From: Rubripirellula reticaptiva
GTDB taxonomy: Bacteria; Planctomycetota; Planctomycetia; Pirellulales; Pirellulaceae
NCBI RefSeq assembly: GCF_007860175.1
Contig: NZ_SJPX01000004.1
Span: forward strand, 843,781-907,780
Length of the DNA: 64,000 bases
Direction: 5' to 3'
A model generated the notes under the pieces. It had not been told where the DNA came from. It worked only from the letters and a program-made list of their open reading frames with translations, and ran no database searches. Positions 1-64,000 of the stretch are shown piece after piece. The position numbers and the translations under genes were made by a program. Numbering within the stretch: position 1 is the first letter of the stretch; the number at the start of each line of letters is the position of its first letter.

Positions 1-88
1 GTTATACCTGTTCCCATTCCGAACACAGCAGTCAAGCTTTGTGAGTCGATGATAGTGCCTACCAGTGCGAAAGTAGATATTGCCAGAT
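1..88 (+). rRNA. rrf: 5S ribosomal RNA, 3' part (5' end outside window)
   Basis: The first bases carry the universal 5S core (the CCATTCCGAACACAG segment at about 15-29) and end with a 3' strand of the terminal helix (TTGCCAGA near 80-87). The 5' part lies left of the window. A strong terminator follows at once, so this is the end of an rRNA transcript. The exact 3' end is estimated to within a few bases. Confidence 0.9.
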
Positions 89-92
89 TTTT

Positions 93-126
93 AAACCCTT
101 CTTTGACTTCGGTCAAAGAAGGGTTT
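93..126 (+). terminator. Intrinsic terminator of the rRNA transcript
   Basis: A perfect 15-bp stem (93-107 with 112-126) is closed by a UUCG tetraloop (108-111) and followed by a short T-rich stretch. It lies a few bases after the 5S gene and would end rRNA transcription before secY. Confidence 0.9.
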
Positions 127-599
127 TGTTTATGCGCACTCACGTCGCTCGTCGGGGAACGATATCTCGCAAGTCGTCAACGCTTTCGGCGCGAACCTTG
201 AACCGTCGGCCGCAAGGCGTCGAATGTCTCAAGAAGTTCTGACTGGTCACGAGTTTCGGTTGTCTCGTTTTGTAATACCTGCATCTTTCGCCACGTGTTT
301 TTATGTGACAAGCTCGAGTTGTTCTGAGTTCGTCGTTTCGTAATAGGTTGGGGGATGTGGTTCGGCGAGCTGGCGTTTCGAGTTGAAATGGCTTGAGTAA
401 TTGGCTTTGTTGCGTTTAGTTTCAAGGCTCGTGCATCGCAGTCTGTTTCTTTATGACTTTGCAGCTCAGAAACCGCGTGTGCGCTATCGCCACCGTTGTC
501 AATAACCGCTAAACTCCGCCGAAATACAGCCATCCAGTTAACCTGCCGGTGTTGGGACGTCGTTCCACTCCGCCCAAGAATTTAAGACGGACCTGACGC
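127..599. other. Non-coding gap between 5S rRNA and secY
   Basis: About 470 bases without a convincing gene. An open frame on the minus strand (177-533) gives a low-complexity, Ser/Thr/Asn/Arg-rich product with no recognisable domain, and I do not believe it. The gap must hold the secY promoter. I could not assign -35/-10 boxes with confidence. Confidence 0.6.
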
Positions 600-1994
600 A
601 TGTTTGAAAAGCTGCGCATCATTTTTTCGATTCCCGAGCTTCGCAAGAAGATCATGCTGACGATTGGTTTGTTAGCTATCTATCGGATCGGTTTCCACAT
701 CCCATTGCCGATGATCGCAACGAACATCGGTGACGCTGGTGGCACCGCTTCGGAGTTCTTCGAGAAGATCACTCTGTTCGCAGCTAGCGACCTTCGCGAG
801 GCGACGATCTTCGGGTTGGGGATCATGCCATACATTTCTGCGTCGATCATTTTTCAGTTGCTCGGGAGCGTTTACAAACCGCTCGAGGATTTGAAGAAAG
901 AGGGCGAAGCTGGTCGCAAGAAACTGAACGAGTACACGCGTTACTTAACAGTGTTGATTTGTGTGGTGCAAAGCTACATGTACTTGAAATTCATGCTGAT
1001 GTCGGGTGGCCCATCGGGTAACGGTGACATCAACCCAAACTTTATGGCCAGCGATGGTTCGTTGTTCTGGGGCTGGCAAATTGTTGCGGTGTCCGTGATG
1101 ACTTGCGGTACGGTTTTCCTTATGTGGCTCGGCGAACAAATCGACGAGCACGGAATTGGCAACGGGATCAGCTTGCTGATCATGGCTGGTATTTTGGCTC
1201 AAATGCCGAAAGCACTCTACGAACTTGTTCGCAACATGAAGACCGAGTTAACTGGTCTTAGTCGTGGACAGATTGGTATTGAAACGTTGGTGTTGTTGGT
1301 TGTGTTGTTTGTGGGCGTCGTGTTCGGTGTGGTCTTCATCACACTTGGGCAACGAAAGATTCCAACTCAATCAGCCAAATTTACTCGTGGTCGCCGTGTT
1401 TACGGTGGTACTCGCCAACACTTGCCGCTCCGTATCAATCAAGCCGGCGTGATGCCGATCATTTTCGCTAGCAGCTTGCTGATCATCCCCGGAATGTTGA
1501 TGGGCGGAATGGCTAGCTTCGTGGGTAGCGAAAGCTCATTGTTCAAACCTCTTAACTTGATCGGTTTGACTCTGAACGACCAAGGCTCGTTCGTGTTCAA
1601 CCTGTTCTATGTCGTGCTGATTTTCTTTTTCTGTTACTTCTGGACTGCGATCACTTTCAATCCGAAAGAGATGTCGGACAACCTTCGTGACAGCGGAACG
1701 TTCATTCCTGGATATCGTCCCGGAAAGCGAACGACGGATTACCTCGAGAAGGTAATGGTCCGGATCACGTATGTCGGTGCAGCCTTCCTTTCGATCGTCG
1801 CGATTGTTCCCACGATCGTTTATGGATCGCTGGGTGTGCCGTATTCGATCGCTGGTTTCTACGGTGGTACGGGATTGTTGATTGCGGTTAGCGTCGCATT
1901 CGACCTGGTACAGAAGATCGACAGTCACTTGGTGATGCGAAACTATCGCGGACTGCTTGAAGGTGCCGGCGGTGGTGTAGCACCCGTCGTCTAG
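600..1994 (+). CDS. secY: Protein translocase subunit SecY
   Basis: SecY is the channel-forming subunit of the SecYEG translocon in the inner membrane and passes unfolded preproteins across or into the membrane. The 464-residue product has the usual length and about ten hydrophobic spans. The SecY signature is at about residues 70-90 (GLGIMPYISASIIFQLL), followed by the charged cytoplasmic stretch KPLEDLKKEGEAGRKK. Another conserved loop is at GQRKIPTQSAK. The ATG at 600 gives the standard short cytoplasmic N-terminus MFEKLRIIFSIPELRKKI. The next gene is adk 45 bp downstream, as in the classical spc operon, but no ribosomal protein gene lies upstream; a 5S rRNA gene does. Family assignment is certain. 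Confidence 0.98.
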   Translation: MFEKLRIIFSIPELRKKIMLTIGLLAIYRIGFHIPLPMIATNIGDAGGTASEFFEKITLFAASDLREATIFGLGIMPYISASIIFQLLGSVYKPLEDLKKEGEAGRKKLNEYTRYLTVLICVVQSYMYLKFMLMSGGPSGNGDINPNFMASDGSLFWGWQIVAVSVMTCGTVFLMWLGEQIDEHGIGNGISLLIMAGILAQMPKALYELVRNMKTELTGLSRGQIGIETLVLLVVLFVGVVFGVVFITLGQRKIPTQSAKFTRGRRVYGGTRQHLPLRINQAGVMPIIFASSLLIIPGMLMGGMASFVGSESSLFKPLNLIGLTLNDQGSFVFNLFYVVLIFFFCYFWTAITFNPKEMSDNLRDSGTFIPGYRPGKRTTDYLEKVMVRITYVGAAFLSIVAIVPTIVYGSLGVPYSIAGFYGGTGLLIAVSVAFDLVQKIDSHLVMRNYRGLLEGAGGGVAPVV

Positions 1995-2039
1995 TCGAGT
2001 TTTTGTCCACTTTCGATTCACAACAATGAAGGTGTTTCG

Positions 2040-2597
2040 ATGCGAATCATCTTCATTGGTCCGCCGGGCGCGGGCAAAGGAACTCAGTGCATGCGTTTAA
2101 CGCAGCACTTGAAGATTCCGCACTTTTCAACGGGCGAGATGTTGCGTGCAACACGCAACCAGTCCGCGCTTGGCCGAGTTGTCGCTAGCTATATCGACGG
2201 TGGCCGTCTGGCGCCTGACTATTTGGTCATGCGTCTAGTCACAAAGCGATTGGCGATGCCTGACTGTGTTGGCGGTTGTCTGTTCGATGGGTTTCCACGT
2301 ACGGTCGATCAGGCACGCATGCTGGACGAATATCTTGTTGAAAAGAATGGCAAGATTGACTTGGTGCTCAATTTGGTTGCTGATCAAGAAGAGCTAATCG
2401 CAAGGCTTCTAAAGCGTTCGACTTTGGAAGATCGGGTCGATGACAATGCCGAGACCATATCGGCGCGATTGAGAGTTTTTCATACTCAAACGGCACCAGT
2501 GCTGGATTATTACGCAGGTCGTGATTTGGTGCGAACGGTCGACGGCATGCAGTCGCCGGACAAAGTGTTTGAAGAGATCCTAGGGCATTTGCCCTAA
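2040..2597 (+). CDS. adk: Adenylate kinase, short-LID type
   Basis: Catalyses ATP + AMP to 2 ADP in the cytoplasm. The P-loop GPPGAGKGT is at residues 7-15, the AMP-binding STGEMLR segment at 30-36, and the DGFPRT signature at 83-88. The region between LLKRS (123-127) and RVDDNAETI (132-140) is only a few residues, so this is a short-LID enzyme without the Zn-binding lid of many bacterial homologues. That explains the length of 185 rather than about 214 residues. It follows secY by 45 bp and is probably co-transcribed. The map/infA genes that normally follow are absent. Confidence 0.95.
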   Translation: MRIIFIGPPGAGKGTQCMRLTQHLKIPHFSTGEMLRATRNQSALGRVVASYIDGGRLAPDYLVMRLVTKRLAMPDCVGGCLFDGFPRTVDQARMLDEYLVEKNGKIDLVLNLVADQEELIARLLKRSTLEDRVDDNAETISARLRVFHTQTAPVLDYYAGRDLVRTVDGMQSPDKVFEEILGHLP

Positions 2598-2833
2598 GCT
2601 TTCTTGGGTGCCATTGGTCTTGTTGCATTTGCTATTGGGTCCAGCCGATCGATCCGGGGTTAGGACTTCGTGATCGTGCGGGCGTGCGGATGCGTGTGCG
2701 AGCCCGACTCGGCCTGTTTTCAAAGAACGTTGCCGTGGCATCATTGGCCTGGCTGCTTCCTGAGCCTGCCGAATGCAGTTTGTGGCTGTACAATGCGAGC
2801 GTTCCGGCGATTTCTTTCAGCACAGGTTCTAAC

Positions 2834-5800
2834 GTGATTTTTCTCTCGTCATGTCGTACGCGTTTTTCTCTTCGACCGATGGTGTTGGGTGCTGTGATTG
2901 CGGCAGTAGGTTTGCCGCTGGCACTGGGGAGTGACAAAGCTCGGGCCCAGGGTTTTCTTCGCCCGATATCGGGTGCTCAATCAGGACGATTTATCGAACC
3001 GCCGCGGGCGATCGAGCAGCAGTTGAAGGACGCCGAGCAGTCATTGCTGGAGAAACGTTACAGCGATGCGGTGGTGGTACTGGGGGATCTGCTTGCGCGA
3101 GACGCTCAGCAAATGGACGAGTCGGATTTGACGGGTCAGGATTTCTTTCTTGGCACCGAAGACGCAGGCGCCGGTTCCGTGGTTGGCACGAGTTTGTTGC
3201 GGGCTGCGCGTGACATGATCGGCAAGCTGCCGTCGGCCGCGATGGAAACGTACGAGTTGCGATACGGTGCGATTGCCAAGAAGCTTCTTACTGAAGCGAG
3301 TGAGAACCGAGATTGGGAGAAAGTACGCCTCGTTCGGCGGAAGTACTTTCATACCGCGGCGGGATATCAGGCGTCATGGTTGTTAGCTCAGCATGAAATG
3401 CATCTTGGGCACCCCATGGCTGCGTCGATTTTGTTGGAAGATGTTGTTTCGACCAAACGTGGAATCGATCAGCTTGGTGTTGGTGTCGTGGTGCTGCACG
3501 CGTCGGCGTGTCAGTTGGCAGGGCGATCGGTATCAGAGATTTCAGCCGGCGAAGCAAAGATCAACGGTGCTTCCAAAACCATTCCAACCGGCGACGAGCA
3601 ATCGGCTTGGTTGGCTCAGTTGTCGCGTGTGTTGCCAGAATTCGTCTCGAAGGATTCGGATGAGTATCCGATGTTTGGGGGGACGCCGAGCCGAAACGGT
3701 GGATCGGCGGGCCAAGTTCCGCTGACCAATTTGCGATGGATGCTTAGCACCGCCGCGAGCCCGCGTCAGGAGCGATCACTACGAGAGATCGCCGACGAGT
3801 TAGCCATTGGTGGAAAACTGCCGCCACCGTCTTGGAGCCCCGTTCGTGTTGGCAGTCAGTTGTTGATGCGAACGACTGAGCGATTGGTTGGCGTTGACTA
3901 TCGAACGGGCAAACGATTGTGGACTTATCCCTGGCAGTCGGCCTACGAAACGGTAGAAGAAGAGGACATCGTGTTCGATGAACTATCGGGTGAAGGCAAT
4001 GCTAACAGTTTGCTGACTCAGCGAGTTTGGAATGATGTTCCCTACGGCCAGGTCACCAGTGACGGCGAACGCGTCTTCATGCTGGATGACTTGGGCGAAG
4101 TCGAGATGATGTCGTTCAGTCCAATGATCAATTTGCGAGGCACTCGCCCGGCCGATACCAGTACGAATACTTTGGTCGCGCTCGAGATGGCGACCGAGGG
4201 CAAGTTGTTGTGGCGATTGGGAGCAGGGTCGGAAGACGGTTCGTCGTTGTCGGACGCGTTTTTCTTGGGCCCTCCCCTGCCGGTGGATGGGCGTTTGTAT
4301 GTGATGGTGGAAATCGCTGGTGACATCAATTTGTGCTGTTTGGATCCGGCGACGGGCAGCGAGTTGTGGCGGCAGCACTTGGTCGCCGTTGAATCCGGCG
4401 GCATCGACACCGATCCAATTCGACGAGTCGCTGGTGCGGTGCCGACGTACCACGAAGGCGTTCTGATTTGTCCAACCGGCGCCGGCGCAACCGTCGCGGT
4501 CGACTTGGGCGATCGGATGCTGCGTTGGGGGACGATGTACGAGCGTAACGCCGAGATGATCCGTTCGATCAATGGTCGCGGCCCGGGGGTTGAAGCTAGT
4601 CGATTGATGCAGCGTTGGGACAATGGGACTGCGATTGCCGATGGCCAGGCTGTCTTGGTGACGCCGGTCGAAGCGGATCGGTTATTCGGTTTCAATTTGC
4701 TGACGGGCAAGCCTTTGTTTACTGAAAAGGCTCGCGTGCAGATGCGTTACTTGGCTGGCATTCGAGATGGCCGGTTTTTTGTCGTCGGCGGAAACCAAGT
4801 CCACGCGTTTAGTTTGGAAGACAACGGCATGGCAGTGTGGAGTGCCCGCGAAATTTTGTCCGCGGGCCAGCAAATTGCCGGACGCGGTGTCTTTGGCAAG
4901 AACACCTATCTGGTGCCAACGACAACGAACCAATTGGTCGAACTGTCATTGAAAGATGGTTCGGTTGTCACAAAACGGAACACTCGTTATCCGCTGGGGA
5001 ATTTGGTTGCAGTTGACGGCGAAGTGATTGTGCAGGGCCCGACCTCTGTTTCGGTTGCGTTTGGCGAGGCAACGTTGGAACCGATCGTCAATCGGATGTT
5101 GAAAGCGAACCCCGAGGATTTTGAAGCGATTGTGCGGAAGTCTGAATTGCTTTTGCAACGCAACCAACGCCGCGAGGCATTGGAAATGCTCGGTCGTGCT
5201 CGTCAGATGCAGCCTGATAACGACGAGGTTCAAATGTTGAGCGTTTCGGCAATGCTGGGACTGCTGCGCGATGACGCTGATGTTGATTCGACGATCATTG
5301 AATCGTTGGAAGAATTGATCGATCGTCCGGCTCAACGTGTTGAGTTGTTGTCGCTGCGGATCCGCGCGGCGATGACGAGCAAGGATTATGTGGACGCGGC
5401 GAAACGTCTGATTGATTTTTCGCGTCTGTTGATCGATGAACCGTCACTTGAATCTGTCTCGGACCAAGTCATCAACGATCAAGCTCGCCAGTGCACGCTG
5501 GATAGTTGGTTGGCGGCTCGATCTCATGAAATCTTAGTCGCAGCCGCACCCGAGCAGTTAAGCCAGATCAATGAGTTGATGTCACAAGCGGCCGCATCAC
5601 GGACCGAAGCGACAACGAACTCACTTGTCCGTTTGGATCATCATTTTCGCATGTTCGAAGGCTTTTCGCGGGTCAAGGACGAATTGTTGAGTCGTCATCG
5701 TTCGGCAGGTGACCACTTGCTGTTCGAAAGAACGATCTTGGGGACGCACGTGCCGACACTGGATGAAGTCAGTACCTGGCCCCGACGAGATTCATTGCGA

Positions 5801-7483
5801 CTGATTCAGTCTTACGCGCGAGCTGGTTTTGGTAAAGATGTGTTGGCGTTGATCGATGCAGTTGGCGACGAAGCGGCGGCAGAAGTGGATGACGACTATA
5901 CCGATTCAGCGGTTGTCGAAGCATTGCCGGTTGATCTTGACGAAGTTCGCGATTTGGCGCGAAACAGCGTTGTGAAAACAGATTGGCCCAAAAAAGTCTC
6001 GATGACCTGGGACTCGGCTCAAATCCGTACTCGCTTTGACACCAACAATCAGCGTGTTTCGAAAACTCAGACTCTCGCTGGTTTAGAATTCATCGGTTGG
6101 CAACTGATCAGCGACGGTGCCAGTCCGTTGTCGCTTCGCGATCCCTATGGAATGGCGAGGCCTCTGCCGGTTGAATTCACGCGCCAAAGCGACGATGTGG
6201 ACAAGGAAGCGCAGGTCACTGGTGGCGCCATGGTAGTTTTGATGCCAACAGGTTTGACGATGATCGATTTGTATCATGTCAAATCGAACGATGGCGAATC
6301 GGTCCGCTGGCAACGCAGTCTGTCGGGCGATGGTGGTCCGATCGCGAACCGACGCAGTGATTCAACACCCTTTGGTGGTCAGGTGATTCACTACAACATC
6401 AAGTCGGCGTCAGCATCCAGCGTCGTTCCCGAGTTCGCGCTCGGCCCGGTTCTGGGTGATCGTGTGTTGATGTTGCAGGGTGGCGATTTGATTGCGCTCG
6501 ACCTGATGACCAAAGAATCAATGTGGCGCAATTCGACGGCACCAAAAAGTGGAGTCGTGGTTAGCGATGGACATAGATTGGCGGTGGTTTCATCGGCGAC
6601 CTCCGAGATCATGTTCTTTGACCTACTGGATGGCGCGAAGAAAGAAACCAAGCCGTGGATCTATGGCGATGCTTGGGAGTCGATCGGCGCGAACGTATTG
6701 AGTTATCGCAAGTTAGGCGATGGTGATGGCGATCGCTACGAATTGACATTGGTGAATGCGTTATCCGGCAAAGTCTTGCTTCGCGAAGAAACGCCATCGA
6801 GTAACCCGAGTGCAGACACCGGCGTTTCGGCGCAAGGCAAGATCATCAGCGGTCGTTACTTGGCGATGATGCGCAGCAGCGGTGAGACGTTGATTTGGGA
6901 TCTCGCCGAAGGACGCGAAATTGGTCGGCCAAAGTTGCCTGCTTTCGAAAATCTGCAGGGACTTCATGCGATGATGCTTGAGGATCAAATGATTCTGTTG
7001 CCGAAACGACGAGTCGAGCGTCCGCGAACTCAATCTGTCGAACAGTTACAAACGGCGGATGGAGCGGCCCACCAAACGACGCATGGTGTTTTTGCGGTTT
7101 CGATGACCGACGGGGCTCTGCGTTGGGGCAAAGAATTTGACAAGCCTTGGGGCTGCACGCTGACGCAAGCTGACGCAACACCAATGCTGTTGTTGACCCG
7201 CAGCCCGTTCACCTATTCGGTCCCTAGTCGCAAAAAATCCTTAGATATACTTGCGCTAGACGTTCGCGACGGAGAAGAAGTTGCCGAGAAATTGGGCAAG
7301 CCGATTTTGTCGGGGAATAACGAATTGGAAACTCGTTTGACTGTTCAATCGCCGTTGCAGCGTGTGTTGGCACAGGTCGGGCCCGAATTATTGCTGTTCA
7401 AATACGGAGAAGTCGAACAAGGCGATGGGGCGGATGGTTCGGCGATCCAGCCGGACGAGGTGTCCGCGGAAAAAGAGGACTAG
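2834..7483 (+). CDS. Giant exported PQQ-like beta-propeller / TPR protein
   Basis: A planctomycete-type exported protein of about 1550 residues. The frame is open from 2684. A GTG at 2834 gives an N-region with Arg residues followed by a hydrophobic core and SDKARAQG, a likely signal-peptidase site; an ATG at 2879 is the alternative. Numbered from 2684, residues about 330-790 carry repeated propeller blades (VGVDYRTGKRLWTYPW, LDPATGSELWRQ, FNLLTGKPLF) typical of PQQ-binding-like repeats. Residues about 800-920 look alpha-helical and TPR-like. A second propeller follows (LIALDLMTKESMW, LVNALSGKVLL, AVSMTDGALRW). Catalytic PQQ use is not implied; such propellers are usually binding scaffolds. 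The tail is acidic. Function is unknown. Confidence 0.85.
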   Translation: MIFLSSCRTRFSLRPMVLGAVIAAVGLPLALGSDKARAQGFLRPISGAQSGRFIEPPRAIEQQLKDAEQSLLEKRYSDAVVVLGDLLARDAQQMDESDLTGQDFFLGTEDAGAGSVVGTSLLRAARDMIGKLPSAAMETYELRYGAIAKKLLTEASENRDWEKVRLVRRKYFHTAAGYQASWLLAQHEMHLGHPMAASILLEDVVSTKRGIDQLGVGVVVLHASACQLAGRSVSEISAGEAKINGASKTIPTGDEQSAWLAQLSRVLPEFVSKDSDEYPMFGGTPSRNGGSAGQVPLTNLRWMLSTAASPRQERSLREIADELAIGGKLPPPSWSPVRVGSQLLMRTTERLVGVDYRTGKRLWTYPWQSAYETVEEEDIVFDELSGEGNANSLLTQRVWNDVPYGQVTSDGERVFMLDDLGEVEMMSFSPMINLRGTRPADTSTNTLVALEMATEGKLLWRLGAGSEDGSSLSDAFFLGPPLPVDGRLYVMVEIAGDINLCCLDPATGSELWRQHLVAVESGGIDTDPIRRVAGAVPTYHEGVLICPTGAGATVAVDLGDRMLRWGTMYERNAEMIRSINGRGPGVEASRLMQRWDNGTAIADGQAVLVTPVEADRLFGFNLLTGKPLFTEKARVQMRYLAGIRDGRFFVVGGNQVHAFSLEDNGMAVWSAREILSAGQQIAGRGVFGKNTYLVPTTTNQLVELSLKDGSVVTKRNTRYPLGNLVAVDGEVIVQGPTSVSVAFGEATLEPIVNRMLKANPEDFEAIVRKSELLLQRNQRREALEMLGRARQMQPDNDEVQMLSVSAMLGLLRDDADVDSTIIESLEELIDRPAQRVELLSLRIRAAMTSKDYVDAAKRLIDFSRLLIDEPSLESVSDQVINDQARQCTLDSWLAARSHEILVAAAPEQLSQINELMSQAAASRTEATTNSLVRLDHHFRMFEGFSRVKDELLSRHRSAGDHLLFERTILGTHVPTLDEVSTWPRRDSLRLIQSYARAGFGKDVLALIDAVGDEAAAEVDDDYTDSAVVEALPVDLDEVRDLARNSVVKTDWPKKVSMTWDSAQIRTRFDTNNQRVSKTQTLAGLEFIGWQLISDGASPLSLRDPYGMARPLPVEFTRQSDDVDKEAQVTGGAMVVLMPTGLTMIDLYHVKSNDGESVRWQRSLSGDGGPIANRRSDSTPFGGQVIHYNIKSASASSVVPEFALGPVLGDRVLMLQGGDLIALDLMTKESMWRNSTAPKSGVVVSDGHRLAVVSSATSEIMFFDLLDGAKKETKPWIYGDAWESIGANVLSYRKLGDGDGDRYELTLVNALSGKVLLREETPSSNPSADTGVSAQGKIISGRYLAMMRSSGETLIWDLAEGREIGRPKLPAFENLQGLHAMMLEDQMILLPKRRVERPRTQSVEQLQTADGAAHQTTHGVFAVSMTDGALRWGKEFDKPWGCTLTQADATPMLLLTRSPFTYSVPSRKKSLDILALDVRDGEEVAEKLGKPILSGNNELETRLTVQSPLQRVLAQVGPELLLFKYGEVEQGDGADGSAIQPDEVSAEKED

Positions 7484-7611
7484 CAGGTCCGATGCCGATG
7501 CTTTGACCAGACGTGTCATACCCTTGGGCGATCATTCTTTTGTCGCCCAGTGATGTGATCCGATCGTGATCCGCCGGGCGAGCTTAGCACGCTTCACGGA
7601 GGAAATATTCG

Positions 7612-8001
7612 ATGGCAAAGTACTACGTTCAATGTGGCCCGCTTCAAGTGGTTCTGGTTGCAGATACCGTTCGCCAGGCAACGATCGCAGCGATCGACAA
7701 AACGCTTCGTATGCATGCATGGATCTATGACGATTGCGAACTTAGCAATCAGGACTGTCGTGACCATTTGATGCTCGAAGCTCTGTTGCATATGGATCCG
7801 ACGATGCAGGTCAGCGAAAAGGGGTTTGATCGAACTGATGCGATATTTGTTGGAACTCCTGAGGCGATTGAAGCTTGGCACAATTTGATGATCGGCATGA
7901 ATCGATTGTTCATTGCCGCTGGGTTGGCACCGCGAACAATGGCCATGATTGCTGGAAAGGTAATCGAAGATGACTTTCCCCGATGCAAACTGCCTCGATA
8001 G
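7612..8001 (+). CDS. Small conserved-looking protein of unknown function
   Basis: A 129-residue protein with no recognised domain. The ATG at 7612 is preceded by a strong ribosome-binding site (GGAGGAAA at 7599-7606). There is no signal peptide or membrane span, so it is probably cytoplasmic. The N-terminus (MAKYYVQCGPLQVVLVADTVRQA) resembles a small beta-hairpin plus helix. The centre is acidic with several Cys residues, and the end is basic. It stands alone between the giant propeller gene and a secreted esterase. The good Shine-Dalgarno sequence and normal composition support a real gene, but I cannot name a role. Confidence 0.75.
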   Translation: MAKYYVQCGPLQVVLVADTVRQATIAAIDKTLRMHAWIYDDCELSNQDCRDHLMLEALLHMDPTMQVSEKGFDRTDAIFVGTPEAIEAWHNLMIGMNRLFIAAGLAPRTMAMIAGKVIEDDFPRCKLPR

Positions 8002-8102
8002 TGCCGGCGAGTATCGACTTTGCCGGTCGTGACTCGAAGTGCTGTTATGCTATGTCGGTAACGCGGACAATTTTGTTTTCACTTATCGGCGAGTTTGTTT
8101 TG

Positions 8103-9011
8103 ATGGCGGTTCCATTTCGTTGGTCAGCGATCCGGCAATGTGTCTTGATCATGGGAGTGATTGTTTCGAGTTGTTTTGCCGATCAAGTGTCTGCCGAAGA
8201 TCCGGTTTCGATGCGACTGTGGTCGGGGCCGGCGCCATCGGAAACAACGATCGCGTTGGGAACACCTCGCCAGGGTCCGCCCAGCAAGGGGCCTGCGATT
8301 ACTCGGATTGAGCAGATTACGGCACCTACGATTGATGTCTTTCCGGCATCCGATCCAAACGGCACGGCCGTGCTTATTTTGCCTGGCGGTGGTTTTGGGT
8401 ATGTCGTCACGGATTTGGAAGGCAGCGAGGCAGCGACGTTCTTGAATCCGCTTGGCGTTTCGGTCTTTGTGCTTCGCTATCGGACGGGTGACAATCAAAA
8501 AGAAGACGTTTGGAAAAAGCCGGTCCAAGATGCTCAGCGAGCGATCCGGACGATTCGCAGTAATGCGGCTAAGTGGTCAATTGATCCAGACAAGGTCGGC
8601 GTGCTCGGGTTTTCGGCTGGCGGACAAGCGGCTGCTTTCCTGTTGACGGCCGAAAATGCGTTGTACGAGTCAGCAGATGAATTCGACGATGCAAACTGGC
8701 ATCCGAATTTCGGCATCCTGGTTTATCCATGGCGAATGCTTGACGAATCGGGAAGCTTGAAACCTGGCATCAACGTAAGCGAGTCGACGCCCAAGACGAT
8801 CCTGATTCATACGCACGACGATCCAGGGGCTGACTCGTTAGGCAGCGTGCAGTTCTATACGCAGTTGAAAAAGCACAAGGTCGATGCGGAACTGCATATC
8901 TATCGAACGGGCGGGCACGGTTACGGAACTCGCAAACGAGCCGACAGCGTGATCCACCAATGGCCGACACTGGTTAGCGATTGGTTGCGACTGCACGAGT
9001 TGTCGCGATAG
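8103..9011 (+). CDS. Secreted alpha/beta hydrolase, BD-FAE / acetyl-xylan-esterase-like
   Basis: Likely a carbohydrate-ester deacetylase of the alpha/beta-hydrolase fold. The oxyanion-hole motif is LPGGGFGYV, the nucleophile elbow is GFSAGGQAA, the acid region is HTHDDPGADS, and the catalytic His is in GGHGYG. The frame opens at 7983, but starts at 8052 or 8103 are better. The 8103 start gives MAVPFRWSAIRQ followed by a hydrophobic core and a cleavage region near VSAEDP, a signal peptide, so the enzyme is exported. It is paralogous to the product at 45687-46613, sharing PGGG-DLEG-S-LKYR-like spacing and the GFSAGG elbow. The polysaccharide substrate is unknown. Confidence 0.85.
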   Translation: MAVPFRWSAIRQCVLIMGVIVSSCFADQVSAEDPVSMRLWSGPAPSETTIALGTPRQGPPSKGPAITRIEQITAPTIDVFPASDPNGTAVLILPGGGFGYVVTDLEGSEAATFLNPLGVSVFVLRYRTGDNQKEDVWKKPVQDAQRAIRTIRSNAAKWSIDPDKVGVLGFSAGGQAAAFLLTAENALYESADEFDDANWHPNFGILVYPWRMLDESGSLKPGINVSESTPKTILIHTHDDPGADSLGSVQFYTQLKKHKVDAELHIYRTGGHGYGTRKRADSVIHQWPTLVSDWLRLHELSR

Positions 9012-9036
9012 TTCGCGGGACTGTCGATCGAATCGA

Positions 9037-10257
9037 TTAGCGACGACGGCGGCGGATTGCGATCGGAACCGTGAGGCCAATGACGAGGAACGCAAACGAG
9101 CCAGGTTCTGGAACGGCGACCACGGAAAGATTCCACGAAACGGATTGTGTTAGCGGAGCGTCATCGAGCCGCCACCAATCCAATGTGTTGCCCGTGAATG
9201 AACTGTCCAGCAAGTTGTCGTAGGCTTTTGCCGTCAACGTGTAGTTGCCGTCGGCCAGTCCGAGTGCGGCAATGTCTAGCATCGATCCTTGCATGCCACT
9301 GTCGATTCCGTCGATCAACCACTGAACGTTGATCACGCTTTCATCGATCACGTCAACCCAAACATCGTCAAACATCGACAGTGTCGCGGCTGTGTCGGTC
9401 CAAGCGTCCAGTGGGTCAACTTCTGCGTAAATTTTTTCGATGAAGGCTTCGCGTCCGACTGCATCGAGCGGCCGGTTGAGACTGCGCATCAACGAATTGT
9501 TGCTGGGGCGATAAATCCCATTTTCGACGTACTTGCCGCCTTCGTAATAACCGATCTCGCCGATGCTGGGATTGTCGGGGTCTGTGTACCCGAGCCAGCG
9601 GTCCCATTTCCCAAGTGCCGGATCGGCTGTCACGTTCGCCTCGCCGGGTTCACTGCCGGTGTAAGTTCCGGGGGAAAAGTATTCGTCGGCTAGTCTTGCG
9701 AACGAATGTCCAACCTCGTGGACGGCGACCTCTAACGCACTGGCATTGCCGCCTGCATAAACAGCCCACTGGCCGCCACCGCCGCCGTACTTGGTGCTGT
9801 TAACGACTCCGATTCGCATGTCAACATCGACGCCTGTACCCGCAATCGCAGAATTCACTTCGGCGTTGGCAATTCCAGTGTTGAAGTACAGCAGACGATC
9901 AATCCCGTTCGTGTTGTATGTCGCATTGAGTGCGGTATCGCGAGTGATTCCATTGACCGGATCATCCGCGCCGGATTCGTTGCTGACCACGTCAACGCGG
10001 TGAAAATTGAAAAAGTTCTTGTATCGTGGAAACGGATCTTTCGTGTCAAAGAAATAGCTGATCGCTTGATCAATGTGCGAGGTATACGTCGTACCCAGTT
10101 CGGTGCTGGTGTAACCATCGCCGATAAACATGACATCGACGCGGTTGGTTGAACTGCCGTTATTTAAAATCGTCGTCAACTCCGCCGCATTTCCGATGGC
10201 CTGAGCGCCGATTGCAGAGGCTGCCGCGCAAATGAACATAAAGCGAGAGAGACGCAT
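9037..10257 (-). CDS. M64 family metallopeptidase with PEP-CTERM tail
   Basis: A 406-residue exported protease of the IgA-peptidase (M64) type. An N-terminal signal peptide (MRLSRFMFICAAASAIGAQA) is followed by the family start MFIGDGYTSTELG. The zinc site is VHEVGHSFARLADEY (HExxH plus downstream acidic residues). The C-terminus is a PEP-CTERM sorting tail: VPEPG, a hydrophobic span, then IRRRRR. PEP-CTERM proteins are handled by exosortase/archaeosortase-like enzymes and are linked to exopolysaccharide-associated surface display; no exosortase is in the window. It is a single gene. Protease class is well supported, substrate unknown. Confidence 0.9.
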   Translation of the reverse strand: MRLSRFMFICAAASAIGAQAIGNAAELTTILNNGSSTNRVDVMFIGDGYTSTELGTTYTSHIDQAISYFFDTKDPFPRYKNFFNFHRVDVVSNESGADDPVNGITRDTALNATYNTNGIDRLLYFNTGIANAEVNSAIAGTGVDVDMRIGVVNSTKYGGGGGQWAVYAGGNASALEVAVHEVGHSFARLADEYFSPGTYTGSEPGEANVTADPALGKWDRWLGYTDPDNPSIGEIGYYEGGKYVENGIYRPSNNSLMRSLNRPLDAVGREAFIEKIYAEVDPLDAWTDTAATLSMFDDVWVDVIDESVINVQWLIDGIDSGMQGSMLDIAALGLADGNYTLTAKAYDNLLDSSFTGNTLDWWRLDDAPLTQSVSWNLSVVAVPEPGSFAFLVIGLTVPIAIRRRRR

Positions 10258-10395
10258 GGAAAGTCCGGCTTAGAAACGGGATTCGAACAAGGCCCAAAAA
10301 CACGAGCGAGCGCAAGCGGTCACGGGACTCGAGTCTAACTTGTCTGCGAAGCCGATAAAACCAGTTTCAGCATCCCAATCGGGCCGTGGGGGGCG

Positions 10396-10749
10396 TTAAT
10401 TCAGTTTGGGGTTCGTTTTATGACGAATCGCGTCTCTTTTGGTCTTTTTGTCCAGGTTTCGGCGCAGGGCTTCCGTCAAGTCGATGCCGGATTGATTGGC
10501 CAGGCAAATGGTGACAAACAGCACATCGGCTAGTTCGTCCGACAATTCGCCCGGCGATTCACCGGGTTTGGACGATTGTTCGCCACAAGTTCGCGACAAG
10601 ATTCGCGCGACCTCGCCAACCTCTTCGACGAGCTGCGCAAGGTTCGTCATCTCGTTGAAATAGCGCACGCCAATCGTTCGAATCCACTGATCAACTTGGT
10701 GTTGTGCTTCCTGAATTGAAAGTGGCAGGGTGCTGGGTGAATCGCTCAT
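10396..10749 (-). CDS. MazG-like nucleotide pyrophosphohydrolase
   Basis: A 117-residue all-alpha NTP pyrophosphohydrolase of the MazG/RS21-C6 superfamily, which cleaves (d)NTPs to monophosphate and PPi, often as house-cleaning. The metal-binding signature is present as EEVGEVARI and, about 30 residues on, DELADVLF. The single-domain length is that of the small tetrameric type. Its ATG overlaps the stop of the upstream FG-GAP gene by four bases (ATGA), so the two are translationally coupled although their functions look unrelated. Confidence 0.88.
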   Translation of the reverse strand: MSDSPSTLPLSIQEAQHQVDQWIRTIGVRYFNEMTNLAQLVEEVGEVARILSRTCGEQSSKPGESPGELSDELADVLFVTICLANQSGIDLTEALRRNLDKKTKRDAIRHKTNPKLN

Positions 10750-11993
10750 TGGGCCAGCAACAGGTAAGTGCCGCTTTTACCAGCGACCGCTAGGTCGGTC
10801 TTTGCGTCACCGTTTAAGTCAGCAGTGACAATTTGAAGCCCGGTTCCAACGTGGCCCTCTTCGATCGTGTGACGCGTGAATGTTTTTTCGTTCGCGTTCC
10901 AGTCGTAGTAGTACATGCACGGCATTTCATTTCCGCCGGGGTCTTTTCCGTTGTGTGCAAAGTAGCGTTTGCCAGTGATCAGTTCGGGGTTGCCGTCACC
11001 GGTGATGTCAGCCCAGGCAAGTGAGTGCGGTTGGCTGTAGGACTTGTCGATTTCGTGCGGAGTCCAGGCGATCTTGCGGTCGTCACCGGTGCCTTGGATT
11101 CCATCGTTTTGCCACCAGAACAAACCGAAGTCGTGGCCGTTGCCAAAGATCAAGTCGCCGTCGCCATCTTTGTCCAAGTCGACTACCAACATTGGCAGTG
11201 ACGAGTGCAGTTTCCAGTCGGCGTGAAAGGTCCACGGTGCTGACCATGGTTGATCGGCCGGTTGTTCGTACCAGCCTTGGCCGACCAACAGGTCCGGTCG
11301 ACCATCACCGCTGATGTCGCCGACCGCGACGCCGTGCCCATTGCCCTTTTCGCCGAGAGTGTGCGGGACTAAGTCAAACATCGCACCGCCGTTTTCAGCG
11401 TTTGGTTTTTCACGATCACTCAAACGCCAGATCACGGTAGGCACATCATTTTTCCAACTGTTGACGATCCACTCTGGTCGGCCGTCGCCATCGATGTCTT
11501 GCAGCAGTTGTCCTTCGTTGGCTGAGTTGCCGGTGTCCACTAGCAAATGCTTGGGCCACGTTTTTCCCAATCGCAGCGCATCATCGCCTGGGTTTTGATA
11601 CCAGTGCACTTCGCTGGGCAGGAAAGAACCGGCGATCACATCCAGTCGGCCATCGCCGTTGACGTCGAACAGATAGTCACCATTGCTTTCAACGTAGCCA
11701 TTCCAGTCGTCGATCGAACGAACCGGACGTGGTTCCCAATTGCCACCTGACTTGCCGTCGCCGCCACGGAACCAGCTTCGTCCGGCGACTAGGTCTGTAA
11801 ATCCATCTCCGTCGACATCACCGGCTGAGATGCCTTCGTTCGCGTCGAGAGCCAGCAAACGGTGGGAAAAACTTGCCACTGGGGATTGGCCGGACGCTTG
11901 ATCGCACGCGGTCGTGGATACAAGGAAGCCAGTCAAAAGAACGATTGCGGGAGGGAAACGCATGCAATCGACGAAGGATCGGAATGCCAGCAT
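10746..11993 (-). CDS. Exported FG-GAP/VCBS repeat protein
   Basis: About 415 residues forming a predicted seven-bladed integrin-like propeller. Seven calcium-type DxDxDG loops recur at regular spacing (DVDGDGFTD, DVNGDGRLD, DIDGDGRPE, DISGDGRPD, DLDKDGDGD, DITGDGNPE, DLNGDAKTD). The frame is open from 12026. The ATG at 11993 has a good Shine-Dalgarno (AAGGA, 7-base spacing) and leads into a hydrophobic signal region ending near TTACDQASGQ, which may be a lipoprotein-type Cys although the lipobox is poor. It is translationally coupled to the MazG-like gene. Such proteins in planctomycetes are cell-surface or periplasmic with unknown ligands. Confidence 0.85.
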   Translation of the reverse strand: MLAFRSFVDCMRFPPAIVLLTGFLVSTTACDQASGQSPVASFSHRLLALDANEGISAGDVDGDGFTDLVAGRSWFRGGDGKSGGNWEPRPVRSIDDWNGYVESNGDYLFDVNGDGRLDVIAGSFLPSEVHWYQNPGDDALRLGKTWPKHLLVDTGNSANEGQLLQDIDGDGRPEWIVNSWKNDVPTVIWRLSDREKPNAENGGAMFDLVPHTLGEKGNGHGVAVGDISGDGRPDLLVGQGWYEQPADQPWSAPWTFHADWKLHSSLPMLVVDLDKDGDGDLIFGNGHDFGLFWWQNDGIQGTGDDRKIAWTPHEIDKSYSQPHSLAWADITGDGNPELITGKRYFAHNGKDPGGNEMPCMYYYDWNANEKTFTRHTIEEGHVGTGLQIVTADLNGDAKTDLAVAGKSGTYLLLAQ

Positions 11994-12307
11994 GGGGGAA
12001 TCCTTAAAGAGGCGGGGAGGGCACATTTGTCTTGCGGGGCGGGTTCGCAGGGAACTTTTCGCGGTTTTAACCGTAATGTTTCAGAGCGAATTGCTTGCGC
12101 AACCGGAACGAGTGTTTGGGATGCAGTGCTGTTTTTCAGAGTAACTTGGAAGCACACTATTGAAGACTCAGCTAAGCCGCCATGATTATAGCCACTCGAC
12201 GGCACTGAATTGCTTGGCAGTCAATTAGCAGCAACCGCAAGGCAACGGACACTCCTGCGGTTCAATTTGGCACGTCGACGTATCCTTTAAGAAACATCGA
12301 GGCGGCA

Positions 12308-12814
12308 TTGCAAATTTCCAACCAAAACGACCAGCTCTATCTTGAGGACATGCGTGTAGGCGATCGCTGGATGAGCGACTGGCGAGAAATCACGGCGGAT
12401 GACGTCGCTGATTTTGCTAGCCTGACCGGCGATCACGATCCCCTGCATACTCCCTCGGCGGGCGGTTCACCATTTGGCGAACCTGTCGCCCATGGTTTGT
12501 TGGGACTCAGCGTTTTGGCGGGACTCAGTAGCGATCATCCTTGTGTCGCAACATTGGCGTTGGTTGGGATTTCAGATTGGCAGTTCGAGGCGCCGATTTT
12601 CTTCGGCGACCGAGTGCAAGTGTCGACCGAAATCGAAGCAATCGACCAGCATGGGCGTCGAGCTGGTCGGGTGACTTGGATCCGTCAATTGCTGAACCAA
12701 CAGGGGCGGATTGTCCAACGAGGACGGTTTGTGTCATTGGTTGCCACCAAAGCGCGGGCGCGACGCTTGTCGAGCCAAGAAGAAACCCAGCGTGGAACAC
12801 TGCCGGCTCGCTAA
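12308..12814 (+). CDS. MaoC-like (R)-hydratase / hot-dog fold protein
   Basis: A 168-residue MaoC-type hot-dog protein, a family that hydrates enoyl-CoA or enoyl-ACP. The family motif is present as FASLTGDHDPLH (catalytic Asp and His in the D-x5-H arrangement), followed by the conserved Gly/His segment EPVAHGLLGLSV. The start at 12308 is TTG, preceded by GAGG at good spacing. An ATG at 12350 would remove LYLEDM, which matches the family N-terminus, so TTG is preferred. The substrate is unknown. It is divergent from the FG-GAP gene over about 280 bp. Confidence 0.85.
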   Translation: MQISNQNDQLYLEDMRVGDRWMSDWREITADDVADFASLTGDHDPLHTPSAGGSPFGEPVAHGLLGLSVLAGLSSDHPCVATLALVGISDWQFEAPIFFGDRVQVSTEIEAIDQHGRRAGRVTWIRQLLNQQGRIVQRGRFVSLVATKARARRLSSQEETQRGTLPAR

Positions 12815-12913
12815 GCCAATCGGCCGATGCGGGTGGCATGCTGAATCGGTTCGCACACGTTATCACCGGATCACTTTTTCCTTGCGTTTCTCTGCTGTGT
12901 TGTTGATCGCGCC

Positions 12914-13867
12914 ATGTTGTTGATCGCTACTGACGAGGCTGGTTACGGGCCCAAGCTTGGTCCGCTGGTGATCGCCGCGACGGTTTGGCAGATTCCTGGT
13001 GACGGTCTGGAACACCAAGCGATCGATGCGTTATTTGCACAGCTTCGCAAACCCGCCAAGATCGGCGCGACGAAAATCCGAGTGGATGATTCGAAATCCA
13101 TTTTCAAGCCCGGGACCGGGCTTGCTTCGTTGCACGCGGTGGTCAGTGCCAGTCATCACGCATGCGGTCGCCGCGAACGTTCATTGCAAGAAATGTTGCC
13201 GCGGATTGCTGCCGATGACTTGCTGTCAATCAAAGCCACGCCTTGGTTGCACGGATTGTCGGACGCCGAATTTTTGGATGTCGCCCAGACATCCGAATGG
13301 TTGTCGGCATGGCAATCAACGGGGATCCGCTTGGTTGATGTGCAATCGCGAATAATCACAGCGGCGAAGTTCAACGAAGCCTGCGCGGACGGAGCCAACA
13401 AAGCCGATTTGTTGTCCGAATCAACGATTGGATTGGCAAAGTTGGTGATGGACCGAAATGTCGGCGACGAAACGGACGTTGCGATTTACTGTGACCGGCA
13501 CGGCGGACGCCGGTATTATAGCGGCGTGCTGGGGCATGTCTTTGCCGATGCCGCGGTCCAAGTGATCGTCGAAGCGAAGCAGCACAGTGCCTATCGGATG
13601 ACCGACCGCGGTAAGACGATCGAAATCGCGTTCACGGTCAAGGGAGACTCGTTTACGCCGGTTGCCCTGGCTTCGATGCACGCCAAGTATCTGCGTGAAC
13701 GGATGATGGAATCACTAAACGGATACTTTGCCGGGCTGCATCCCCAAGGGAAAGTGCTGGTGCCGACGGCCGGCTATCCCGTCGATGCGGATCGTTTTCT
13801 CGCGGATATTGCCGCCACGATTCATCATCAGAAAATCGATCCGAGTAAGCTGATTCGATCTCGCTGA
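12914..13867 (+). CDS. Divergent RNase HII-like protein
   Basis: A 317-residue cytoplasmic protein. It opens with TDEAGYGPKLGPLVIAA (from residue 6), which matches the RNase HII active-site start (DEAGRGPxAGPVV) with the Asp-Glu pair at residues 7-8 kept and Tyr replacing the Arg. A second matching block is VDDSKSI, like the DSK motif of RNase HII. A later acidic position is in IYCDRHGGRRYY. The protein is longer than RNase HII (about 200-260) because of extra sequence between these blocks, and the C-terminal part resembles no domain I know. It may act on RNA-DNA hybrids or have a new role. It is not necessarily the main rnhB of the genome. Confidence 0.65.
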   Translation: MLLIATDEAGYGPKLGPLVIAATVWQIPGDGLEHQAIDALFAQLRKPAKIGATKIRVDDSKSIFKPGTGLASLHAVVSASHHACGRRERSLQEMLPRIAADDLLSIKATPWLHGLSDAEFLDVAQTSEWLSAWQSTGIRLVDVQSRIITAAKFNEACADGANKADLLSESTIGLAKLVMDRNVGDETDVAIYCDRHGGRRYYSGVLGHVFADAAVQVIVEAKQHSAYRMTDRGKTIEIAFTVKGDSFTPVALASMHAKYLRERMMESLNGYFAGLHPQGKVLVPTAGYPVDADRFLADIAATIHHQKIDPSKLIRSR

Positions 13868-13980
13868 TTCATCCCGCTGCGTGATTCTGTCATTTTCAGC
13901 GGGTGATTTGAATTCCGAGGCACGGCGTGTTAATGTCGCCAAAGCGAAAATCACCCCTCAAAGCTTGTGAAAGTCTCCCG

Positions 13981-14712
13981 ATGAAACGTTTCTACCGCAA
14001 TTTGATCTGTCTGTCCGCCTCGCTCGTCGCGGTATCGCTAGGCATGGGAACAGGTGTGCAGGCCGCAGACGGTGATTCAAACGACGGCAAAGTGCTGCGT
14101 CACGCGGTGTTCTTTTCGTTCAAAGAATCGTCGTCGAAAGAAGACATTGCGAAAGTGGTCGAAGCTTTCGAGGCTTTGCCGTCAAAGATCGATTCGATCA
14201 CCGATTTTAAGTGGGGCACCAACAACAGCCCCGAGGGTCTGGACGACGGGTTCACGCATGCATTCGTGTTGACCTTTGCCGACGAAGCGGGCCGAGCAAA
14301 GTACTTGCCCCATCCAGCACATGCGGAATTCGGTGGCGTGTTGCGTCCGCATATGAACGACGTTTTCGTGATCGATTACTGGGGAAACGAATCGAACGTT
14401 GACCTAGAAAAGGAACTCAAGCACGCCGTTTTCTTCAAATTCAAATCCGACGCATCAGCGGCTGATATCAAGACCATCGAAGAAGCGTTCGCTGCGCTGC
14501 CGTCAAAGATTGACACGATCAAGGCGTATGAGTGGGGTGTGAACAATAGCCCTGAAAAGCATGACGACGGATTCACTCACGCCTTCATGGTAACGTTCGA
14601 CAGCGAAGAAGGCCGTGCAGCCTATCTTCCACACGCCGATCACATGGCGTTCGTCGAAATCTTAAAGCCCATTCTCGAAAAGCCTCGTGTGATTGACTTC
14701 TGGGTCCAGTAA
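13981..14712 (+). CDS. Secreted protein with two tandem Dabb domains
   Basis: About 243 residues. The start at 13981 gives a good signal peptide (MKRFYRNLICLSASLVAV, cleavage near VQAADG); the open frame begins earlier at a GTG (13927). Two near-identical Dabb (stress-responsive A/B barrel) domains follow. The first begins LRHAVFFSFK and ends VIDYW; the second begins LKHAVFFKFK and ends VIDFW. They share EAFEALPSKID/EAFAALPSKID, the NNSPE loop and DDGFTHAF. Dabb domains normally dimerise to form a barrel, so a tandem pair may fold as an internal dimer. Most Dabb proteins are single-domain. Function is unknown. Confidence 0.88.
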   Translation: MKRFYRNLICLSASLVAVSLGMGTGVQAADGDSNDGKVLRHAVFFSFKESSSKEDIAKVVEAFEALPSKIDSITDFKWGTNNSPEGLDDGFTHAFVLTFADEAGRAKYLPHPAHAEFGGVLRPHMNDVFVIDYWGNESNVDLEKELKHAVFFKFKSDASAADIKTIEEAFAALPSKIDTIKAYEWGVNNSPEKHDDGFTHAFMVTFDSEEGRAAYLPHADHMAFVEILKPILEKPRVIDFWVQ

Positions 14713-14730
14713 CGTCGATTGTGTTTTAGC

Positions 14731-16467
14731 CTAAGCGGCTTCGGGATCAAATTTTGGTTCATCGCTTTGTGAATCATCGTCTGAGCCCTCGCTATCATCG
14801 CCGTCGCGGTAGTACGTTCGCATGCGGGCGGGCAGCGGATCAATGGCTAGTTGATCGGTCAGATAGCCTTTCGCTTTGGCAAGTCGCAGCACTTCGATGA
14901 CGTCACCATAACCGCCACCAACGGCAGTCAGGCCCGCGATGAATTCAGGCACGCTGGTGTTGACGACCGCGATACGATCTTCTTCGCCAGCTTGAAATCG
15001 GCTGATGCGGATTTGTCCGGGCGAATCGGTATCGGGTTTGATCATGATGCCGGCAGGGCCTCGCATGAACTGTGTCAACTGAATATTCGAAAGGTTTCCG
15101 AACAAGACAACTTCGGGCGACTCTCGCAGCGAAACCACGACGGTTGGCGAGGCACTTGTTTGAACTTGGTACAGCCAAAAGGACCCGAGCGTTTGGCCGT
15201 TGAGTTGTCGGGGGCCGTCAGATCGGCGGCGGATCGAACAGAATGCGCCGTAGCGAGTCTCCAAGCTTGCTTCGCCGGTAAGACGTTTTAGCGCATCGAC
15301 AGACTCTTGTGACTTCATGCCTTGCAAGGCCACCAGTCCGGGGGCGCGGAAAGCAGCGACTTCGCGAATTGCATCTTCAAGTGCTTCGATGCCTTCGACT
15401 CGGTCCAAATACGCTAACGCCTCGGCTGCATAGAACCGTAGTTCTGGATTCGTGGATTTCAATCCATCGATCAGCGTCGGCACGGCGCTTTCGCCGAGCG
15501 CCTCCAATTGAATGGCAGCGTCGGCAGCGGTGGCTGGATTGGCAAGACGGCTTGCCAAGTTGGACAAGCGTTTCTGAGTGTCCGAGGACTCCGGTTCGAC
15601 TCCGATTGCGCGAATCACGGTCATCATTCGGCCGATACTGTCGCGATAACGTGGATGGACTTCTAGTTCGATGTAGTCGTCTTCGAGTGGTTCGGCGATG
15701 CCTTTGCGAGTCGTTCCGTCAAAGAAGAAGAAACGGCGGTTGATCGCCAATGCGATCGCGCTGGCCATGGCAACATGTCGGTATCGTGGACGCAGAATCA
15801 ACGCCAGCGGCCGGCTGGTTTGGACACGGCCACCCGAAATGATCGTGCCTTCAATTTTGTTGCTCTCGTCCATCGACGCTGAATAGGCAGCGCGAGTCAG
15901 AATCGGACCGGTTCCGATCGCCAGTACTTCGCTTTGACGAACCGAGCTTTGCATCAATTGTTTCTGTACCGCGATTTGTTGGCGCAGTCGTGTGTCGAGC
16001 AACCATCCGCCATTGAGGTCCGATGCACGGCTTTCTTTGGGAGCCAGGACTTTGATGTCCATTGGGTCGCCACGTCGTGCGCCTGGAGGAATCGCGGCGA
16101 CGACGCGGACCAATGCAGTATCGGGGGACTCTAAAAAGTGGTTGGGGTTGTCAACGTCGCGACGTTTCATTTCTTCGAGCAATTGCTCGCGATACAGCGA
16201 CGGATCGGCCGCTCCGCCAGTTCCGGCAAGCGAACTGACCGCTCCGACGCCCTCGATCTGTAATGTGTTCATGCCGTGAGGAATCGCGGCTTCGCGGACC
16301 AAGTCCGGTGGGGCCGGTGCTTGCATCAACGCTTTTAAGGCTTCATTTTCATCTTCGTCGGGTTTTCCACGCCATATCGAACAGCCGCCAGCGGTCATGC
16401 AGGCGAGCAGCAGTATCAGAACGGGAAATTGAGGTTTCTCGGAGAGCTTCGGCATCCTGCCACGCAT
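14731..16467 (-). CDS. Lipoprotein with FlgI (P-ring)-like segment and HEAT repeats
   Basis: 578 residues. It starts with a lipoprotein-type signal (ILLLACMTAGGC). Residues about 117-165 closely follow the flagellar P-ring protein pattern (PPGARRGDPMDIKV, then a Gly-Gly-Trp-Leu-Leu-Asp-Thr segment and an IGTGPILTRAAYS-like block). In the second half, helical HEAT-like repeats follow (LGESAVPTLIDGLKSTNPELRFYAAEALAYL and the next two repeats). The end is an acidic Asp/Ser-rich tail. No other flagellar gene is in the window. It looks like a P-ring-related envelope protein that has acquired HEAT repeats rather than a functional FlgI. Start could also be 16455. Confidence 0.75.
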   Translation of the reverse strand: MRGRMPKLSEKPQFPVLILLLACMTAGGCSIWRGKPDEDENEALKALMQAPAPPDLVREAAIPHGMNTLQIEGVGAVSSLAGTGGAADPSLYREQLLEEMKRRDVDNPNHFLESPDTALVRVVAAIPPGARRGDPMDIKVLAPKESRASDLNGGWLLDTRLRQQIAVQKQLMQSSVRQSEVLAIGTGPILTRAAYSASMDESNKIEGTIISGGRVQTSRPLALILRPRYRHVAMASAIALAINRRFFFFDGTTRKGIAEPLEDDYIELEVHPRYRDSIGRMMTVIRAIGVEPESSDTQKRLSNLASRLANPATAADAAIQLEALGESAVPTLIDGLKSTNPELRFYAAEALAYLDRVEGIEALEDAIREVAAFRAPGLVALQGMKSQESVDALKRLTGEASLETRYGAFCSIRRRSDGPRQLNGQTLGSFWLYQVQTSASPTVVVSLRESPEVVLFGNLSNIQLTQFMRGPAGIMIKPDTDSPGQIRISRFQAGEEDRIAVVNTSVPEFIAGLTAVGGGYGDVIEVLRLAKAKGYLTDQLAIDPLPARMRTYYRDGDDSEGSDDDSQSDEPKFDPEAA

Positions 16468-16719
16468 CCGTTAAAAAGGCGAGAAAACGGCCACTATCAA
16501 TTGGGGGTCATACCGAAACCGGAGGGGACGAGGCAAGCCGGAAAATGGCGGCTCGAATTGGCAAACGAGCATCGACACGATTTCACAAGCATGGATTTCA
16601 TAAGCATCAGTGGTGCAGCGAAATCGGCCGCATCGCTTAGACTGGGGGCGTGGCGGGATGCCGGTTGTTGTTTCCCCGTCGAGCCTAACTTTTGCCCTTT
16701 TTGATTTGAGAGCCGCTGC

Positions 16720-17283
16720 ATGGCATTCCTGAGCCTGATTTTGGCGTTGCTGGTGCATCCGGTCCACGAAACCGTCACAGAGGTCCAGTGGAATCCGCAG
16801 ACGCGGCGAATGGAAGTCGCGGTGCGGTTGGATATCGAAGACGAGCAGTGGATCAAGACCAAAGTGGGCGGCGGTGATCAAACGCCGATCTGGGCGATCC
16901 GGTACCTCCAGAAACGAGTTCGGATTACCAATCCGCCAGAACCAAAATCGTCGCCAGAATCCAAGGTGGCGAAAGATTCGGCCACCTATCACTGGATTGG
17001 ACGGGACCGCGACGGGGCTCATGTTTGGTGGTACTTTGAAATCCAACCAACCGATGGCAAGCGGCCTGAATGGATCGATTGCCGGCTGCTGTTTGATCGC
17101 GAACCCGATTTTCTGCATCGACTGCTATTGTTAAATCACACGCCGCCGCGAGCGATGAACCTGACTGCGACTCGGTCGAGAGTTCGGCTTGATGCGGCGG
17201 CGGACACTGTTTCACCAGGCAAAACGAACCCTAAGAATACGACTGACCATGACGAAGCACCCTTGCCGCCAACTGACCTGTGA
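16720..17283 (+). CDS. DUF6702-like small protein
   Basis: 187 residues with a hydrophobic N-terminus (MAFLSLILALLVHPVHET), probably a signal peptide or anchor. The pattern HPVHETVTEVQWNPQTRRMEVAVRLDIED resembles the DUF6702 family (His-Pro near the start, then two beta strands and an acidic DxED region). The C-terminus LLLNHTPPRAMNLT also fits. The reading frame overlaps the start of the following cinA homologue by 35 bases, so the two are probably co-transcribed. Function of the family is unknown. Confidence 0.7.
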   Translation: MAFLSLILALLVHPVHETVTEVQWNPQTRRMEVAVRLDIEDEQWIKTKVGGGDQTPIWAIRYLQKRVRITNPPEPKSSPESKVAKDSATYHWIGRDRDGAHVWWYFEIQPTDGKRPEWIDCRLLFDREPDFLHRLLLLNHTPPRAMNLTATRSRVRLDAAADTVSPGKTNPKNTTDHDEAPLPPTDL

Positions 17284-18490
17284 AATTATTTCGATCGGCG
17301 ACGAGATGACCAGTGGCGCGAGACTGGATACGAACGCCCAGTGGCTAAGTCGCCGAGTCGGTGAGTTGGGCGTGGTTGTCAAGTTTCACTCGACCGTTGG
17401 CGATACGTTGTCGGACAACGTCGACGTCTTTCGTATCGCAGCCAGTCGCGCCGACATCGTTGTCGCAACCGGTGGACTTGGGCCGACCCGCGACGACCTG
17501 ACTCGCGAAGCACTGTCGATCATGGTCGACCGGCCACTCGAAATGCGAGACTCGGCGATGCAGCATATCGAATCGATGTTCGCAAAGCGGCACCGCGAGA
17601 TGCCGGAACGCAATCGTGTTCAGGCGATGTTTCCGATCGGCAGTGACGAAATCTTCAATCCCCAAGGCACAGCGCCTGGTATTGATTTAAAAGTCGAACG
17701 CGATGGCCAAATGCCCAGCCGAATCTTTGCGTTGCCTGGTGTTCCCGCGGAAATGGTTCGCATGTTCGACGAAACCGTGGCACCCCGGATCATGCAGCAA
17801 TCGGGCGGCGGTTCACGGATCTCGCACGCAGTGATGAAGTTTTTTGGTGTTGGCGAAAGTGAAATGGAGCAACGGCTTGGTGAAATGATTTCACGTGACC
17901 GAGAACCACGCGTCGGCATCACCGTCAGCGGCGCGACGATCTCGTTGCGCATCACGGCGACGGCCGACACCGATGAAACGTGCGCGGCCATGATCGCCAT
18001 GACGCGCGAAGAAATTTTGAAGTTGGTGCCGGAATACTATTTTGGTGACGGCGAATCGTTCGAACAGCAGCACGCCGTCGAGGCGACGCTGCGAGCTCGA
18101 GATGAATCGTTGTGCGTCATCGAACTCGGTCGGGCTGCATTACTGGGTGATTGGTTTGCCTCGCTTGGCGATTCGCCGGCCTATCGCGGTGGCATATCGC
18201 TAGCGACGACGGATGACATGGTCGGGCTGTTGGATGTTGCCAACACGGCCGACGCGATGACTGAAATCCAGCGTCGTTTCCGATCGGATTGGGTGTTGAT
18301 GGTCGACGCTTATCCGCCGCTCGATGCGAAACCCGAAACGCCGCTACCCAACGCGGATGTGAACTTGGTCGTCCGAGCGCCGGGCGGCAAGTGTCACGAA
18401 AAAACGATCAGAATCGGCGGTCATCCTGATATCCTGCATGCCCGGATTGGCAAAGCGGCGATGGCTTGGTTGCGCGAAGTGCTAGAGTAA
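17249..18490 (+). CDS. cinA: CinA-family protein with degenerate C-terminal domain
   Basis: 413 residues. The N-terminal half is a MoaB/Mog-like (COG1058) domain with EIISIGDEMTSGARLDTNA and VATGGLGPTRDDLTRE, the hallmark of competence/damage-inducible CinA and NMN-pathway pyrophosphatases. The C-terminal half aligns in position with the PncC/CinA deamidase domain. Where that domain has an invariant Glu-Ser...Thr-Gly-Gly motif, this protein has VIELGRAALLGDWF, so the Ser and the TGG are missing and NMN deamidase activity is doubtful. The open frame begins at 17189; the ATG at 17249 fits the family N-terminus. The N-domain function should be intact. Confidence 0.85.
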   Translation: MTKHPCRQLTCEIISIGDEMTSGARLDTNAQWLSRRVGELGVVVKFHSTVGDTLSDNVDVFRIAASRADIVVATGGLGPTRDDLTREALSIMVDRPLEMRDSAMQHIESMFAKRHREMPERNRVQAMFPIGSDEIFNPQGTAPGIDLKVERDGQMPSRIFALPGVPAEMVRMFDETVAPRIMQQSGGGSRISHAVMKFFGVGESEMEQRLGEMISRDREPRVGITVSGATISLRITATADTDETCAAMIAMTREEILKLVPEYYFGDGESFEQQHAVEATLRARDESLCVIELGRAALLGDWFASLGDSPAYRGGISLATTDDMVGLLDVANTADAMTEIQRRFRSDWVLMVDAYPPLDAKPETPLPNADVNLVVRAPGGKCHEKTIRIGGHPDILHARIGKAAMAWLREVLE

Positions 18491-18529
18491 ACAGACGACA
18501 GATCTTCCCTCTTTAAAAGGACTCACCCG

Positions 18530-19024
18530 ATGCGATGGTTCACACTGGCAGCCTTCATGCTTTTGGCGTCACTGGCGGTTGCTGCCGACAACACCAACGA
18601 CAACGCAGATCGCGAGACTCGGTTGGCCAACTACCTGACCGGGGCAAGCTTTGTTGGCAAGTTCACGGTCGATGGCAAAGAAGACAAACTGCCCAAGACA
18701 GAGCAGTACATGATTAGCAAGTGCGAAAAAATGGACGCCGCTGATCAGTATCGATTGACGGCCAGGATCAAGTATGGCGAAGTCGACAGCGAGGTGCCGA
18801 TGGAGATTAAGATTTTGTGGTCCGGCCAGACGCCTGTGATCACGTTGGACTCACTTTGGATTCCCGGCATGGGAACGTTCGATGCCCGAGTGATGATCCA
18901 CGCTGGACGTTATGCGGGGACATGGCAGCACGACAAAGTCGGTGGTCACATGTTCGGCAAGATCGTTGTTGCCGGTTCGAAAGATCCGGCGGAAGCGGAC
19001 GAAGAAGTGAGGGGCGATCAGTAG
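18530..19024 (+). CDS. Small secreted protein of unknown function
   Basis: 164 residues. The clear signal peptide is MRWFTLAAFMLLASLAVAAD, and an AAAAGGACT Shine-Dalgarno sits about 8 bases upstream. The mature part is rich in Lys and beta-forming residues, with SFVGKFTVDGKED near its start and AGTWQHDKVGGHMFGKIV near its end. The latter resembles a lipocalin-like or repeat-strand motif, but I cannot name a family. It sits 40 bp after cinA on the same strand and may be co-transcribed, and ends before a bidirectional terminator. Periplasmic location is likely. Confidence 0.75.
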   Translation: MRWFTLAAFMLLASLAVAADNTNDNADRETRLANYLTGASFVGKFTVDGKEDKLPKTEQYMISKCEKMDAADQYRLTARIKYGEVDSEVPMEIKILWSGQTPVITLDSLWIPGMGTFDARVMIHAGRYAGTWQHDKVGGHMFGKIVVAGSKDPAEADEEVRGDQ

Positions 19025-19057
19025 GGATCACGTCCGTCGGACTGTGTCCATCAAATA

Positions 19058-19095
19058 AAGAACGCCCGGCTTCCCCCCGAAAGCCGAGCGTTCTT
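19058..19095. terminator. Bidirectional intrinsic terminator between convergent genes
   Basis: A 15-base stem with one C/A mismatch (19058-19072 with 19081-19095) around an 8-base loop. A T-tract follows on the plus strand, and a shorter T-rich run follows on the minus strand. It separates the gene ending at 19024 (+) from the DUF11 gene ending at 19193 (-). Confidence 0.85.
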
Positions 19096-19192
19096 CGCTT
19101 CTTTTTTGTCCTACCGTTCGGTTAGCTTCTGCGGGTTGTCTCTCCACCGGCTCCCGCCGCCCGCGTCGCAGTTCGAACGATTCGACAAAGCA

Positions 19193-22100
19193 TCAACGGT
19201 TTGATGCCAAGAAGCGTCTTTTCGATAGCGGGTCGATCGGTTCCAGTTCGCCAAAGTTAAACGCAGCGGCAGTTGCACCGGGTGCGATGACCAAGCTGGT
19301 GAACTGGTCGTTGCCGGTGTTGGACGACGTTGCACCTGTACCTGCGGTTTCACTGCCGTCGGCCAAGCCAGCGGGCTGTGTTTCAGTAACTTGATACGAT
19401 CCGGCTGCCAACTGAGCGAACACGTAATCGCCAGCGGCGTTGGTTTGTACGGTGCGATCAACCACCGTGCCTAAGTTGTCGGTGCCGGTCAATCGGATGC
19501 TGGCACCTTCGATCCCAGTGTCGCCGGTATCAAAGATGCCGTTGCTGTTAACGTCCAAGTAGACTTTGCCCGCAATCGATCCAGTCAACGGATCGACCGT
19601 CGTCGCAACGGTTGCCGTGTTGTTGGCGGTTGCTGTTTCGTTGGTATCCGAAGTGACCACCGCGGTGTTGGTTTGCACCGTGCTGACGCCACTGTCGATG
19701 GTGCCGGTGACGGTGAAGCTAAACGTTCCGGCACTTGCCAAGTCACCGCCAGTCACGGTGATTTGATCGCCATTGATCGTGATGCCGGAGCCGCCAGCGG
19801 TTGTGAATGCGGTGCCGTCGGGACGAGTACCGCCGGTCAATGTCACGCCGGCTGGCAAGGTGTCAGTGACGACGACGTTGGTTGCCGACGACGGTCCGTT
19901 GTTGACGACGTTGATCGTGTAGGTCAACGAATCACCCGCGGCCGCAGTCGTGTCGGAAACAGCCTTGGTGATCGCCAAGTCCACGATCGGCGTCACGGTG
20001 ATGTCGACAGCGTCGGAGTTGTTGGTGATGTCGTTTTCACCAGCAGCCGACAAGTCGGGCACGCTAGCGGTGTTCGTGATCGTGCCCGAAGCGTTGGCAT
20101 TGACCGTGAAGTTCAACGTGGCGGTCGTGGTTGCGGAAGGTGCAAGAACGACGGCGGGGAAAGTGATCGTGCTGCCCGATGCCGTGCCCGTTTGCCCTCC
20201 CATCGTCGCACTGACGAACGTCAATCCGGCAGGAATTGCATCGGTCAGCACGATGCCCTGAGCTTGGCTAGGACCGTCGTTGGTGAGCGTAACCGTGTAG
20301 GTTACCGTTGAACCGATGGCAGGCGTCGCACTGTTGACGGTCTTGTCGACGACGATGTCGAATACCGGCGTTAGCGATGTCGTCGCAGACGACGAGTTGT
20401 TGGTGGTGTCCAGTTCAGTACCGGTCGACGTCACCGAAGCAGGGTTGACGACGTTTCCGGATGCGTCACCGACAGCGTCGTTGTTCACGGTTGCCGCAAC
20501 GGTAAATGTCCGTGTCTCGCCGACAGGGATGGAATCAAAGTTGACCGTGATGATGCCGTTGGCGAAGTTGCTAGTCGTGGCTGTGGCCGCCGTAATCACA
20601 ACTCCCGACAAGCCGGCCGGCAATGTGTCCGAGACGACGACGCTGGTGGCATCGCTGACACTGTCGGTGTCGTGGCTGACCACGAAGGTGTAGATCAACG
20701 TGTCTTGTCCGGGGACGGCGGTTGCCTTGTCGACCGTCTTGTTCAGGATCAGGTCGACTTGCCGGCCGGGATTGATGTCCACGCTGTCGGTGTCGTTGGC
20801 CGCGTTGCTGTCGGTGTCGGTGGTGGAAATCGTAGCCGCATTTGGAATCACGCCGGTGGCGTCCGATCCGATCATGACATCGAACGAGAACGTACTGGTT
20901 TGCAATGAATCCAGAACGCCGACGTCAAATGTTAACGTTTGCCCGTTTTGCGTTACCGTGACGCCCGTGGTGCCTGCGTTGAGGCTGCCGGTGACAAAGG
21001 TCAAATCGGCGTCGAGCGTATCGATGACCGAAACACCGCGAGCTTGTCCAGGGCCGTTGTTCGTCGCCGCGACGGTGTAGGTCACCGTGCGCCCCGCGAT
21101 TGCGGTGCCAGAAACTGTTTTGTCGACGGCAACATCAACGACTCGGTTGATGGTCGTGTCTTCGGACGTGCTGTTGTTGTCGGGGTTGGGGTCGGTATTT
21201 GGCGATGCCGTGACCGATGCGGTGTTGGTCAGCGGGCTGACTGCGTCGGGACTAACTTCGACCACCAGCGTGATTGTCGAAGTGGCTGCGTTGGCCAGCG
21301 TGCCAACCGTTGCGGTGACTTCGCGGGTCGTCGAATCGAACGAGACCAGGTTGGCAGCACCACCGACGTTGCCGCTGATGAAAGTAACGCCAACGGGCAG
21401 CGGGTCGACCACAATCACACCGGCGGCGCCATCAGGACCATCGTTGGTGACGGTGATTTCATAAGTGAATTGATTGCCAGCGTTGACCGGGTCCGTCAGA
21501 TCGACCTTTTCAATTCGTAAGTCGGACGCAATGACATCGACAAGCTCGTCATCACTATTGTTGGTTGCGTCGGTTTCAACTTGGTCGCCGACCACGGTGG
21601 CCGTGTTGGTCATGTCCGCGGTTTGATTATCGCCGATGTCGGCGTTCAAGCGGAACGTTGCGGTGGTTCCCGCAGCGACCGTTCCCAGAGCAATCGTAAC
21701 GGTCGTTCCGTTAACCGCTGGTGAAAATGCACCGGACGCATTGGTCATGCCGGTGTAAGTCAAACCGGCTGGGAAAACATCGGTGACCACGACGTTGGTG
21801 GCTGCAAGTGGACCACCGTTTTGGACCACGATGTCGAAGACCACATTTCCACCGGCTGCGACAACGGACGAAGCGGTGACTAGAGTCTTAGTGATCGACA
21901 AGTCGATCTGTGGGACAAACCCAAAGTCCACTGTGTTGTTTGTGTTGGCGTCGGTGTCGCCGTCGTTGGTCGGTTCAAGGTTCGACTCTAGCGTGATCGT
22001 GCCGCTAGCGACATCGCCGCCTGCGAGCGTGGTGCCGTTGTCGTCATCGTCGACATTATCATCGGGATCCGATGCGGGGTCGTTGCCGGTGCTGTTGGCA

Positions 22101-23515
22101 AACCCAAACAGAGCGGCTCCCGTGACAAACTGGGAACTCGGGACGACGGCCGCATAGTTGCCCGGCGTTAGTCCGGTGAAGTTGTAGACTCCGCCGGCGA
22201 TCGTTGTCGTGGTCGCAACCAGCGTGTCGGTAGTCGGGTCGACGGTTCCGTTGGGATCAGTCAATTCGTAAAGTTGGACCGTCACACCCGCCACGCCGGC
22301 TTCGGTGCTTTGGCGGATTCCATCGTCCTGTCCGCCATCGGAACTGTCGTTGAACAGTTGGCCGCCAAGCGACAGAGGCAGGATGTTTGCCAAGTCGGCT
22401 TGGACGATCACTGGCGTGATCGCTTCGACGATCGAGATGTTGACGTCGTTGTTCGCAACAGTGATCGGCACGTTGGTTTCAATCGCACCGACGTCGTTGA
22501 AGTCCGCACCGGTTCCCGTGTTGATCGTGAAGCTCGAGAACGGAATGTAGACTTCTTGGTTGGCCACTAAGTCTTGCGGAATCGCGATCGTTACGATCGA
22601 CGAGTTGCTTGCGTCCGAGTGAACAATCACTTGGATGCTGTCGCCGGGTTGCTCGGCTCGCAGCAATGCGATCAAGCCACCGTTGGGATCGACTGCTACA
22701 CCGGCCGCGCCGCCGCCTAGCGAGACACCGACACCGCCGGTCCGCAGGCCGGTCGCATCCAAGGTAGCGGTCGTGTCGGATCCGTCGTACTGGATGTTGA
22801 CCGAACCAACGCCGCCGGCTCCGGGCGAAACGGTTAGCTCACTGTTGAGGTTGTTGACCTCGAACAGAATGTTGCCCGAAGTTGCGTTGACGGAAACGTC
22901 TCGGCTGCCACCGATGGCTTCGGTCGCACTGATCGACGAAAACACCGATGGGTTGGCGGCATTGGCCAAGACGGTCATCGGAGTCACCGAGTAATCGTCG
23001 ATCAATGCAGTTCGGATGCCGTTGTCGTCAACGACTTCGACCGTTAGTGGGCCCGGTGTTGTCAACTGGGGAACGGTCGCTTGTTGAACGAAGTAAGTGC
23101 CCGGCGACAATTGGTCGAAGCGATAGTCACCACTCAAGTCAGTCGTCGCGGTGCCAGAAAGCGTGTCGCTTGCGTCGAATGTGCCCGGCGTGGTTCCGTC
23201 GTCATTGAATAGTTGGATTTGGATTCCGGTAGCACCGGCCGTGCCTGGCGAGACCAAGTTGCCGCCTGCGTCGACCAACACGGGCGGGTCACCCGCGGAA
23301 GATCCGTCGTTGGCTTGGTCGACAAACGCGGTGCCGGCGATCACGCCTAAGTCCGACGCCATCAATTCGCGTCGTTCCATCTGCTCCAAACGCAGCCGTC
23401 GGTCATTGCGTTTGCGTGCCGATCGCTTGTTTGACGACGCTGGCTTGGAAGCCACTTTTGACGGTGCCGACTTCGATTGAACTAAACGACTTAGAAAGTT
23501 TTGCCAGACCATCAT
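19193..23515 (-). CDS. Large surface protein with SdrD B-like and six DUF11 repeats
   Basis: About 1440 residues. The ATG at 23515 has a GGAAG Shine-Dalgarno at 5 bases; the frame is open to 23566. The N-terminus is basic and carries the planctomycete export-associated motif RLRLEQMERRELMA. Two SdrD B-like domains follow, then six DUF11 repeats, each starting VDL/FDI-(x)-KTV and containing TVTNDGP-like and DTLPAGLTF-like segments. A third SdrD B-like domain is near the end (GKVYLDVNSNGIFDTGDTG). The very C-terminus is PLSKRRFLASNR. Composition is Thr/Val/Asp-rich with almost no Cys, as in adhesive surface stalks. It probably acts outside the cell, as an adhesin or envelope protein. Confidence 0.9.
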   Translation of the reverse strand: MMVWQNFLSRLVQSKSAPSKVASKPASSNKRSARKRNDRRLRLEQMERRELMASDLGVIAGTAFVDQANDGSSAGDPPVLVDAGGNLVSPGTAGATGIQIQLFNDDGTTPGTFDASDTLSGTATTDLSGDYRFDQLSPGTYFVQQATVPQLTTPGPLTVEVVDDNGIRTALIDDYSVTPMTVLANAANPSVFSSISATEAIGGSRDVSVNATSGNILFEVNNLNSELTVSPGAGGVGSVNIQYDGSDTTATLDATGLRTGGVGVSLGGGAAGVAVDPNGGLIALLRAEQPGDSIQVIVHSDASNSSIVTIAIPQDLVANQEVYIPFSSFTINTGTGADFNDVGAIETNVPITVANNDVNISIVEAITPVIVQADLANILPLSLGGQLFNDSSDGGQDDGIRQSTEAGVAGVTVQLYELTDPNGTVDPTTDTLVATTTTIAGGVYNFTGLTPGNYAAVVPSSQFVTGAALFGFANSTGNDPASDPDDNVDDDDNGTTLAGGDVASGTITLESNLEPTNDGDTDANTNNTVDFGFVPQIDLSITKTLVTASSVVAAGGNVVFDIVVQNGGPLAATNVVVTDVFPAGLTYTGMTNASGAFSPAVNGTTVTIALGTVAAGTTATFRLNADIGDNQTADMTNTATVVGDQVETDATNNSDDELVDVIASDLRIEKVDLTDPVNAGNQFTYEITVTNDGPDGAAGVIVVDPLPVGVTFISGNVGGAANLVSFDSTTREVTATVGTLANAATSTITLVVEVSPDAVSPLTNTASVTASPNTDPNPDNNSTSEDTTINRVVDVAVDKTVSGTAIAGRTVTYTVAATNNGPGQARGVSVIDTLDADLTFVTGSLNAGTTGVTVTQNGQTLTFDVGVLDSLQTSTFSFDVMIGSDATGVIPNAATISTTDTDSNAANDTDSVDINPGRQVDLILNKTVDKATAVPGQDTLIYTFVVSHDTDSVSDATSVVVSDTLPAGLSGVVITAATATTSNFANGIITVNFDSIPVGETRTFTVAATVNNDAVGDASGNVVNPASVTSTGTELDTTNNSSSATTSLTPVFDIVVDKTVNSATPAIGSTVTYTVTLTNDGPSQAQGIVLTDAIPAGLTFVSATMGGQTGTASGSTITFPAVVLAPSATTTATLNFTVNANASGTITNTASVPDLSAAGENDITNNSDAVDITVTPIVDLAITKAVSDTTAAAGDSLTYTINVVNNGPSSATNVVVTDTLPAGVTLTGGTRPDGTAFTTAGGSGITINGDQITVTGGDLASAGTFSFTVTGTIDSGVSTVQTNTAVVTSDTNETATANNTATVATTVDPLTGSIAGKVYLDVNSNGIFDTGDTGIEGASIRLTGTDNLGTVVDRTVQTNAAGDYVFAQLAAGSYQVTETQPAGLADGSETAGTGATSSNTGNDQFTSLVIAPGATAAAFNFGELEPIDPLSKRRFLASNR

Positions 23516-23693
23516 GATCTTCCGTGTTTCGTTGAACTTGCTTGAAGCAACCGACGCCGAACTCATTTCGGGCGTTCTTCAAGATTTTGGGGGGGAGAGA
23601 ATCCGCGCTGTAACTCAAGCTGCAGACCGTCCTGTCCAGGTATCGGACAATCGTTTCAACGGTCTTGATCGCAATGTTCGGATTAAGCCGAAC

Positions 23694-25427
23694 TTACCAA
23701 CGGTACTCGCCACCAATCGAAAGCCCCTGAGCCCAGTAGTCCGTGGTGTCGAACTTGAATCCAGGGCGGCTTGCACCGGTGAACGGATCTTGTTCGGGCG
23801 GCAGCAACGCTGGGTTCAGGTCGCGATCGATTTGATCGCCGGGACGAACCACATTGGACCAGTAAAGGAACGTGTAACCTACAGTCGCACGCAAGTGGTC
23901 GGTCAGTTGGTAGCCCAGGTTCAGGTCTAGCTGAGGGATCACCGAGAACTCGTCTTGTTCGTATACACCAATGTTGGTGCGTTGAGCCAACAGGCCGCCC
24001 GAGCTTGACACTTGAGTTCCGGTCGAGTCGGTCGAGACCGTCGAGCCGTTGATTCGGACCGTTTGATTGGTCACACCGAACGCCATTCGAAGCATCGCAT
24101 CGGCACTCCAGTATCCCCGTGTGCGACGATACTTCCAACCCAAGTCGAAGCCGTTGAATTGGTTTTGTGTTTCGAAGCTGTCATGAATGTTGAAAGTGCT
24201 GACCGGGTCGATTCCACGAAGGTTTTCGCGGATGTTGACGCTCTCGTCCAGTTGCAGGTAACGGTAACCGAACATCACTTCTTGGCGGCTGCAGAAGTGT
24301 CCTGGGCATCCGCAGAACAATCCCGAAGTGCAGCCCTCGTTGGCCATCCGGAGATGACGCAAGTGAATTCCAGTCCCAAAGAGTTCCGACGATGCCGTTG
24401 CTGAAACTGTTCCGGCGATGACGTTCGGGAACGACACCAATTCTGCGTCTTCGCGAGCCGCACCGGTGGTTGGGTTTACGTTGAAGAACGGACGAGCCAG
24501 GATCGTGGCACCACTGCTGGTTGCACTGAACGACTCGCTCTCTTGACCGATCTTGAAGTACTCACCGCCCAGACCCCAGGTGTGACATCCATCCAACCAC
24601 ACGCCGAAGTTGAAGCGGAAGCCGTCAATGGAGTCTTCTAAAACTTTGTTACCACCGAACAGAATCGATGAGGGTCCGCCAAGCACACCGGCTTGGTTGA
24701 CGTTCGTTCCCGTTGGGCTGGTTGTGACCAAAGGTGGCAATTCCATGCCGTCTTGGAACCACATCAGATACTCGGCACTAAACCATCCGTCTTGTGGCAA
24801 GCAAAGGGTCACGCAAGGACGCCAAGCGTTGGGGCTGATCAGTTCGCCACAGGTGCTACAGCCGCTTGATCCACACGTGCCCGAGTTGCATCCGCCACCC
24901 ATCGAATCGCAGCCACCAGTGCAGAACACGTCGCCGCATCCGCAACCGCCCATTGAATCGCATGACGATGATGACATGTCTCCCTCGTAGATGACTTCGC
25001 CTTCCATCGGCGACATCATCACTTGGCCGTCTAGGATTTCGTGCTCGTCGTAATTCGAGTAAGTCGAATCGACGATCGACATCGAATCATCCGGAGGCAC
25101 TGGAATGCCGCGGCTCGAAACGTGTCCAACTGGACGAACCGATTTCTTTGTCTTGGTTTGACGAGCCGGGGCAGGCTTGAGTTCGAAGGCCGGTTCGACG
25201 GCTGCCTCGACTAAAGTCGACGACTGTGTGTTTCCCGACTTGGTGGTTTCACGAGTCGGCTGCCAATTGGCTCGAGCGGCTTTCTCGGTCGTGCGAACGC
25301 TTCTTCGACTTGAAGACGACGTGTTCGACTGATTTTGTGCCGAGGCCACAGGTCCGCAGGTCGCAATGACCAACGCGACAAGAGAAAAACTGATGGTTCT
25401 TTGAAAGGTAAGCACGGGCTTCACCAT
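23694..25427 (-). CDS. BBP7-family outer-membrane beta-barrel protein
   Basis: 577 residues from the ATG at 25427, which gives a signal peptide ending near VASAQNQ; the longer upstream frame lacks such a start. The core fits the Pirellula/Rhodopirellula BBP7 family: DGWFSAEYLMWFQDGMELPPLVTT, then VLGGPSSILFGG, WLDGCHTWGLGGEYF, a long FGYRYLQLDE strand and WSADAMLRMAFG, with a C-terminal barrel ending in an aromatic residue. Before the barrel lies a Cys-rich stretch (about residues 150-200) with repeated SCDSMGG / CGxCG units. It precedes the DUF11 gene by under 200 bp on the same strand, so both may be surface proteins of one unit. Confidence 0.9.
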   Translation of the reverse strand: MVKPVLTFQRTISFSLVALVIATCGPVASAQNQSNTSSSSRRSVRTTEKAARANWQPTRETTKSGNTQSSTLVEAAVEPAFELKPAPARQTKTKKSVRPVGHVSSRGIPVPPDDSMSIVDSTYSNYDEHEILDGQVMMSPMEGEVIYEGDMSSSSCDSMGGCGCGDVFCTGGCDSMGGGCNSGTCGSSGCSTCGELISPNAWRPCVTLCLPQDGWFSAEYLMWFQDGMELPPLVTTSPTGTNVNQAGVLGGPSSILFGGNKVLEDSIDGFRFNFGVWLDGCHTWGLGGEYFKIGQESESFSATSSGATILARPFFNVNPTTGAAREDAELVSFPNVIAGTVSATASSELFGTGIHLRHLRMANEGCTSGLFCGCPGHFCSRQEVMFGYRYLQLDESVNIRENLRGIDPVSTFNIHDSFETQNQFNGFDLGWKYRRTRGYWSADAMLRMAFGVTNQTVRINGSTVSTDSTGTQVSSSGGLLAQRTNIGVYEQDEFSVIPQLDLNLGYQLTDHLRATVGYTFLYWSNVVRPGDQIDRDLNPALLPPEQDPFTGASRPGFKFDTTDYWAQGLSIGGEYRW

Positions 25428-25641
25428 GGGATGCTTGGATGGCGTGTCGTGAAACAGCACCGAAATCGTTTTCCCCCCCGGGAAGAACCAGACAGCAAAT
25501 TCCGCCTTGCGTCGGCACACACCGACTGGTTCCCTAGCGATATCGACGGAGAAGTGCCCGAACCTCAACTCAAAATCGGAATAATCCGAAAAATCGCCAA
25601 AGTCATCCCGGCCAGAAAGGTTTCGCTAATCGGAAAAGTCA

Positions 25642-25750
25642 CCCAGTTCAGATCGCCCAGTTCAGATCGCCCAGTTCAGATCGCCCAGATCAGATCTCCC
25701 AGTTCAGATCGCCCAGTTCAGATCGCCCAGCTCAGATCTCCCAGTTCAGA
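25642..25750. repeat. 14-bp tandem repeat, about 7.7 copies
   Basis: Consecutive units with consensus CCCAGTTCAGATCG begin at 25642, 25656, 25670, 25684, 25698, 25712, 25726 and 25740. Two units (25684 and 25726) differ at the same sites (GATC or GCTC in the middle and a final T, creating AGATCT). It lies between the AAA+ ATPase stop and the BBP7 start. The period of 14 is not a multiple of three and there are no spacers, so it is a minisatellite-like array, not a CRISPR. Confidence 0.95.
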
Positions 25751-25763
25751 CGCGGGGGGCGGA

Positions 25764-27404
25764 CTATTTCGATTCAACCATTGCCCAAGATGCAATCTGG
25801 ATGAAGTCACACTTGCCGCAACGAACGCGGGCACCGAGTGATTCGGGGTTCACACGAATCCTTCGCTCGCAGCCCTCGCATTCCATCCTCAGTTCGTGCG
25901 GCCGCCGCAACAATTCATCCAGCTCGGCCGGGCGTACGCCGGGGACAGCAATGTCCGCCGCAGTCAATCGCGTCAGCAAGTCGTCACTCAGGTCGCTCAC
26001 GTCGGCGATTCGATCAGCCAAACGGCGCACGCTATCTTCGAACGCGTTGCGAACCAAACGGCCGTTGCCGAAATGTCGATCGCGCGATTGATAGAGCCGA
26101 TCGAGTCCGACCAGTAAACGATGCCGCGCCGCGGCAGGCAATTCGTAGTCGTTGCTGCGCGACATCGACTCGAAAATTCGTCCCATTTCGACAGGCTCGT
26201 AATCGTCGAATTCAACCTTGGTGTTGATCCGCGATGACAGGCCCGGGTTGGACTGAATCATCTTGTCCATTTCGTCACCGTAACCAGCCAAAATCACGGC
26301 CAAGTTATCGCGGTTGTCTTCCATCCGTTTTAGTAACGTTTGGATCGCTTCGCGTCCGTAGGCATCGTCGCCAGACGAGTCCAGCAAGGCGTACGCTTCA
26401 TCGATAAATAGCACACCGCCCAATGCCGAATCACACAGCTTATTTGTTTTCGTCGCAGTTTGCCCCGCATACTCAGCCACTAGCCCACTGCGATCAGTTT
26501 CTACTACATGCCCCGAACGCAAGGTTCCAAGAGCGCCAAGGATTTGGCCCACGATTCGAGCCACCGTGGTTTTGCCCGTTCCAGGATTTCCGACGAACGT
26601 CATGTGCAAACTGATTGGCATCGTCGAGAGTCCTTTGCCACGACGTTGCTGTTGAAGTTTCAAGAAGTTGGTGTAACTCTTTACTCGCGACTTCACGCTG
26701 CTTAAGCCAATCAACGTTTCAAGTTCGGCCATCGCCGTCCGCAGGCGCTCGTCACGATCGACTAACGGTTCGGGCGGCGCTGGCGATCCTGCTTGGGCGT
26801 GTTCCTGTTCAAAGGCCTGTGCTGTTGCTCGGCCGCCTGATGATTTCGGCGACGATGGCAAGCTCGCCAGCGTCGATGCTGGATTTGCTGGGTACAGAGC
26901 CGCGTCGATTTCTCGCTGCAACAGGTGCAGAGCAACCGATTCTTCTGGCATCGTGTTGCCATCGCATTTGGCGACCAGGTTGGCCAGACGCATCACGATC
27001 GTTTCGATTTGAGCCTTGCTGTCGGCCAGCGGCGGATAGCGAACAAACGGTGCGACCAAGGATTCCCACGTCAACAGATCCGCTTGTTGGAACAGTCCCG
27101 TCGCGGCTTCACGGAGCTCGCTGCCTTGAAATTCTTGGCCCCAAAGGTGTTCGATCATCGCCGCAGCGATCTTCTTTTCCGGTCCCGTCCATCGATCGTC
27201 CGCTCGCACCACGGTGACGTATACCTTGACAAGCAGTCCCCGATGCAGGTCGTCCATCAAAGCCGGGAAATCTTCGGGACGCCCCTCGATCATGGTGGGA
27301 TAGCGGCGAACCATCCACTTGCCGCACTTCTGGTACAGCTTTCCGCAGTCCCGGATCACCCGGCGCAGCATCCCGGTCAAGCGAGTTTCGTCAGCGTCGT
27401 TCAT
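25764..27404 (-). CDS. TerB-like / CbxX-type AAA+ ATPase / zinc-ribbon protein
   Basis: 546 residues in three parts. Residues about 40-170 look like a TerB-like helical domain (VVRADDRWTGPEKKIAAAM and CDGNTMPEESVALHLL, acidic loops before a helix). Residues about 225-480 are an AAA+ module of the CbxX/CfxQ family: GLSSVKSRVK, Walker A GNPGTGKTT at 272-280, Walker B VLFIDEAYAL at 331-340, then ILAGYGDEMD and NPGLSSRI. The last 40 residues hold a four-Cys ribbon (CEGC, 16 residues, CGKC). The family remodels protein complexes (Rubisco activase, type VII secretion EccA). Here the target is unknown; the single-gene context does not help. Confidence 0.85.
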   Translation of the reverse strand: MNDADETRLTGMLRRVIRDCGKLYQKCGKWMVRRYPTMIEGRPEDFPALMDDLHRGLLVKVYVTVVRADDRWTGPEKKIAAAMIEHLWGQEFQGSELREAATGLFQQADLLTWESLVAPFVRYPPLADSKAQIETIVMRLANLVAKCDGNTMPEESVALHLLQREIDAALYPANPASTLASLPSSPKSSGGRATAQAFEQEHAQAGSPAPPEPLVDRDERLRTAMAELETLIGLSSVKSRVKSYTNFLKLQQQRRGKGLSTMPISLHMTFVGNPGTGKTTVARIVGQILGALGTLRSGHVVETDRSGLVAEYAGQTATKTNKLCDSALGGVLFIDEAYALLDSSGDDAYGREAIQTLLKRMEDNRDNLAVILAGYGDEMDKMIQSNPGLSSRINTKVEFDDYEPVEMGRIFESMSRSNDYELPAAARHRLLVGLDRLYQSRDRHFGNGRLVRNAFEDSVRRLADRIADVSDLSDDLLTRLTAADIAVPGVRPAELDELLRRPHELRMECEGCERRIRVNPESLGARVRCGKCDFIQIASWAMVESK

Positions 27405-27578
27405 GAAGTGAAGAGAATGCGAGCGGGACGTGACAGAACAGCGGAGCCGGCGATTGGCGAATACCCAATCGAATCGATACCAGTGTAATGGCCGAACCTA
27501 GGTCTCGGCGAGGCGCAGTAAAAAGACGACTGTCCGATCCCTGGGCAACGATTCCCGTTTTCCACCGAGATGGGCGGC

Positions 27579-28331
27579 TTAGGCTGCCTCGGCGTTGACG
27601 CCGTCGGTGATCGTTTTGAGCGACCAGATCAGACCATCAATCGCTTGGTCTCTTAGTGAAACGTCTCGAGCGGCCCAGGCTCGATTGAGCATCAATTCGA
27701 TCCCCAAATATTGAGTGCCCGCAAATTCGCTACGCATTGCTTTGGTGATGCTGTCGGTCGTGCCGCGGCGTGGATAGTTTCGCCGGACCTTCAACATTTC
27801 GGCTTCGTCAAATAGTTCATCAATCCAGTCCAAGCACAAATCGACTTCGTTGTTGTTCGACGGATCGTACAGCAGCCCGACGTCCGTTCGCCGAACTTTG
27901 CCACGGCTTCGCAGATCAAACGTTCGAATCGACAAATGAATCACATAGGAATGCCGCAACAGTCCGCCGGCGATTGCTCGTCGAATCCGATCGCGGTAGG
28001 GCAGATAGATCAGGTCGATCAAACTTTGGCGATCATCGGGCGACCATTGACGGGTCAGCTTGGGAAAAAGTTCGCGATGATGCAGCGAGCGGCCAACATC
28101 GATTAGCTGAGGCGAGTATCGGTTGGCAATCAGCGGCGCATCAAAACCAGTGGCCAATCGCTTGGCCACGTAGAGAGCGGACTGGTCACCTAGCAGTCGG
28201 TCTGGCAGCGGGCCAGTTTCGAAGTGCTTTGACGATTTCGAATCGGCCTGTGCGTCACCCTCGGTTCTGATCAGCGCAGCAGGAACGGAATCGCCCCCGA
28301 CTTCGCAACTGATCAATAAACACATCGCCAT
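27579..28331 (-). CDS. N-formylglutamate amidohydrolase-like protein, metal ligands lost
   Basis: About 250 residues from the ATG at 28331. The overall pattern follows the FGase family: CLLISCEVGGDSVP at the start, then RYSPQLIDVGRS, YLPYRDRI, VIHLSIRTFDLRSRGKVRRTDVGLLYDPS, VRRNYPRRGTTDSI and QYLGIELMLNR at the end. The family consensus as I know it has EHGGN at the start and HSF in the middle; here these read EVGGD and IRTF, so both expected metal-binding His are replaced (Val and Arg). Amidohydrolase activity is therefore doubtful. The fold is well supported, the function is not. Confidence 0.75.
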   Translation of the reverse strand: MAMCLLISCEVGGDSVPAALIRTEGDAQADSKSSKHFETGPLPDRLLGDQSALYVAKRLATGFDAPLIANRYSPQLIDVGRSLHHRELFPKLTRQWSPDDRQSLIDLIYLPYRDRIRRAIAGGLLRHSYVIHLSIRTFDLRSRGKVRRTDVGLLYDPSNNNEVDLCLDWIDELFDEAEMLKVRRNYPRRGTTDSITKAMRSEFAGTQYLGIELMLNRAWAARDVSLRDQAIDGLIWSLKTITDGVNAEAA

Positions 28332-28541
28332 ACTCGCATTGCAGGAAACGTACCTCCTGCGAGCTAGTGTAAAGACCGAATCAACCCGCGGTAAATGTTG
28401 ATTCAGCCATGCAGGGCGTCGAATTGAACGAATCAAATCGACTCATAGACCCGTCCAGTGGAAATGGGCGGTTCGGGCAGTGTGGGGCAACTCGCTGCGT
28501 CACATTGCTTTCATTTGGTCGTCTGGGGTGACACACAAAAA

Positions 28542-28575
28542 AATCCGAGACACCCATTTCTGGATATCTCGGATT
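28542..28575 (-). terminator. Intrinsic terminator of the Gly-rich protein gene
   Basis: Nine-base perfect stem arms (28542-28550 and 28567-28575, TCTCGGATT when read on plus). On the minus strand the stem is followed by a run of seven T. It lies downstream of the gene ending at 28647. Confidence 0.85.
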
Positions 28576-28646
28576 CTTGTTTCCGTAAGATTCTTCTGTG
28601 GAGAACTTCCCGCTTCAAAACGCAGGAGTTTCATCCGGATCGTCGA

Positions 28647-29288
28647 CTAATTCGATGGCGAAGCAGGCGTTCCGGGGTCGTTGTCGTCCGAGGCACCAAT
28701 GGCGATTGCTGCTGCGATTCCACCGAATGCAGCCAATTTGCCGAATCCGCCGCCACCGATTCCGCCGCCACCACCACCGCCGCTGAATCCGCCACCACCG
28801 CCACCACTAAATCCGCCGCCGGAGATTGATCCGCCGCACGAACCGTCGAGGCAGCCAAGTGGTTGATCGCTGATGATTTGTCCGTCCATAGGAACGACGT
28901 CGCCCATCATCGGGGTTGGCATCAATTCGCCACCGATTTGGTTGACCAATTCGGTGTCATAGCCGAGGCTCTTGCTGATTTCGCCGCGAAGACGAAGAAC
29001 TCGCTCACGCAGGTAATTCAGTTGGTCGGCGTTGTCTGGCTTGGTTGCCAGTTCGGCGTCGATCTGCGAGACCAACTTGTCGATACGAGCCAGCATGGCT
29101 GGATTTGCTGTTTTAGCCGACGCAACGTCTGCGCGAATTTGCTCGAAGGTGTCAGTTAGGCTGAGCTTGGCTTCGACTTCTTGTCCGATTGCTTCGATTG
29201 TGGCTTCTTCGGCTGCAATGCTGGTCGAACAAGTCGCCAGAGCGATCGTCAACGCAAACGCGCTGCTGATGTTTTTGATGTTTTTCAT
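28647..29288 (-). CDS. Secreted protein with Gly-rich C-terminal segment
   Basis: 213 residues. A signal peptide (MKNIKNISSAFALTIALATCSTSIAAEE) is followed by a helical region (residues about 30-115) with predicted coiled-coil character. It ends in a very Gly-rich stretch (about 155-185; GGGGGGFSGGGGGGG runs), a hydrophobic span (KLAAFGGIAAAIAIGA) and a short Asp/Pro/Ser tail. The end resembles a membrane-tethering tail. The real gene is supported by the terminator at 28542-28575 in the right orientation. Family and function are not recognised. Confidence 0.75.
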   Translation of the reverse strand: MKNIKNISSAFALTIALATCSTSIAAEEATIEAIGQEVEAKLSLTDTFEQIRADVASAKTANPAMLARIDKLVSQIDAELATKPDNADQLNYLRERVLRLRGEISKSLGYDTELVNQIGGELMPTPMMGDVVPMDGQIISDQPLGCLDGSCGGSISGGGFSGGGGGGFSGGGGGGGIGGGGFGKLAAFGGIAAAIAIGASDDNDPGTPASPSN

Positions 29289-29391
29289 GTCAATATCTAA
29301 GGGATAGAGGATTCTTACGGTTTCACTAGTCTGGTTCGGTCTTTAGCTTTTTCTAGTCTTTTGCGTCGGAAAGCTGAAAAATATACAAGTC

Positions 29392-30996
29392 TCAGTACGC
29401 GCCCCGTCGGGTTAGGACGGTTAACGGGGTTTTAACCAGGATCCAGGCGTCCAACCAAAGCGACCAGTTGGCTGCATAGTGGTGCACCAGGAAGACGCGG
29501 GTTTCAAACGTGGTTTCATTACGACCTGAAACTTGCCAAAGACCCGTCATGCCGGGCCACATCTGTGTGTATTCGTAGTAATGGGCTTGGTAGCGAACGA
29601 TCTCGTCTGGCGGAACAGGCCGCGGTCCCACCAAGCTCATTTCGCCAGTTAGGACGTTCCAGAGTTGTGGTAACTCGTCCAAGCTAAAGCGACGCAGCAT
29701 GTGACCGACGCCAGCGATGATTCGAGGATCGTCTTTCAATTTTGAGTCGCGATCCCATTCGGCGCGAGCGACGGGGTCGCTGGCCAGTTTTTGTTTCAGC
29801 ACTTCGTCGGCACCAACCACCATTGATCGGAACTTCCACATCTTGAACCGGCGACCATGCTGGCCGACTCGATTGCTGCCATAGATGACTGGACCTGGTG
29901 AACGTCGTTTGATCGCGATCGCCAGGATCGCGAACAGTGGGGCGAGAGCCACCAATCCAGGAATCACAATCATCAAGTCCAAAGCTCGTTTGCAGAACCG
30001 TGGAACGAATCGTAAAAAGGGCATGTTCAACCGTCGGGTGAACGCACCCAAGACGTCGGACGACTCTTGTGCGGTTGACGAGTTTCCGATCCACACCAGT
30101 GATGGGAATTGGAACATCAATCGGTGAGCGGATTCTTGAATCTCGGACGATGCAATCGCCGCGACCGGTGCGCCGTTCAGGCTGGCGATTGAGTACGCAT
30201 CGTCCAGCGGGCCCAAGCAGTTCGAATCGCTGTGACCATTTTCAAAGTCGCGGCAAACGTAGCCGATCAATTTGAAACCTGACTGCCGAAGCGACTGGAT
30301 GCGCGAACAGATTCGACTGCCATCCGAGGCGGTTCCAATCAACAGGGTGCCAATGCCCCACCAACTGGTTTTGGCAAGCGCCGTACGGGTCAGGTGTCTG
30401 GCAAGCGGCAGTAAAACGGCAATCATGACGGCTGTGCACGCGAAGATCGCGAACTCAATCCGCGGCAACTGCCCAAACAATATATTGATAGTCGACAAGC
30501 TAAGTGCCGCCAAAAACGTCGATCGGACGATCCCACGCAGTTCATACACAGGACTAATGCCCGCTCCGGGATACAAACCGTGCAGGGAAATCAAACCAAA
30601 CTGCAACAGCAGCAGAGCGGGCAACTGAGTCCAAGTGCCGGAATTGAATCCGTGCCCTTGAGACAGATTGACCACATAAGAAGACACAAGCAATGCAACC
30701 GCGGTGATTGCCATATCGGCGATTACAAGCGGCACTCCTGTGTAGGTCGACTGTACGAGGTAGGACCGCGACAAGTTGCCATTCATCTTGGCCGCGGTGT
30801 GGTTGGCGACGACCGATTCGGCTGGTTGCAGTCGAGGTTCGGCGTGCGGGCCAACGATTAAATCTGACACCGACTGCTTTTCTCGAGCATCGGCGGATTC
30901 CGTTTGACCGGATTCAGTACGACGAGGAACGCCACCGGTTTCCGGAGCGATTGCGTCGAGTGAGTGAGGCGACAATGTTGCGACTGAAAGAACCAC
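29392..30996 (-). CDS. Polyprenyl-phosphate sugar-1-phosphate transferase (WbaP/WcaJ-like)
   Basis: 534 residues. The N-terminal part has several membrane spans. The C-terminal bacterial sugar transferase domain has KRALDLMIVIPGLVALAPLFAILAIAIK, the GPVIYGSNRVGQHGRRF block, KMWKFRSMV, the catalytic DELPQLWNVL, and MSLVGPRPVPPDE. Such enzymes move hexose-1-P from UDP-sugar to undecaprenyl phosphate, starting exopolysaccharide or glycan synthesis at the inner membrane. The exact sugar cannot be read. Next upstream is about 450 bp of gene-free DNA toward the divergent pepF. It fits well with PEP-CTERM and polysaccharide genes in such genomes. Confidence 0.92.
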   Translation of the reverse strand: MVLSVATLSPHSLDAIAPETGGVPRRTESGQTESADAREKQSVSDLIVGPHAEPRLQPAESVVANHTAAKMNGNLSRSYLVQSTYTGVPLVIADMAITAVALLVSSYVVNLSQGHGFNSGTWTQLPALLLLQFGLISLHGLYPGAGISPVYELRGIVRSTFLAALSLSTINILFGQLPRIEFAIFACTAVMIAVLLPLARHLTRTALAKTSWWGIGTLLIGTASDGSRICSRIQSLRQSGFKLIGYVCRDFENGHSDSNCLGPLDDAYSIASLNGAPVAAIASSEIQESAHRLMFQFPSLVWIGNSSTAQESSDVLGAFTRRLNMPFLRFVPRFCKRALDLMIVIPGLVALAPLFAILAIAIKRRSPGPVIYGSNRVGQHGRRFKMWKFRSMVVGADEVLKQKLASDPVARAEWDRDSKLKDDPRIIAGVGHMLRRFSLDELPQLWNVLTGEMSLVGPRPVPPDEIVRYQAHYYEYTQMWPGMTGLWQVSGRNETTFETRVFLVHHYAANWSLWLDAWILVKTPLTVLTRRGAY

Positions 30997-31452
30997 TGTT
31001 GAATGCCAGGCTTTCGCATCGGGAGTACTCGGACAAGAAAACGTCCGACCTCAGGCTGCTCGGCGAGCGGCTGAAATTTGCGTTTTCAGTACGACGTCGT
31101 ATCCCCCGATACGGGCCGCAGTTGGATCGTTGCGGAGGAGCGACGTCATACAACCGTCCCCCACAGATTCACTGCATGCGAGCCAAACTGTAAAAGATTG
31201 CCCCGCAAACCTAGTAATACACTAGTTCGACATGGCTAATGGTTAAATCAGGAATAACCCAATTTACCCAAAAGGTTTCTTCAGCGACGGCGGCGGGATG
31301 GGGTTCAATCGCCTGCACCGGCAGGCCAATTTGCCGCAAAATTCCCGCCTTCTGGGGATCGGTGGGGCTTCCTGCACGCCGTGTCAGGCTGGTGCCCGGA
31401 TCGCTACAATGCCCGCAAAACCAACGTTTCTCTCCAAGGACGACCCGACGCG
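30997..31452. other. Gene-free gap between divergent sugar transferase and pepF
   Basis: About 455 bases. Open frames here are short, arginine-rich shadow-like and unconvincing. A small perfect inverted repeat with arms CTAGT/ACTAG around AATAC is at 31211-31225. The gap must contain two divergent promoters, but I could not place them. Confidence 0.5.
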
Positions 31453-33261
31453 ATGAGTACTGCCGCCCCCGCCAAACTGCCCAATCGAAGTGATGTTCCC
31501 GCCGCGGATTGCTGGGATCTGTCCAGCCTGTTCGCCAGCAACGAAGCCTGGGAGGCTGACTTTAAGCTGCTCGAAACGAAGATTCCGACATTCGAGACCT
31601 ACCGTGGTCGGCTTGGCGAGTCTGCTCAAACGCTGGCCTCGGCCCTGAATTTCGACAACGAATTTGACCTGATTGCTGAACGTCTGGGCACCTACGCGTT
31701 CCTGAAAACGACCGAAGACCAGGGTGACAGCCTGTACCAAGGCATGAAGTCTCGGTTCCAGAACTTGGCCGTTCGGGCCGGGCAGGCGGCAAGCTTCATG
31801 CGGCCGGAATTGCTGGGAATCGACGAAGCGGCGATGGCCAAACTGATCGAAGACCCAGCCGTTGCACCGTTCAAGCTGCAACTCGAACGATTGGTTCGGT
31901 TCCGCCCCCACACGCTGACCGACAACGAAGAGCGGCTGTTGGCGATGCAGGGTGAGATGGCGTCGGCCGCCGGCAACGCCTTTCGTCAGCTCAATGATGC
32001 TGACCTGCGATTCGGCGAAGTCGAAGACCACAAGGGTCGCACCGTCGAGTTGTCGCACGCGACGTTCGGGCAACTTTTGATCAGCCCCGAACGCAAAGTC
32101 CGTCGCAACGCGTTTCACCAGTACTACAAACAATTCGCAGAACACGAAAACACGTTTTCGGCAACGCTTTGTGGCAGCGTCCAACGCGACGTTTATTACG
32201 CCAAAGCACGCAATTACGACAGCAGCTTGCAATCGGCGTTGTTCCCCGACAACGTTCCTGTCGACGTCTACGACAACTTGATCACGGCCGTAAGGGACTC
32301 GTTGCCATCTGTCCACCATTACTTGGACGTTCGACGCCGCAAGATGGAGTTGAAAGACATCCATCACTACGACACCTACGTGCCAATCCTCAGCAACATC
32401 GAAAAGCACCATACCTGGGACGAAGCCGTCGAAGTGGTGCTGAAATCGCTGGCGCCGCTGGGAACCGAATACACCGACACGCTGGCCAAGGGACTTCGCG
32501 GGCGATGGTCAGACCGCTATCCCAACCGCGGTAAACAGTCCGGTGCGTTCAGTTGCGGTTCGTTCGCAGGCGATCCGTACATCCTGATGAACTTCAAACC
32601 CGAAGTCCTCAATGATGTGTTCACGCTGACTCACGAAGCCGGCCATTCGATGCACAGTTGGTATTCGTCGCGGAATCAACCGTTCCAGTACTACAACTAC
32701 ACGATCTTTGTCGCCGAAGTCGCCAGCACGTTCAACGAACAACTGTTGACGGACTACTTGATCAAGAATGCCACCGACGACAACGAACGGGCGTATCTGA
32801 TCAACAATGAACTGGACAGCATTCGTGCGACGGTCGTTCGTCAGACGATGTTTGCCGAGTTCGAAAAGAAGACACACGAAATGGCCGAAGCGGGCGAGCC
32901 ACTGACCGTTGCGTCGTTCCGCGCTGCGTACCGCGAACTGCTGGAAGCCTACTTTGGCCCAAACTTTGTGATCGACAAAGAACTGGAACTAGAGTGCTTC
33001 CGAATTCCTCACTTCTATCGCGCGTTCTACGTCTACAAGTATGCGACTGGCCTGAGTGCTGCAGTTGCTCTATCGCGACGAGTGCTCGAAGGCGGCGAAG
33101 CCGAGTTGAAGGATTACCTGTCGTTCTTGAAGGGCGGTTGCAGCAAAGATCCGCTCGACTTGCTCAAAGATGCGGGTGTCGACATGACGTCGCCAGAACC
33201 CGTTGCCAAAACACTGGAACACTTCCGAAATCTGACAGAAGAACTCGATCGCTTACTGTGA
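31453..33261 (+). CDS. pepF: Oligoendopeptidase F (M3 family metallopeptidase)
   Basis: 602 residues from the ATG at 31453, preceded by AAGGA; an upstream GTG (31381) is less likely. The cytoplasmic M3 metallopeptidase cleaves peptides of about 7-17 residues. The zinc signature is LTHEAGHSMHSWYS with a downstream FVAEVASTFNE (third ligand Glu). The N-terminal helical domain is typical (WDLSSLFASNEAWEADFKLLE, LGTYAFLKTTEDQ). The family-specific GGYCHG-like cleft motif is present as SGAFSCGSFAGDPYILMNF. Length is standard. It stands alone. Catalytic residues are all there. Confidence 0.93.
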   Translation: MSTAAPAKLPNRSDVPAADCWDLSSLFASNEAWEADFKLLETKIPTFETYRGRLGESAQTLASALNFDNEFDLIAERLGTYAFLKTTEDQGDSLYQGMKSRFQNLAVRAGQAASFMRPELLGIDEAAMAKLIEDPAVAPFKLQLERLVRFRPHTLTDNEERLLAMQGEMASAAGNAFRQLNDADLRFGEVEDHKGRTVELSHATFGQLLISPERKVRRNAFHQYYKQFAEHENTFSATLCGSVQRDVYYAKARNYDSSLQSALFPDNVPVDVYDNLITAVRDSLPSVHHYLDVRRRKMELKDIHHYDTYVPILSNIEKHHTWDEAVEVVLKSLAPLGTEYTDTLAKGLRGRWSDRYPNRGKQSGAFSCGSFAGDPYILMNFKPEVLNDVFTLTHEAGHSMHSWYSSRNQPFQYYNYTIFVAEVASTFNEQLLTDYLIKNATDDNERAYLINNELDSIRATVVRQTMFAEFEKKTHEMAEAGEPLTVASFRAAYRELLEAYFGPNFVIDKELELECFRIPHFYRAFYVYKYATGLSAAVALSRRVLEGGEAELKDYLSFLKGGCSKDPLDLLKDAGVDMTSPEPVAKTLEHFRNLTEELDRLL

Positions 33262-33403
33262 TCCGGTGTCGCCCGCCCCAACCTTATCCAGGCTGCGTAA
33301 TTTACCCCGCCCGGGTTTTTCGAATCGGTAAATTCGGGTGGCTACGTTTTCATCGCTTCGGTACAAGACGGCCTGCCCTTTTTTAAATGGATCAGGCGAG
33401 CGG

Positions 33404-35404
33404 ATGAAAAACTTTGGACGTGTTCTAGCGATGGCTGCCCGACGACGTTGGGCGCTGGCTGGCATTTTGGCAACCTCGTTGATGGTGGCGCTCCTTTGGG
33501 GAGCCAATATCGGCGCGATCTACCCGATCGTCGAGGTCGTCTTTGAAGGCAAGTCTTTCCCGGCCTATGCTGCCGAGAAAATCGCCGAGGCTGACAAGAA
33601 TGTCGCCGACCTAGACGTTGAGATCCTGGATCTGGACCAACAGATCATTGCGGCAAGTGGCGACGCAAAAAACCGTTTGCAAGTCCAGCGAGAAAGCCGC
33701 GCGGTCAAGCGAAAAGCGATTTCTGACGGAGTGTATTATCTGTCGATGGCAAAGCCGACAATCGACCGTTTTGCGCCCACCGGGCCGTATCAAACGCTGC
33801 TGTTGGTGATGGGGTTCTTGGTCATTGGCACGATGGTCAAGTTAACCGCGCTGTCGATCAACTTGATGTTGGTCCAGTTCGTATCCGAAAAAACGTCGCT
33901 GGAAATGCGCGCTGGGTTTTTTCGCAAAGCGTTGCACTTGGATCTGGATTCGTTTGGCGAAAATGGATCAGCCGACCTGACGGCCCGATTAACAAACGAT
34001 ATTTCGAATGTGACCGCCGGTTTGACGGTGTTGCTTGGACGAGTGATTCGCGAGCCGTTGAAAATGGCGGTTTGTGTATGCGGCGCCCTGTACGTGTGCC
34101 CGCGGTTGCTATTGCTGGTCATGGTCGTGACACCGCTAGTTGCGTTGGTGATGAATTACCTCAGCAAAGCGATTCGCCGCGCCAGCCGAAAACTGATGGA
34201 AGAAATGAGTCAGTTGTACGGGATGCTGAACGATTCATTCGCTGGCATCCGAGTGGTGAAAGCATTTACGACGCAGGGCTTTGAACGAGCTCGGTTCAAC
34301 ACGGCGACCCAGTCGTTGTATCGCAAGTCGATGAAGATGGCGTTCTACAACACGCTCGCTCGCAGCAGTAGCGAATTGCTGGGCATCTGCACCGTCACGC
34401 TCGCGATCCTTGCTGGCGGTTACTTGGTCGTCAATCAAGAAACACACTTGCTTGGCATTCGAATGAGCAACGTACCGCTAAGCGTTGGCGAAGTACTTAC
34501 GTTCTTTGCCATGTTGATCGGTGCCTCGGATCCCGCCCGGAAATTGTCCGACGTGTGGAGTGGTTTGCAGCGTGGCATCGCAGCGACTGACCGCGTCTAC
34601 GCAATCATGGACAAAGAGGTCCGCGTTAAAGAGCCCGCGTCGCCGTTATCGCCGGCACGTCCCCACGGCGCGATCACCTTCGAAAATGTGGCCTACCAGT
34701 ATCCATCGGGACCGATCGTGCTTCGCGGTGTCGACTTGACGATTCGCCACGGCGAGACGATTGCCGTCGTAGGGCCAAACGGCAGCGGCAAGAGCACGAT
34801 TGTGAACTTGCTTTGCCGATTCGACGATCCTCAGTCGGGCACTGTTTCGATGGATGGTGTGCCGCTGAATCAGATGCGAACTCGCGATCTTCGAAAACGA
34901 ATCGCCCTGGTGACTCAGCGCACCGTTTTGTTCGACGATACGATTGAAAACAACATTCGCTACGGTTGTCCCGGCGCCGATGCCCACGCAGTGGTTCGCG
35001 CGGCCAAAATGGCGTTCGCCGATGACTTCATCCATCGCAAGATGCCGGACGGTTATCAAACCATGTTGGGTACCGGCGGCGGGATGCGATTGTCGGGCGG
35101 TCAAATGCAACGGATCGCATTGGCACGAGCCTTCTTGCGAGACCCGGACATCCTAATTTTGGATGAAGCAACCAGTCAGATCGACTTGGAATCCGAGCAA
35201 CTGATTCATCAGGCTTTGGCCAAATTCTTGGTCGATCGAACAGGCGTCATGATCACCCACCGTCCGACCACTTTGGCGGTCGCTGACCGGATCGTGGTCA
35301 TCGAAGCGGGTGTGGTATCCGACGTCGGCCAGCACAAAGATCTAGTAGAACGAAACCGTTTTTACCAAAGCCTCTGCGGATCTGAGTTCCGCAAAACCGC
35401 CTGA
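33404..35404 (+). CDS. ABC exporter, fused permease-ATPase (MsbA-like)
   Basis: About 666 residues from the ATG at 33404 (frame open to 33338). The N-terminal half has about six membrane spans (type-1 exporter). The C-terminal ATPase has Walker A GPNGSGKST, the signature LSGGQMQRIALARAF, Walker B ILILDEATSQID and switch His in VMITHRPTTLA. An unusual insertion of about 80 residues after the first span (around residues 45-120; AEKIAEADKNVADLDVEILD onward) is charged and probably a coiled coil outside the membrane. Such exporters move lipids, lipid-linked sugars or drugs; the substrate is unknown. It ends shortly before the riboswitch leader. Confidence 0.9.
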   Translation: MKNFGRVLAMAARRRWALAGILATSLMVALLWGANIGAIYPIVEVVFEGKSFPAYAAEKIAEADKNVADLDVEILDLDQQIIAASGDAKNRLQVQRESRAVKRKAISDGVYYLSMAKPTIDRFAPTGPYQTLLLVMGFLVIGTMVKLTALSINLMLVQFVSEKTSLEMRAGFFRKALHLDLDSFGENGSADLTARLTNDISNVTAGLTVLLGRVIREPLKMAVCVCGALYVCPRLLLLVMVVTPLVALVMNYLSKAIRRASRKLMEEMSQLYGMLNDSFAGIRVVKAFTTQGFERARFNTATQSLYRKSMKMAFYNTLARSSSELLGICTVTLAILAGGYLVVNQETHLLGIRMSNVPLSVGEVLTFFAMLIGASDPARKLSDVWSGLQRGIAATDRVYAIMDKEVRVKEPASPLSPARPHGAITFENVAYQYPSGPIVLRGVDLTIRHGETIAVVGPNGSGKSTIVNLLCRFDDPQSGTVSMDGVPLNQMRTRDLRKRIALVTQRTVLFDDTIENNIRYGCPGADAHAVVRAAKMAFADDFIHRKMPDGYQTMLGTGGGMRLSGGQMQRIALARAFLRDPDILILDEATSQIDLESEQLIHQALAKFLVDRTGVMITHRPTTLAVADRIVVIEAGVVSDVGQHKDLVERNRFYQSLCGSEFRKTA

Positions 35405-35438
35405 GCGTACCACCGTGCCCGGCGAGAGACGCTCGCTG

Positions 35439-35476
35439 GCAAGACAGGCTTGGTCAGCGTCGCTTGCCTGTTTTGC
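35439..35476 (+). terminator. Candidate terminator hairpin of the ABC exporter gene
   Basis: An 11-bp stem with one G-U pair (35439-35449 with 35466-35476) lies 35 bp after the exporter stop. There is no clear T-tract immediately after it, only TTTT further on, so it could also be a Rho-type or processing hairpin. Confidence 0.45.
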
Positions 35477-35547
35477 GCCCGCGATCCCTTTTGGCTCGCA
35501 GAATCGAAGGCTTGACGCGGCCGGAATCACCGGTAAGATCGCCAGTG

Positions 35548-35767
35548 TTCGTGGTGACTTGCCCGGTTTTACCGAGCAAGTGAACAGGGAACTCCGGTGA
35601 AATCCCGGGACGGTCCAGCCGCTGTGAACTGCCTTTGGATGTGAAAACATTCAAAACCGACTTACCTATCTCTTGAATTGGCCATTGCTCGGGAATCCGA
35701 GCGAGAAGGCAGGGGAGGTCGATCGGCAGTAAGTCAGAAGACCTACCACGAAATAGACGGTTTCGTG
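35548..35767 (+). promoter_or_regulatory. Cobalamin (B12) riboswitch with switching hairpin
   Basis: Conserved aptamer elements appear in order: AGGGAACTCCGGTGAAATCC (35585-35604), GCCGCTGTGAACTG (35618-35631), and the B12 box AGTCAGAAGACCTACC (35732-35747). The closing helix P1 is a perfect 8 bp (35548-35555 with 35745-35752). The 3' strand of P1 can instead pair with 35761-35767 in a 7-bp hairpin (35747-35753 with 35761-35767). The two are mutually exclusive, which supplies a simple ligand-controlled switch. The first downstream gene starts at 35913. Expected effect: downstream genes are on when B12 is scarce. The aptamer is visible; the direction of control is inferred from the family. Confidence 0.92.
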
Positions 35768-35912
35768 CCCTCTCGGATTGGGGTGATCGTTGCAAAGTCT
35801 CTGCGGCAACTCAGTCAAGTTTGAACCATGCGTTCGTTGCTACGTCTGTCCGCTGCCGAAGCTTTGATTCCCTTTTGCAGATTTCGCGAAGTGATTTCGA
35901 AGGGCTGCATCG

Positions 35913-36719
35913 ATGTTCGGAAAAAGACGCTTGCCAGCGATTCGTGATGCTTTCACGTTGATCGAGTTGTTGGTCGTGATCGCGATCGTGGGTGTCTTGG
36001 TAGGGCTGCTGTTGCCAGCCGTGCAAGCGGCCCGCGAGGCGGCCCGTAAGTCGTCGTGCCAGAACAATCTGAAACAAATTGGATTGGCTCTGCACGCCTA
36101 TCACAATGCCCATCGAACCTTGCCGACCGGATGCATCGAATGGCGAAGCTTCCAGTCACCGCCGACGTTTCGCCAGTACGCTTGGTCAGCAATGCTGCTG
36201 CCGTTCATCGAACAGCAGAGTCTTCATGACCAAATCGATTTCTCCGTGCCGTTCGACGCACCTAAGAATGCAATCGCCGCGGCGACCCGCATCAGTGGGT
36301 TCGAATGCCCGACTGCCCTCGATCGAGCTCTCGTGCGAGGGCAGTCCGACTATGGTGGGCTGTATGGCGAAAAGCTGATGGATCGAAATCCGTCGACCGG
36401 ATTGTTTCTGTACGAGCATGCGATCCGGTTCCGTGATATCACCGACGGACTTTCCCACACCATGGCGATTGCCGAAGATGTGGGTGGTCCGGACAGCGAA
36501 TGGATCAACGGACGCAATGTCTTTGTCCAGTCGCACGGTATCAATGATTCGAACGCATGGATCGGCGACAACGAAATTCGCAGCCTGCATGGCAGCGGTG
36601 CGATGGTGCTGTACATCGACGGTCACGTCCAATTCGTCAACGAAGCAATCGACAAGCGGGTTCTTGGTTCTCTGATCACACGATCAGGACACGAAATTGT
36701 TCCATCGGACGCGTTCTAA
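35913..36719 (+). CDS. DUF1559 prepilin-like protein under B12 riboswitch
   Basis: 268 residues of the planctomycete DUF1559 family. The N-terminus is a prepilin type: DAFTLIELLVVIAIVGVLVGLLLPAVQAAREAAR, with Phe-Thr-Leu-Ile-Glu at the processing site, then SSCQNNLKQIGLALHAYHN. The C-terminus has the usual end HGSGAMVLYIDGHVQFVNE. Such proteins are pseudopilins, thought to act at or across the inner membrane, though single functions are unknown. The ATG at 35913 is the first start after the riboswitch. It is followed by the DUF4465 gene 41 bp downstream, so the two form a riboswitch-controlled operon. Confidence 0.92.
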   Translation: MFGKRRLPAIRDAFTLIELLVVIAIVGVLVGLLLPAVQAAREAARKSSCQNNLKQIGLALHAYHNAHRTLPTGCIEWRSFQSPPTFRQYAWSAMLLPFIEQQSLHDQIDFSVPFDAPKNAIAAATRISGFECPTALDRALVRGQSDYGGLYGEKLMDRNPSTGLFLYEHAIRFRDITDGLSHTMAIAEDVGGPDSEWINGRNVFVQSHGINDSNAWIGDNEIRSLHGSGAMVLYIDGHVQFVNEAIDKRVLGSLITRSGHEIVPSDAF

Positions 36720-36760
36720 ATCTGTTGGCATTTGATATTTGAAACTTCCACGACTACACC

Positions 36761-37684
36761 ATGAAAAAACTAACTCGACTCGCTGCTGCGATTACATTCG
36801 CGGTCGCGCTGACTTCACAAATCGCTAGTGCCGAAACGGTAATTGACTTTGAAGATCTGACTCTCACGCCAGGCAGCTTCTATAACGGTAACACGGGCGT
36901 GACGAACACCGACGGATGGGTGTCTGGTGGCGCAACGTTCAACAACAGCTTCACTCGGGAGCCGACCTATAGCTACTGGTCTGGATGGGCATATTCCAAC
37001 GTTACCAACAGCACGACAACGGGTTTTCAAAACCAATACGCATCATTCGCAGGCGGCGGAGCAACTTCTGATGGAACGGTTGATGTCGGCGGCAAGTACG
37101 CCGTTGCTTCAGGCGGCAACCTATTCGTCAACTTACCGACCAGTACGGTTGCTCGGTCGTTGTGGTTGAACAACACGACCTATGCGGCGCTGGCGATGCG
37201 TGATGGCGCGGACGGCAATAGCGGGATGACAGAGTTCGTGACGGGCGCCTTCGGATCCAAGGAGAGCTACAGCGACATGTTTGGCACATATTCACTTGAT
37301 CCCGACGGGAACGATTTTTTTCGAATCACGTTCAACGGTAAAAGTGGGCTTGATGGCTTGGGTGCCGACACCGGTTCGGTCACTCGCTATTTGGCGGATT
37401 ACCGTGATGATAAGTCCGACAACCCGGACGCTTTGCTGTTTGGTGGTAATGACTATGTCTTGTCCCAGTGGCTTGATGTCGACCTCAGTTCGCTCGGAAA
37501 TGCAAAGTCGTTTTCGGTGTCTTTGGAGTCAACCGATATTGGCCCGTTCGGGGCGAACACGCCATCTTATTTTGCGATCGACAACTTGTCGGTCGCCGCG
37601 GTACCCGAGCCGGCAACTTGGTTGGCACTTGTCTCGGTCAGTGGCGCGGTCGCGATGCGTCGCCGCCGCAAACGGAGTGTTTGA
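36761..37684 (+). CDS. DUF4465-like PEP-CTERM surface protein, likely B12-linked
   Basis: 307 residues. A signal peptide (MKKLTRLAAAITFAVALTSQIASAE) is followed by a domain matching the DUF4465 pattern: IDFEDLTLTPGSFYNG, SYWSGWAYSNVTNSTT, a NNTTYAALAMRDG strand, DFFRITFNGKSG, VTRYLADYRDDKSDNP, SQWLDVDLSSLGNAKSFSVSLES and the terminal YFAIDNLSV. The C-terminus is a PEP-CTERM tail (VPEPA, hydrophobic span, RRRRKRSV). It is second gene behind the cobalamin riboswitch. DUF4465-type proteins occur in corrinoid uptake loci of Bacteroidetes as far as I recall, so a surface corrinoid-binding role is a strong inference, not proof. Confidence 0.85.
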   Translation: MKKLTRLAAAITFAVALTSQIASAETVIDFEDLTLTPGSFYNGNTGVTNTDGWVSGGATFNNSFTREPTYSYWSGWAYSNVTNSTTTGFQNQYASFAGGGATSDGTVDVGGKYAVASGGNLFVNLPTSTVARSLWLNNTTYAALAMRDGADGNSGMTEFVTGAFGSKESYSDMFGTYSLDPDGNDFFRITFNGKSGLDGLGADTGSVTRYLADYRDDKSDNPDALLFGGNDYVLSQWLDVDLSSLGNAKSFSVSLESTDIGPFGANTPSYFAIDNLSVAAVPEPATWLALVSVSGAVAMRRRRKRSV

Positions 37685-37708
37685 AGCGTGTCGTCGAAAT
37701 ACGCTTCA
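37682..37708 (+). terminator. Candidate terminator hairpin after the DUF4465 gene
   Basis: A perfect 8-bp stem (37682-37689 with 37701-37708) overlaps the DUF4465 stop codon. It is in the convergent gap with the minus-strand gene ending at 37732. No long T-tract follows, so activity is uncertain. Confidence 0.4.
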
Positions 37709-37731
37709 CCTAAAAGCAGCTACGTGACTGA

Positions 37732-38220
37732 CTAAAGATCCAGACCCGAAATCGTTTCGCCCTGGCCCGACCATTTGGGTTCCGGATGTCCGATTTCGCC
37801 TGGACGAACGGTTTCTTTGGCCGTCAGCAATCTCAATTGATCAGCGGAATAGAGTCGCGGGATCACGTTGTCGCCTCGCCGCAATCGGTACAGAATTCGT
37901 CCTTTGCGTCGAACATAGTGCATGCCCCAGACGACACCGACGAAGAGTTCGCGTTCCATTCCGACGCCGATTGTTTCGACTTCGTCGCCGATATCGATTC
38001 CATCGGGCTTTACCTTCAACCACATGCAAGGCAACAGTCGAAAGCGAATCTTGCCATAGCTGTAATGGTAGTAGACATCGTCGAAACGGTCTCGCCGCAG
38101 CACGCGTTCGCTGGGAAAGCATTTAGTCGCGATCGCTACGTCATCAGGGTGGATGAACGCGTCACCATCGACTGGCCAACGAGGAATGCAACCGTAGTCG
38201 GGAAGAACGGGCCACTGCAT
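37732..38220 (-). CDS. Conserved-looking protein downstream of the P-II gene
   Basis: About 162 residues from the ATG at 38220. It starts MQWPVLPDYGCIPRWPVDGDAFIHPDD and is basic with many aromatic residues. The middle has VYYHYSYGKIRFRLLPCMWLKVKPDGIDIGDEVE, which suggests an OB-fold-like or SH3-like small barrel. There is no signal peptide or membrane span. The gene begins 7 bp after the P-II-like gene stop on the same strand, so it is almost surely co-transcribed and a candidate P-II partner. I do not recognise the family. Confidence 0.75.
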   Translation of the reverse strand: MQWPVLPDYGCIPRWPVDGDAFIHPDDVAIATKCFPSERVLRRDRFDDVYYHYSYGKIRFRLLPCMWLKVKPDGIDIGDEVETIGVGMERELFVGVVWGMHYVRRKGRILYRLRRGDNVIPRLYSADQLRLLTAKETVRPGEIGHPEPKWSGQGETISGLDL

Positions 38221-38227
38221 CACACAC

Positions 38228-38530
38228 CTACAAGTATTCGCCGACGGGCAAGACAAAAACTTTTCCGTCACCGATCCGGCCGCTGCGAGCGACGGTGACA
38301 ATCTTTTCTAGGATCTCGTCACACCTCGCATCGTCGACCCAAAGCGTGATTTCGACTTTAGGTACGAACGCCTGAGAGTATTCGGTTTCTTGGTATTCAT
38401 CGAGATAACTCTTTTGGCGTCCATAGCCTTTCACTTCCGTCACGCTGAGCGCTTCGATTGGTGCCAGCCGCAGGCTCTTGAGAACCCTTTCGGCCAGATG
38501 AGGACGGACAATGGTGACGATTTGTTTCAT
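38228..38530 (-). CDS. P-II family regulatory protein (short form)
   Basis: 100 residues with the P-II fold pattern: MKQIVTIVRPHLAERVLKSLRLAPIEALSVTEVKGYGRQK, then a T-loop-like YLDEYQETEYSQAF, VPKVEITLWVDDARCDEIL, and the end GKVFVLPVGEYL. Normal GlnB/GlnK (112) extends a further ten residues (IRTGE...), which are missing. The T-loop Tyr region is altered, so uridylylation is uncertain. It is a cytoplasmic trimeric effector sensor in its family, binding ATP/ADP and 2-oxoglutarate. The next gene (37732-38220) is likely its partner. GlnE, the other nitrogen regulator, lies at 52313. Confidence 0.85.
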   Translation of the reverse strand: MKQIVTIVRPHLAERVLKSLRLAPIEALSVTEVKGYGRQKSYLDEYQETEYSQAFVPKVEITLWVDDARCDEILEKIVTVARSGRIGDGKVFVLPVGEYL

Positions 38531-38638
38531 ACCCTCATATTATCAGAAACCACCCGTGCGTCAGGCCCCGGCGCAGACTTGCCCGTCGTGGCAGACGCCA
38601 GATCAGGCTCGGGCGAGACCTGCCATCCAAGCATAAAA

Positions 38639-38666
38639 AAAGCCCGGCCGTTTCCGGTCGAGCTTT
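38639..38666 (-). terminator. Intrinsic terminator of the secreted CxxC-protein gene
   Basis: A 12-base stem with one C/A mismatch (38639-38650 with 38655-38666) is capped by a GAAA tetraloop when read on the minus strand, and is followed there by a run of T. It ends the gene that stops at 38714. Confidence 0.85.
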
Positions 38667-38713
38667 TCTGAGTTCTAAATTGAACGATTTTCGTTCGAAA
38701 TTACTTCGCGGCT

Positions 38714-39310
38714 CTACTTCACAAGCGAAGCAAGGTCAGCCATGCAAGTGTCCAAGCAGACGTCTTTAGCAGATGCAAAACCGTGGCTGGCGACAACCTT
38801 GCCGTCGGTTGCAAAGGTCACGGTGACTTCTGCTTTTGGGTTGATTCCGTAATCGTCTGGGCCGTTTTCGAATTCGTTGGGGACAACAAACGGGATGTTC
38901 TTCACCTTGCTCGTCATGGCAAACTTCTTGGCTGACTCGGCAGCTTCTTCGGCGTTTTCAGCCATCACGTTGACGAAACAAGTCAGTTTTTCGCTTTGAT
39001 GTTCGACCAACGCACTGTCGATCTTCGAAACCAATGCTGCGACCTCAGGACCGGTCGAGCGAGTGAAGATCACGACTTGTGGTCGGCTTCCGTTCTTGCA
39101 GCGATAGCACAGTTTCTTGCCTTCCGCGACACCATCTTCTTCAGCACCCGCGATCTTAGTCACGGTGAAAGGACCCAAGTAGTCGCCGCCTTTGGGGCCG
39201 CTCTTGACTTCGTCGTGAGTGGCGGTTTCTTCAGCCGAAACCGACCCGGTCAAACTTGAGGTAGCCAAGGCAGCAACCAATCCAAGGCTCAACAAAAACA
39301 TCTTCTTCAC
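38714..39310 (-). CDS. Secreted thioredoxin-like CxxC protein of unknown role
   Basis: About 198 residues from a GTG at 39310 with a GGAAG Shine-Dalgarno; the frame is open to 39382. The signal peptide is VKKMFLLSLGLVAALATSS, cleaved near VSAEE. The mature protein has a CxxC (LCYRCKNGSRPQVVIFTR, then a strand-helix pattern with TCFVNVM and IPFVVPNEF), compatible with a thioredoxin-like fold, and VTVTFATDGKVVASHGF near the end, a typical last-strand pattern. It is presumably periplasmic. Family and redox partner are unknown. Confidence 0.7.
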   Translation of the reverse strand: MKKMFLLSLGLVAALATSSLTGSVSAEETATHDEVKSGPKGGDYLGPFTVTKIAGAEEDGVAEGKKLCYRCKNGSRPQVVIFTRSTGPEVAALVSKIDSALVEHQSEKLTCFVNVMAENAEEAAESAKKFAMTSKVKNIPFVVPNEFENGPDDYGINPKAEVTVTFATDGKVVASHGFASAKDVCLDTCMADLASLVK

Positions 39311-39566
39311 GGGGACTTCCTTCAAAGGGAGGTAGCAAAATCCGACGGACAAAAGAATTTTGTCTGTCTGCGGTCTGTTCATTACATCGCCGCGTGATTG
39401 TACTTGATCCGGCCTGGGAAAGCATGGTTCGACTAACTTAGTCGATTCGCCTGATTGGCCGGACGCGGGTATGTTAGGAAGAAATGCTCATCCGGCAAAC
39501 CAATCCGCCGCAACGCGACGCGGTTTCTTTGAAATACATCGTTTATCTCAATGCCAGAGTCCTCAA

Positions 39567-41465
39567 ATGATGCTTTCCATGACGTACAGACACTTTGCGA
39601 ATCGTTGCGCGGACGCTTCCGGATTGCGGACCGTAATTTTGGTAAGAAATGTCTCACTTGTGTTTGCGACCGTCGTCGGAACTCTTTCGGCCGGGTTAGC
39701 GATTGCTGTTTCGCCTAAGGCCGGATCACCAGTTGCCAGCATTGTAGGGGACCGCTCGCCCGTTGATTTGGCAATCTCGCTCGACGGCAAATGGATCGTC
39801 ACCGCCAACGAAACGTCAAATTCGGCGTCGCTGATCCGCGTAGCCGACCAATTGCTCGTGGACGAAATAGCGATCGGCGACCATCCCGCCAACATCACGT
39901 TCACGCCCGACGGACAGTTGGTTTTGGTGACTTCCGATTGGTCGGGGACGATGCATGTGCTGCGAATCGATGATGGTCAGGAAAAACTTCGCGTGCAGAA
40001 GGCCGTATCGATCGGCAAGCTCCCCTGCGGGATCGCCGTGTCACCGGATTCATCAACCGCCTACGTTGGATTGGTGGCATCCGCCGAGATTGCCGAAGTT
40101 GACTTGGTCAGCGGATCGGTTCGGCGAAAGTTCGCCACCGGAAACTGGCCGCGGTACTTGACGCTCAATCACGACGGGACTCGGTTGGCAGTTGGGCTTG
40201 CGGGTCAGTCCGAGATCGCCGTCATTGACGTTCGCTCGGGCGAGACTCTTTACACCGAACCGCTATCGAGCGGCATCAACTTGGGCCAGATGCTGACGTC
40301 AGCCGATGGAACGTACGCGTATTTTCCTTGGATGGTTTATCGCACCAATCCCATCAACGTACGCAACATTCAGTTGGGTTGGGTGTTGGCCAGTCGGATG
40401 GGACGCGTCAGGTTGGATGGCCCGTCGTATCGTGAAGCGGCATCGTTGGACGAACCGGGGTTGGCGGTCGCCGATTCCCACGACTTGGTTTTGACATCGG
40501 GCGACGAACGATTGGTTGCATCGTCGTCGGGAACTCACGAGTTGTTGGTATACCGACTGCACGACATGCCGTTCATCGCCGAAGGCGGTCCCGGCGATTT
40601 GATCGATCCTCAGTTACGATTCAACCCGCAGCGATTCAATCGGATCGAGGTCGGTGGCCGGCCGATGGGAATGGCGATCGCAAAAGATGATCGCACGGTC
40701 TTTGTTGCCAACTATTTGAAAAACTCGGTGCAGGTCGTCGACATCAACTCGAGTGAAGTGGTTTTCGAAATCGATTTGGGGGCCGCGTCCGAAAAGACTC
40801 TTGCCCGAACCGGCATGGAAATTTTTTACGATGCCGAGCGGAGTCTGGATCAGTGGTACAGCTGCCAAACCTGTCACCAAGGTGGTGGTACGAATTCGAA
40901 AATGATGGACACCTTCAACGACGGCACCGAGATGTCGTACAAGACTGTATTGCCATTGCAGAACGTGACACGAACAGACCCTTGGACGTGGCATGGTTGG
41001 CAAACCGATTTGACGGACGCGATGCACCGGTCGGTGGTTTCGTCGATGCAAGGGAGTGCACCGGAGCCGAGCGACAAAGCGGCCTTGATTGCCTTTTTGG
41101 GTACGCTGCAGCATCCGCCCAATCCGTTCCGCAATGCCGACGGCAGCCTCAGTGAATCCGCCTTGCGTGGACGATCGGTTTTCGAGAGTCGCAATGCGGC
41201 GTGTTTGGATTGTCACTCGGGCGAACTGTTTACCGACGGTGAAATTCACGACGTCGATACGGGATCACAAACGGACCACTACCAGGGATACAACACGCCT
41301 TCGTTGCTGGGGACGTACGCAAAGGTTCGCTGGTTGCACAATGGGCGAGCGAAAAGTCTGATGGAAGTCGTGACTGATCGACATAGCCCCGATAAAGTTA
41401 GCGGCAATGATCCGCTCTCTGAAAGCGAGGCCGCCGACTTGGTCGAGTATCTGAAGTCGCTGTGA
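39567..41465 (+). CDS. YncE-like beta-propeller fused to di-haem cytochrome c
   Basis: About 632 residues from one of several ATGs (39567, 39570 or 39579). A signal region is near RNVSLVFATVVGTLSAGLAIA. The N-terminal half (to about residue 400) is a YncE/YVTN-type propeller with repeated strand motifs (ISLDGKWIVTANE, FTPDGQLVLVTSD, VSPDSSTAYVGL, LNHDGTRLAVGL, AKDDRTVFVANYLKNSVQVVD). The C-terminal half has two haem c sites, CQTCHQ and CLDCHS, with the pattern of MauG/cytochrome-c-peroxidase-like proteins. It is periplasmic and probably an oxidase or electron-transfer enzyme. It lies about 1.9 kb past the riboswitch operon with minus-strand genes between. Confidence 0.85.
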   Translation: MMLSMTYRHFANRCADASGLRTVILVRNVSLVFATVVGTLSAGLAIAVSPKAGSPVASIVGDRSPVDLAISLDGKWIVTANETSNSASLIRVADQLLVDEIAIGDHPANITFTPDGQLVLVTSDWSGTMHVLRIDDGQEKLRVQKAVSIGKLPCGIAVSPDSSTAYVGLVASAEIAEVDLVSGSVRRKFATGNWPRYLTLNHDGTRLAVGLAGQSEIAVIDVRSGETLYTEPLSSGINLGQMLTSADGTYAYFPWMVYRTNPINVRNIQLGWVLASRMGRVRLDGPSYREAASLDEPGLAVADSHDLVLTSGDERLVASSSGTHELLVYRLHDMPFIAEGGPGDLIDPQLRFNPQRFNRIEVGGRPMGMAIAKDDRTVFVANYLKNSVQVVDINSSEVVFEIDLGAASEKTLARTGMEIFYDAERSLDQWYSCQTCHQGGGTNSKMMDTFNDGTEMSYKTVLPLQNVTRTDPWTWHGWQTDLTDAMHRSVVSSMQGSAPEPSDKAALIAFLGTLQHPPNPFRNADGSLSESALRGRSVFESRNAACLDCHSGELFTDGEIHDVDTGSQTDHYQGYNTPSLLGTYAKVRWLHNGRAKSLMEVVTDRHSPDKVSGNDPLSESEAADLVEYLKSL

Positions 41466-41496
41466 TTTCTGCCACGACAACTTGCTGCCGAAACCT

Positions 41497-42384
41497 ATGA
41501 ACCCTCTCTCTACTTGTCCGCTCGATTCGTTGGGCAAACACACTCGCCAGCACGCTCGGTTTTTGGCAACCGCGTGCGAGCTTGCGTATCTGAGTCCCGA
41601 TGAGGCGGCCGAGCAGTTTCGACGCCAACTCGGTCTGACCGGCATCATGGTCAGCGTCGATAATACACAGGCGTTCGTTGGCGAAAGCGACGCAGCGATT
41701 GTCGTCGCGTTCCGTGGGTCCCAGTCCCCGACGTCGATCGATGGAGTGAAGGATTGGCTGTTGACCAATGCTCGAAATTTTTTAGTGGTGCCCGAAGGCC
41801 GGATCGGAACGGACTTTGCCGCAGCCGGTGTAGGGGCCCGTTTTCATCGCGGCTTTATGGAAGCGCTGGCCGAGATTTGGGCTTCGCTTTACGACCGAGT
41901 CGACGATGTCTTTGGCCAAAAAGAACGACCGGTCTGGGTGACCGGGCACAGCCTCGGCGGTGCATTGGCGTTGTTGTGCGCTTGGCGGATGCATCGTCAT
42001 TTCATTCCGATTCATCAGGTGGTGACGTTCGGCGCGCCGATGATCGGCAATCAAGCTGCCGCCGACGCGTTTGCTCGCGAGTTCCCGAATCAGATTTTTC
42101 GATATGTCGACGCGGGTGACTTGGTGCCCAAGTTGCCGATGATGAGTCTGCTGAGCAACGACTACAATCATTGCCAAACCGAGGTTCTGGTCGGCAAGTC
42201 GACTCTTGTCAAAGCCGCCGAGGTGATCGCTAATGCGGCCACGTCGGGTGCGACTGCGGCAGGAATCGATTCGGTGTTGGATCCAGCGGTCGCCGATGCG
42301 ATCTGGAACGAATTGTCCAAGGGCATGCCGTCCCATTTGATGAACAATTACCTGTCACGATTGACCGATGGAGAAATCGCGTGA
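41497..42384 (+). CDS. Class 3 lipase-like alpha/beta hydrolase
   Basis: About 295 residues from the ATG at 41497 (a TTG at 41482 is the other option). The lipase_3 pattern is VAFRGSQSPTSIDGVKDWLLTNA, then RFHRGFMEALAEIW, nucleophile elbow VTGHSLGGALALLCAWR, VVTFGAPMIGN, and RYVDAGDLVPKLP. The catalytic Ser (GHSLGG) and the Asp (DLVPKLP region) are present; His toward the end is plausible (HCQTE or SHLMN). There is no signal peptide, so it is likely cytoplasmic. The downstream GDPD gene overlaps or abuts it, which suggests a lipid-turnover operon. Confidence 0.88.
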   Translation: MNPLSTCPLDSLGKHTRQHARFLATACELAYLSPDEAAEQFRRQLGLTGIMVSVDNTQAFVGESDAAIVVAFRGSQSPTSIDGVKDWLLTNARNFLVVPEGRIGTDFAAAGVGARFHRGFMEALAEIWASLYDRVDDVFGQKERPVWVTGHSLGGALALLCAWRMHRHFIPIHQVVTFGAPMIGNQAAADAFAREFPNQIFRYVDAGDLVPKLPMMSLLSNDYNHCQTEVLVGKSTLVKAAEVIANAATSGATAAGIDSVLDPAVADAIWNELSKGMPSHLMNNYLSRLTDGEIA

Positions 42385-42386
42385 TC

Positions 42387-43220
42387 ATGCGTTTAGCTTT
42401 TGTTGTTTTGGCCGCCAGTTGTTTTTCGGCATCTGTGGTTGCTATGAAACCTTCGTCTGCTCCGAAAATTGTTGCTCATCGGGGTGCTTCGCACGATGCG
42501 CCGGAAAATACCCTGGCCGCATTCCGATTGGCTTGGGAACAAGGTGCCGACGGCGTCGAAGGTGATTTCTATTTGACCACCGACAACCAAATTGTTTGCA
42601 TCCACGACAAAGACACCAAGCGAACAGCGGGGGAAAAACGGATTGTCGAGTCGTCAACGCTGCAAGAACTTCGCTTGCTCGAGTACGGTGCTTGGAAGGA
42701 TGCTGCCTTTGCCGGCGAACCGATTCCAACACTCGACGAAGTCATCGCGACCGTGCCGGACGGCAAAACGATGGTGATTGAATTGAAGTCGACGCTGCGC
42801 ATCATCCCCAAGTTAGTCGAGACACTCAAACGGCATCGCGACAAACCGATCGAGTGGCTTGTGATCGCGTTCGATGCACCCACGGTGGCCGAGCTGAAGA
42901 AACAAATGCCTGACTTGAAAGTCCACTGGCTGACCAGTTTCAAGCGATCGACTGCCGTGTCGGCTTACCGTCCGTCAGCACCCGATATCGCGACCATCGT
43001 TAAGCAATCCAAGGCGGACGGAGTTGGGATGCAGGGCAACCGAGACGTCATCGACGCCGATTTTGTTGCTGGCTTGAAAGGCGGCGGCTGCAATGAATTT
43101 CACGTTTGGACGATCGACGACGGCCGCGATGCTCAGTTTTTCGATGAACTTGGTGCCTTCGGCATTACGACAAACGTTCCCGCCGTGATTGGCCCGGCAT
43201 TACGGGGCACCGCTGAGTAG
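42387..43220 (+). CDS. Exported glycerophosphodiester phosphodiesterase
   Basis: About 278 residues. The frame opens with GTG at 42381, overlapping the lipase stop (GTGA). The ATG at 42387 gives the same signal peptide (MRLAFVVLAASCFSASVVAMKP). GDPD family motifs are HRGASHDAPENTLAAFRLAWEQGADGVEGDFYLTTDNQIVCIHD, including the two His and the Glu/Asp metal site. It hydrolyses glycerophosphodiesters to sn-glycerol-3-phosphate and an alcohol. It is likely periplasmic. It is coupled to the lipase, so the pair probably degrades lipids stepwise. Confidence 0.9.
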   Translation: MRLAFVVLAASCFSASVVAMKPSSAPKIVAHRGASHDAPENTLAAFRLAWEQGADGVEGDFYLTTDNQIVCIHDKDTKRTAGEKRIVESSTLQELRLLEYGAWKDAAFAGEPIPTLDEVIATVPDGKTMVIELKSTLRIIPKLVETLKRHRDKPIEWLVIAFDAPTVAELKKQMPDLKVHWLTSFKRSTAVSAYRPSAPDIATIVKQSKADGVGMQGNRDVIDADFVAGLKGGGCNEFHVWTIDDGRDAQFFDELGAFGITTNVPAVIGPALRGTAE

Positions 43221-43252
43221 AGCGTTTGCGCAGAGTTGTTCAGTAGAACAGC

Positions 43253-44158
43253 TCAGTAGACTTGATCGTCAACGGGAAAAACTCGTTTCGGGTACCAGGC
43301 GTATCCCTTGCGAATCACGATGCCGCGAATCTGTCCGTCTTCGGTCAACGCGGCTGCTTCGTCGACGCCTTCGGCTTCGTCGCCCGTTTCAATTTCCAAA
43401 CCGTGTCCCAGTCGCGTCGATTGGTTCTCGGTCAGCGTGATCTGGGGCATGTGTGAAACCGCCATCGATGGCGGTAACAGCAGCGGTTCCAGATCATCCT
43501 CACGCAACCGTTCGATCGACACGGCTTTGGTGTGCAAGAAACGCCCGACACCATCGCGTCGAAGATGGGCCATCACTGCGGTTGATCCGGCTGCAGTCGC
43601 CAAGTCCAAGCCGAGCGTTCGAATGTAGGTGCCCGAGCCACAGACGATGTCCATTTCGATTTCAGGGAACGCATAGTTCAAAATTTCGATCGAGTGAATA
43701 TCGACGGTTCGCGACGGCATCTCGACTTCTTCGCCGGCGCGAATTCGCTCGTGCGCACGTTTGCCGTCGATCCAGATGGCTGAATGGGCCGGCGGAGTTT
43801 GCTGGATCGATCCGATCAAGGTCTTGGCGGCGGTTTCCAGTTGGCTGCGAGAGGGGACGGGCAGACGCGGATGCATCTGAACTTTGTCCTCTAAGTCGCC
43901 AGAAACGCTCGATTGACCGATCAGGAATTTTGCTCGGTAGTGTTTCGGTTGTTGCTGGACATAAGGCACCAACCGCACGGCCCGACCGACTCCCATCACC
44001 AAAACGCCTTCGGCCAACGGGTCCAGAGTCCCTGCGTGTCCGACCTTCACTTTAGATCCATCGTCGGTGCGAAGGTTTTTTAATCGTCGCTGAACGACGT
44101 TCACAGCATCGCGCGACGTCATGCCGGGCGGTTTGTAGCAATTGATGAATCCGAACAA
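43253..44158 (-). CDS. truB: tRNA pseudouridine(55) synthase TruB
   Basis: 301 residues. TruB isomerises U55 in the T-loop of tRNA. The catalytic Asp is in GHAGTLDPLAEGVLVMGVGRA, with the family start GFINCYKPPGMTSRDAVN, the VSGDLEDKV-like segment and GTYIRTLGLDLA near the middle. The C-terminal part (about 225-301) is the small PUA-like domain. Length is standard. It is alone here; in many bacteria it follows rbfA or infB, which are not seen. Confidence 0.95.
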   Translation of the reverse strand: MFGFINCYKPPGMTSRDAVNVVQRRLKNLRTDDGSKVKVGHAGTLDPLAEGVLVMGVGRAVRLVPYVQQQPKHYRAKFLIGQSSVSGDLEDKVQMHPRLPVPSRSQLETAAKTLIGSIQQTPPAHSAIWIDGKRAHERIRAGEEVEMPSRTVDIHSIEILNYAFPEIEMDIVCGSGTYIRTLGLDLATAAGSTAVMAHLRRDGVGRFLHTKAVSIERLREDDLEPLLLPPSMAVSHMPQITLTENQSTRLGHGLEIETGDEAEGVDEAAALTEDGQIRGIVIRKGYAWYPKRVFPVDDQVY

Positions 44159-44303
44159 GAAACTATCGAGGGGGGAATTGGTCGGGGTGTTAGGGGCAGC
44201 ACGGTCCGGATAGCTTTACAAAAGATCAGCGTTTCTAGTAGCCCGCCCTGATTAAGCTTGCCCATTGGGGGAACGCCCCCCGGCCGATCCACTTGGACTC
44301 AAA

Positions 44304-44834
44304 ATGAAAAGCGAAAAACTTGTCTTTGAAGGCACTCGGTTCGACATTCACCAGATGGAACTGACCGGAAGTGACGGAAAGACCTATCACCGGGAAGTCA
44401 TTCGCCATCCCGGCGCGGTCGTGCTGTTGCCGTTATTGGATGCCGACACAGTGGTTCTGATCGAAAACCGCCGGCCGACAGTCAACGAAACGTTGTTGGA
44501 ACTGCCGGCCGGGACGCGCGAGCCGGATGAGCCGGCCGAGGCGACCGCGGCTCGCGAATTGATCGAGGAAACCGGCTACCACGCCGGATCGTTGGTCAAA
44601 CTGCACGAGTTTTATTCGGCACCAGGGATCTGCGACGAACTGATGCACCTGTACCTAGCAACCGATTTGACCGCCGGTGATCCAGCTCGAGAAGCCGTCG
44701 AGCAGATCGAAAACCACGTGGCTTCGCGCTCCGATGTGCTCCGGTACATTCGTGAAGGCCGAATCCGCGATGCTAAAACGTTGGTGGGGCTTTACGCGTT
44801 TTTGTATTCGCCACTGATCAGCGGCAATGGCTGA
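44304..44834 (+). CDS. NUDIX hydrolase, ADP-ribose pyrophosphatase-like
   Basis: About 176 residues from the ATG at 44304; a TTG at 44265 opens the frame earlier but is unlikely. The NUDIX box is intact: GTREPDEPAEATAARELIEETGY, giving all Glu metal ligands. The preceding LLELPAG and later EFYSAPGICDELMHLYLA are typical of ADP-ribose pyrophosphatase / GDP-mannose hydrolase types. It clears ADP-ribose or related nucleotide sugars in the cytoplasm. It is followed by an aquaporin gene 57 bp on. Confidence 0.9.
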   Translation: MKSEKLVFEGTRFDIHQMELTGSDGKTYHREVIRHPGAVVLLPLLDADTVVLIENRRPTVNETLLELPAGTREPDEPAEATAARELIEETGYHAGSLVKLHEFYSAPGICDELMHLYLATDLTAGDPAREAVEQIENHVASRSDVLRYIREGRIRDAKTLVGLYAFLYSPLISGNG

Positions 44835-44891
44835 AATTTGTTCAATGACTGATGCTTATTCGTCTCTGTCCCACCCTTGAGAATCCCGTCA

Positions 44892-45554
44892 ATGCAAACT
44901 CCTTTGCCGACTCGGTGCCTGTCTGAGTTTTTAGGAACGTTTTTTCTGGTGGTGATCGGTTGTGGCGCGATCGCAGTCGATGTGCGTACCTTGGCTTTGA
45001 CTCACGTTGGCGTCGCGATCGTTTGGGGGCTGATTGTGTTGACGATGATCTACGCGATCGGCAGCGTCAGCGGCGCGCATATGAACCCAGCCGTCACGAT
45101 CGCGTTTGCCTGTTTCAGAAAGCTGCCGGTGAAAGACGTGATTGGTTACGTTCCCGCCCAATGCTTGGGGGCTTTGGCCGGCGCGCTTGCGATTCGGTCG
45201 GTGTTGGGCCTCGATGACGGGTTGCTCGGTGCGACGACAGTGAAGGCTGGACTATCGCCGCTGGCCGGAATGGCCGTTGAAGCGATGATGACGGCCATTT
45301 TGATGTTCGTCGTCATGGGCGTGTCGACTGGCGCCAAGGAAGAATCAATCACTGCCGGAATTGCCGTAGGGGCAACCATTGCGATGGAGGCCTTTGTTGC
45401 TGGCCCGCTGACCGCTGCGTCGATGAATCCGGCTCGAAGTATCGGGCCGGCGCTGGCGTCGGGGCACCTGACCGACTTGTGGGTCTATATTGTTGGACCG
45501 ATCTTGGGCGCGATTGTCGGTGGGCTGCTGCGGATCGCAATCCACAAGAAATAG
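44892..45554 (+). CDS. Aquaporin (MIP family)
   Basis: About 220 residues, start ATG at 44892. Both NPA boxes are present (SGAHMNPAVT and AASMNPARS) and six hydrophobic spans fit. The segment before the second NPA (VAGPLTAASMNPARSIG) and the Arg right after it fit a water-selective aquaporin Z type, and the size matches. It passes water, and maybe small solutes, across the inner membrane. Osmotic control is plausible but no regulatory site is visible. Confidence 0.93.
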   Translation: MQTPLPTRCLSEFLGTFFLVVIGCGAIAVDVRTLALTHVGVAIVWGLIVLTMIYAIGSVSGAHMNPAVTIAFACFRKLPVKDVIGYVPAQCLGALAGALAIRSVLGLDDGLLGATTVKAGLSPLAGMAVEAMMTAILMFVVMGVSTGAKEESITAGIAVGATIAMEAFVAGPLTAASMNPARSIGPALASGHLTDLWVYIVGPILGAIVGGLLRIAIHKK

Positions 45555-45686
45555 AGTCCCTTCCATGCTGATTCGTTCCATGTTCGTCATTGCCGAAGCC
45601 TCGCGACGCATGAAACCGAACCGCGCCGCCTTGCATCGCAGCGTCATCGCGACCAGCCTATTGTTTTTGAAAACCGGAGAATTGAA

Positions 45687-46613
45687 ATGATGTTTCGAGT
45701 AAGCGCTTTCTTAATGGCCTGTCTGATCAGCCTCGCGTCTGTGACCGGGCAGGCTCCTGCGGCAGCGGAAACAGTTGCTGTGGATGCGGATTTAGTTGTG
45801 CCGGTTTGGCCAGCCCAGCCGCCAACTTGGGACGCTCCGACCGAGCCCGAACACGACACGTCGGGTGATAACGGCCGCGACGTTGCGGGTAAACGCGTGA
45901 TTCGATTGGGGCATGTTTCGACGCCCCAGTTGCATGTCTACCGGCCCATCAAGAACGACACAGGCACCGTGGTCGTGGTTTGTCCCGGCGGCGGTTACTC
46001 GATTTTGGCCTGGGACTTGGAAGGCACCGAAATCGCAAAGTGGTTTCAGTCGATCGGCGTCACGGCAGCGGTGTTGAAGTACCGCGTTCCCACCGGTAGA
46101 AGCGAGGCACCGTGGTTGGCCCCCGTCCAAGACGTCCAGCGTTCGATCAGCTTGATTCGCGGCGGTAATATTGAAGGTGTTGAAGCAACGCAGATTGGCG
46201 TGATGGGTTTTTCGGCTGGCGGTAATGCGGCGGCTCGCGCGTCGCTGGCAACGCAGCGGTTTTACGAGCCGTTTGACGACGCGGACGAAGCGAAATGCAC
46301 ACCGGACTTTTCGATTCTGGTTTACCCAGCATGGCTGGTTAAAAAAGATGCGCCGAATGAACTGATCGACGAAGTGAAAGTCACGAGTGAATCACCAGCG
46401 ATGTTTTTCGCACACGCATCGGACGATCGCGTCACTCCGATGAGTAGCGTGACGCTTTACAGCGAGCTGAAGAATAATGGTATCGACGGTTCGCTACACA
46501 TCTTCGGCAGCGGTGGACACGGATTCGGCGGACGCATCGCTGGCCAGCCAACGGACGCATGGCGTGGTCTTTGCGAAACTTGGATGAAAAGCAAAGGTTG
46601 GCTCGCCCAGTGA
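45687..46613 (+). CDS. Secreted alpha/beta hydrolase, BD-FAE-like (paralogue of 8103-9011)
   Basis: 308 residues with signal peptide (MMFRVSAFLMACLISLASVTGQAPAAAE). Motifs match the esterase at 8103: VVVCPGGGYSILAWDLEGTEIAKWF, LKYRVP, VMGFSAGGNAAARA (nucleophile), ASDDRVTPMSS (acid) and GSGGHGFGG (His). The mature N-terminus has VPVWPAQPPTWDAP, a typical linker of planctomycete exported esterases. It likely removes acyl groups from polysaccharides. Its stop overlaps the next gene by four bases (GTGA). Confidence 0.88.
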   Translation: MMFRVSAFLMACLISLASVTGQAPAAAETVAVDADLVVPVWPAQPPTWDAPTEPEHDTSGDNGRDVAGKRVIRLGHVSTPQLHVYRPIKNDTGTVVVVCPGGGYSILAWDLEGTEIAKWFQSIGVTAAVLKYRVPTGRSEAPWLAPVQDVQRSISLIRGGNIEGVEATQIGVMGFSAGGNAAARASLATQRFYEPFDDADEAKCTPDFSILVYPAWLVKKDAPNELIDEVKVTSESPAMFFAHASDDRVTPMSSVTLYSELKNNGIDGSLHIFGSGGHGFGGRIAGQPTDAWRGLCETWMKSKGWLAQ

Positions 46614-47290
46614 CAGATGCTCATCAAAATGAACCAGCGTCTGCGGCGAAAAAGCCATCGCCGTCGGCGCCGATCAAGCCAGACCAGGAATGGGCCAACG
46701 CGCTGACACACGGACTGGCCGCATTTGGCAGCGTGGTTTTGGGCTTCTTTTTGATACGTGAAGCGTCCACGGTCAGTGCCGGAATGATGATCGCGTGTCT
46801 GGCATATATCACGTCGGTGTTTGGGACGTTTTTCTGTTCAACGTTGTCGCACGTCATCTTTCGTCAACCGCTGCTCGACAAGCTGCGAGCTTGGGATCAA
46901 GCGATGATCTACACGATGATTTCGGGCACCTACACACCGATGGTGTTCATGTTCTGTCCCGACAGCATGCGAACCGGCTTGCTGATCGCGATCTGGGTCG
47001 CCGCCGCAGCGGGATTTTTGATGAAAGTCGCCGTTCGCCACCGAATCAACTCGATCGGAACTGTTTCGTACCTGTTGCTCGGTTGGCTTCCTGCACTTCC
47101 CCTGGTCGGTAACGTGCCAGGCGAATTGGTGGGGTGGATGGTCGCCGGCGGTGTTCTTTACACACTTGGCGTATTGTTCTTAATCAACGACTCTCGAATT
47201 CGCTATCTACACGCTGTTTGGCACCTGTTCGTGATGGCCGCCGCCGGGTGCCACTACTACGGGATTTGGAAGCAAGTGGTCGCGGCATAG
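46610..47290 (+). CDS. Haemolysin III / YqfA-like membrane protein
   Basis: About 226 residues from the GTG at 46610, which overlaps the esterase stop (GTGA). The frame is open further upstream, but those residues fall in the esterase. Seven hydrophobic spans with HlyIII/PAQR features: EWANALTHGLAAFGSVVLGFF, STLSHVIFR (Ser/His), WDQAMIYTMISGTYTPMVFMF (Asp plus later His) and a late HAVWHLFVMAAAGCHYYGIW. The conserved Ser, Asp and three His form the zinc site of the superfamily. Despite the name, haemolysis is not established for most members. Confidence 0.85.
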   Translation: MTDAHQNEPASAAKKPSPSAPIKPDQEWANALTHGLAAFGSVVLGFFLIREASTVSAGMMIACLAYITSVFGTFFCSTLSHVIFRQPLLDKLRAWDQAMIYTMISGTYTPMVFMFCPDSMRTGLLIAIWVAAAAGFLMKVAVRHRINSIGTVSYLLLGWLPALPLVGNVPGELVGWMVAGGVLYTLGVLFLINDSRIRYLHAVWHLFVMAAAGCHYYGIWKQVVAA

Positions 47291-47317
47291 TTCGATGTGA
47301 CGAAATCTGTGCGCCGA

Positions 47318-48631
47318 TCATTTCTTTAGCAAGTGCAGTGCGGCTGCGGTCATCGTCACCACCGCTGTTCGCATGGTTGGTTCGAAATCCGGATAGTAGT
47401 GCCCGCTGTGCAAGGAAGGCGGCGGCACTTCCAGTTCAGCAAATCGATCGAGTCGCGATTGAGTCACACTGCCAAGCTTGTACATCAAGATTGGGACGCC
47501 TTCGCGGCCGTACCGGCTAAAGTCTTCGCCGCCCATCGACGGTTCGCTCACCAGCACGTTCTGCTCGCCGATGGCGTCTTTGAAAACCTCTCGCAAACGA
47601 CCGGCCAGTTCCGCGTTGTTTTCTAATGACGGTGTCCCTTGACTGAACAGCAGTTCCGGTGACGGTGCACCATAGCTTTCGGCAACGGCATTCGCTTTGC
47701 GGGTGATCGCTGCCAGCACTTGTTTTCGGACTTCGTCGCCATAAGTTCGTACCGTCAACTGCAAGTGGCACGAGTCACCGATGATGTTGTGTTTGGTGCC
47801 GCCAGCGATCGCCCCTACCGTGATCACGACCGGGGCGCTGGGTTTGATTTCGCGGCTCGCGATGGTCTGTAGTGACATTACCAAGTCGGCCGCTTGAACG
47901 ATCGGATCGATGGTCGTTTCGGGCGCAGCCCCGTGGCCGCCGCGACCCTTGACGTCAATGTCGACGCTATCGACGTTTGCCTGAGTGAATCCGGCCAGCA
48001 CGCCGACTTGACCTGCCGGCGTATCGCCCGACACATGCAAGGCAACAGCGAAGTCGGGTTTGGGAAAATTTGTAAAAAGCCCATCGTCGATCATCGCTCG
48101 GGCGCCTTCGCCTTTTTCTTCGGCCGGCTGCGCGATCACCATCAACGTTCCCGACCAGTCTTGCCGGTGAGTCGCCATGTACTTTGCGACGGCGATCATG
48201 TTGGTCATGTGAATGTCATGGCCACAAGCGTGCATCACACCTGCGGAGACGCCGCTCGGCAGCGAGACGTCCTTTGTCGACGCGTAGTCGAGCTGCGTCA
48301 ATTCGGTTACCGGCAACGCGTCCATGTCGCAGCGAAGCATCAAAGTGGGCCCGTCGCCGTTCCGCAGAATCCCTACCACTCCCTTGATCCCAACCTGAGC
48401 CGTGACGTCGAACCCTTCGCGGCGCCAATGGTCGGCCATCAAGTCGGCAGTTGCCGATTCGTCCCAAGACAGTTCTGGGTTTTGGTGCAGGTTGCAGTAG
48501 ATCCCAAACAAGTCTTGGCCCTGGGTGTCAAACCAATCCGAAATTGGCTTTGCAATCGGCGTCTGCGCCCATGCCGAATTCGAGACAGCGGCGACCGCTA
48601 GGGCAGCGGAAAAGAGGAGAGTTCGCATCAA
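47318..48631 (-). CDS. Exported M20-family amidohydrolase / peptidase
   Basis: 437 residues with signal peptide (MMRTLLFSAALAVAAVSNSAWA). M20D-type amidohydrolases of the IAA-amino acid hydrolase/hippurate hydrolase kind cut N-acyl amino acids. The first half has LRCDMDALPV and HACGHDIHMTNM (metal His/Cys), and AEEKGEGARAMIDDG (Glu). The middle dimerisation domain and the end (EPSMGGEDFSRYGREGVPILMYKLG) follow the family. All expected ligands appear intact. It is convergent with the HlyIII gene. Confidence 0.9.
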   Translation of the reverse strand: MMRTLLFSAALAVAAVSNSAWAQTPIAKPISDWFDTQGQDLFGIYCNLHQNPELSWDESATADLMADHWRREGFDVTAQVGIKGVVGILRNGDGPTLMLRCDMDALPVTELTQLDYASTKDVSLPSGVSAGVMHACGHDIHMTNMIAVAKYMATHRQDWSGTLMVIAQPAEEKGEGARAMIDDGLFTNFPKPDFAVALHVSGDTPAGQVGVLAGFTQANVDSVDIDVKGRGGHGAAPETTIDPIVQAADLVMSLQTIASREIKPSAPVVITVGAIAGGTKHNIIGDSCHLQLTVRTYGDEVRKQVLAAITRKANAVAESYGAPSPELLFSQGTPSLENNAELAGRLREVFKDAIGEQNVLVSEPSMGGEDFSRYGREGVPILMYKLGSVTQSRLDRFAELEVPPPSLHSGHYYPDFEPTMRTAVVTMTAAALHLLKK

Positions 48632-48763
48632 GGGAGCTGGCTTCGCAAATGACGGGGGAAAAAGTCGCTGCTGGTGCTGCGAACCGTTCGTTGATTAAAC
48701 CCATATTCAGCGTAGCGAACAACGGTTACCGAAACGCGGCGAACCTAAACCGTTCGCAAGCCG

Positions 48764-49720
48764 TCAGTCTCGCTTGATCCAAGGATTGTCAGTGACAGCA
48801 TCAACTTCGGTGGTCAAGAACTTGACGATCGCTGGGATCACTTCGCTGACGTCGTTCACTAGCGACGGGCCGCTCAACGCCGTTCCGACCATTTTTCCTT
48901 CGAATTTGCTGACCGTGCCACCGCCGGCCCGCTTCTTGAGTCCTTCGACTCGTTTGATGATGCGGTTGGCTTCTCCCGCTTCGGGACTCTCTTTTCCAGC
49001 GACGACCATGATCGGTAACTGCATGATGGCCGGCGAATTAAGCCCCTGGTCAAGCGAAATTGATTTGATCTGCTTTTCCGGCGAGATCAACACGAGTGCT
49101 TTGACGTCTTGCCCTTGTTTCTTGCTGCCGATGCTGGGGAAGCTCCAATCTCGCGCTGCCCAGTGAGCCGCCATCACGCATCCTTCCCGGATCCCGATGA
49201 CAACCATCGCATTGAGGTTCAGGTTTTCTTCGTCGTTCTCATCTTTTAAGAAACCCTTCGCGGTTTCGAGGTCTCGTAAAATGATGTTCTGGATGTCGAA
49301 CTTGCCCATCTGCGGAACGTTAAACGATTGTGTTTTTCCAGCCGCCACGTATTCGGTGCTGCCGCCGTGCCCGCGATAGTCAGGGACTAGCACGGCACAT
49401 CCCGCACCGCGAAGCTCCATTGCCAATTTATAGTACGGGCTCGCTGATCCTTCCCACTCGTGAACAACCATCACGGTGATCGCTTCTTTGCCCTTTGCTG
49501 ATGGAAAATAGAACGCGCGCAGGTTGATGCCGTCTTTAGTCTTCAGCGTCACCGGCCGCGGTTTTAATTTGGCATCCGCTTTCGTTTTCGGCTTCGCCGC
49601 AGGTTGAGCTGACGCTACCACTGCGACCGCGATGGCCGCCAAGAAAACAAGTCCGCTAAAGATTCGGCGTGACTGGACTTGGGCATTTTCCGTTTTCAAA
49701 GTTGCCGCCATCGATCGCAT
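48764..49720 (-). CDS. Exported alpha/beta-hydrolase-fold protein without nucleophile
   Basis: 318 residues with a membrane/signal segment (RIFSGLVFLAAIAVAVVASA). The mature part has the alpha/beta-hydrolase pattern: ITVMVVHEWEGSASPYY (first strand and His-Glu loop), GAGCAVLVPDYRGHGGST. In place of the nucleophile elbow GxSxG is GIREG (residues 176-180), so the Ser is Arg. I also see no convincing catalytic His at the end. It is probably a non-enzymatic binding protein or has changed chemistry. Start may be 49711. Confidence 0.78.
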   Translation of the reverse strand: MRSMAATLKTENAQVQSRRIFSGLVFLAAIAVAVVASAQPAAKPKTKADAKLKPRPVTLKTKDGINLRAFYFPSAKGKEAITVMVVHEWEGSASPYYKLAMELRGAGCAVLVPDYRGHGGSTEYVAAGKTQSFNVPQMGKFDIQNIILRDLETAKGFLKDENDEENLNLNAMVVIGIREGCVMAAHWAARDWSFPSIGSKKQGQDVKALVLISPEKQIKSISLDQGLNSPAIMQLPIMVVAGKESPEAGEANRIIKRVEGLKKRAGGGTVSKFEGKMVGTALSGPSLVNDVSEVIPAIVKFLTTEVDAVTDNPWIKRD

Positions 49721-49860
49721 TCAAGTGTCCTATTTTGAGTTTGCCCAGCAACGTATTCACATTCGCCGGCAAGAATCTTTTTCTAAGATCAGCAAACAAG
49801 GCATCAAACCTCGCCTTGCTGCCTAAAGTTTAGACTTCTTTTAGGTTAGATGGGGCACCA

Positions 49861-50019
49861 TCACCGGTCAAACAGACGATACTTCAACAAGTCTGTCCAC
49901 TCGGGTTCAGTTCGCTTCAACGGTTTACCGTCTTGCAGGATATCCGCAATGGGAATCGCCAGAATTCCGTCGTCCGAATGCTCGAGATGCGATTGCCCAG
50001 ATCGCTCGCGACTGATCAA
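49861..50019 (-). pseudogene. Possible small or degraded coding frame between hydrolase and tRNA-His
   Basis: A minus-strand frame open from 50094 to a TGA at 49861-49863 reads like real protein (the end is TEPEWTDLLKYRLFDR, the middle DGILAIPIADILQDG). It has no ATG; the earliest plausible start is a TTG at 50017-50019, giving 52 residues. It may be the remnant of a longer gene or a small gene with a rare start. The rest of the 410-bp gap (49721-50131) shows nothing else. Weakly supported; included because composition is protein-like. Confidence 0.35.
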
Positions 50020-50131
50020 TTTCCAATCTGGCTCACGATTTGGACTACAAGATTGACTCGCCAGAACCGAATCGTCGGGGCATGGAAACGCTAGCTAGCG
50101 TCGCGGCAGGTAAAAACCAGCCAAAAGATAG

Positions 50132-50206
50132 GGTGGAAGACGGGACTCGAACCCGCGACATTCGGTACCACAAACCGACGCTCTAACCAACTGAGCTACA
50201 ACCACC
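50132..50206 (-). tRNA. tRNA-His (GTG)
   Basis: On the minus strand the sequence folds into a full cloverleaf: an extra 5' G (the G-1 of tRNA-His) before GTGGTTG, D arm GCTC...GAGC, anticodon arm TCGGT / TTGTGGT / ACCGA with anticodon GTG, and T arm GCGGG / TTCGAGT / CCCGT. C73 faces G-1 and CCA is not encoded. The acceptor stem has two adjacent U-U mismatches (positions 5-68 and 6-67), which is unusual. It lies 190 bp downstream of the sigma factor gene on the same strand. Confidence 0.93.
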
Positions 50207-50396
50207 GTGATTTGGTAAAGATTACGCACCGGTGTCGGTTCAGTCAACTCCTGGCCCGGCCCAGAAAGATCGAATCTTGCACCTGGTTGAGCCAAGGATT
50301 CGATTGGATCGATTGGGCCGAGAAAACCCGCAATAACGCTGCGATGGACGTGTTTTCGTCGCATCGCGTTAGCCAGGAATACGGCGTTTGCCGGCT

Positions 50397-52070
50397 TTAG
50401 ACCGCCTCGCTGCCTTCAAGAATCTGCAATTCGGCACCGTCCAGGAAGCTGACCAGCGACTTGGCACGATATGGTTGTTGCAGTTTGCGAACGGCTTTGC
50501 TTTCGATTTGGCGAACTCGTTCGCGAGTGACCTGGAAAATCCGGCCGACTTCCTCGAGCGTGTACGTGTAGCCGTCAGCCAGTCCGTAACGGAGACGCAA
50601 GATTTCGCGTTCGCGATAATTCAGCGTTTCCATCGCTCGGTCGATCTGAGTCTTCAGAGCTTCGCGATTCGTTTCCATCAACGGATCGACGTCGCGGTGA
50701 TCTTCTAAGAACTCGCCGAAGACGCTTTCTTCGTGATCGCCGATCGGTTGGTCAAGCGACAAAGGTTGGCGACTCATCTTCAAGATGATTCTTGTGTCGT
50801 CGATCGACAAACCACTGCGAGCACAGACTTCTTCGGGAGTTGGTTCGCGTCCGTTTTCTTGGACAAGTTCACGCGTGATTTGGCGAACCTTGTTCATCGT
50901 GTCGATCATATGAACAGGCACGCGGATCGTCCGGCTCTGGTCGGCGATGGCGCGAGTGATCGCTTGACGAATCCACCACGTTGCATACGTGCTGAACTTG
51001 TAACCGCGAGCGTGTTCGAATTTATCAACCGCACGCATCAGGCCGGTGTTGCCTTCTTGGATCAAGTCCAAGAACGACAAGCCGCGGTTACGATATTTCT
51101 TGGCGATTGAAACGACCAAACGCAAGTTTCCAGCCGATAAAACTCGCTTCGCGGCGTCATAGTCGTCGCGGTACGCGTCGCATCGTTTGATCCGGCGCGA
51201 CAGTGTGGCAGGCGTTTCAAAGGTCAAACGCATCAGGTACGTCAGCTCGCTCTTCAGTTCGGCAGCCGTCTGCGTGCCCGGCACCGACATTGCCTGAGCA
51301 TCACTCAGTTGTGTGCGAATTTCGGTCATGCGTTCGTTGGCACGGCGAAGCTTTTCAAACAACGGTTGCAGCTTGTTGGTTCGCAAGTTCATTTCTTCGA
51401 TCAAACGAACCGCTTTGTTGCGACGAATGACCAGGTTCTTCCATGCGGCCCGACGCTGGCGAATGGGCATCTTACGATTGATCGCGGTCATGTAGTCGGC
51501 TCGGTTAAGCGACAATAAGTGCTGAATCGTGCGAACGTTAGGGATGATCCGCAACATGATCGCTTTCTTTTCTGGCGCGTTGGTCACACTGACTTCGATT
51601 GTGCGGTCCAATCGCAGCGTCTTGTCGCGAACCTGTTCCAGCAACTTCAACGCACCCTGCAGCATGAAGTCGGTCGCCATCATCGTTTGGCGATAGCGGA
51701 CACGAGTCTTTTCGATTTGCTTCGCAGCCGAGACTTCTTGCTCGCGGGTCAGCAATGGAATCTGCCCCATCTGCATCAAATACATGCGGACAGGATCCTC
51801 GGTCGGGTCGGACATCATTTCGTCGCGACGGCGAGGAACGTCATCAGTCAGAGAGTCGTCGTCCAAGGAATCAGCCAATTCTTGGCCCATCACCCGATTC
51901 CGTCGGCTGACAGATTCGTCAGCGTCGAACGCGTCATCTTGCAGACTGCGGCTAATAAATTTTTTACCCACGAGCGGTTCCTCGGTCCCCAGGTCATAAC
52001 GATCAGTTTGGTTCGAGAGAGACCAAGCAGGAGCGGTGCCATCGCTCCAAGAGAGTAGGGCATATATCAT
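50397..52070 (-). CDS. rpoD: RNA polymerase primary-type sigma factor (RpoD/SigA)
   Basis: 557 residues. Region 1.2 is at about 92-120 ([22 protein letters not shown]). Region 2 is at about 345-410 ([58 protein letters not shown]). Region 3 includes [20 protein letters not shown], and region 4.2 [26 protein letters not shown]. Between 1.2 and 2 is a non-conserved section of about 200 residues. The N-terminal 90 residues are variable and acidic rather than a clear region 1.1. All promoter-binding helices of a group 1 factor are present. A short extra tail follows region 4. The start at 52070 is tentative; later Met residues exist. Confidence 0.93.
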
Positions 52071-52312
52071 GGCAAGTCGTTTGGTGCAAAGAGGTTGCGT
52101 GAATAGTTACCGTAAACGCCGACCCCTCGTGCGTTGTGAATTGACCACACAATGATGTTGCTAAAAAACAACGTCTGTCGTGGTGGTGATTCACGACGAT
52201 TGGCGACCCCGATGGCCGTCAATTCGTCTCAGTCCTGAAGATTAGGTTACGTTCGCGGCCTACACGGTCTGCGTCAAAGGATTTACACTGTTTCTGATAA
52301 CGGCGGTCCGAG

Positions 52313-55300
52313 ATGGTTCCCCATCGATCCCTAATTTCGCCAGATAAATCGCGAGAACCGATCGCATTCATGGACGCCGATAACCTGCCCGCTCTGCTTC
52401 GCGAGTGCCTGACACCATCGCTTTGCCAATCTGCCGAATCGGATTCGGTACTGAACCTGATTGCCCGATTCGTGCGATCCAGCGATTCTTCTGAATTGCT
52501 GTTGGCCCGATTTCAACAAGAACGGCCGCTTGCCGATGCTTTGGCGATGTTGTTTGCCAGCAGCCCGCGATTGGCCGAGCGATTGATCGCCGATCCGCAG
52601 ACATTTGATCTGATCCAGGCAAGCCAATTGGGTTCGCCCGACGCAAAGCAACTCAACGCCGAGCTCGCTCGACTGCTTGCCGGCACTGATCAACCGACTC
52701 GCGCGGCCGTCGTGATTCGCAAGTTCTATTCGCGGCACGTGATGCGGATTGCCTACGGCGAATTCGTTCGCGGCGATTCGCCCGAATTGGTCGGCCGACA
52801 ACTTGCACATTTGAGCGACGCGATTCTCGAAGGTGGCCTGCAATTCACGCTAAAGCGTTTGGCCGATCGCCGTGGCATGCCCGAACGGCCTGACGGAACG
52901 ACGCCCGAAATCACCGTGATCGGGCTGGGGAATCTTGGCGGGTCTGAAATGAGCTACGCCGCACCCATGAAAGTCGTGTTCCTGTACGACTCGATCGACC
53001 ACAAGAACGTTTGGCACAGCAAGTTTTACTCCGCCTTGGTGTCGGACATTGTCACGCTGCTTTGCGGAGACGCGAAACGCAACGACGGAGTTGACATTGA
53101 TTTACGCGAAGGGCCGCGGCACGAAGTCGGTGTTCACATCTGTGGTTTTCGCGAAGCCGCGCGGATCTACGAAACCAGCGGCCGGACGAGCCAGCGATTG
53201 AAGTTCATCAAGGCCCGCGTCGTGGCCGGTTCCAAGTCGCTTGGTAAGGCGTTTCTCGATCGGATGGAACCGTGGATTTACCGCCAATTCATCAGCCGAG
53301 TTGAACGGGCCGAGATCCGGTCGCTTTGTCACAAGCTGGAACGTCGATTCGAATCTTCCGGCGATGTATCCCGCGACGACGATGACGTTGTTCGTTCACC
53401 CGGTGGACGAGCCGACATGGAATTAACGGTCCAGTTTTTACAGCTGCTTTATGGAGGACATGACCGATCGGTGCGCAGACTTGGCACGCTGGACGCTATC
53501 AATAGCCTGCACCGCGCGGGACACTTGGACGATGATGTACGGACTCGGCTTGCCGGGAATTATGCGAGGCTTTGTCGGCTGCAACATCAATTGGGAATCG
53601 CCTTTGATCGCGGTCTGACCAAACTGCCCGACGACATCACAGCTCGCCAGCGACTAGCGTTACAGCTTGGGATTCAGCGGTCGGATCAACCGGGTGTCGG
53701 TGACGTCAATCGTTTTCATCAAATGTTTGCCGATACGTTGGACAAAAATCGAGCGACGATGAACCAGTTGATGGTAAACGCGCTCGGTGAACGGTCCGAC
53801 ACGCCCGTCGAAACCGATTTGATGCTTGATCCCGATCCCGATCCGGCCCACGTCGAAGCAACTTTGATCCGGTACAACTTGAAGCATCCGCGTTCGGCGA
53901 TGACGGATCTCGCATCGCTCAGCACTGAAACGGTACCGTTTCTATCGCCGCTGCGTTGTCGGCACGTGTTCGCGTCGATCGCTCCGGCGCTACTCGCCGA
54001 AGTCGCGATGACACCGAACCCGGATGCGGCACTGCATTCAATGGTCAAGGTGACCGATTCGCTAGGTGCGAAAGCAACGTTGTGGGAATTGTTGGGCGCA
54101 AGTCGTCCAACGATGAACCTGATGGTCCGGTTGTGTGCGACAACACCGTACCTGAGCGATATTTTGACCAACAATCCTGGCATGATTGACGAATTGGTCG
54201 ATTCGTTGGTCATCAACCGATTGCCGTCGGCTGAGCGTGTTGACGCTCACTCGATTGAACTATGCCGTGGTGCCGCTGATATCGACGACATCCTTAGTAG
54301 CTTCAAGTCAGGCGTTCACTTGATGATTGGCGTCCGAGACATGCTCGGCAAAGAAACGCTCGAAGCGACGCACCAGTCGATCGCGGATTGCGCCGAGGCT
54401 TGTGTGCGGCGAGTGATCCAGCACGAGCAAGAAGTCGTGGCAGATCAGTTTGGCGATCCTACCGACGAAAACGGCAATCCGTCCGAAATGATCGCACTCG
54501 CTTTGGGCAAGTTTGGCGGACGCGAACCCAATTACCATAGCGACTTGGATGCCGTATTCCTGTATTCATCCACCGGCGAAACTCGGCGGCGAGTCGGTGG
54601 CCACCGGCTGACTACCACGAATCACCGGTTCTTCAATCAAGTGGCTCGCCAAGTCCTCGCAAGAATCAATCAACCGCACAAAAACGGGCGTCTGTACGAA
54701 CTGGATTCTCGATTTTGTCCCTTCGCCGACAGCGGTCCGATCGCAATGTCGGTTTACGATTTCTTACAGCTTTTCCAATCCGACGAAACGCCCGTGTGGA
54801 TGCGACTGGCGCTTTGCAAGGCTCGTGTGATTTCGGGATCGCGTTTGATTCGCAAGGGAGTTGATGCCGCAGTTGCCGATACGATCGCAGCTACGGTCTG
54901 GGACAAGTCGATGGCTGGACAAATTCGTCAGTTGCGAATCGAACAAGAAAAAACCGCTGAACCAGAGAACCTAAAACGTGGTTGCGGCGGGACGATGGAC
55001 GTCGAGTACATCGCTCAGATGTTGACGTTGAAGCACGCCCATGCCACGCCACAGATCATTCGCCAAGGCACTACTGCATCGTTAGAAGCACTGGCCGGCT
55101 TAGGGTTGTTGGATCATAGTGACGCAGAGGCTTTAGCGAGCGGTTATCGAACGCTGCGTCGGATCGAAGCGAGTTTGCGTCTGATGTTGGCTCCGGCTCG
55201 GCATTCAATGCCAGAGAGCATCGACCTGCTAAAGAATCTTGCGTTCTTGATGGGCGAGTCCGATCCTGCGGTCATTCAAGAGCGATGCGACGCGGCGAAG

Positions 55301-55348
55301 AAGAGTAATCGCGAAATCTTTGATCGAATCTTCGCAGCGGATACCTAA
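52313..55348 (+). CDS. glnE: GlnE-like glutamine synthetase adenylyltransferase
   Basis: 1011 residues. GlnE adds and removes AMP on glutamine synthetase. It has the two-catalytic-half layout: N-terminal block GLGNLGGSEMSYAAPMKVVFLYDS (about 203-226), C-terminal block ALGKFGGREPNYHSDLDAVFLYS (about 725-750), plus RLYELDSRFCPFADSGPIAMS and GCGGTMDVEYIAQML. The metal-binding SDxD motif is intact in the C-half (SDLD, about 743-746, adenylylating site) but reads APMK in the N-half (about 217-220), so deadenylylation is doubtful. The alternative start at 52370 begins MDADNLPALLREC. A P-II-like gene lies at 38228. Confidence 0.9.
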   Translation: MVPHRSLISPDKSREPIAFMDADNLPALLRECLTPSLCQSAESDSVLNLIARFVRSSDSSELLLARFQQERPLADALAMLFASSPRLAERLIADPQTFDLIQASQLGSPDAKQLNAELARLLAGTDQPTRAAVVIRKFYSRHVMRIAYGEFVRGDSPELVGRQLAHLSDAILEGGLQFTLKRLADRRGMPERPDGTTPEITVIGLGNLGGSEMSYAAPMKVVFLYDSIDHKNVWHSKFYSALVSDIVTLLCGDAKRNDGVDIDLREGPRHEVGVHICGFREAARIYETSGRTSQRLKFIKARVVAGSKSLGKAFLDRMEPWIYRQFISRVERAEIRSLCHKLERRFESSGDVSRDDDDVVRSPGGRADMELTVQFLQLLYGGHDRSVRRLGTLDAINSLHRAGHLDDDVRTRLAGNYARLCRLQHQLGIAFDRGLTKLPDDITARQRLALQLGIQRSDQPGVGDVNRFHQMFADTLDKNRATMNQLMVNALGERSDTPVETDLMLDPDPDPAHVEATLIRYNLKHPRSAMTDLASLSTETVPFLSPLRCRHVFASIAPALLAEVAMTPNPDAALHSMVKVTDSLGAKATLWELLGASRPTMNLMVRLCATTPYLSDILTNNPGMIDELVDSLVINRLPSAERVDAHSIELCRGAADIDDILSSFKSGVHLMIGVRDMLGKETLEATHQSIADCAEACVRRVIQHEQEVVADQFGDPTDENGNPSEMIALALGKFGGREPNYHSDLDAVFLYSSTGETRRRVGGHRLTTTNHRFFNQVARQVLARINQPHKNGRLYELDSRFCPFADSGPIAMSVYDFLQLFQSDETPVWMRLALCKARVISGSRLIRKGVDAAVADTIAATVWDKSMAGQIRQLRIEQEKTAEPENLKRGCGGTMDVEYIAQMLTLKHAHATPQIIRQGTTASLEALAGLGLLDHSDAEALASGYRTLRRIEASLRLMLAPARHSMPESIDLLKNLAFLMGESDPAVIQERCDAAKKSNREIFDRIFAADT

Positions 55349-55417
55349 TCGTTGTCCGTGTTGCGAATCGATTGTAACGAACCTCAAGCGAATCACCGGA
55401 AATCATAGAAATCAATC

Positions 55418-56845
55418 ATGGCCATGACACTGTTTCGATCGATCGCGTTTTTCATTTTGCTTTCGACTGTCGCCTGTGCGGCGGATCGACCTAACATCGT
55501 TTTAGTGTTCATCGATGACATGGGATGGGGCGACTTTTCATGCTTTGGCAACACCGAAGCTGAAACGCCCAACATTGATCGGATGGCGGAACAGGGAATT
55601 CGGTTTCACCAGTTCTATGTCAACTCACCGATCTGTTCGCCATCACGGGTGGCGATCTCGACTGGCCGGTACCCATATCGCTATCGCATCAGTTCGTTCC
55701 TGAACAATCGAAAAAACAACAAAGAACGTGGCATGGCCCAGTGGCTTGATCCCCGGGCACCGATGCTGGCCAGATCATTGCAGGACGCGGGTTACGCGAC
55801 CGCTCACTGTGGCAAATGGCATATGGGCGGCCAGCGTGATGTAGATAACGCGCCGCCGATCACCGATTATGGATTTGATGTTTCGCTAACCAATTTCGAA
55901 GGCATGGGAGCAAAGTTGCTGCCGTTGACCGAAGTGCCGACCGCCGATGGCGGCATTAAGAAAGGGCGAATCTGGGACAAAGCCGTTAACCTTGGCGAGC
56001 CGGTTGAGTGGCGACTTCGCAGCGAAATTACTGGCGGCTTTGCCGACAAAGCGATCGAGTTCATCGATGAATCTGCAAAAAAGGATCAGCCGTTCTATGT
56101 CAACGTTTGGCCCGACGATGTTCACGGCCCGTACTTCCCGACGATCGAGAACTGGTCGGGTACGCCGCACGGTTTGTTCTTGGCGGTCCTGCGAGAAATG
56201 GACACGCAGCTTGAACGATTGTTTCGGCGGATCGCCGACGATCCGAAGTTGCGAAACGAGACGCTGATCCTGATTTGTTCGGACAACGGACCCGATAAAA
56301 ATGGTGGATCGGCTGGACCGTTTTCCGGATCCAAAGCGACTCTGTTCGAAGGTGGAATTCGTTCCCCGCTGATTGCTTGGGGGCCAGGCCTAATTGCCAA
56401 AGACCAGGTCGGAACGGTCAACAAATCATCGGTGTTTGCCGCGATGGATTTGGTTCCATCCCTGCTTACCATCGCCGGTGTCGAGCCGCCCAAAGACGCT
56501 GAGTTCGACGGCGAAGATTTGTCCGAGACGATCCTCGCGAAATCGAAACAGTCGCGTTCGCAGCCTATCTTCTTTCGACGTCCACCCGATCGAAAAGAGT
56601 TTCAAGCCTACAAAGACTTACCTGACTTAGCCGTTCGCGCAGGTCAGTGGAAATTGATGTGCGACTTTGACGGCAAGCGAGTTCGGCTGCATGATTTGAA
56701 CATCGATCCGTCGGAATCGAATAACGTTGCGGAACAGAATCCCGACGTGACGGCACGATTGCTGAATTCCACGTTGCAGTGGAACGCGACAATGCCGATG
56801 GACGCGGGCGATCCCGCTTATCAAAATTCGGCGGCATTGAAGTAG
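55418..56845 (+). CDS. Secreted arylsulfatase-type sulfatase
   Basis: 475 residues. Signal peptide MAMTLFRSIAFFILLSTVACA, then RPNIVLVFIDDMGWGDFSCFGN (metal Asp pair 33-34). The sulfatase signature is CSPSR at 73-77, whose Cys is converted to formylglycine by a maturase not in this window. Further motifs are CGKWHMGGQ and SDNGPDKNGGSAGPFSGSKATLFEGGIRSPLIAW. It is exported and removes sulfate esters, probably from algal polysaccharides. It is convergent (6 bp apart) with the DUF1501 gene. Confidence 0.93.
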   Translation: MAMTLFRSIAFFILLSTVACAADRPNIVLVFIDDMGWGDFSCFGNTEAETPNIDRMAEQGIRFHQFYVNSPICSPSRVAISTGRYPYRYRISSFLNNRKNNKERGMAQWLDPRAPMLARSLQDAGYATAHCGKWHMGGQRDVDNAPPITDYGFDVSLTNFEGMGAKLLPLTEVPTADGGIKKGRIWDKAVNLGEPVEWRLRSEITGGFADKAIEFIDESAKKDQPFYVNVWPDDVHGPYFPTIENWSGTPHGLFLAVLREMDTQLERLFRRIADDPKLRNETLILICSDNGPDKNGGSAGPFSGSKATLFEGGIRSPLIAWGPGLIAKDQVGTVNKSSVFAAMDLVPSLLTIAGVEPPKDAEFDGEDLSETILAKSKQSRSQPIFFRRPPDRKEFQAYKDLPDLAVRAGQWKLMCDFDGKRVRLHDLNIDPSESNNVAEQNPDVTARLLNSTLQWNATMPMDAGDPAYQNSAALK

Positions 56846-56851
56846 ACAGTG

Positions 56852-58291
56852 TTACGCCAGTACTTCGTCAACGACGCGGCCATGGACGTCGGTTAGCCGG
56901 AAATCGCGACCGGCGTAGGCGAAGGTCAATTTTTTGTGGTCGTAGCCCATCAAACGCAGAACCGTCGCATGCAAGTCATGGACGTGAACCCGGTTTTCGA
57001 CTGCTTTGAACCCCAATTCGTCCGTGGCGCCGATCGCCTGTCCACCTTTGACGCCGCCACCTGCTAGCCAGCATGTGAAGCCGTGGTGATTGTGGTCGCG
57101 GCCGTTCATCTTGCCTTGGTTGGAACCCTCCTTGGGCATTTCCACCACTGGTGTGCGTCCAAATTCGCCGCCCCACATCACCAAGGTTTCGTCCAAAATT
57201 CCAATGCGTTTCAAATCGGTCAGCAACGCACCGATGGCTTGATCAACTTTTTTTGCGTTCGCACGGTGGCGAACCTCTAGGTCGTCGTGGTCATCCCATG
57301 GTTGCCCAGCACCGGTGTAGAGCTGAACGAACCGGACACCCCGTTCGACCAGTCGACGAGCGATCAGCGATTGGCGCGCGAAGGCTCCCTCGCCGTACAA
57401 ACGGCGAGTTTCGGCGGTCTCTTGTGACACATCGAACGCCTCCGATGCTTCGCTTTGCATTCGGTAGGCGAGTTCGAATGATTCGATTCGCGATTCAAGT
57501 CGGGCGTTTTCGGTGCGTTCGGCGGCATGCGCCTGGTTCAGTTTCGCCAACAAATCCAGTTGTTCGCGTTGGTCGGTTCCGGCGACCCCTTTGCTTTGGA
57601 TGTGATCGATCAATTGTTCGATTCGTTCGCCGGCGGAATCGATGTACGTTGCCTGGTATTTGCCAGGCAAGAAGCCGTTTTGCCAGTTTTGGGATTCTTT
57701 GATCGGATAGCCACCTGGGCACATCGCGATGAAAGCGGGCAGATTTTCGTTTTGGCTGCCCAAACCGTACGTCAGCCATGACCCCAAGGCTGGCCGAACC
57801 AATCGGGATTCGCCCGTGTTCATCAGCATCAACGAGGGTTCGTGATTGGGGACGTCCGCATACATGCTGCGAATGACGCAGATGTCGTCCATGTGCTTGG
57901 CGGTATTGGCAAATAACTCGCTGACCGGCAAACCGCATTCGCCATAGTTTTTAAATTTGTACGGTGATTGCAAGACCGCGCCCGTCGGTCGTTCGGTCTT
58001 TAGGTTTGCCATTGGCGCCGTTTTGCCGTGCAGTTTCGCCAGCGCCGGTTTCGGGTCAAACGTGTCGACCTGACTAGGTCCACCGTTCATGAACAAGTGG
58101 ATGACATGTTTCGCTTTGGTCGGAAAGTGGATCGGCACCTCACCGGTGGCGAGTGTCGAACCGGATTGATCGGCCAAGGATTCGCGTCCGAGTATCTCGC
58201 CCAGCGCCAAGGCGCCAAATCCGACCCCCGATCGCTTCAGCATTTCGCGCCGCGATGTCAACAGGTTTCGATGGTTGATGGGATGGTTCAT
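56852..58291 (-). CDS. DUF1501 protein with Tat-type signal
   Basis: 479 residues. The N-terminus has a twin-arginine signal (SRREMLKRSGVGFGALAL). DUF1501 features follow: HVIHLFMNGGPSQVDTFDPKPALAKLHGK, then GSWLTYGLGSQNENLPAFIAM, GVRFVQLYTGAGQPWDDHDDL (sulfatase-like acidic block) and LVMWGGEFGRTPVVEMP. The fold is related to alkaline phosphatase/sulfatase, but the family function is not known. It starts 6 bp after the PSCyt protein stop, the standard planctomycete gene pair, usually next to sulfatases as here. Confidence 0.92.
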   Translation of the reverse strand: MNHPINHRNLLTSRREMLKRSGVGFGALALGEILGRESLADQSGSTLATGEVPIHFPTKAKHVIHLFMNGGPSQVDTFDPKPALAKLHGKTAPMANLKTERPTGAVLQSPYKFKNYGECGLPVSELFANTAKHMDDICVIRSMYADVPNHEPSLMLMNTGESRLVRPALGSWLTYGLGSQNENLPAFIAMCPGGYPIKESQNWQNGFLPGKYQATYIDSAGERIEQLIDHIQSKGVAGTDQREQLDLLAKLNQAHAAERTENARLESRIESFELAYRMQSEASEAFDVSQETAETRRLYGEGAFARQSLIARRLVERGVRFVQLYTGAGQPWDDHDDLEVRHRANAKKVDQAIGALLTDLKRIGILDETLVMWGGEFGRTPVVEMPKEGSNQGKMNGRDHNHHGFTCWLAGGGVKGGQAIGATDELGFKAVENRVHVHDLHATVLRLMGYDHKKLTFAYAGRDFRLTDVHGRVVDEVLA

Positions 58292-58297
58292 CTTTGT

Positions 58298-61012
58298 CTA
58301 ATCCACAAACGCAAATTCATTGCTAAGCATCAGCACTTGCGCAAGCTGAGCCAATCGATCGAGTGGTTCGCCAGTCGCATCCGTTCGCGGACCGCTGAAG
58401 TCGCGAACGGTATTGGTTTCGACTCGACGTCCGTCGTCGCCGACCAATTGGAGCGTGGCACGTAAAAAGAACGAATCAAAACTGTCTGATTCCCCAGGGC
58501 TGACGACAAGGTCGATCGTTTCGCCGGACTTCGCCTTTCCCTCAATCGGACCGATCGGACGTTGGTTGCTCTTTTGGTTGGTGAAAAAACGTCGCTTGCC
58601 ACCAATCCAAACACCCACGTTGACGCCGTCGCCTTGATCACGATGTCCGATTTGACCCCGAATCGATACTTTCGCATCAAATGGAACGGTGAACCGCCGG
58701 ACGACTGCCATGTCGTTTGCCCGAGGAGTGTGACCGTTTTCGCGATCAAGAAATGCGTAACCATTGGGGGAATCGTGCGGGAATGTTTCGGACGTTTGCC
58801 AGCGGTCGCCGGTGAAGTGAGTCAGTGGTTCAAATGAAACGACTGATTCTTGATCGCCCAATTTTGCGACTCCGTAAGACCACAGGTCTCGGGGGTCAAT
58901 TTCCAGTGCGACGTCCGCGGCTGGCGATTTTAAGAACTCAATCGCCATGGCCAAGTCATTGTTCGTCGGGGCCCGTCGTAGTACTTGCTGGAACACCGCA
59001 GTCACGGTTGCCTCGATGTCTTGTTCATTGACCGTTTGGCGTATCGATTCGGAAGTGCGTTTTGCGAGCGCGAACATTTGAGGGCTGTTCATCAAGAACA
59101 ACGCTTGCTGAGGCACGGTTGTGAAGTATCGCTTGGGCGAGTGAGTGTCGGGGCTGGCGAAGTCAAACGTCCGAAATAATGCAGGCAAGTTCTGTCGATC
59201 AATCATCGCATAGACGGTTCGCTTTGGCGTCGGCGTTGACAGCGTGATTTCCACCGGCGGGCCGCCCATCGATCGGTCTAGCGATCCAGCAACACAAAGC
59301 AACGAATCACGCAACGATTCAAAATCTCGCCGTTTTCGGTTCCCTCGCGTTAGCAATTGGTTGTCGGGGTCAACGTCGATCATCGCGTCGGTCGCGGCCG
59401 ATGATTGCTGATAGACGCCCGTCATGACGATACGTCGGATCACTCGCTTGATGCTCCAGTCCTTGGCGAATGCGACCGCCAATTCATCAAGTACTTCCGG
59501 AACGGCAGGGGCTTCGGTTCGGAAGCCAAAGTCGCTTGGGGAATCCACCAGAGGCTTGCCAATCAGGCGATCCCATAGGCGGTTGACCATCACGCGAGCC
59601 GTCAGCGGATTGTCGGTCGCGGTGATCCGCTGAGACAATTCCCATCGTCCACTACCTTCAGTAAAAGGCTTTTCATCAGGATTGCGCAGCGATGTCAGAA
59701 ATTGACGCGGCGCAATGGGGCCTCTGTTGCCGGCTTGGCCACGCAGCAAAATTGGGTGGTCGCCGACCTTTTCTTTGTCGACCATCATTAACGGGCTGGC
59801 ACCGTCGTCAGGTTGCCGACTGCTGTTTAAAACACCAAACAGTGAATAGTAGTCGGACGTTGGGATCGGATCGAACTTGTGGTCATGGCATCGGGCGCAA
59901 GCAACCGTCAATCCAAGCAGCCCGCGAGTAATCACGTCGATGCGGTCATCGGTGATGTCCAAGCCGTTGATGAACTTACGACCTAGCGTCAAGAATCCCA
60001 TCGCATCCAAATTGCCGTCGATGTTGTTGGGGTCGGTGCGATCGCCGGCCAATTGGTGTTCGATCATTCGGTTGTAGGGCATGTCAGCGGCAAAAGCCTT
60101 GATCACCCAGTCCCGATATCGCTCGCTGCCCTTGATGCGGCGTTCTTTGCCACCAAAATCGTATCCAACGGTGTCCGCGTACCTCGCCACGTCCAGCCAA
60201 TGTCTCGCAAATCGCTCGGCAAATTCTGGCGATGCCAATAATGAATCGACTAGCCGCGCATAGCGGTCCGGTCGAAGAGATTCGGTGTAGTTGCGGATTT
60301 GTTCGGCCGTTGGTGGCAACCCGGTCAAGTCAAAGTACAGTCGGCGGACCAACGTCGCGTCATCCGCTGGCGGGCTGGTTTCGATTCCATTGGATTGGGC
60401 GGCCGTGCGTGCCCATGTGTCTATCGCATCGCGATCCGAACGCCCCGGGTGATCCGGTGCGTTGGGTTGTTTCGGCGTGACAAACGTCCAGTGGGTTTTG
60501 GGATCTCGGTCGATCGGTGAAGTCGCCTTGGCGATCACCGTTCCTTCACGGGGGTCTGGCGCGCCGATTGTGATCCAGTGGCTCAGCACGTCGATCGATT
60601 CTTGGTCAAGCTTTCCGGCGGGAGGCATTTGCATGTCGGCATCGTCGTACCGGATTGCTTTTATCATCAAACTGGCTGCCGAATCGCCGGGCACGATTGC
60701 TGGCCCATGCATTCCGCCAGTTTGCATTCCGGCGGCCGAGTCAACGAGCAAGTCACCAGATGATTCGCCCGTATCGACGCTGTGGCATTCGTAACAGTGC
60801 TGGACCAGCAGCGGTCGTACTTTGGATTCGAAGAAGTCGATTCCATCGTCAGCCGATGCAGCGATCGGCGCACCCAATCCGCTGACGGTCAAAACCATCA
60901 GCAGGCAGCCCCAGTAAACGGGGCGATCGACACGTTGGCGGTGCCGCCCGTGTCTTTGAATTATCGGTTGGGGACGATCGGGACGCGCGGTCCGGCGAGT
61001 GGCGTGATGCAC
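58298..61012 (-). CDS. PSCyt1/DUF1549/DUF1553 cytochrome-domain protein
   Basis: 904 residues. N-terminal membrane/signal region (VYWGCLLMVLTVSGLGAPIA), then a cytochrome c motif CYECH (73-77). DUF1549 follows (DTWARTAAQSNGIETSPPADDATLVRRLYFDLTGLPPTAEQI and the later FAERFARHWLDVARYADT), then DUF1553 (NPLTARVMVNRLWDRLIGKPLVDSPSDFGFRTEAPAVPEVLDELA and LRDSLLCVAGSLD). The last quarter adds a beta-rich domain. It is paired with DUF1501. The pair is widespread in planctomycetes; the cytochrome suggests redox use on sulfated polymers, unproven. Confidence 0.92.
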   Translation of the reverse strand: MHHATRRTARPDRPQPIIQRHGRHRQRVDRPVYWGCLLMVLTVSGLGAPIAASADDGIDFFESKVRPLLVQHCYECHSVDTGESSGDLLVDSAAGMQTGGMHGPAIVPGDSAASLMIKAIRYDDADMQMPPAGKLDQESIDVLSHWITIGAPDPREGTVIAKATSPIDRDPKTHWTFVTPKQPNAPDHPGRSDRDAIDTWARTAAQSNGIETSPPADDATLVRRLYFDLTGLPPTAEQIRNYTESLRPDRYARLVDSLLASPEFAERFARHWLDVARYADTVGYDFGGKERRIKGSERYRDWVIKAFAADMPYNRMIEHQLAGDRTDPNNIDGNLDAMGFLTLGRKFINGLDITDDRIDVITRGLLGLTVACARCHDHKFDPIPTSDYYSLFGVLNSSRQPDDGASPLMMVDKEKVGDHPILLRGQAGNRGPIAPRQFLTSLRNPDEKPFTEGSGRWELSQRITATDNPLTARVMVNRLWDRLIGKPLVDSPSDFGFRTEAPAVPEVLDELAVAFAKDWSIKRVIRRIVMTGVYQQSSAATDAMIDVDPDNQLLTRGNRKRRDFESLRDSLLCVAGSLDRSMGGPPVEITLSTPTPKRTVYAMIDRQNLPALFRTFDFASPDTHSPKRYFTTVPQQALFLMNSPQMFALAKRTSESIRQTVNEQDIEATVTAVFQQVLRRAPTNNDLAMAIEFLKSPAADVALEIDPRDLWSYGVAKLGDQESVVSFEPLTHFTGDRWQTSETFPHDSPNGYAFLDRENGHTPRANDMAVVRRFTVPFDAKVSIRGQIGHRDQGDGVNVGVWIGGKRRFFTNQKSNQRPIGPIEGKAKSGETIDLVVSPGESDSFDSFFLRATLQLVGDDGRRVETNTVRDFSGPRTDATGEPLDRLAQLAQVLMLSNEFAFVD

Positions 61013-61171
61013 GTGAATTTCGCGACGTGGGGAACGTCGAGTTCGGTGGGCGGGAGGTTTCCGAAGAGGCGGGCGAAAACCGAGTCGTGCTGATTGGGAG
61101 GAAGCAAACGTCGGTTCCGTCCAGACATTGTAACCGACCGGCCGTCGCGAATTAGGTTTGCCACGATTTTG

Positions 61172-61240
61172 GCCACGAATCTGACAACTCGTGCGAATGA
61201 CGCTCGGGTCAGATTCGTCGAAATTTGTCGGATTCGTGGC
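61172..61240 (-). repeat. Alternative-pairing inverted repeat in the leader of the PSCyt gene
   Basis: A block GCCACGAATCTGAC (61172-61185) can pair with 61227-61240 (14 bp, one G-U) or with 61208-61218 (11 bp perfect). The two partners are imperfect direct repeats. It is about 160 bp upstream of the PSCyt start and about 30 bp past the TlpA gene stop, both on the minus strand. It might be a terminator without a T-tract, an attenuator or a protein site. Confidence 0.55.
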
Positions 61241-61269
61241 TAAGTTCTTACCTTGGCTCGATGCCAGGA

Positions 61270-62430
61270 CTATTCCTTGGCTTCTTTGGACGCCTTGGTG
61301 TCGTCGGCTTCTTCATCTTTGTTCTTGCCGGATTTCTTGTCCTTGAATTCCTGCAACATTGGCTTCAATCGAGGCTTTTGACGTTCGTTGGCGAATTCGA
61401 TCGCTGATTCTTGCGACTTGATGGCTTTGTCCAGGTCACCGTTCGCATCGCTCAAGACGGCGATGGCATTGAAATACATCGGTTTGGCTTCTTCGGCAAC
61501 CGATTCGGATTCTGCTTCGAGTGCCTTGATCGTCGTTCCTGCCAGAGCGCTAACGTCGACACCCTGTTGGGAAACACCGTAAAGCGAGTATCCGAAGCGA
61601 ACCAGCGAGTCGAGGTCGCCCTTCATTTCGCTGATTTGGTCGTTGTAGTAAGTGGTCGTTTCGTCGTCCAACTTTCCGGACGATAGCTTTAGGCTGTGAC
61701 GAACGGCGGTCCAATGTTCCTTCATCATGTCGTTGGGTGACGCTGCGATTTGCTCGTCGGCGACCACGATGGCTTCGTCGAACTTGCCGGCGCCGGCCAA
61801 GCTGGCCATTTTCTGCATGTTCTCTTCGAGTTCTTCCTGCAGCTTCATTTCTGCTTTGAACGCTTCGCGGTCCCACGAATCGTTGACGACTGCTTCGAGC
61901 GGTTCGTCCATATTGCCAGGGTGCCCGATCCATTCAACCAATCCGGTTTTGCCCACGATGAATGCGGTCGGAATTCCCTGTTGCTTGGAAGCTTCCATGT
62001 AGTCTTCGTACACCGAACGGTCGGGGTCGGTGGTCAAGGAATAGGCCGAGGTGATTTCGGCGAATGTTTTGCCTGCATCAGGATGTTCCTTGCCCATCAA
62101 GTCTTTGACTTCGTCAACGGTTTCATCCGAAACGCTGATGATTTGGACGCCTTGGCCGCGATATTTATTTTGTAATTCTGCCAAGTGCGGCATGCTGCCG
62201 ATGCATGGACCACACCAGGTTGCCCAAAATTCGACGACATAGACTTTGTCTGCCGCGAACTTGGTGACTGGTTTGAACGCACTGGCGCCGTCTTGCAGCC
62301 AGAACTCAATGTCGATCGCAGGTGCCTTGGAACCGATGCCCAATTCGGCAGCCGATGCGAGACCAGAATTGGTAGCGGCCATTGCGAGCGCAGAAGCCAG
62401 AAGCGAAGTAAAGAGCAGTCGAATTTTCAT
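61270..62430 (-). CDS. Periplasmic TlpA-like thioredoxin with helical extension
   Basis: About 386 residues from the ATG at 62430 (frame open to 62448). Signal peptide MKIRLLFTSLLASALAMAATN. A TlpA/ResA-like domain follows: DIEFWLQDGASAFKP, VVEFWATWCGPCIGSMPHLAEL (CxxC active site WCGPC), VQIISVSDE and GIPTAFIVGKTG. The rest (after about residue 180) is an alpha-helical, TPR-like region with a very charged end (KDKKSGKNKDEEADD). It may reduce disulfides or assemble haem proteins. It is on its own. Confidence 0.9.
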   Translation of the reverse strand: MKIRLLFTSLLASALAMAATNSGLASAAELGIGSKAPAIDIEFWLQDGASAFKPVTKFAADKVYVVEFWATWCGPCIGSMPHLAELQNKYRGQGVQIISVSDETVDEVKDLMGKEHPDAGKTFAEITSAYSLTTDPDRSVYEDYMEASKQQGIPTAFIVGKTGLVEWIGHPGNMDEPLEAVVNDSWDREAFKAEMKLQEELEENMQKMASLAGAGKFDEAIVVADEQIAASPNDMMKEHWTAVRHSLKLSSGKLDDETTTYYNDQISEMKGDLDSLVRFGYSLYGVSQQGVDVSALAGTTIKALEAESESVAEEAKPMYFNAIAVLSDANGDLDKAIKSQESAIEFANERQKPRLKPMLQEFKDKKSGKNKDEEADDTKASKEAKE

Positions 62431-62614
62431 GGTGGGACAATGACTCATGTCAGCGGTTTTTACGGCCGGAAAGCCGGGAAGGGGGATCTGTCGGGCGTTA
62501 GCACCCGAATCTGTACGCGTAGTTTACGCCGAATGAAGGTGTTTCGCCCATACGGATCCAAACGAGCCGTTGAACGGAAACGCACAATTGGCGTTAACGC
62601 GTTGGTTTCACGTA

Positions 62615-63328
62615 TTAATGGGGCGTCACGATCTCGCCTTGGCCACCAACCGCACGGTCGCCTCGCCGGGTCGAGACTTGTTGATCTTGCAGTCGCGACC
62701 AAAATTCCACCAAGTGGCCCGTTTCTGGCGGTGCAATCAAGGAGGCGATCAAAAAGTCAGACTCCACCGGATCAGAAAAGCGTCCGTCTGCCAAAATTGG
62801 CATTTGGGAAACAATCAAGCTGCCCCGTCGCATGCCGATCGCAAAATCATGACCAATTTTTCCAGCGATCACGATGGTGCCGGCCACCATGTGAGCGGCG
62901 GCGAACCGACCCACGTTGCCGCAGATCCAGATCTCGCCACGCCGCATTCGATGGCCCGCGTAATCACCGACGTTCCCGGTAATAACGATTCGGCCGCCCG
63001 ACATGCCGAGTCGTTTGCCGTCCGCGGCACCACCCAGGAAATTGCCTGCGTCGCCGACAACTTTCAATTCGCCCGACGACAAAGCGGCGCCGATGTGATC
63101 GAACCGGCGCAGGTCGCCTCGCAATTCCACGGTGTCCGGGCCATCGGAATCCTGAACATCAAACCAGTCACCGATCGTTTGACGTCCCAGCGAAATTTTC
63201 TTGATTTCGGCGAGTGATTTGTCGCCAAAGTTCTTGGCGTCGATTGGGGACGCGTCGATGTTTTCGGCGCAGGTCTCAACTTTGTTTTCAGGGGGCTTTT
63301 GCTTTTGCGTCAGAGTCCACTTGGTCAT
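62615..63328 (-). CDS. fhcC: Formylmethanofuran dehydrogenase subunit C homologue (FhcC)
   Basis: About 237 residues from the ATG at 63328, which overlaps the stop of ftr by four bases (ATGA). Beta-helix repeats of the FwdC family are clear: GGRIVITGNVGDYAGHRMRRGEIWICGNVGRFAAAHMVAGTIVIAG and MRRGSLIVSQMP. In bacteria with H4MPT this belongs to the formyltransferase/hydrolase complex that releases formate from formyl-methanofuran analogues. It is translationally coupled to ftr. The longer frame to 63427 is not needed. Confidence 0.93.
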   Translation of the reverse strand: MTKWTLTQKQKPPENKVETCAENIDASPIDAKNFGDKSLAEIKKISLGRQTIGDWFDVQDSDGPDTVELRGDLRRFDHIGAALSSGELKVVGDAGNFLGGAADGKRLGMSGGRIVITGNVGDYAGHRMRRGEIWICGNVGRFAAAHMVAGTIVIAGKIGHDFAIGMRRGSLIVSQMPILADGRFSDPVESDFLIASLIAPPETGHLVEFWSRLQDQQVSTRRGDRAVGGQGEIVTPH

Positions 63329-64000
63329 TGCATCACCTCGGCTAAATGAAAGTGATGCTTGCCTAATTTTCCGCCGTAGTTGCCGGCGGTTACGCGTAAC
63401 AGTCCGTTTCCGCCCGCCGCTTTGCATGCCGCGGTGACGCCAACTTTGATCGAGTTGGCGATTGCATCAAACGACAGCCCGTCGATCACGATTTCCATCG
63501 CGATGGTTTCGTCATCACGCAGCAGTGATGGTGTCATCGTTCGCAGCGTGGGGCAAAATGCATCGTTGGTGGACGCGAACAGCGCCGGATACTTTGATCC
63601 GACTTTGGATCCGCTACGCGCCGCGCCACCGGGGAATGGAGTGATCATGTCGGGAAGGTCTCGCATTGCATCCACGGCTGCACGGCAGGCTTTTGAGATC
63701 GCCTCGATCGAATTCCCTAGCAGCAAAAAGTTGCCACCGCCAATGCCGTTGATTCTCGCCACATCATGTTCGCAAACAAACTCACCGTCCATCACTGGGA
63801 TACGCCAATAACGGCGTCCCTTGGCGTAGCCGGCTGCGGGGGTGACTTTGCTGATCTGATTACCGTCGCCAAAGTAGCGAATCGTTTTGCCAAGCGGGAT
63901 TCGTTTCGGGTGCATCGACTTGTCACCGACGATGCCGGCGTAAAGCGCCGATGTTGGGCAGGTCAAAACGCACTGACCGACTCGGCGCGGAATCTGCTTT
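63325..64000 (-). CDS. ftr: Formylmethanofuran:H4MPT formyltransferase (Ftr/FhcD), 5' part outside window
   Basis: The frame is open to the right edge, so the gene is cut there; the visible C-terminal part (about 224 residues) starts KQIPRRVGQCVLTCPTSA. Ftr motifs: YWRIPVMDGEFVCE, GGAARSGSKVGSKY, ASTNDAFCPTLR, EIVIDGLSFDAI and TAGNYGGKLGKHHFHLAE. It moves formyl between methanofuran and tetrahydromethanopterin analogues. Together with fhcC downstream it forms part of the bacterial fhc operon used for formaldehyde oxidation or C1 balance, known from planctomycetes. Length of the whole is about 300 in the family. Confidence 0.95.
   Translation of the reverse strand, partial: KQIPRRVGQCVLTCPTSALYAGIVGDKSMHPKRIPLGKTIRYFGDGNQISKVTPAAGYAKGRRYWRIPVMDGEFVCEHDVARINGIGGGNFLLLGNSIEAISKACRAAVDAMRDLPDMITPFPGGAARSGSKVGSKYPALFASTNDAFCPTLRTMTPSLLRDDETIAMEIVIDGLSFDAIANSIKVGVTAACKAAGGNGLLRVTAGNYGGKLGKHHFHLAEVMQ

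Follow-up and report, generated by a model that had tools for sequence, protein, structure and literature searches.

The closest described relatives of the locus analysed here are BtuJ1 and BtuJ2, which are DUF4465 proteins; BtuH1 and BtuH2 are encoded by separate genes (PMC12751083). The hydrogen-bonding contacts described for BtuJ1 are Tyr146, Asn241, Thr242 and Tyr245, with Asn241 taken as the BtuJ1 residue, since that report gives the asparagine numbers of BtuJ1 and BtuJ2 in swapped order (PMC12751083). Binding of B12 has been published for DUF4465 proteins, including one from Mucisphaera calidilacus (PMC13398666), a planctomycete (PMC8882080), and surface-sorting tails have already been counted in this family, IPR013424 being assigned to 88 of 824 DUF4465 proteins (PMC12751083). 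BtuH binds B12 via its C-terminal domain, for which the authors state no known structural homologues (PMC8941943).

The paralogues of DUF1559 (SBP_bac_10, PF07596) form a very large planctomycete family without known function; with a riboswitch pointing to the likely ligand, that function can be tested directly. There are 74 DUF1559 genes in Rhodopirellula baltica (PMC2754498) and 68, two of them essential, in Planctopirus limnophila (PMC10632474); the available parts of both reports give no function. Planctopirus limnophila and Gemmata obscuriglobus carry dextran-binding pili-like fibres that are thought to be linked to uptake (PMC5394234). They set a precedent for substrate binding by pili-like fibres in planctomycetes, which might extend to B12; DUF1559 is not mentioned in that report. 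In a literature search outside which most subscription journals and preprints fell, no paper joined cobalamin riboswitches with planctomycetes, pseudopilins with riboswitches and planctomycetes, or DUF4465 with planctomycetes, and the combination of riboswitch, PEP-CTERM and cobalamin gave nothing related. That DUF4465 binds B12 and can carry surface-sorting tails is already known; as far as this search reached, what is new are the riboswitch-linked DUF1559 clades, the operons in which DUF1559 takes the place of a receptor, and the near-exclusion of TonB receptors linked to riboswitches.

The window, a stretch of 64,000 nucleotides from Rubripirellula reticaptiva, contains a single cobalamin riboswitch aptamer, which is also the only RF00174 match in the whole genome (7.85 Mb, 99.9% complete). 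The aptamer and, behind it, a tightly spaced DUF1559/DUF4465-PEP-CTERM gene pair had been recognised in the earlier note, whose stretch began at 35548, within the RF00174 match; both were recovered with Pfam matches above their cut-offs, a spacer of 41 nt and the same coordinates (Table 1). The promoter-like consensus occurs once between 35200 and 38000, compared with 1.2 expected in shuffles. No expression platform was recognised in the leader: no terminator-like site was found there, and the fold of the RNA from 35765 to 35930 is not more stable than shuffles (z 1.58).

Table 1. Features of the window (positions are those of the window).
Feature	Position	Strand	Support
5S rRNA, truncated at the start of the window	1-88	+	38.5 bits, just above the cut-off
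Promoter-like site TTGACG-16-TAAGAT (weak), just 5' of the aptamer	35512..35539	+	consensus scan; position the sole support
Cobalamin riboswitch aptamer RF00174	35535..35764	+	cmscan, 74.4 bits (gathering threshold 31.5), E 1.8e-16; full model, positions 1-189 of 189
Leader, aptamer to DUF1559 gene	35765..35912	+	no expression platform found
DUF1559 (PF07596) prepilin-like protein, 268 aa	35913..36719	+	PF07596 E 6.5e-53
DUF4465 (PF14717) BtuJ-like protein, 307 aa; hydrophobic helix at the N-terminus, PEP-CTERM tail	36761..37684	+	PF14717 E 2.3e-37, residues 69-276; 129.5 bits (curated cut-off 25)
Tyr141 codon, equivalent of BtuJ1 Tyr146 (DE loop)	37181..37183	+	alignment with 9fct
Asn266-Thr267-Pro268-Ser269-Tyr270 codons, HI-loop motif NTPSY	37556..37570	+	alignment with 9fct
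PEP-CTERM sorting signal, residues 280-303	37598..37669	+	PF07589 E 1.1e-4, 22.5 bits (cut-off 20.7)
P-II nitrogen regulatory protein, shortly behind the gene pair, opposite strand	38228-38530	-	PF00543 E 3.9e-19
tRNA gene	50132-50205	-	

The DUF4465 protein is the only member of its family in the source genome, and its model has the augmented jelly-roll fold of DUF4465/BtuJ proteins. In the alignment with 9fct, Asn266, Thr267 and Tyr270 correspond to BtuJ1 Asn241, Thr242 and Tyr245, so that, together with Tyr141, all four hydrogen-bonding residues of BtuJ are conserved. Corrinoid capture by this protein is a well-supported prediction from homology in sequence and model. The C-terminus comprises a PEP motif, a hydrophobic stretch and a basic end, the hallmarks of PEP-CTERM, which we take to be the entity designated IPR013424; exosortase (PF09721) has four matches in the source genome (best E 1.7e-52) and was found in 112 of the 149 Pirellulaceae genomes. 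The earlier note's proposal of a riboswitch in front of a surface-displayed corrinoid binder agrees with this combination of RF00174, PF14717 and PEP-CTERM, which makes the protein a probable surface-sorted corrinoid binder. The Bacteroidetes relative named in that note, BtuH, has to be replaced by BtuJ; the sequence and the model place the protein in the BtuJ/DUF4465 family. The fold, the four contact residues and the riboswitch-controlled locus are shared with BtuJ1, BtuJ2 and other DUF4465 (IPR027828) binders (PMC12751083, PMC13398666), but, in contrast to BtuJ1 and BtuJ2, the protein carries a PEP-CTERM tail instead of a lipid anchor, and its partner is a DUF1559 pseudopilin, with no BtuB, BtuG or BtuH beside it.

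The DUF1559 protein shares with other planctomycete members of the family a full profile match and a prepilin N-terminus (N-methylation motif, E 7.5e-6), and ends in the H-X9-DG C-terminus (H-X9-DG-CTERM, 24.5 bits against a cut-off of 19). Unlike the other paralogues, it belongs to one of the riboswitch-linked clades, which have conserved residues of their own: G73, G148, G149, E153, R154, I198, N202 and Q206, among others, are at least 90% conserved in DUF4465-linked DUF1559 and rare in the genome's own paralogues, the closest of which is 45% identical. The N-terminal pilin helix is the sole recognisable structural part. The idea that the head is a known ligand-binding fold was dropped, since fold searches matched pilins only, a result that leaves room for a ligand-binding fold.

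We propose, with a probability of about 60%, that this is a B12-repressed capture locus in which a B12-dedicated DUF1559 (pseudo)pilin acts in the same outer-envelope step as the DUF4465 protein. The proposal builds on what the tools report directly, namely the aptamer, the conserved gene order, the BtuJ-like fold and contacts, the riboswitch-tied DUF1559 clades and the genome content. At low cobalamin, the riboswitch would permit expression of both genes; after export, the PEP-CTERM tail would probably direct the DUF4465 protein to the outer surface, where it would bind corrinoids in a BtuJ-like pocket. DUF1559, processed like a prepilin, would most likely present the loaded corrinoid or pull it towards the periplasm, a step served by BtuB and TonB in other bacteria. 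A part of DUF1559 in B12 transport, to which we give a little under even odds, is suggested by its gene company, by operons that begin with DUF1559 and continue to BtuF and a permease, and by the dextran-fibre precedent. The earlier note had cast the pseudopilin as a possible carrier; the riboswitch-linked DUF1559 clades lend support to this conjectural role.

The gene arrangement is more than chance. DUF4465 is encoded in 59 of the 149 Pirellulaceae genomes, at 64 loci, and RF00174 lies 5' of it on the same strand at 61 of these. The first search, which listed the best 150 matches under the stricter filters of large searches, provided 46, and a rescan of the 18 loci without a listed match added 15; the exceptions are one locus where the contig begins just 5' of the gene (L120) and two where none was found (L122, L126). 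The order riboswitch-DUF1559-DUF4465 is present at 50 of the 64 loci, in line with the co-occurrence in Pirellulaceae that the earlier note had proposed to check. At 11 loci the riboswitch directly precedes DUF4465, and two of these (L092, L097) have a DUF1559 of the same clade 3' of DUF4465. PEP-CTERM-like tails are found at 42 of the 64 loci. At 17 loci, the gene encodes two or three DUF4465 domains, in proteins mostly of 1500-2040 aa; one such gene (L070) is split into two frames by masked sequence, and the only giant that was scanned (L109) combines three DUF4465 domains with a dockerin and a Planc_extracel match below its cut-off. The alignment of DUF4465 references holds 42 of the 43 single-domain matches and none of the 31 longer ones, and that of DUF1559 references holds 44 of 71. 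The ABC transporter immediately upstream (33338-35404) was discarded as a partner, because a search of the sequence retrieved around the other 63 loci gave nothing at E <= 1e-30.

In a sample of the phylum, DUF4465 was found in 11 of 392 genomes. Outside Pirellulaceae, the riboswitch precedes DUF4465 at nine of ten loci, the tenth (L204) lying at a contig start. At three of the ten (L196, L199, L203), DUF4465 is followed by a prepilin-type protein that scores below the DUF1559 cut-off, so that the pairing of a pseudopilin with DUF4465 recurs in distant lineages; at the other seven, no same-strand prepilin-type neighbour of DUF4465 was seen, although in L201 a DUF1559 is encoded on the other strand.

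The association also emerges from the protein side. A search with DUF1559 patterns alone, with no riboswitch input, gave 80 loci (the best 80 of 129) from organisms that include Rhodopirellula europaea, R. rubra, R. maiorica, R. sallentina, R. solitaria, Stieleria sedimenti, Roseiconus nitratireducens, Roseimaritima sediminicola, Neorhodopirellula pilleata and Aeoliella straminimaris, a set that partly overlaps the 149 Pirellulaceae genomes. Among these best 80 of 129, 77 have an upstream cobalamin riboswitch: a B12-box pattern within 1.5 kb identified 64, and cmscan recovered 13 at 14 further loci; two of the remaining loci are cut off upstream (L223, L233), and in L290 none was found. The pattern recovers 59 of 61 known riboswitches with 0.4 false matches expected, and cmscan confirmed all 14 pattern-positive loci from records not titled MAG. 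DUF4465 adjoins DUF1559 at 73 of the same best 80 loci (71 behind, two in front); it is missing from L233, L237, L243, L290 and L272, the last with a different PEP-CTERM protein behind DUF1559, and from L244 and L286, which lie near contig ends. Because the query alignment was built from riboswitch-linked DUF1559 proteins, the result means that this type of protein predicts a riboswitch and does not extend to DUF1559 at large.

A tree of the quick kind with 109 DUF1559 rows (51 DUF4465-linked, 19 riboswitch-linked without DUF4465, 29 sampled paralogues of the source genome and 10 others) places all 51 DUF4465-linked proteins in one clade of 58 (SH-aLRT 96). The rest of this clade consists of four riboswitch-linked proteins without DUF4465, the two downstream ones of L092 and L097, and one own paralogue (L167) that may be misplaced, given its branch of 2.83. 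The remaining 15 riboswitch-linked proteins without DUF4465 form two more clades of 10 and five rows, the former well supported (L128, L131, L133, L135, L136, L137, L140, L141, L156, L159). Among the best 150 riboswitches listed, 104 are without DUF4465; 36 of these, picked for spread and not at random, were inspected, and at 19 of the 36 a DUF1559 gene ends within 2 kb. With 65 DUF1559 matches in the source genome (the query itself and some split pieces counted), a member of such an abundant family could by accident stand behind a riboswitch, yet only about 0.0017 DUF1559 starts per riboswitch are expected in the 400 nt that follow it, compared with 50 of the 64 DUF4465 loci and 19 of the 36 others inspected. 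The linked genes also cluster on the tree, and the conserved order (61 and 50 of 64) further disfavours chance neighbourhood, which we consider scarcely credible.

Four loci without DUF4465 (L129, L130, L138, L147) share the order riboswitch, DUF1559, CbiP, BtuR, CobU, BtuF and FecCD permease, the genes having been identified by Pfam in L130 and L138 and by similarity to L130 in L129 and L147. A fifth (L131) has DUF1559, CbiP, BtuR and later CobU, and in a sixth (L132) the contig is cut after CbiP. Standing first in these operons for B12 salvage and uptake, DUF1559 occupies a position at which one might expect a receptor. A plug-domain match is absent from five of the six genomes; among all 19 genomes with riboswitch-DUF1559 and no DUF4465 there, 13 are plug-less, and the listed riboswitch-linked TonB receptors include none from this group.

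These operons bear on whether DUF1559 is instead an export helper, a dedicated pseudopilin for the exit of the DUF4465 protein with no role in B12 import. Type II secretion is driven by pseudopilins, the DUF1559 and DUF4465 genes are tightly paired, and DUF1559 proteins of the same clade also stand beside other PEP-CTERM proteins (L127, L157, L162). This explanation does not account for riboswitch-linked DUF1559 genes that have no sorted protein behind them, either those before CbiP, BtuR, CobU, BtuF and FecCD or at least two of the 10-row clade (L128, L135) that precede genes without an evident B12 link, for example those of a trypsin-like protease and a Na/Ca exchanger; these DUF1559 proteins sit in other clades. 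We regard the export helper as the less likely though still credible explanation and prefer the capture locus with a B12-dedicated DUF1559 (pseudo)pilin.

The source genome encodes two B12-dependent enzymes, MetH and methylmalonyl-CoA mutase, and lacks CbiC, the sole de novo gene searched, which was found in 2 of the 149 genomes. There is no TonB-dependent receptor at the locus, which is on contig C4; the only one in the genome, by a single plug-domain match, is on contig C2, is not riboswitch-linked and resembles riboswitch-linked receptors mainly over some 110 residues at 40% identity. BtuB/TonB-dependent uptake is, like the locus, under cobalamin riboswitches in relatives: a riboswitch-linked TonB receptor is present in at least 34 of the 149 genomes, a lower bound because linkage was tested on the 63 best plug matches and on another 31 from the list that belong to DUF4465 genomes, of which none proved linked. 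Only 2 of these 34 genomes (G114, G140) also have DUF4465, compared with 57 of the 115 others (Fisher p 1.8e-6, kinship ignored); by genus, with the names transcribed by hand, the exclusion is weaker, 3 of 19 against 22 of 49 (p 0.029). Apart from regulation, the two systems differ, in that the locus has no TonB receptor and DUF1559 opens B12 operons in some relatives. The distinction from BtuB-type uptake drawn in the earlier note is consistent with this genome content.

The locus might alternatively store, sequester or share B12 outside the cell, with no feed across the envelope. BtuJ1 and BtuJ2 carry cobalamin on Bacteroides vesicles (PMC12751083), and the frequent PEP-CTERM-like tails and the 17 large multi-DUF4465 proteins of relatives would suit such a role, but acquisition is indicated by the uptake operons that start with DUF1559 and by the rarity of DUF4465 in genomes with a riboswitch-linked BtuB, in a cell that needs B12 and is without CbiC. 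Storage or sharing is accordingly improbable next to the preferred reading, a B12-repressed capture locus.

Two other lines of genome content were set aside. Plug-less genomes are not clearly enriched among those with DUF4465 (27 of 59, compared with 35 of 90 without DUF4465), some of the plug-less genomes being incomplete (for example, G128 at 78% and G139 at 83%). The missing BtuC was dropped as special evidence: FecCD matches in the source genome are weak (best E 6.6e-7), and matches above 190 bits occur in 25 of the 149 genomes, 14 of the 59 with DUF4465 and 4 of the 34 with a riboswitch-linked TonB receptor. Since a BtuC-type permease is missing from 30 of these 34 riboswitch-BtuB genomes as well, an inner-membrane route of another kind would not be special to the locus. 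The 11 loci where DUF1559 does not intervene, the DUF1559 head, in which no known ligand-binding fold was recognised, and the one TonB receptor of the source genome likewise weigh against the proposal.

The locus suggests a way in which B12 may be collected by bacteria that lack its usual receptor, and bears on how B12 crosses the outer membrane in B12-needing bacteria that have neither CbiC nor a plug domain (27 of the 59 DUF4465 genomes, MetH being present in 26 of the 27). More tentatively, and in our view somewhat unlikely, a dedicated DUF1559 (pseudo)pilin could take corrinoids from surface-sorted binders across the outer membrane by a TonB-independent route, with the many paralogues acting as substrate-specific capture pilins. 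If this were true, the riboswitch-linked DUF1559 proteins would be the first capture pilins with a substrate readable from the genome.

Several other genes follow these riboswitches. In the Pirellulaceae loci L139, L143 and L144, they precede a ribonucleotide reductase large chain, a cobalamin-independent methionine synthase and a TonB receptor. The position of DUF4465 behind riboswitch and DUF1559 is taken by a different PEP-CTERM protein in L127 (5114-5854, -), L162 (5334-5948, -), L157 (3774-5108, +) and L272 (1240-2295, +); these proteins may be further surface B12 modules, and PDB sequence matches of the L127 protein reach E 0.02 only. A second family, with a DFAVFEN motif and no Pfam family, also recurs in B12 loci, and 11 of its sequences align. 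The 'FENGF' protein of L075 has no PDB sequence match at E <= 1, and the family's only hint is a weak match to LIC_13355 lipoprotein (E 0.0011). Its members lie between the riboswitch and DUF1559 in L075 (8701-9720, -), L077, L090 and L095 and beside DUF4465 in L196, L197, L199, L203 and L204, and are either separate proteins that end in PEP-CTERM or a dockerin or, in L109, the N-terminal part of the giant multi-DUF4465 protein.
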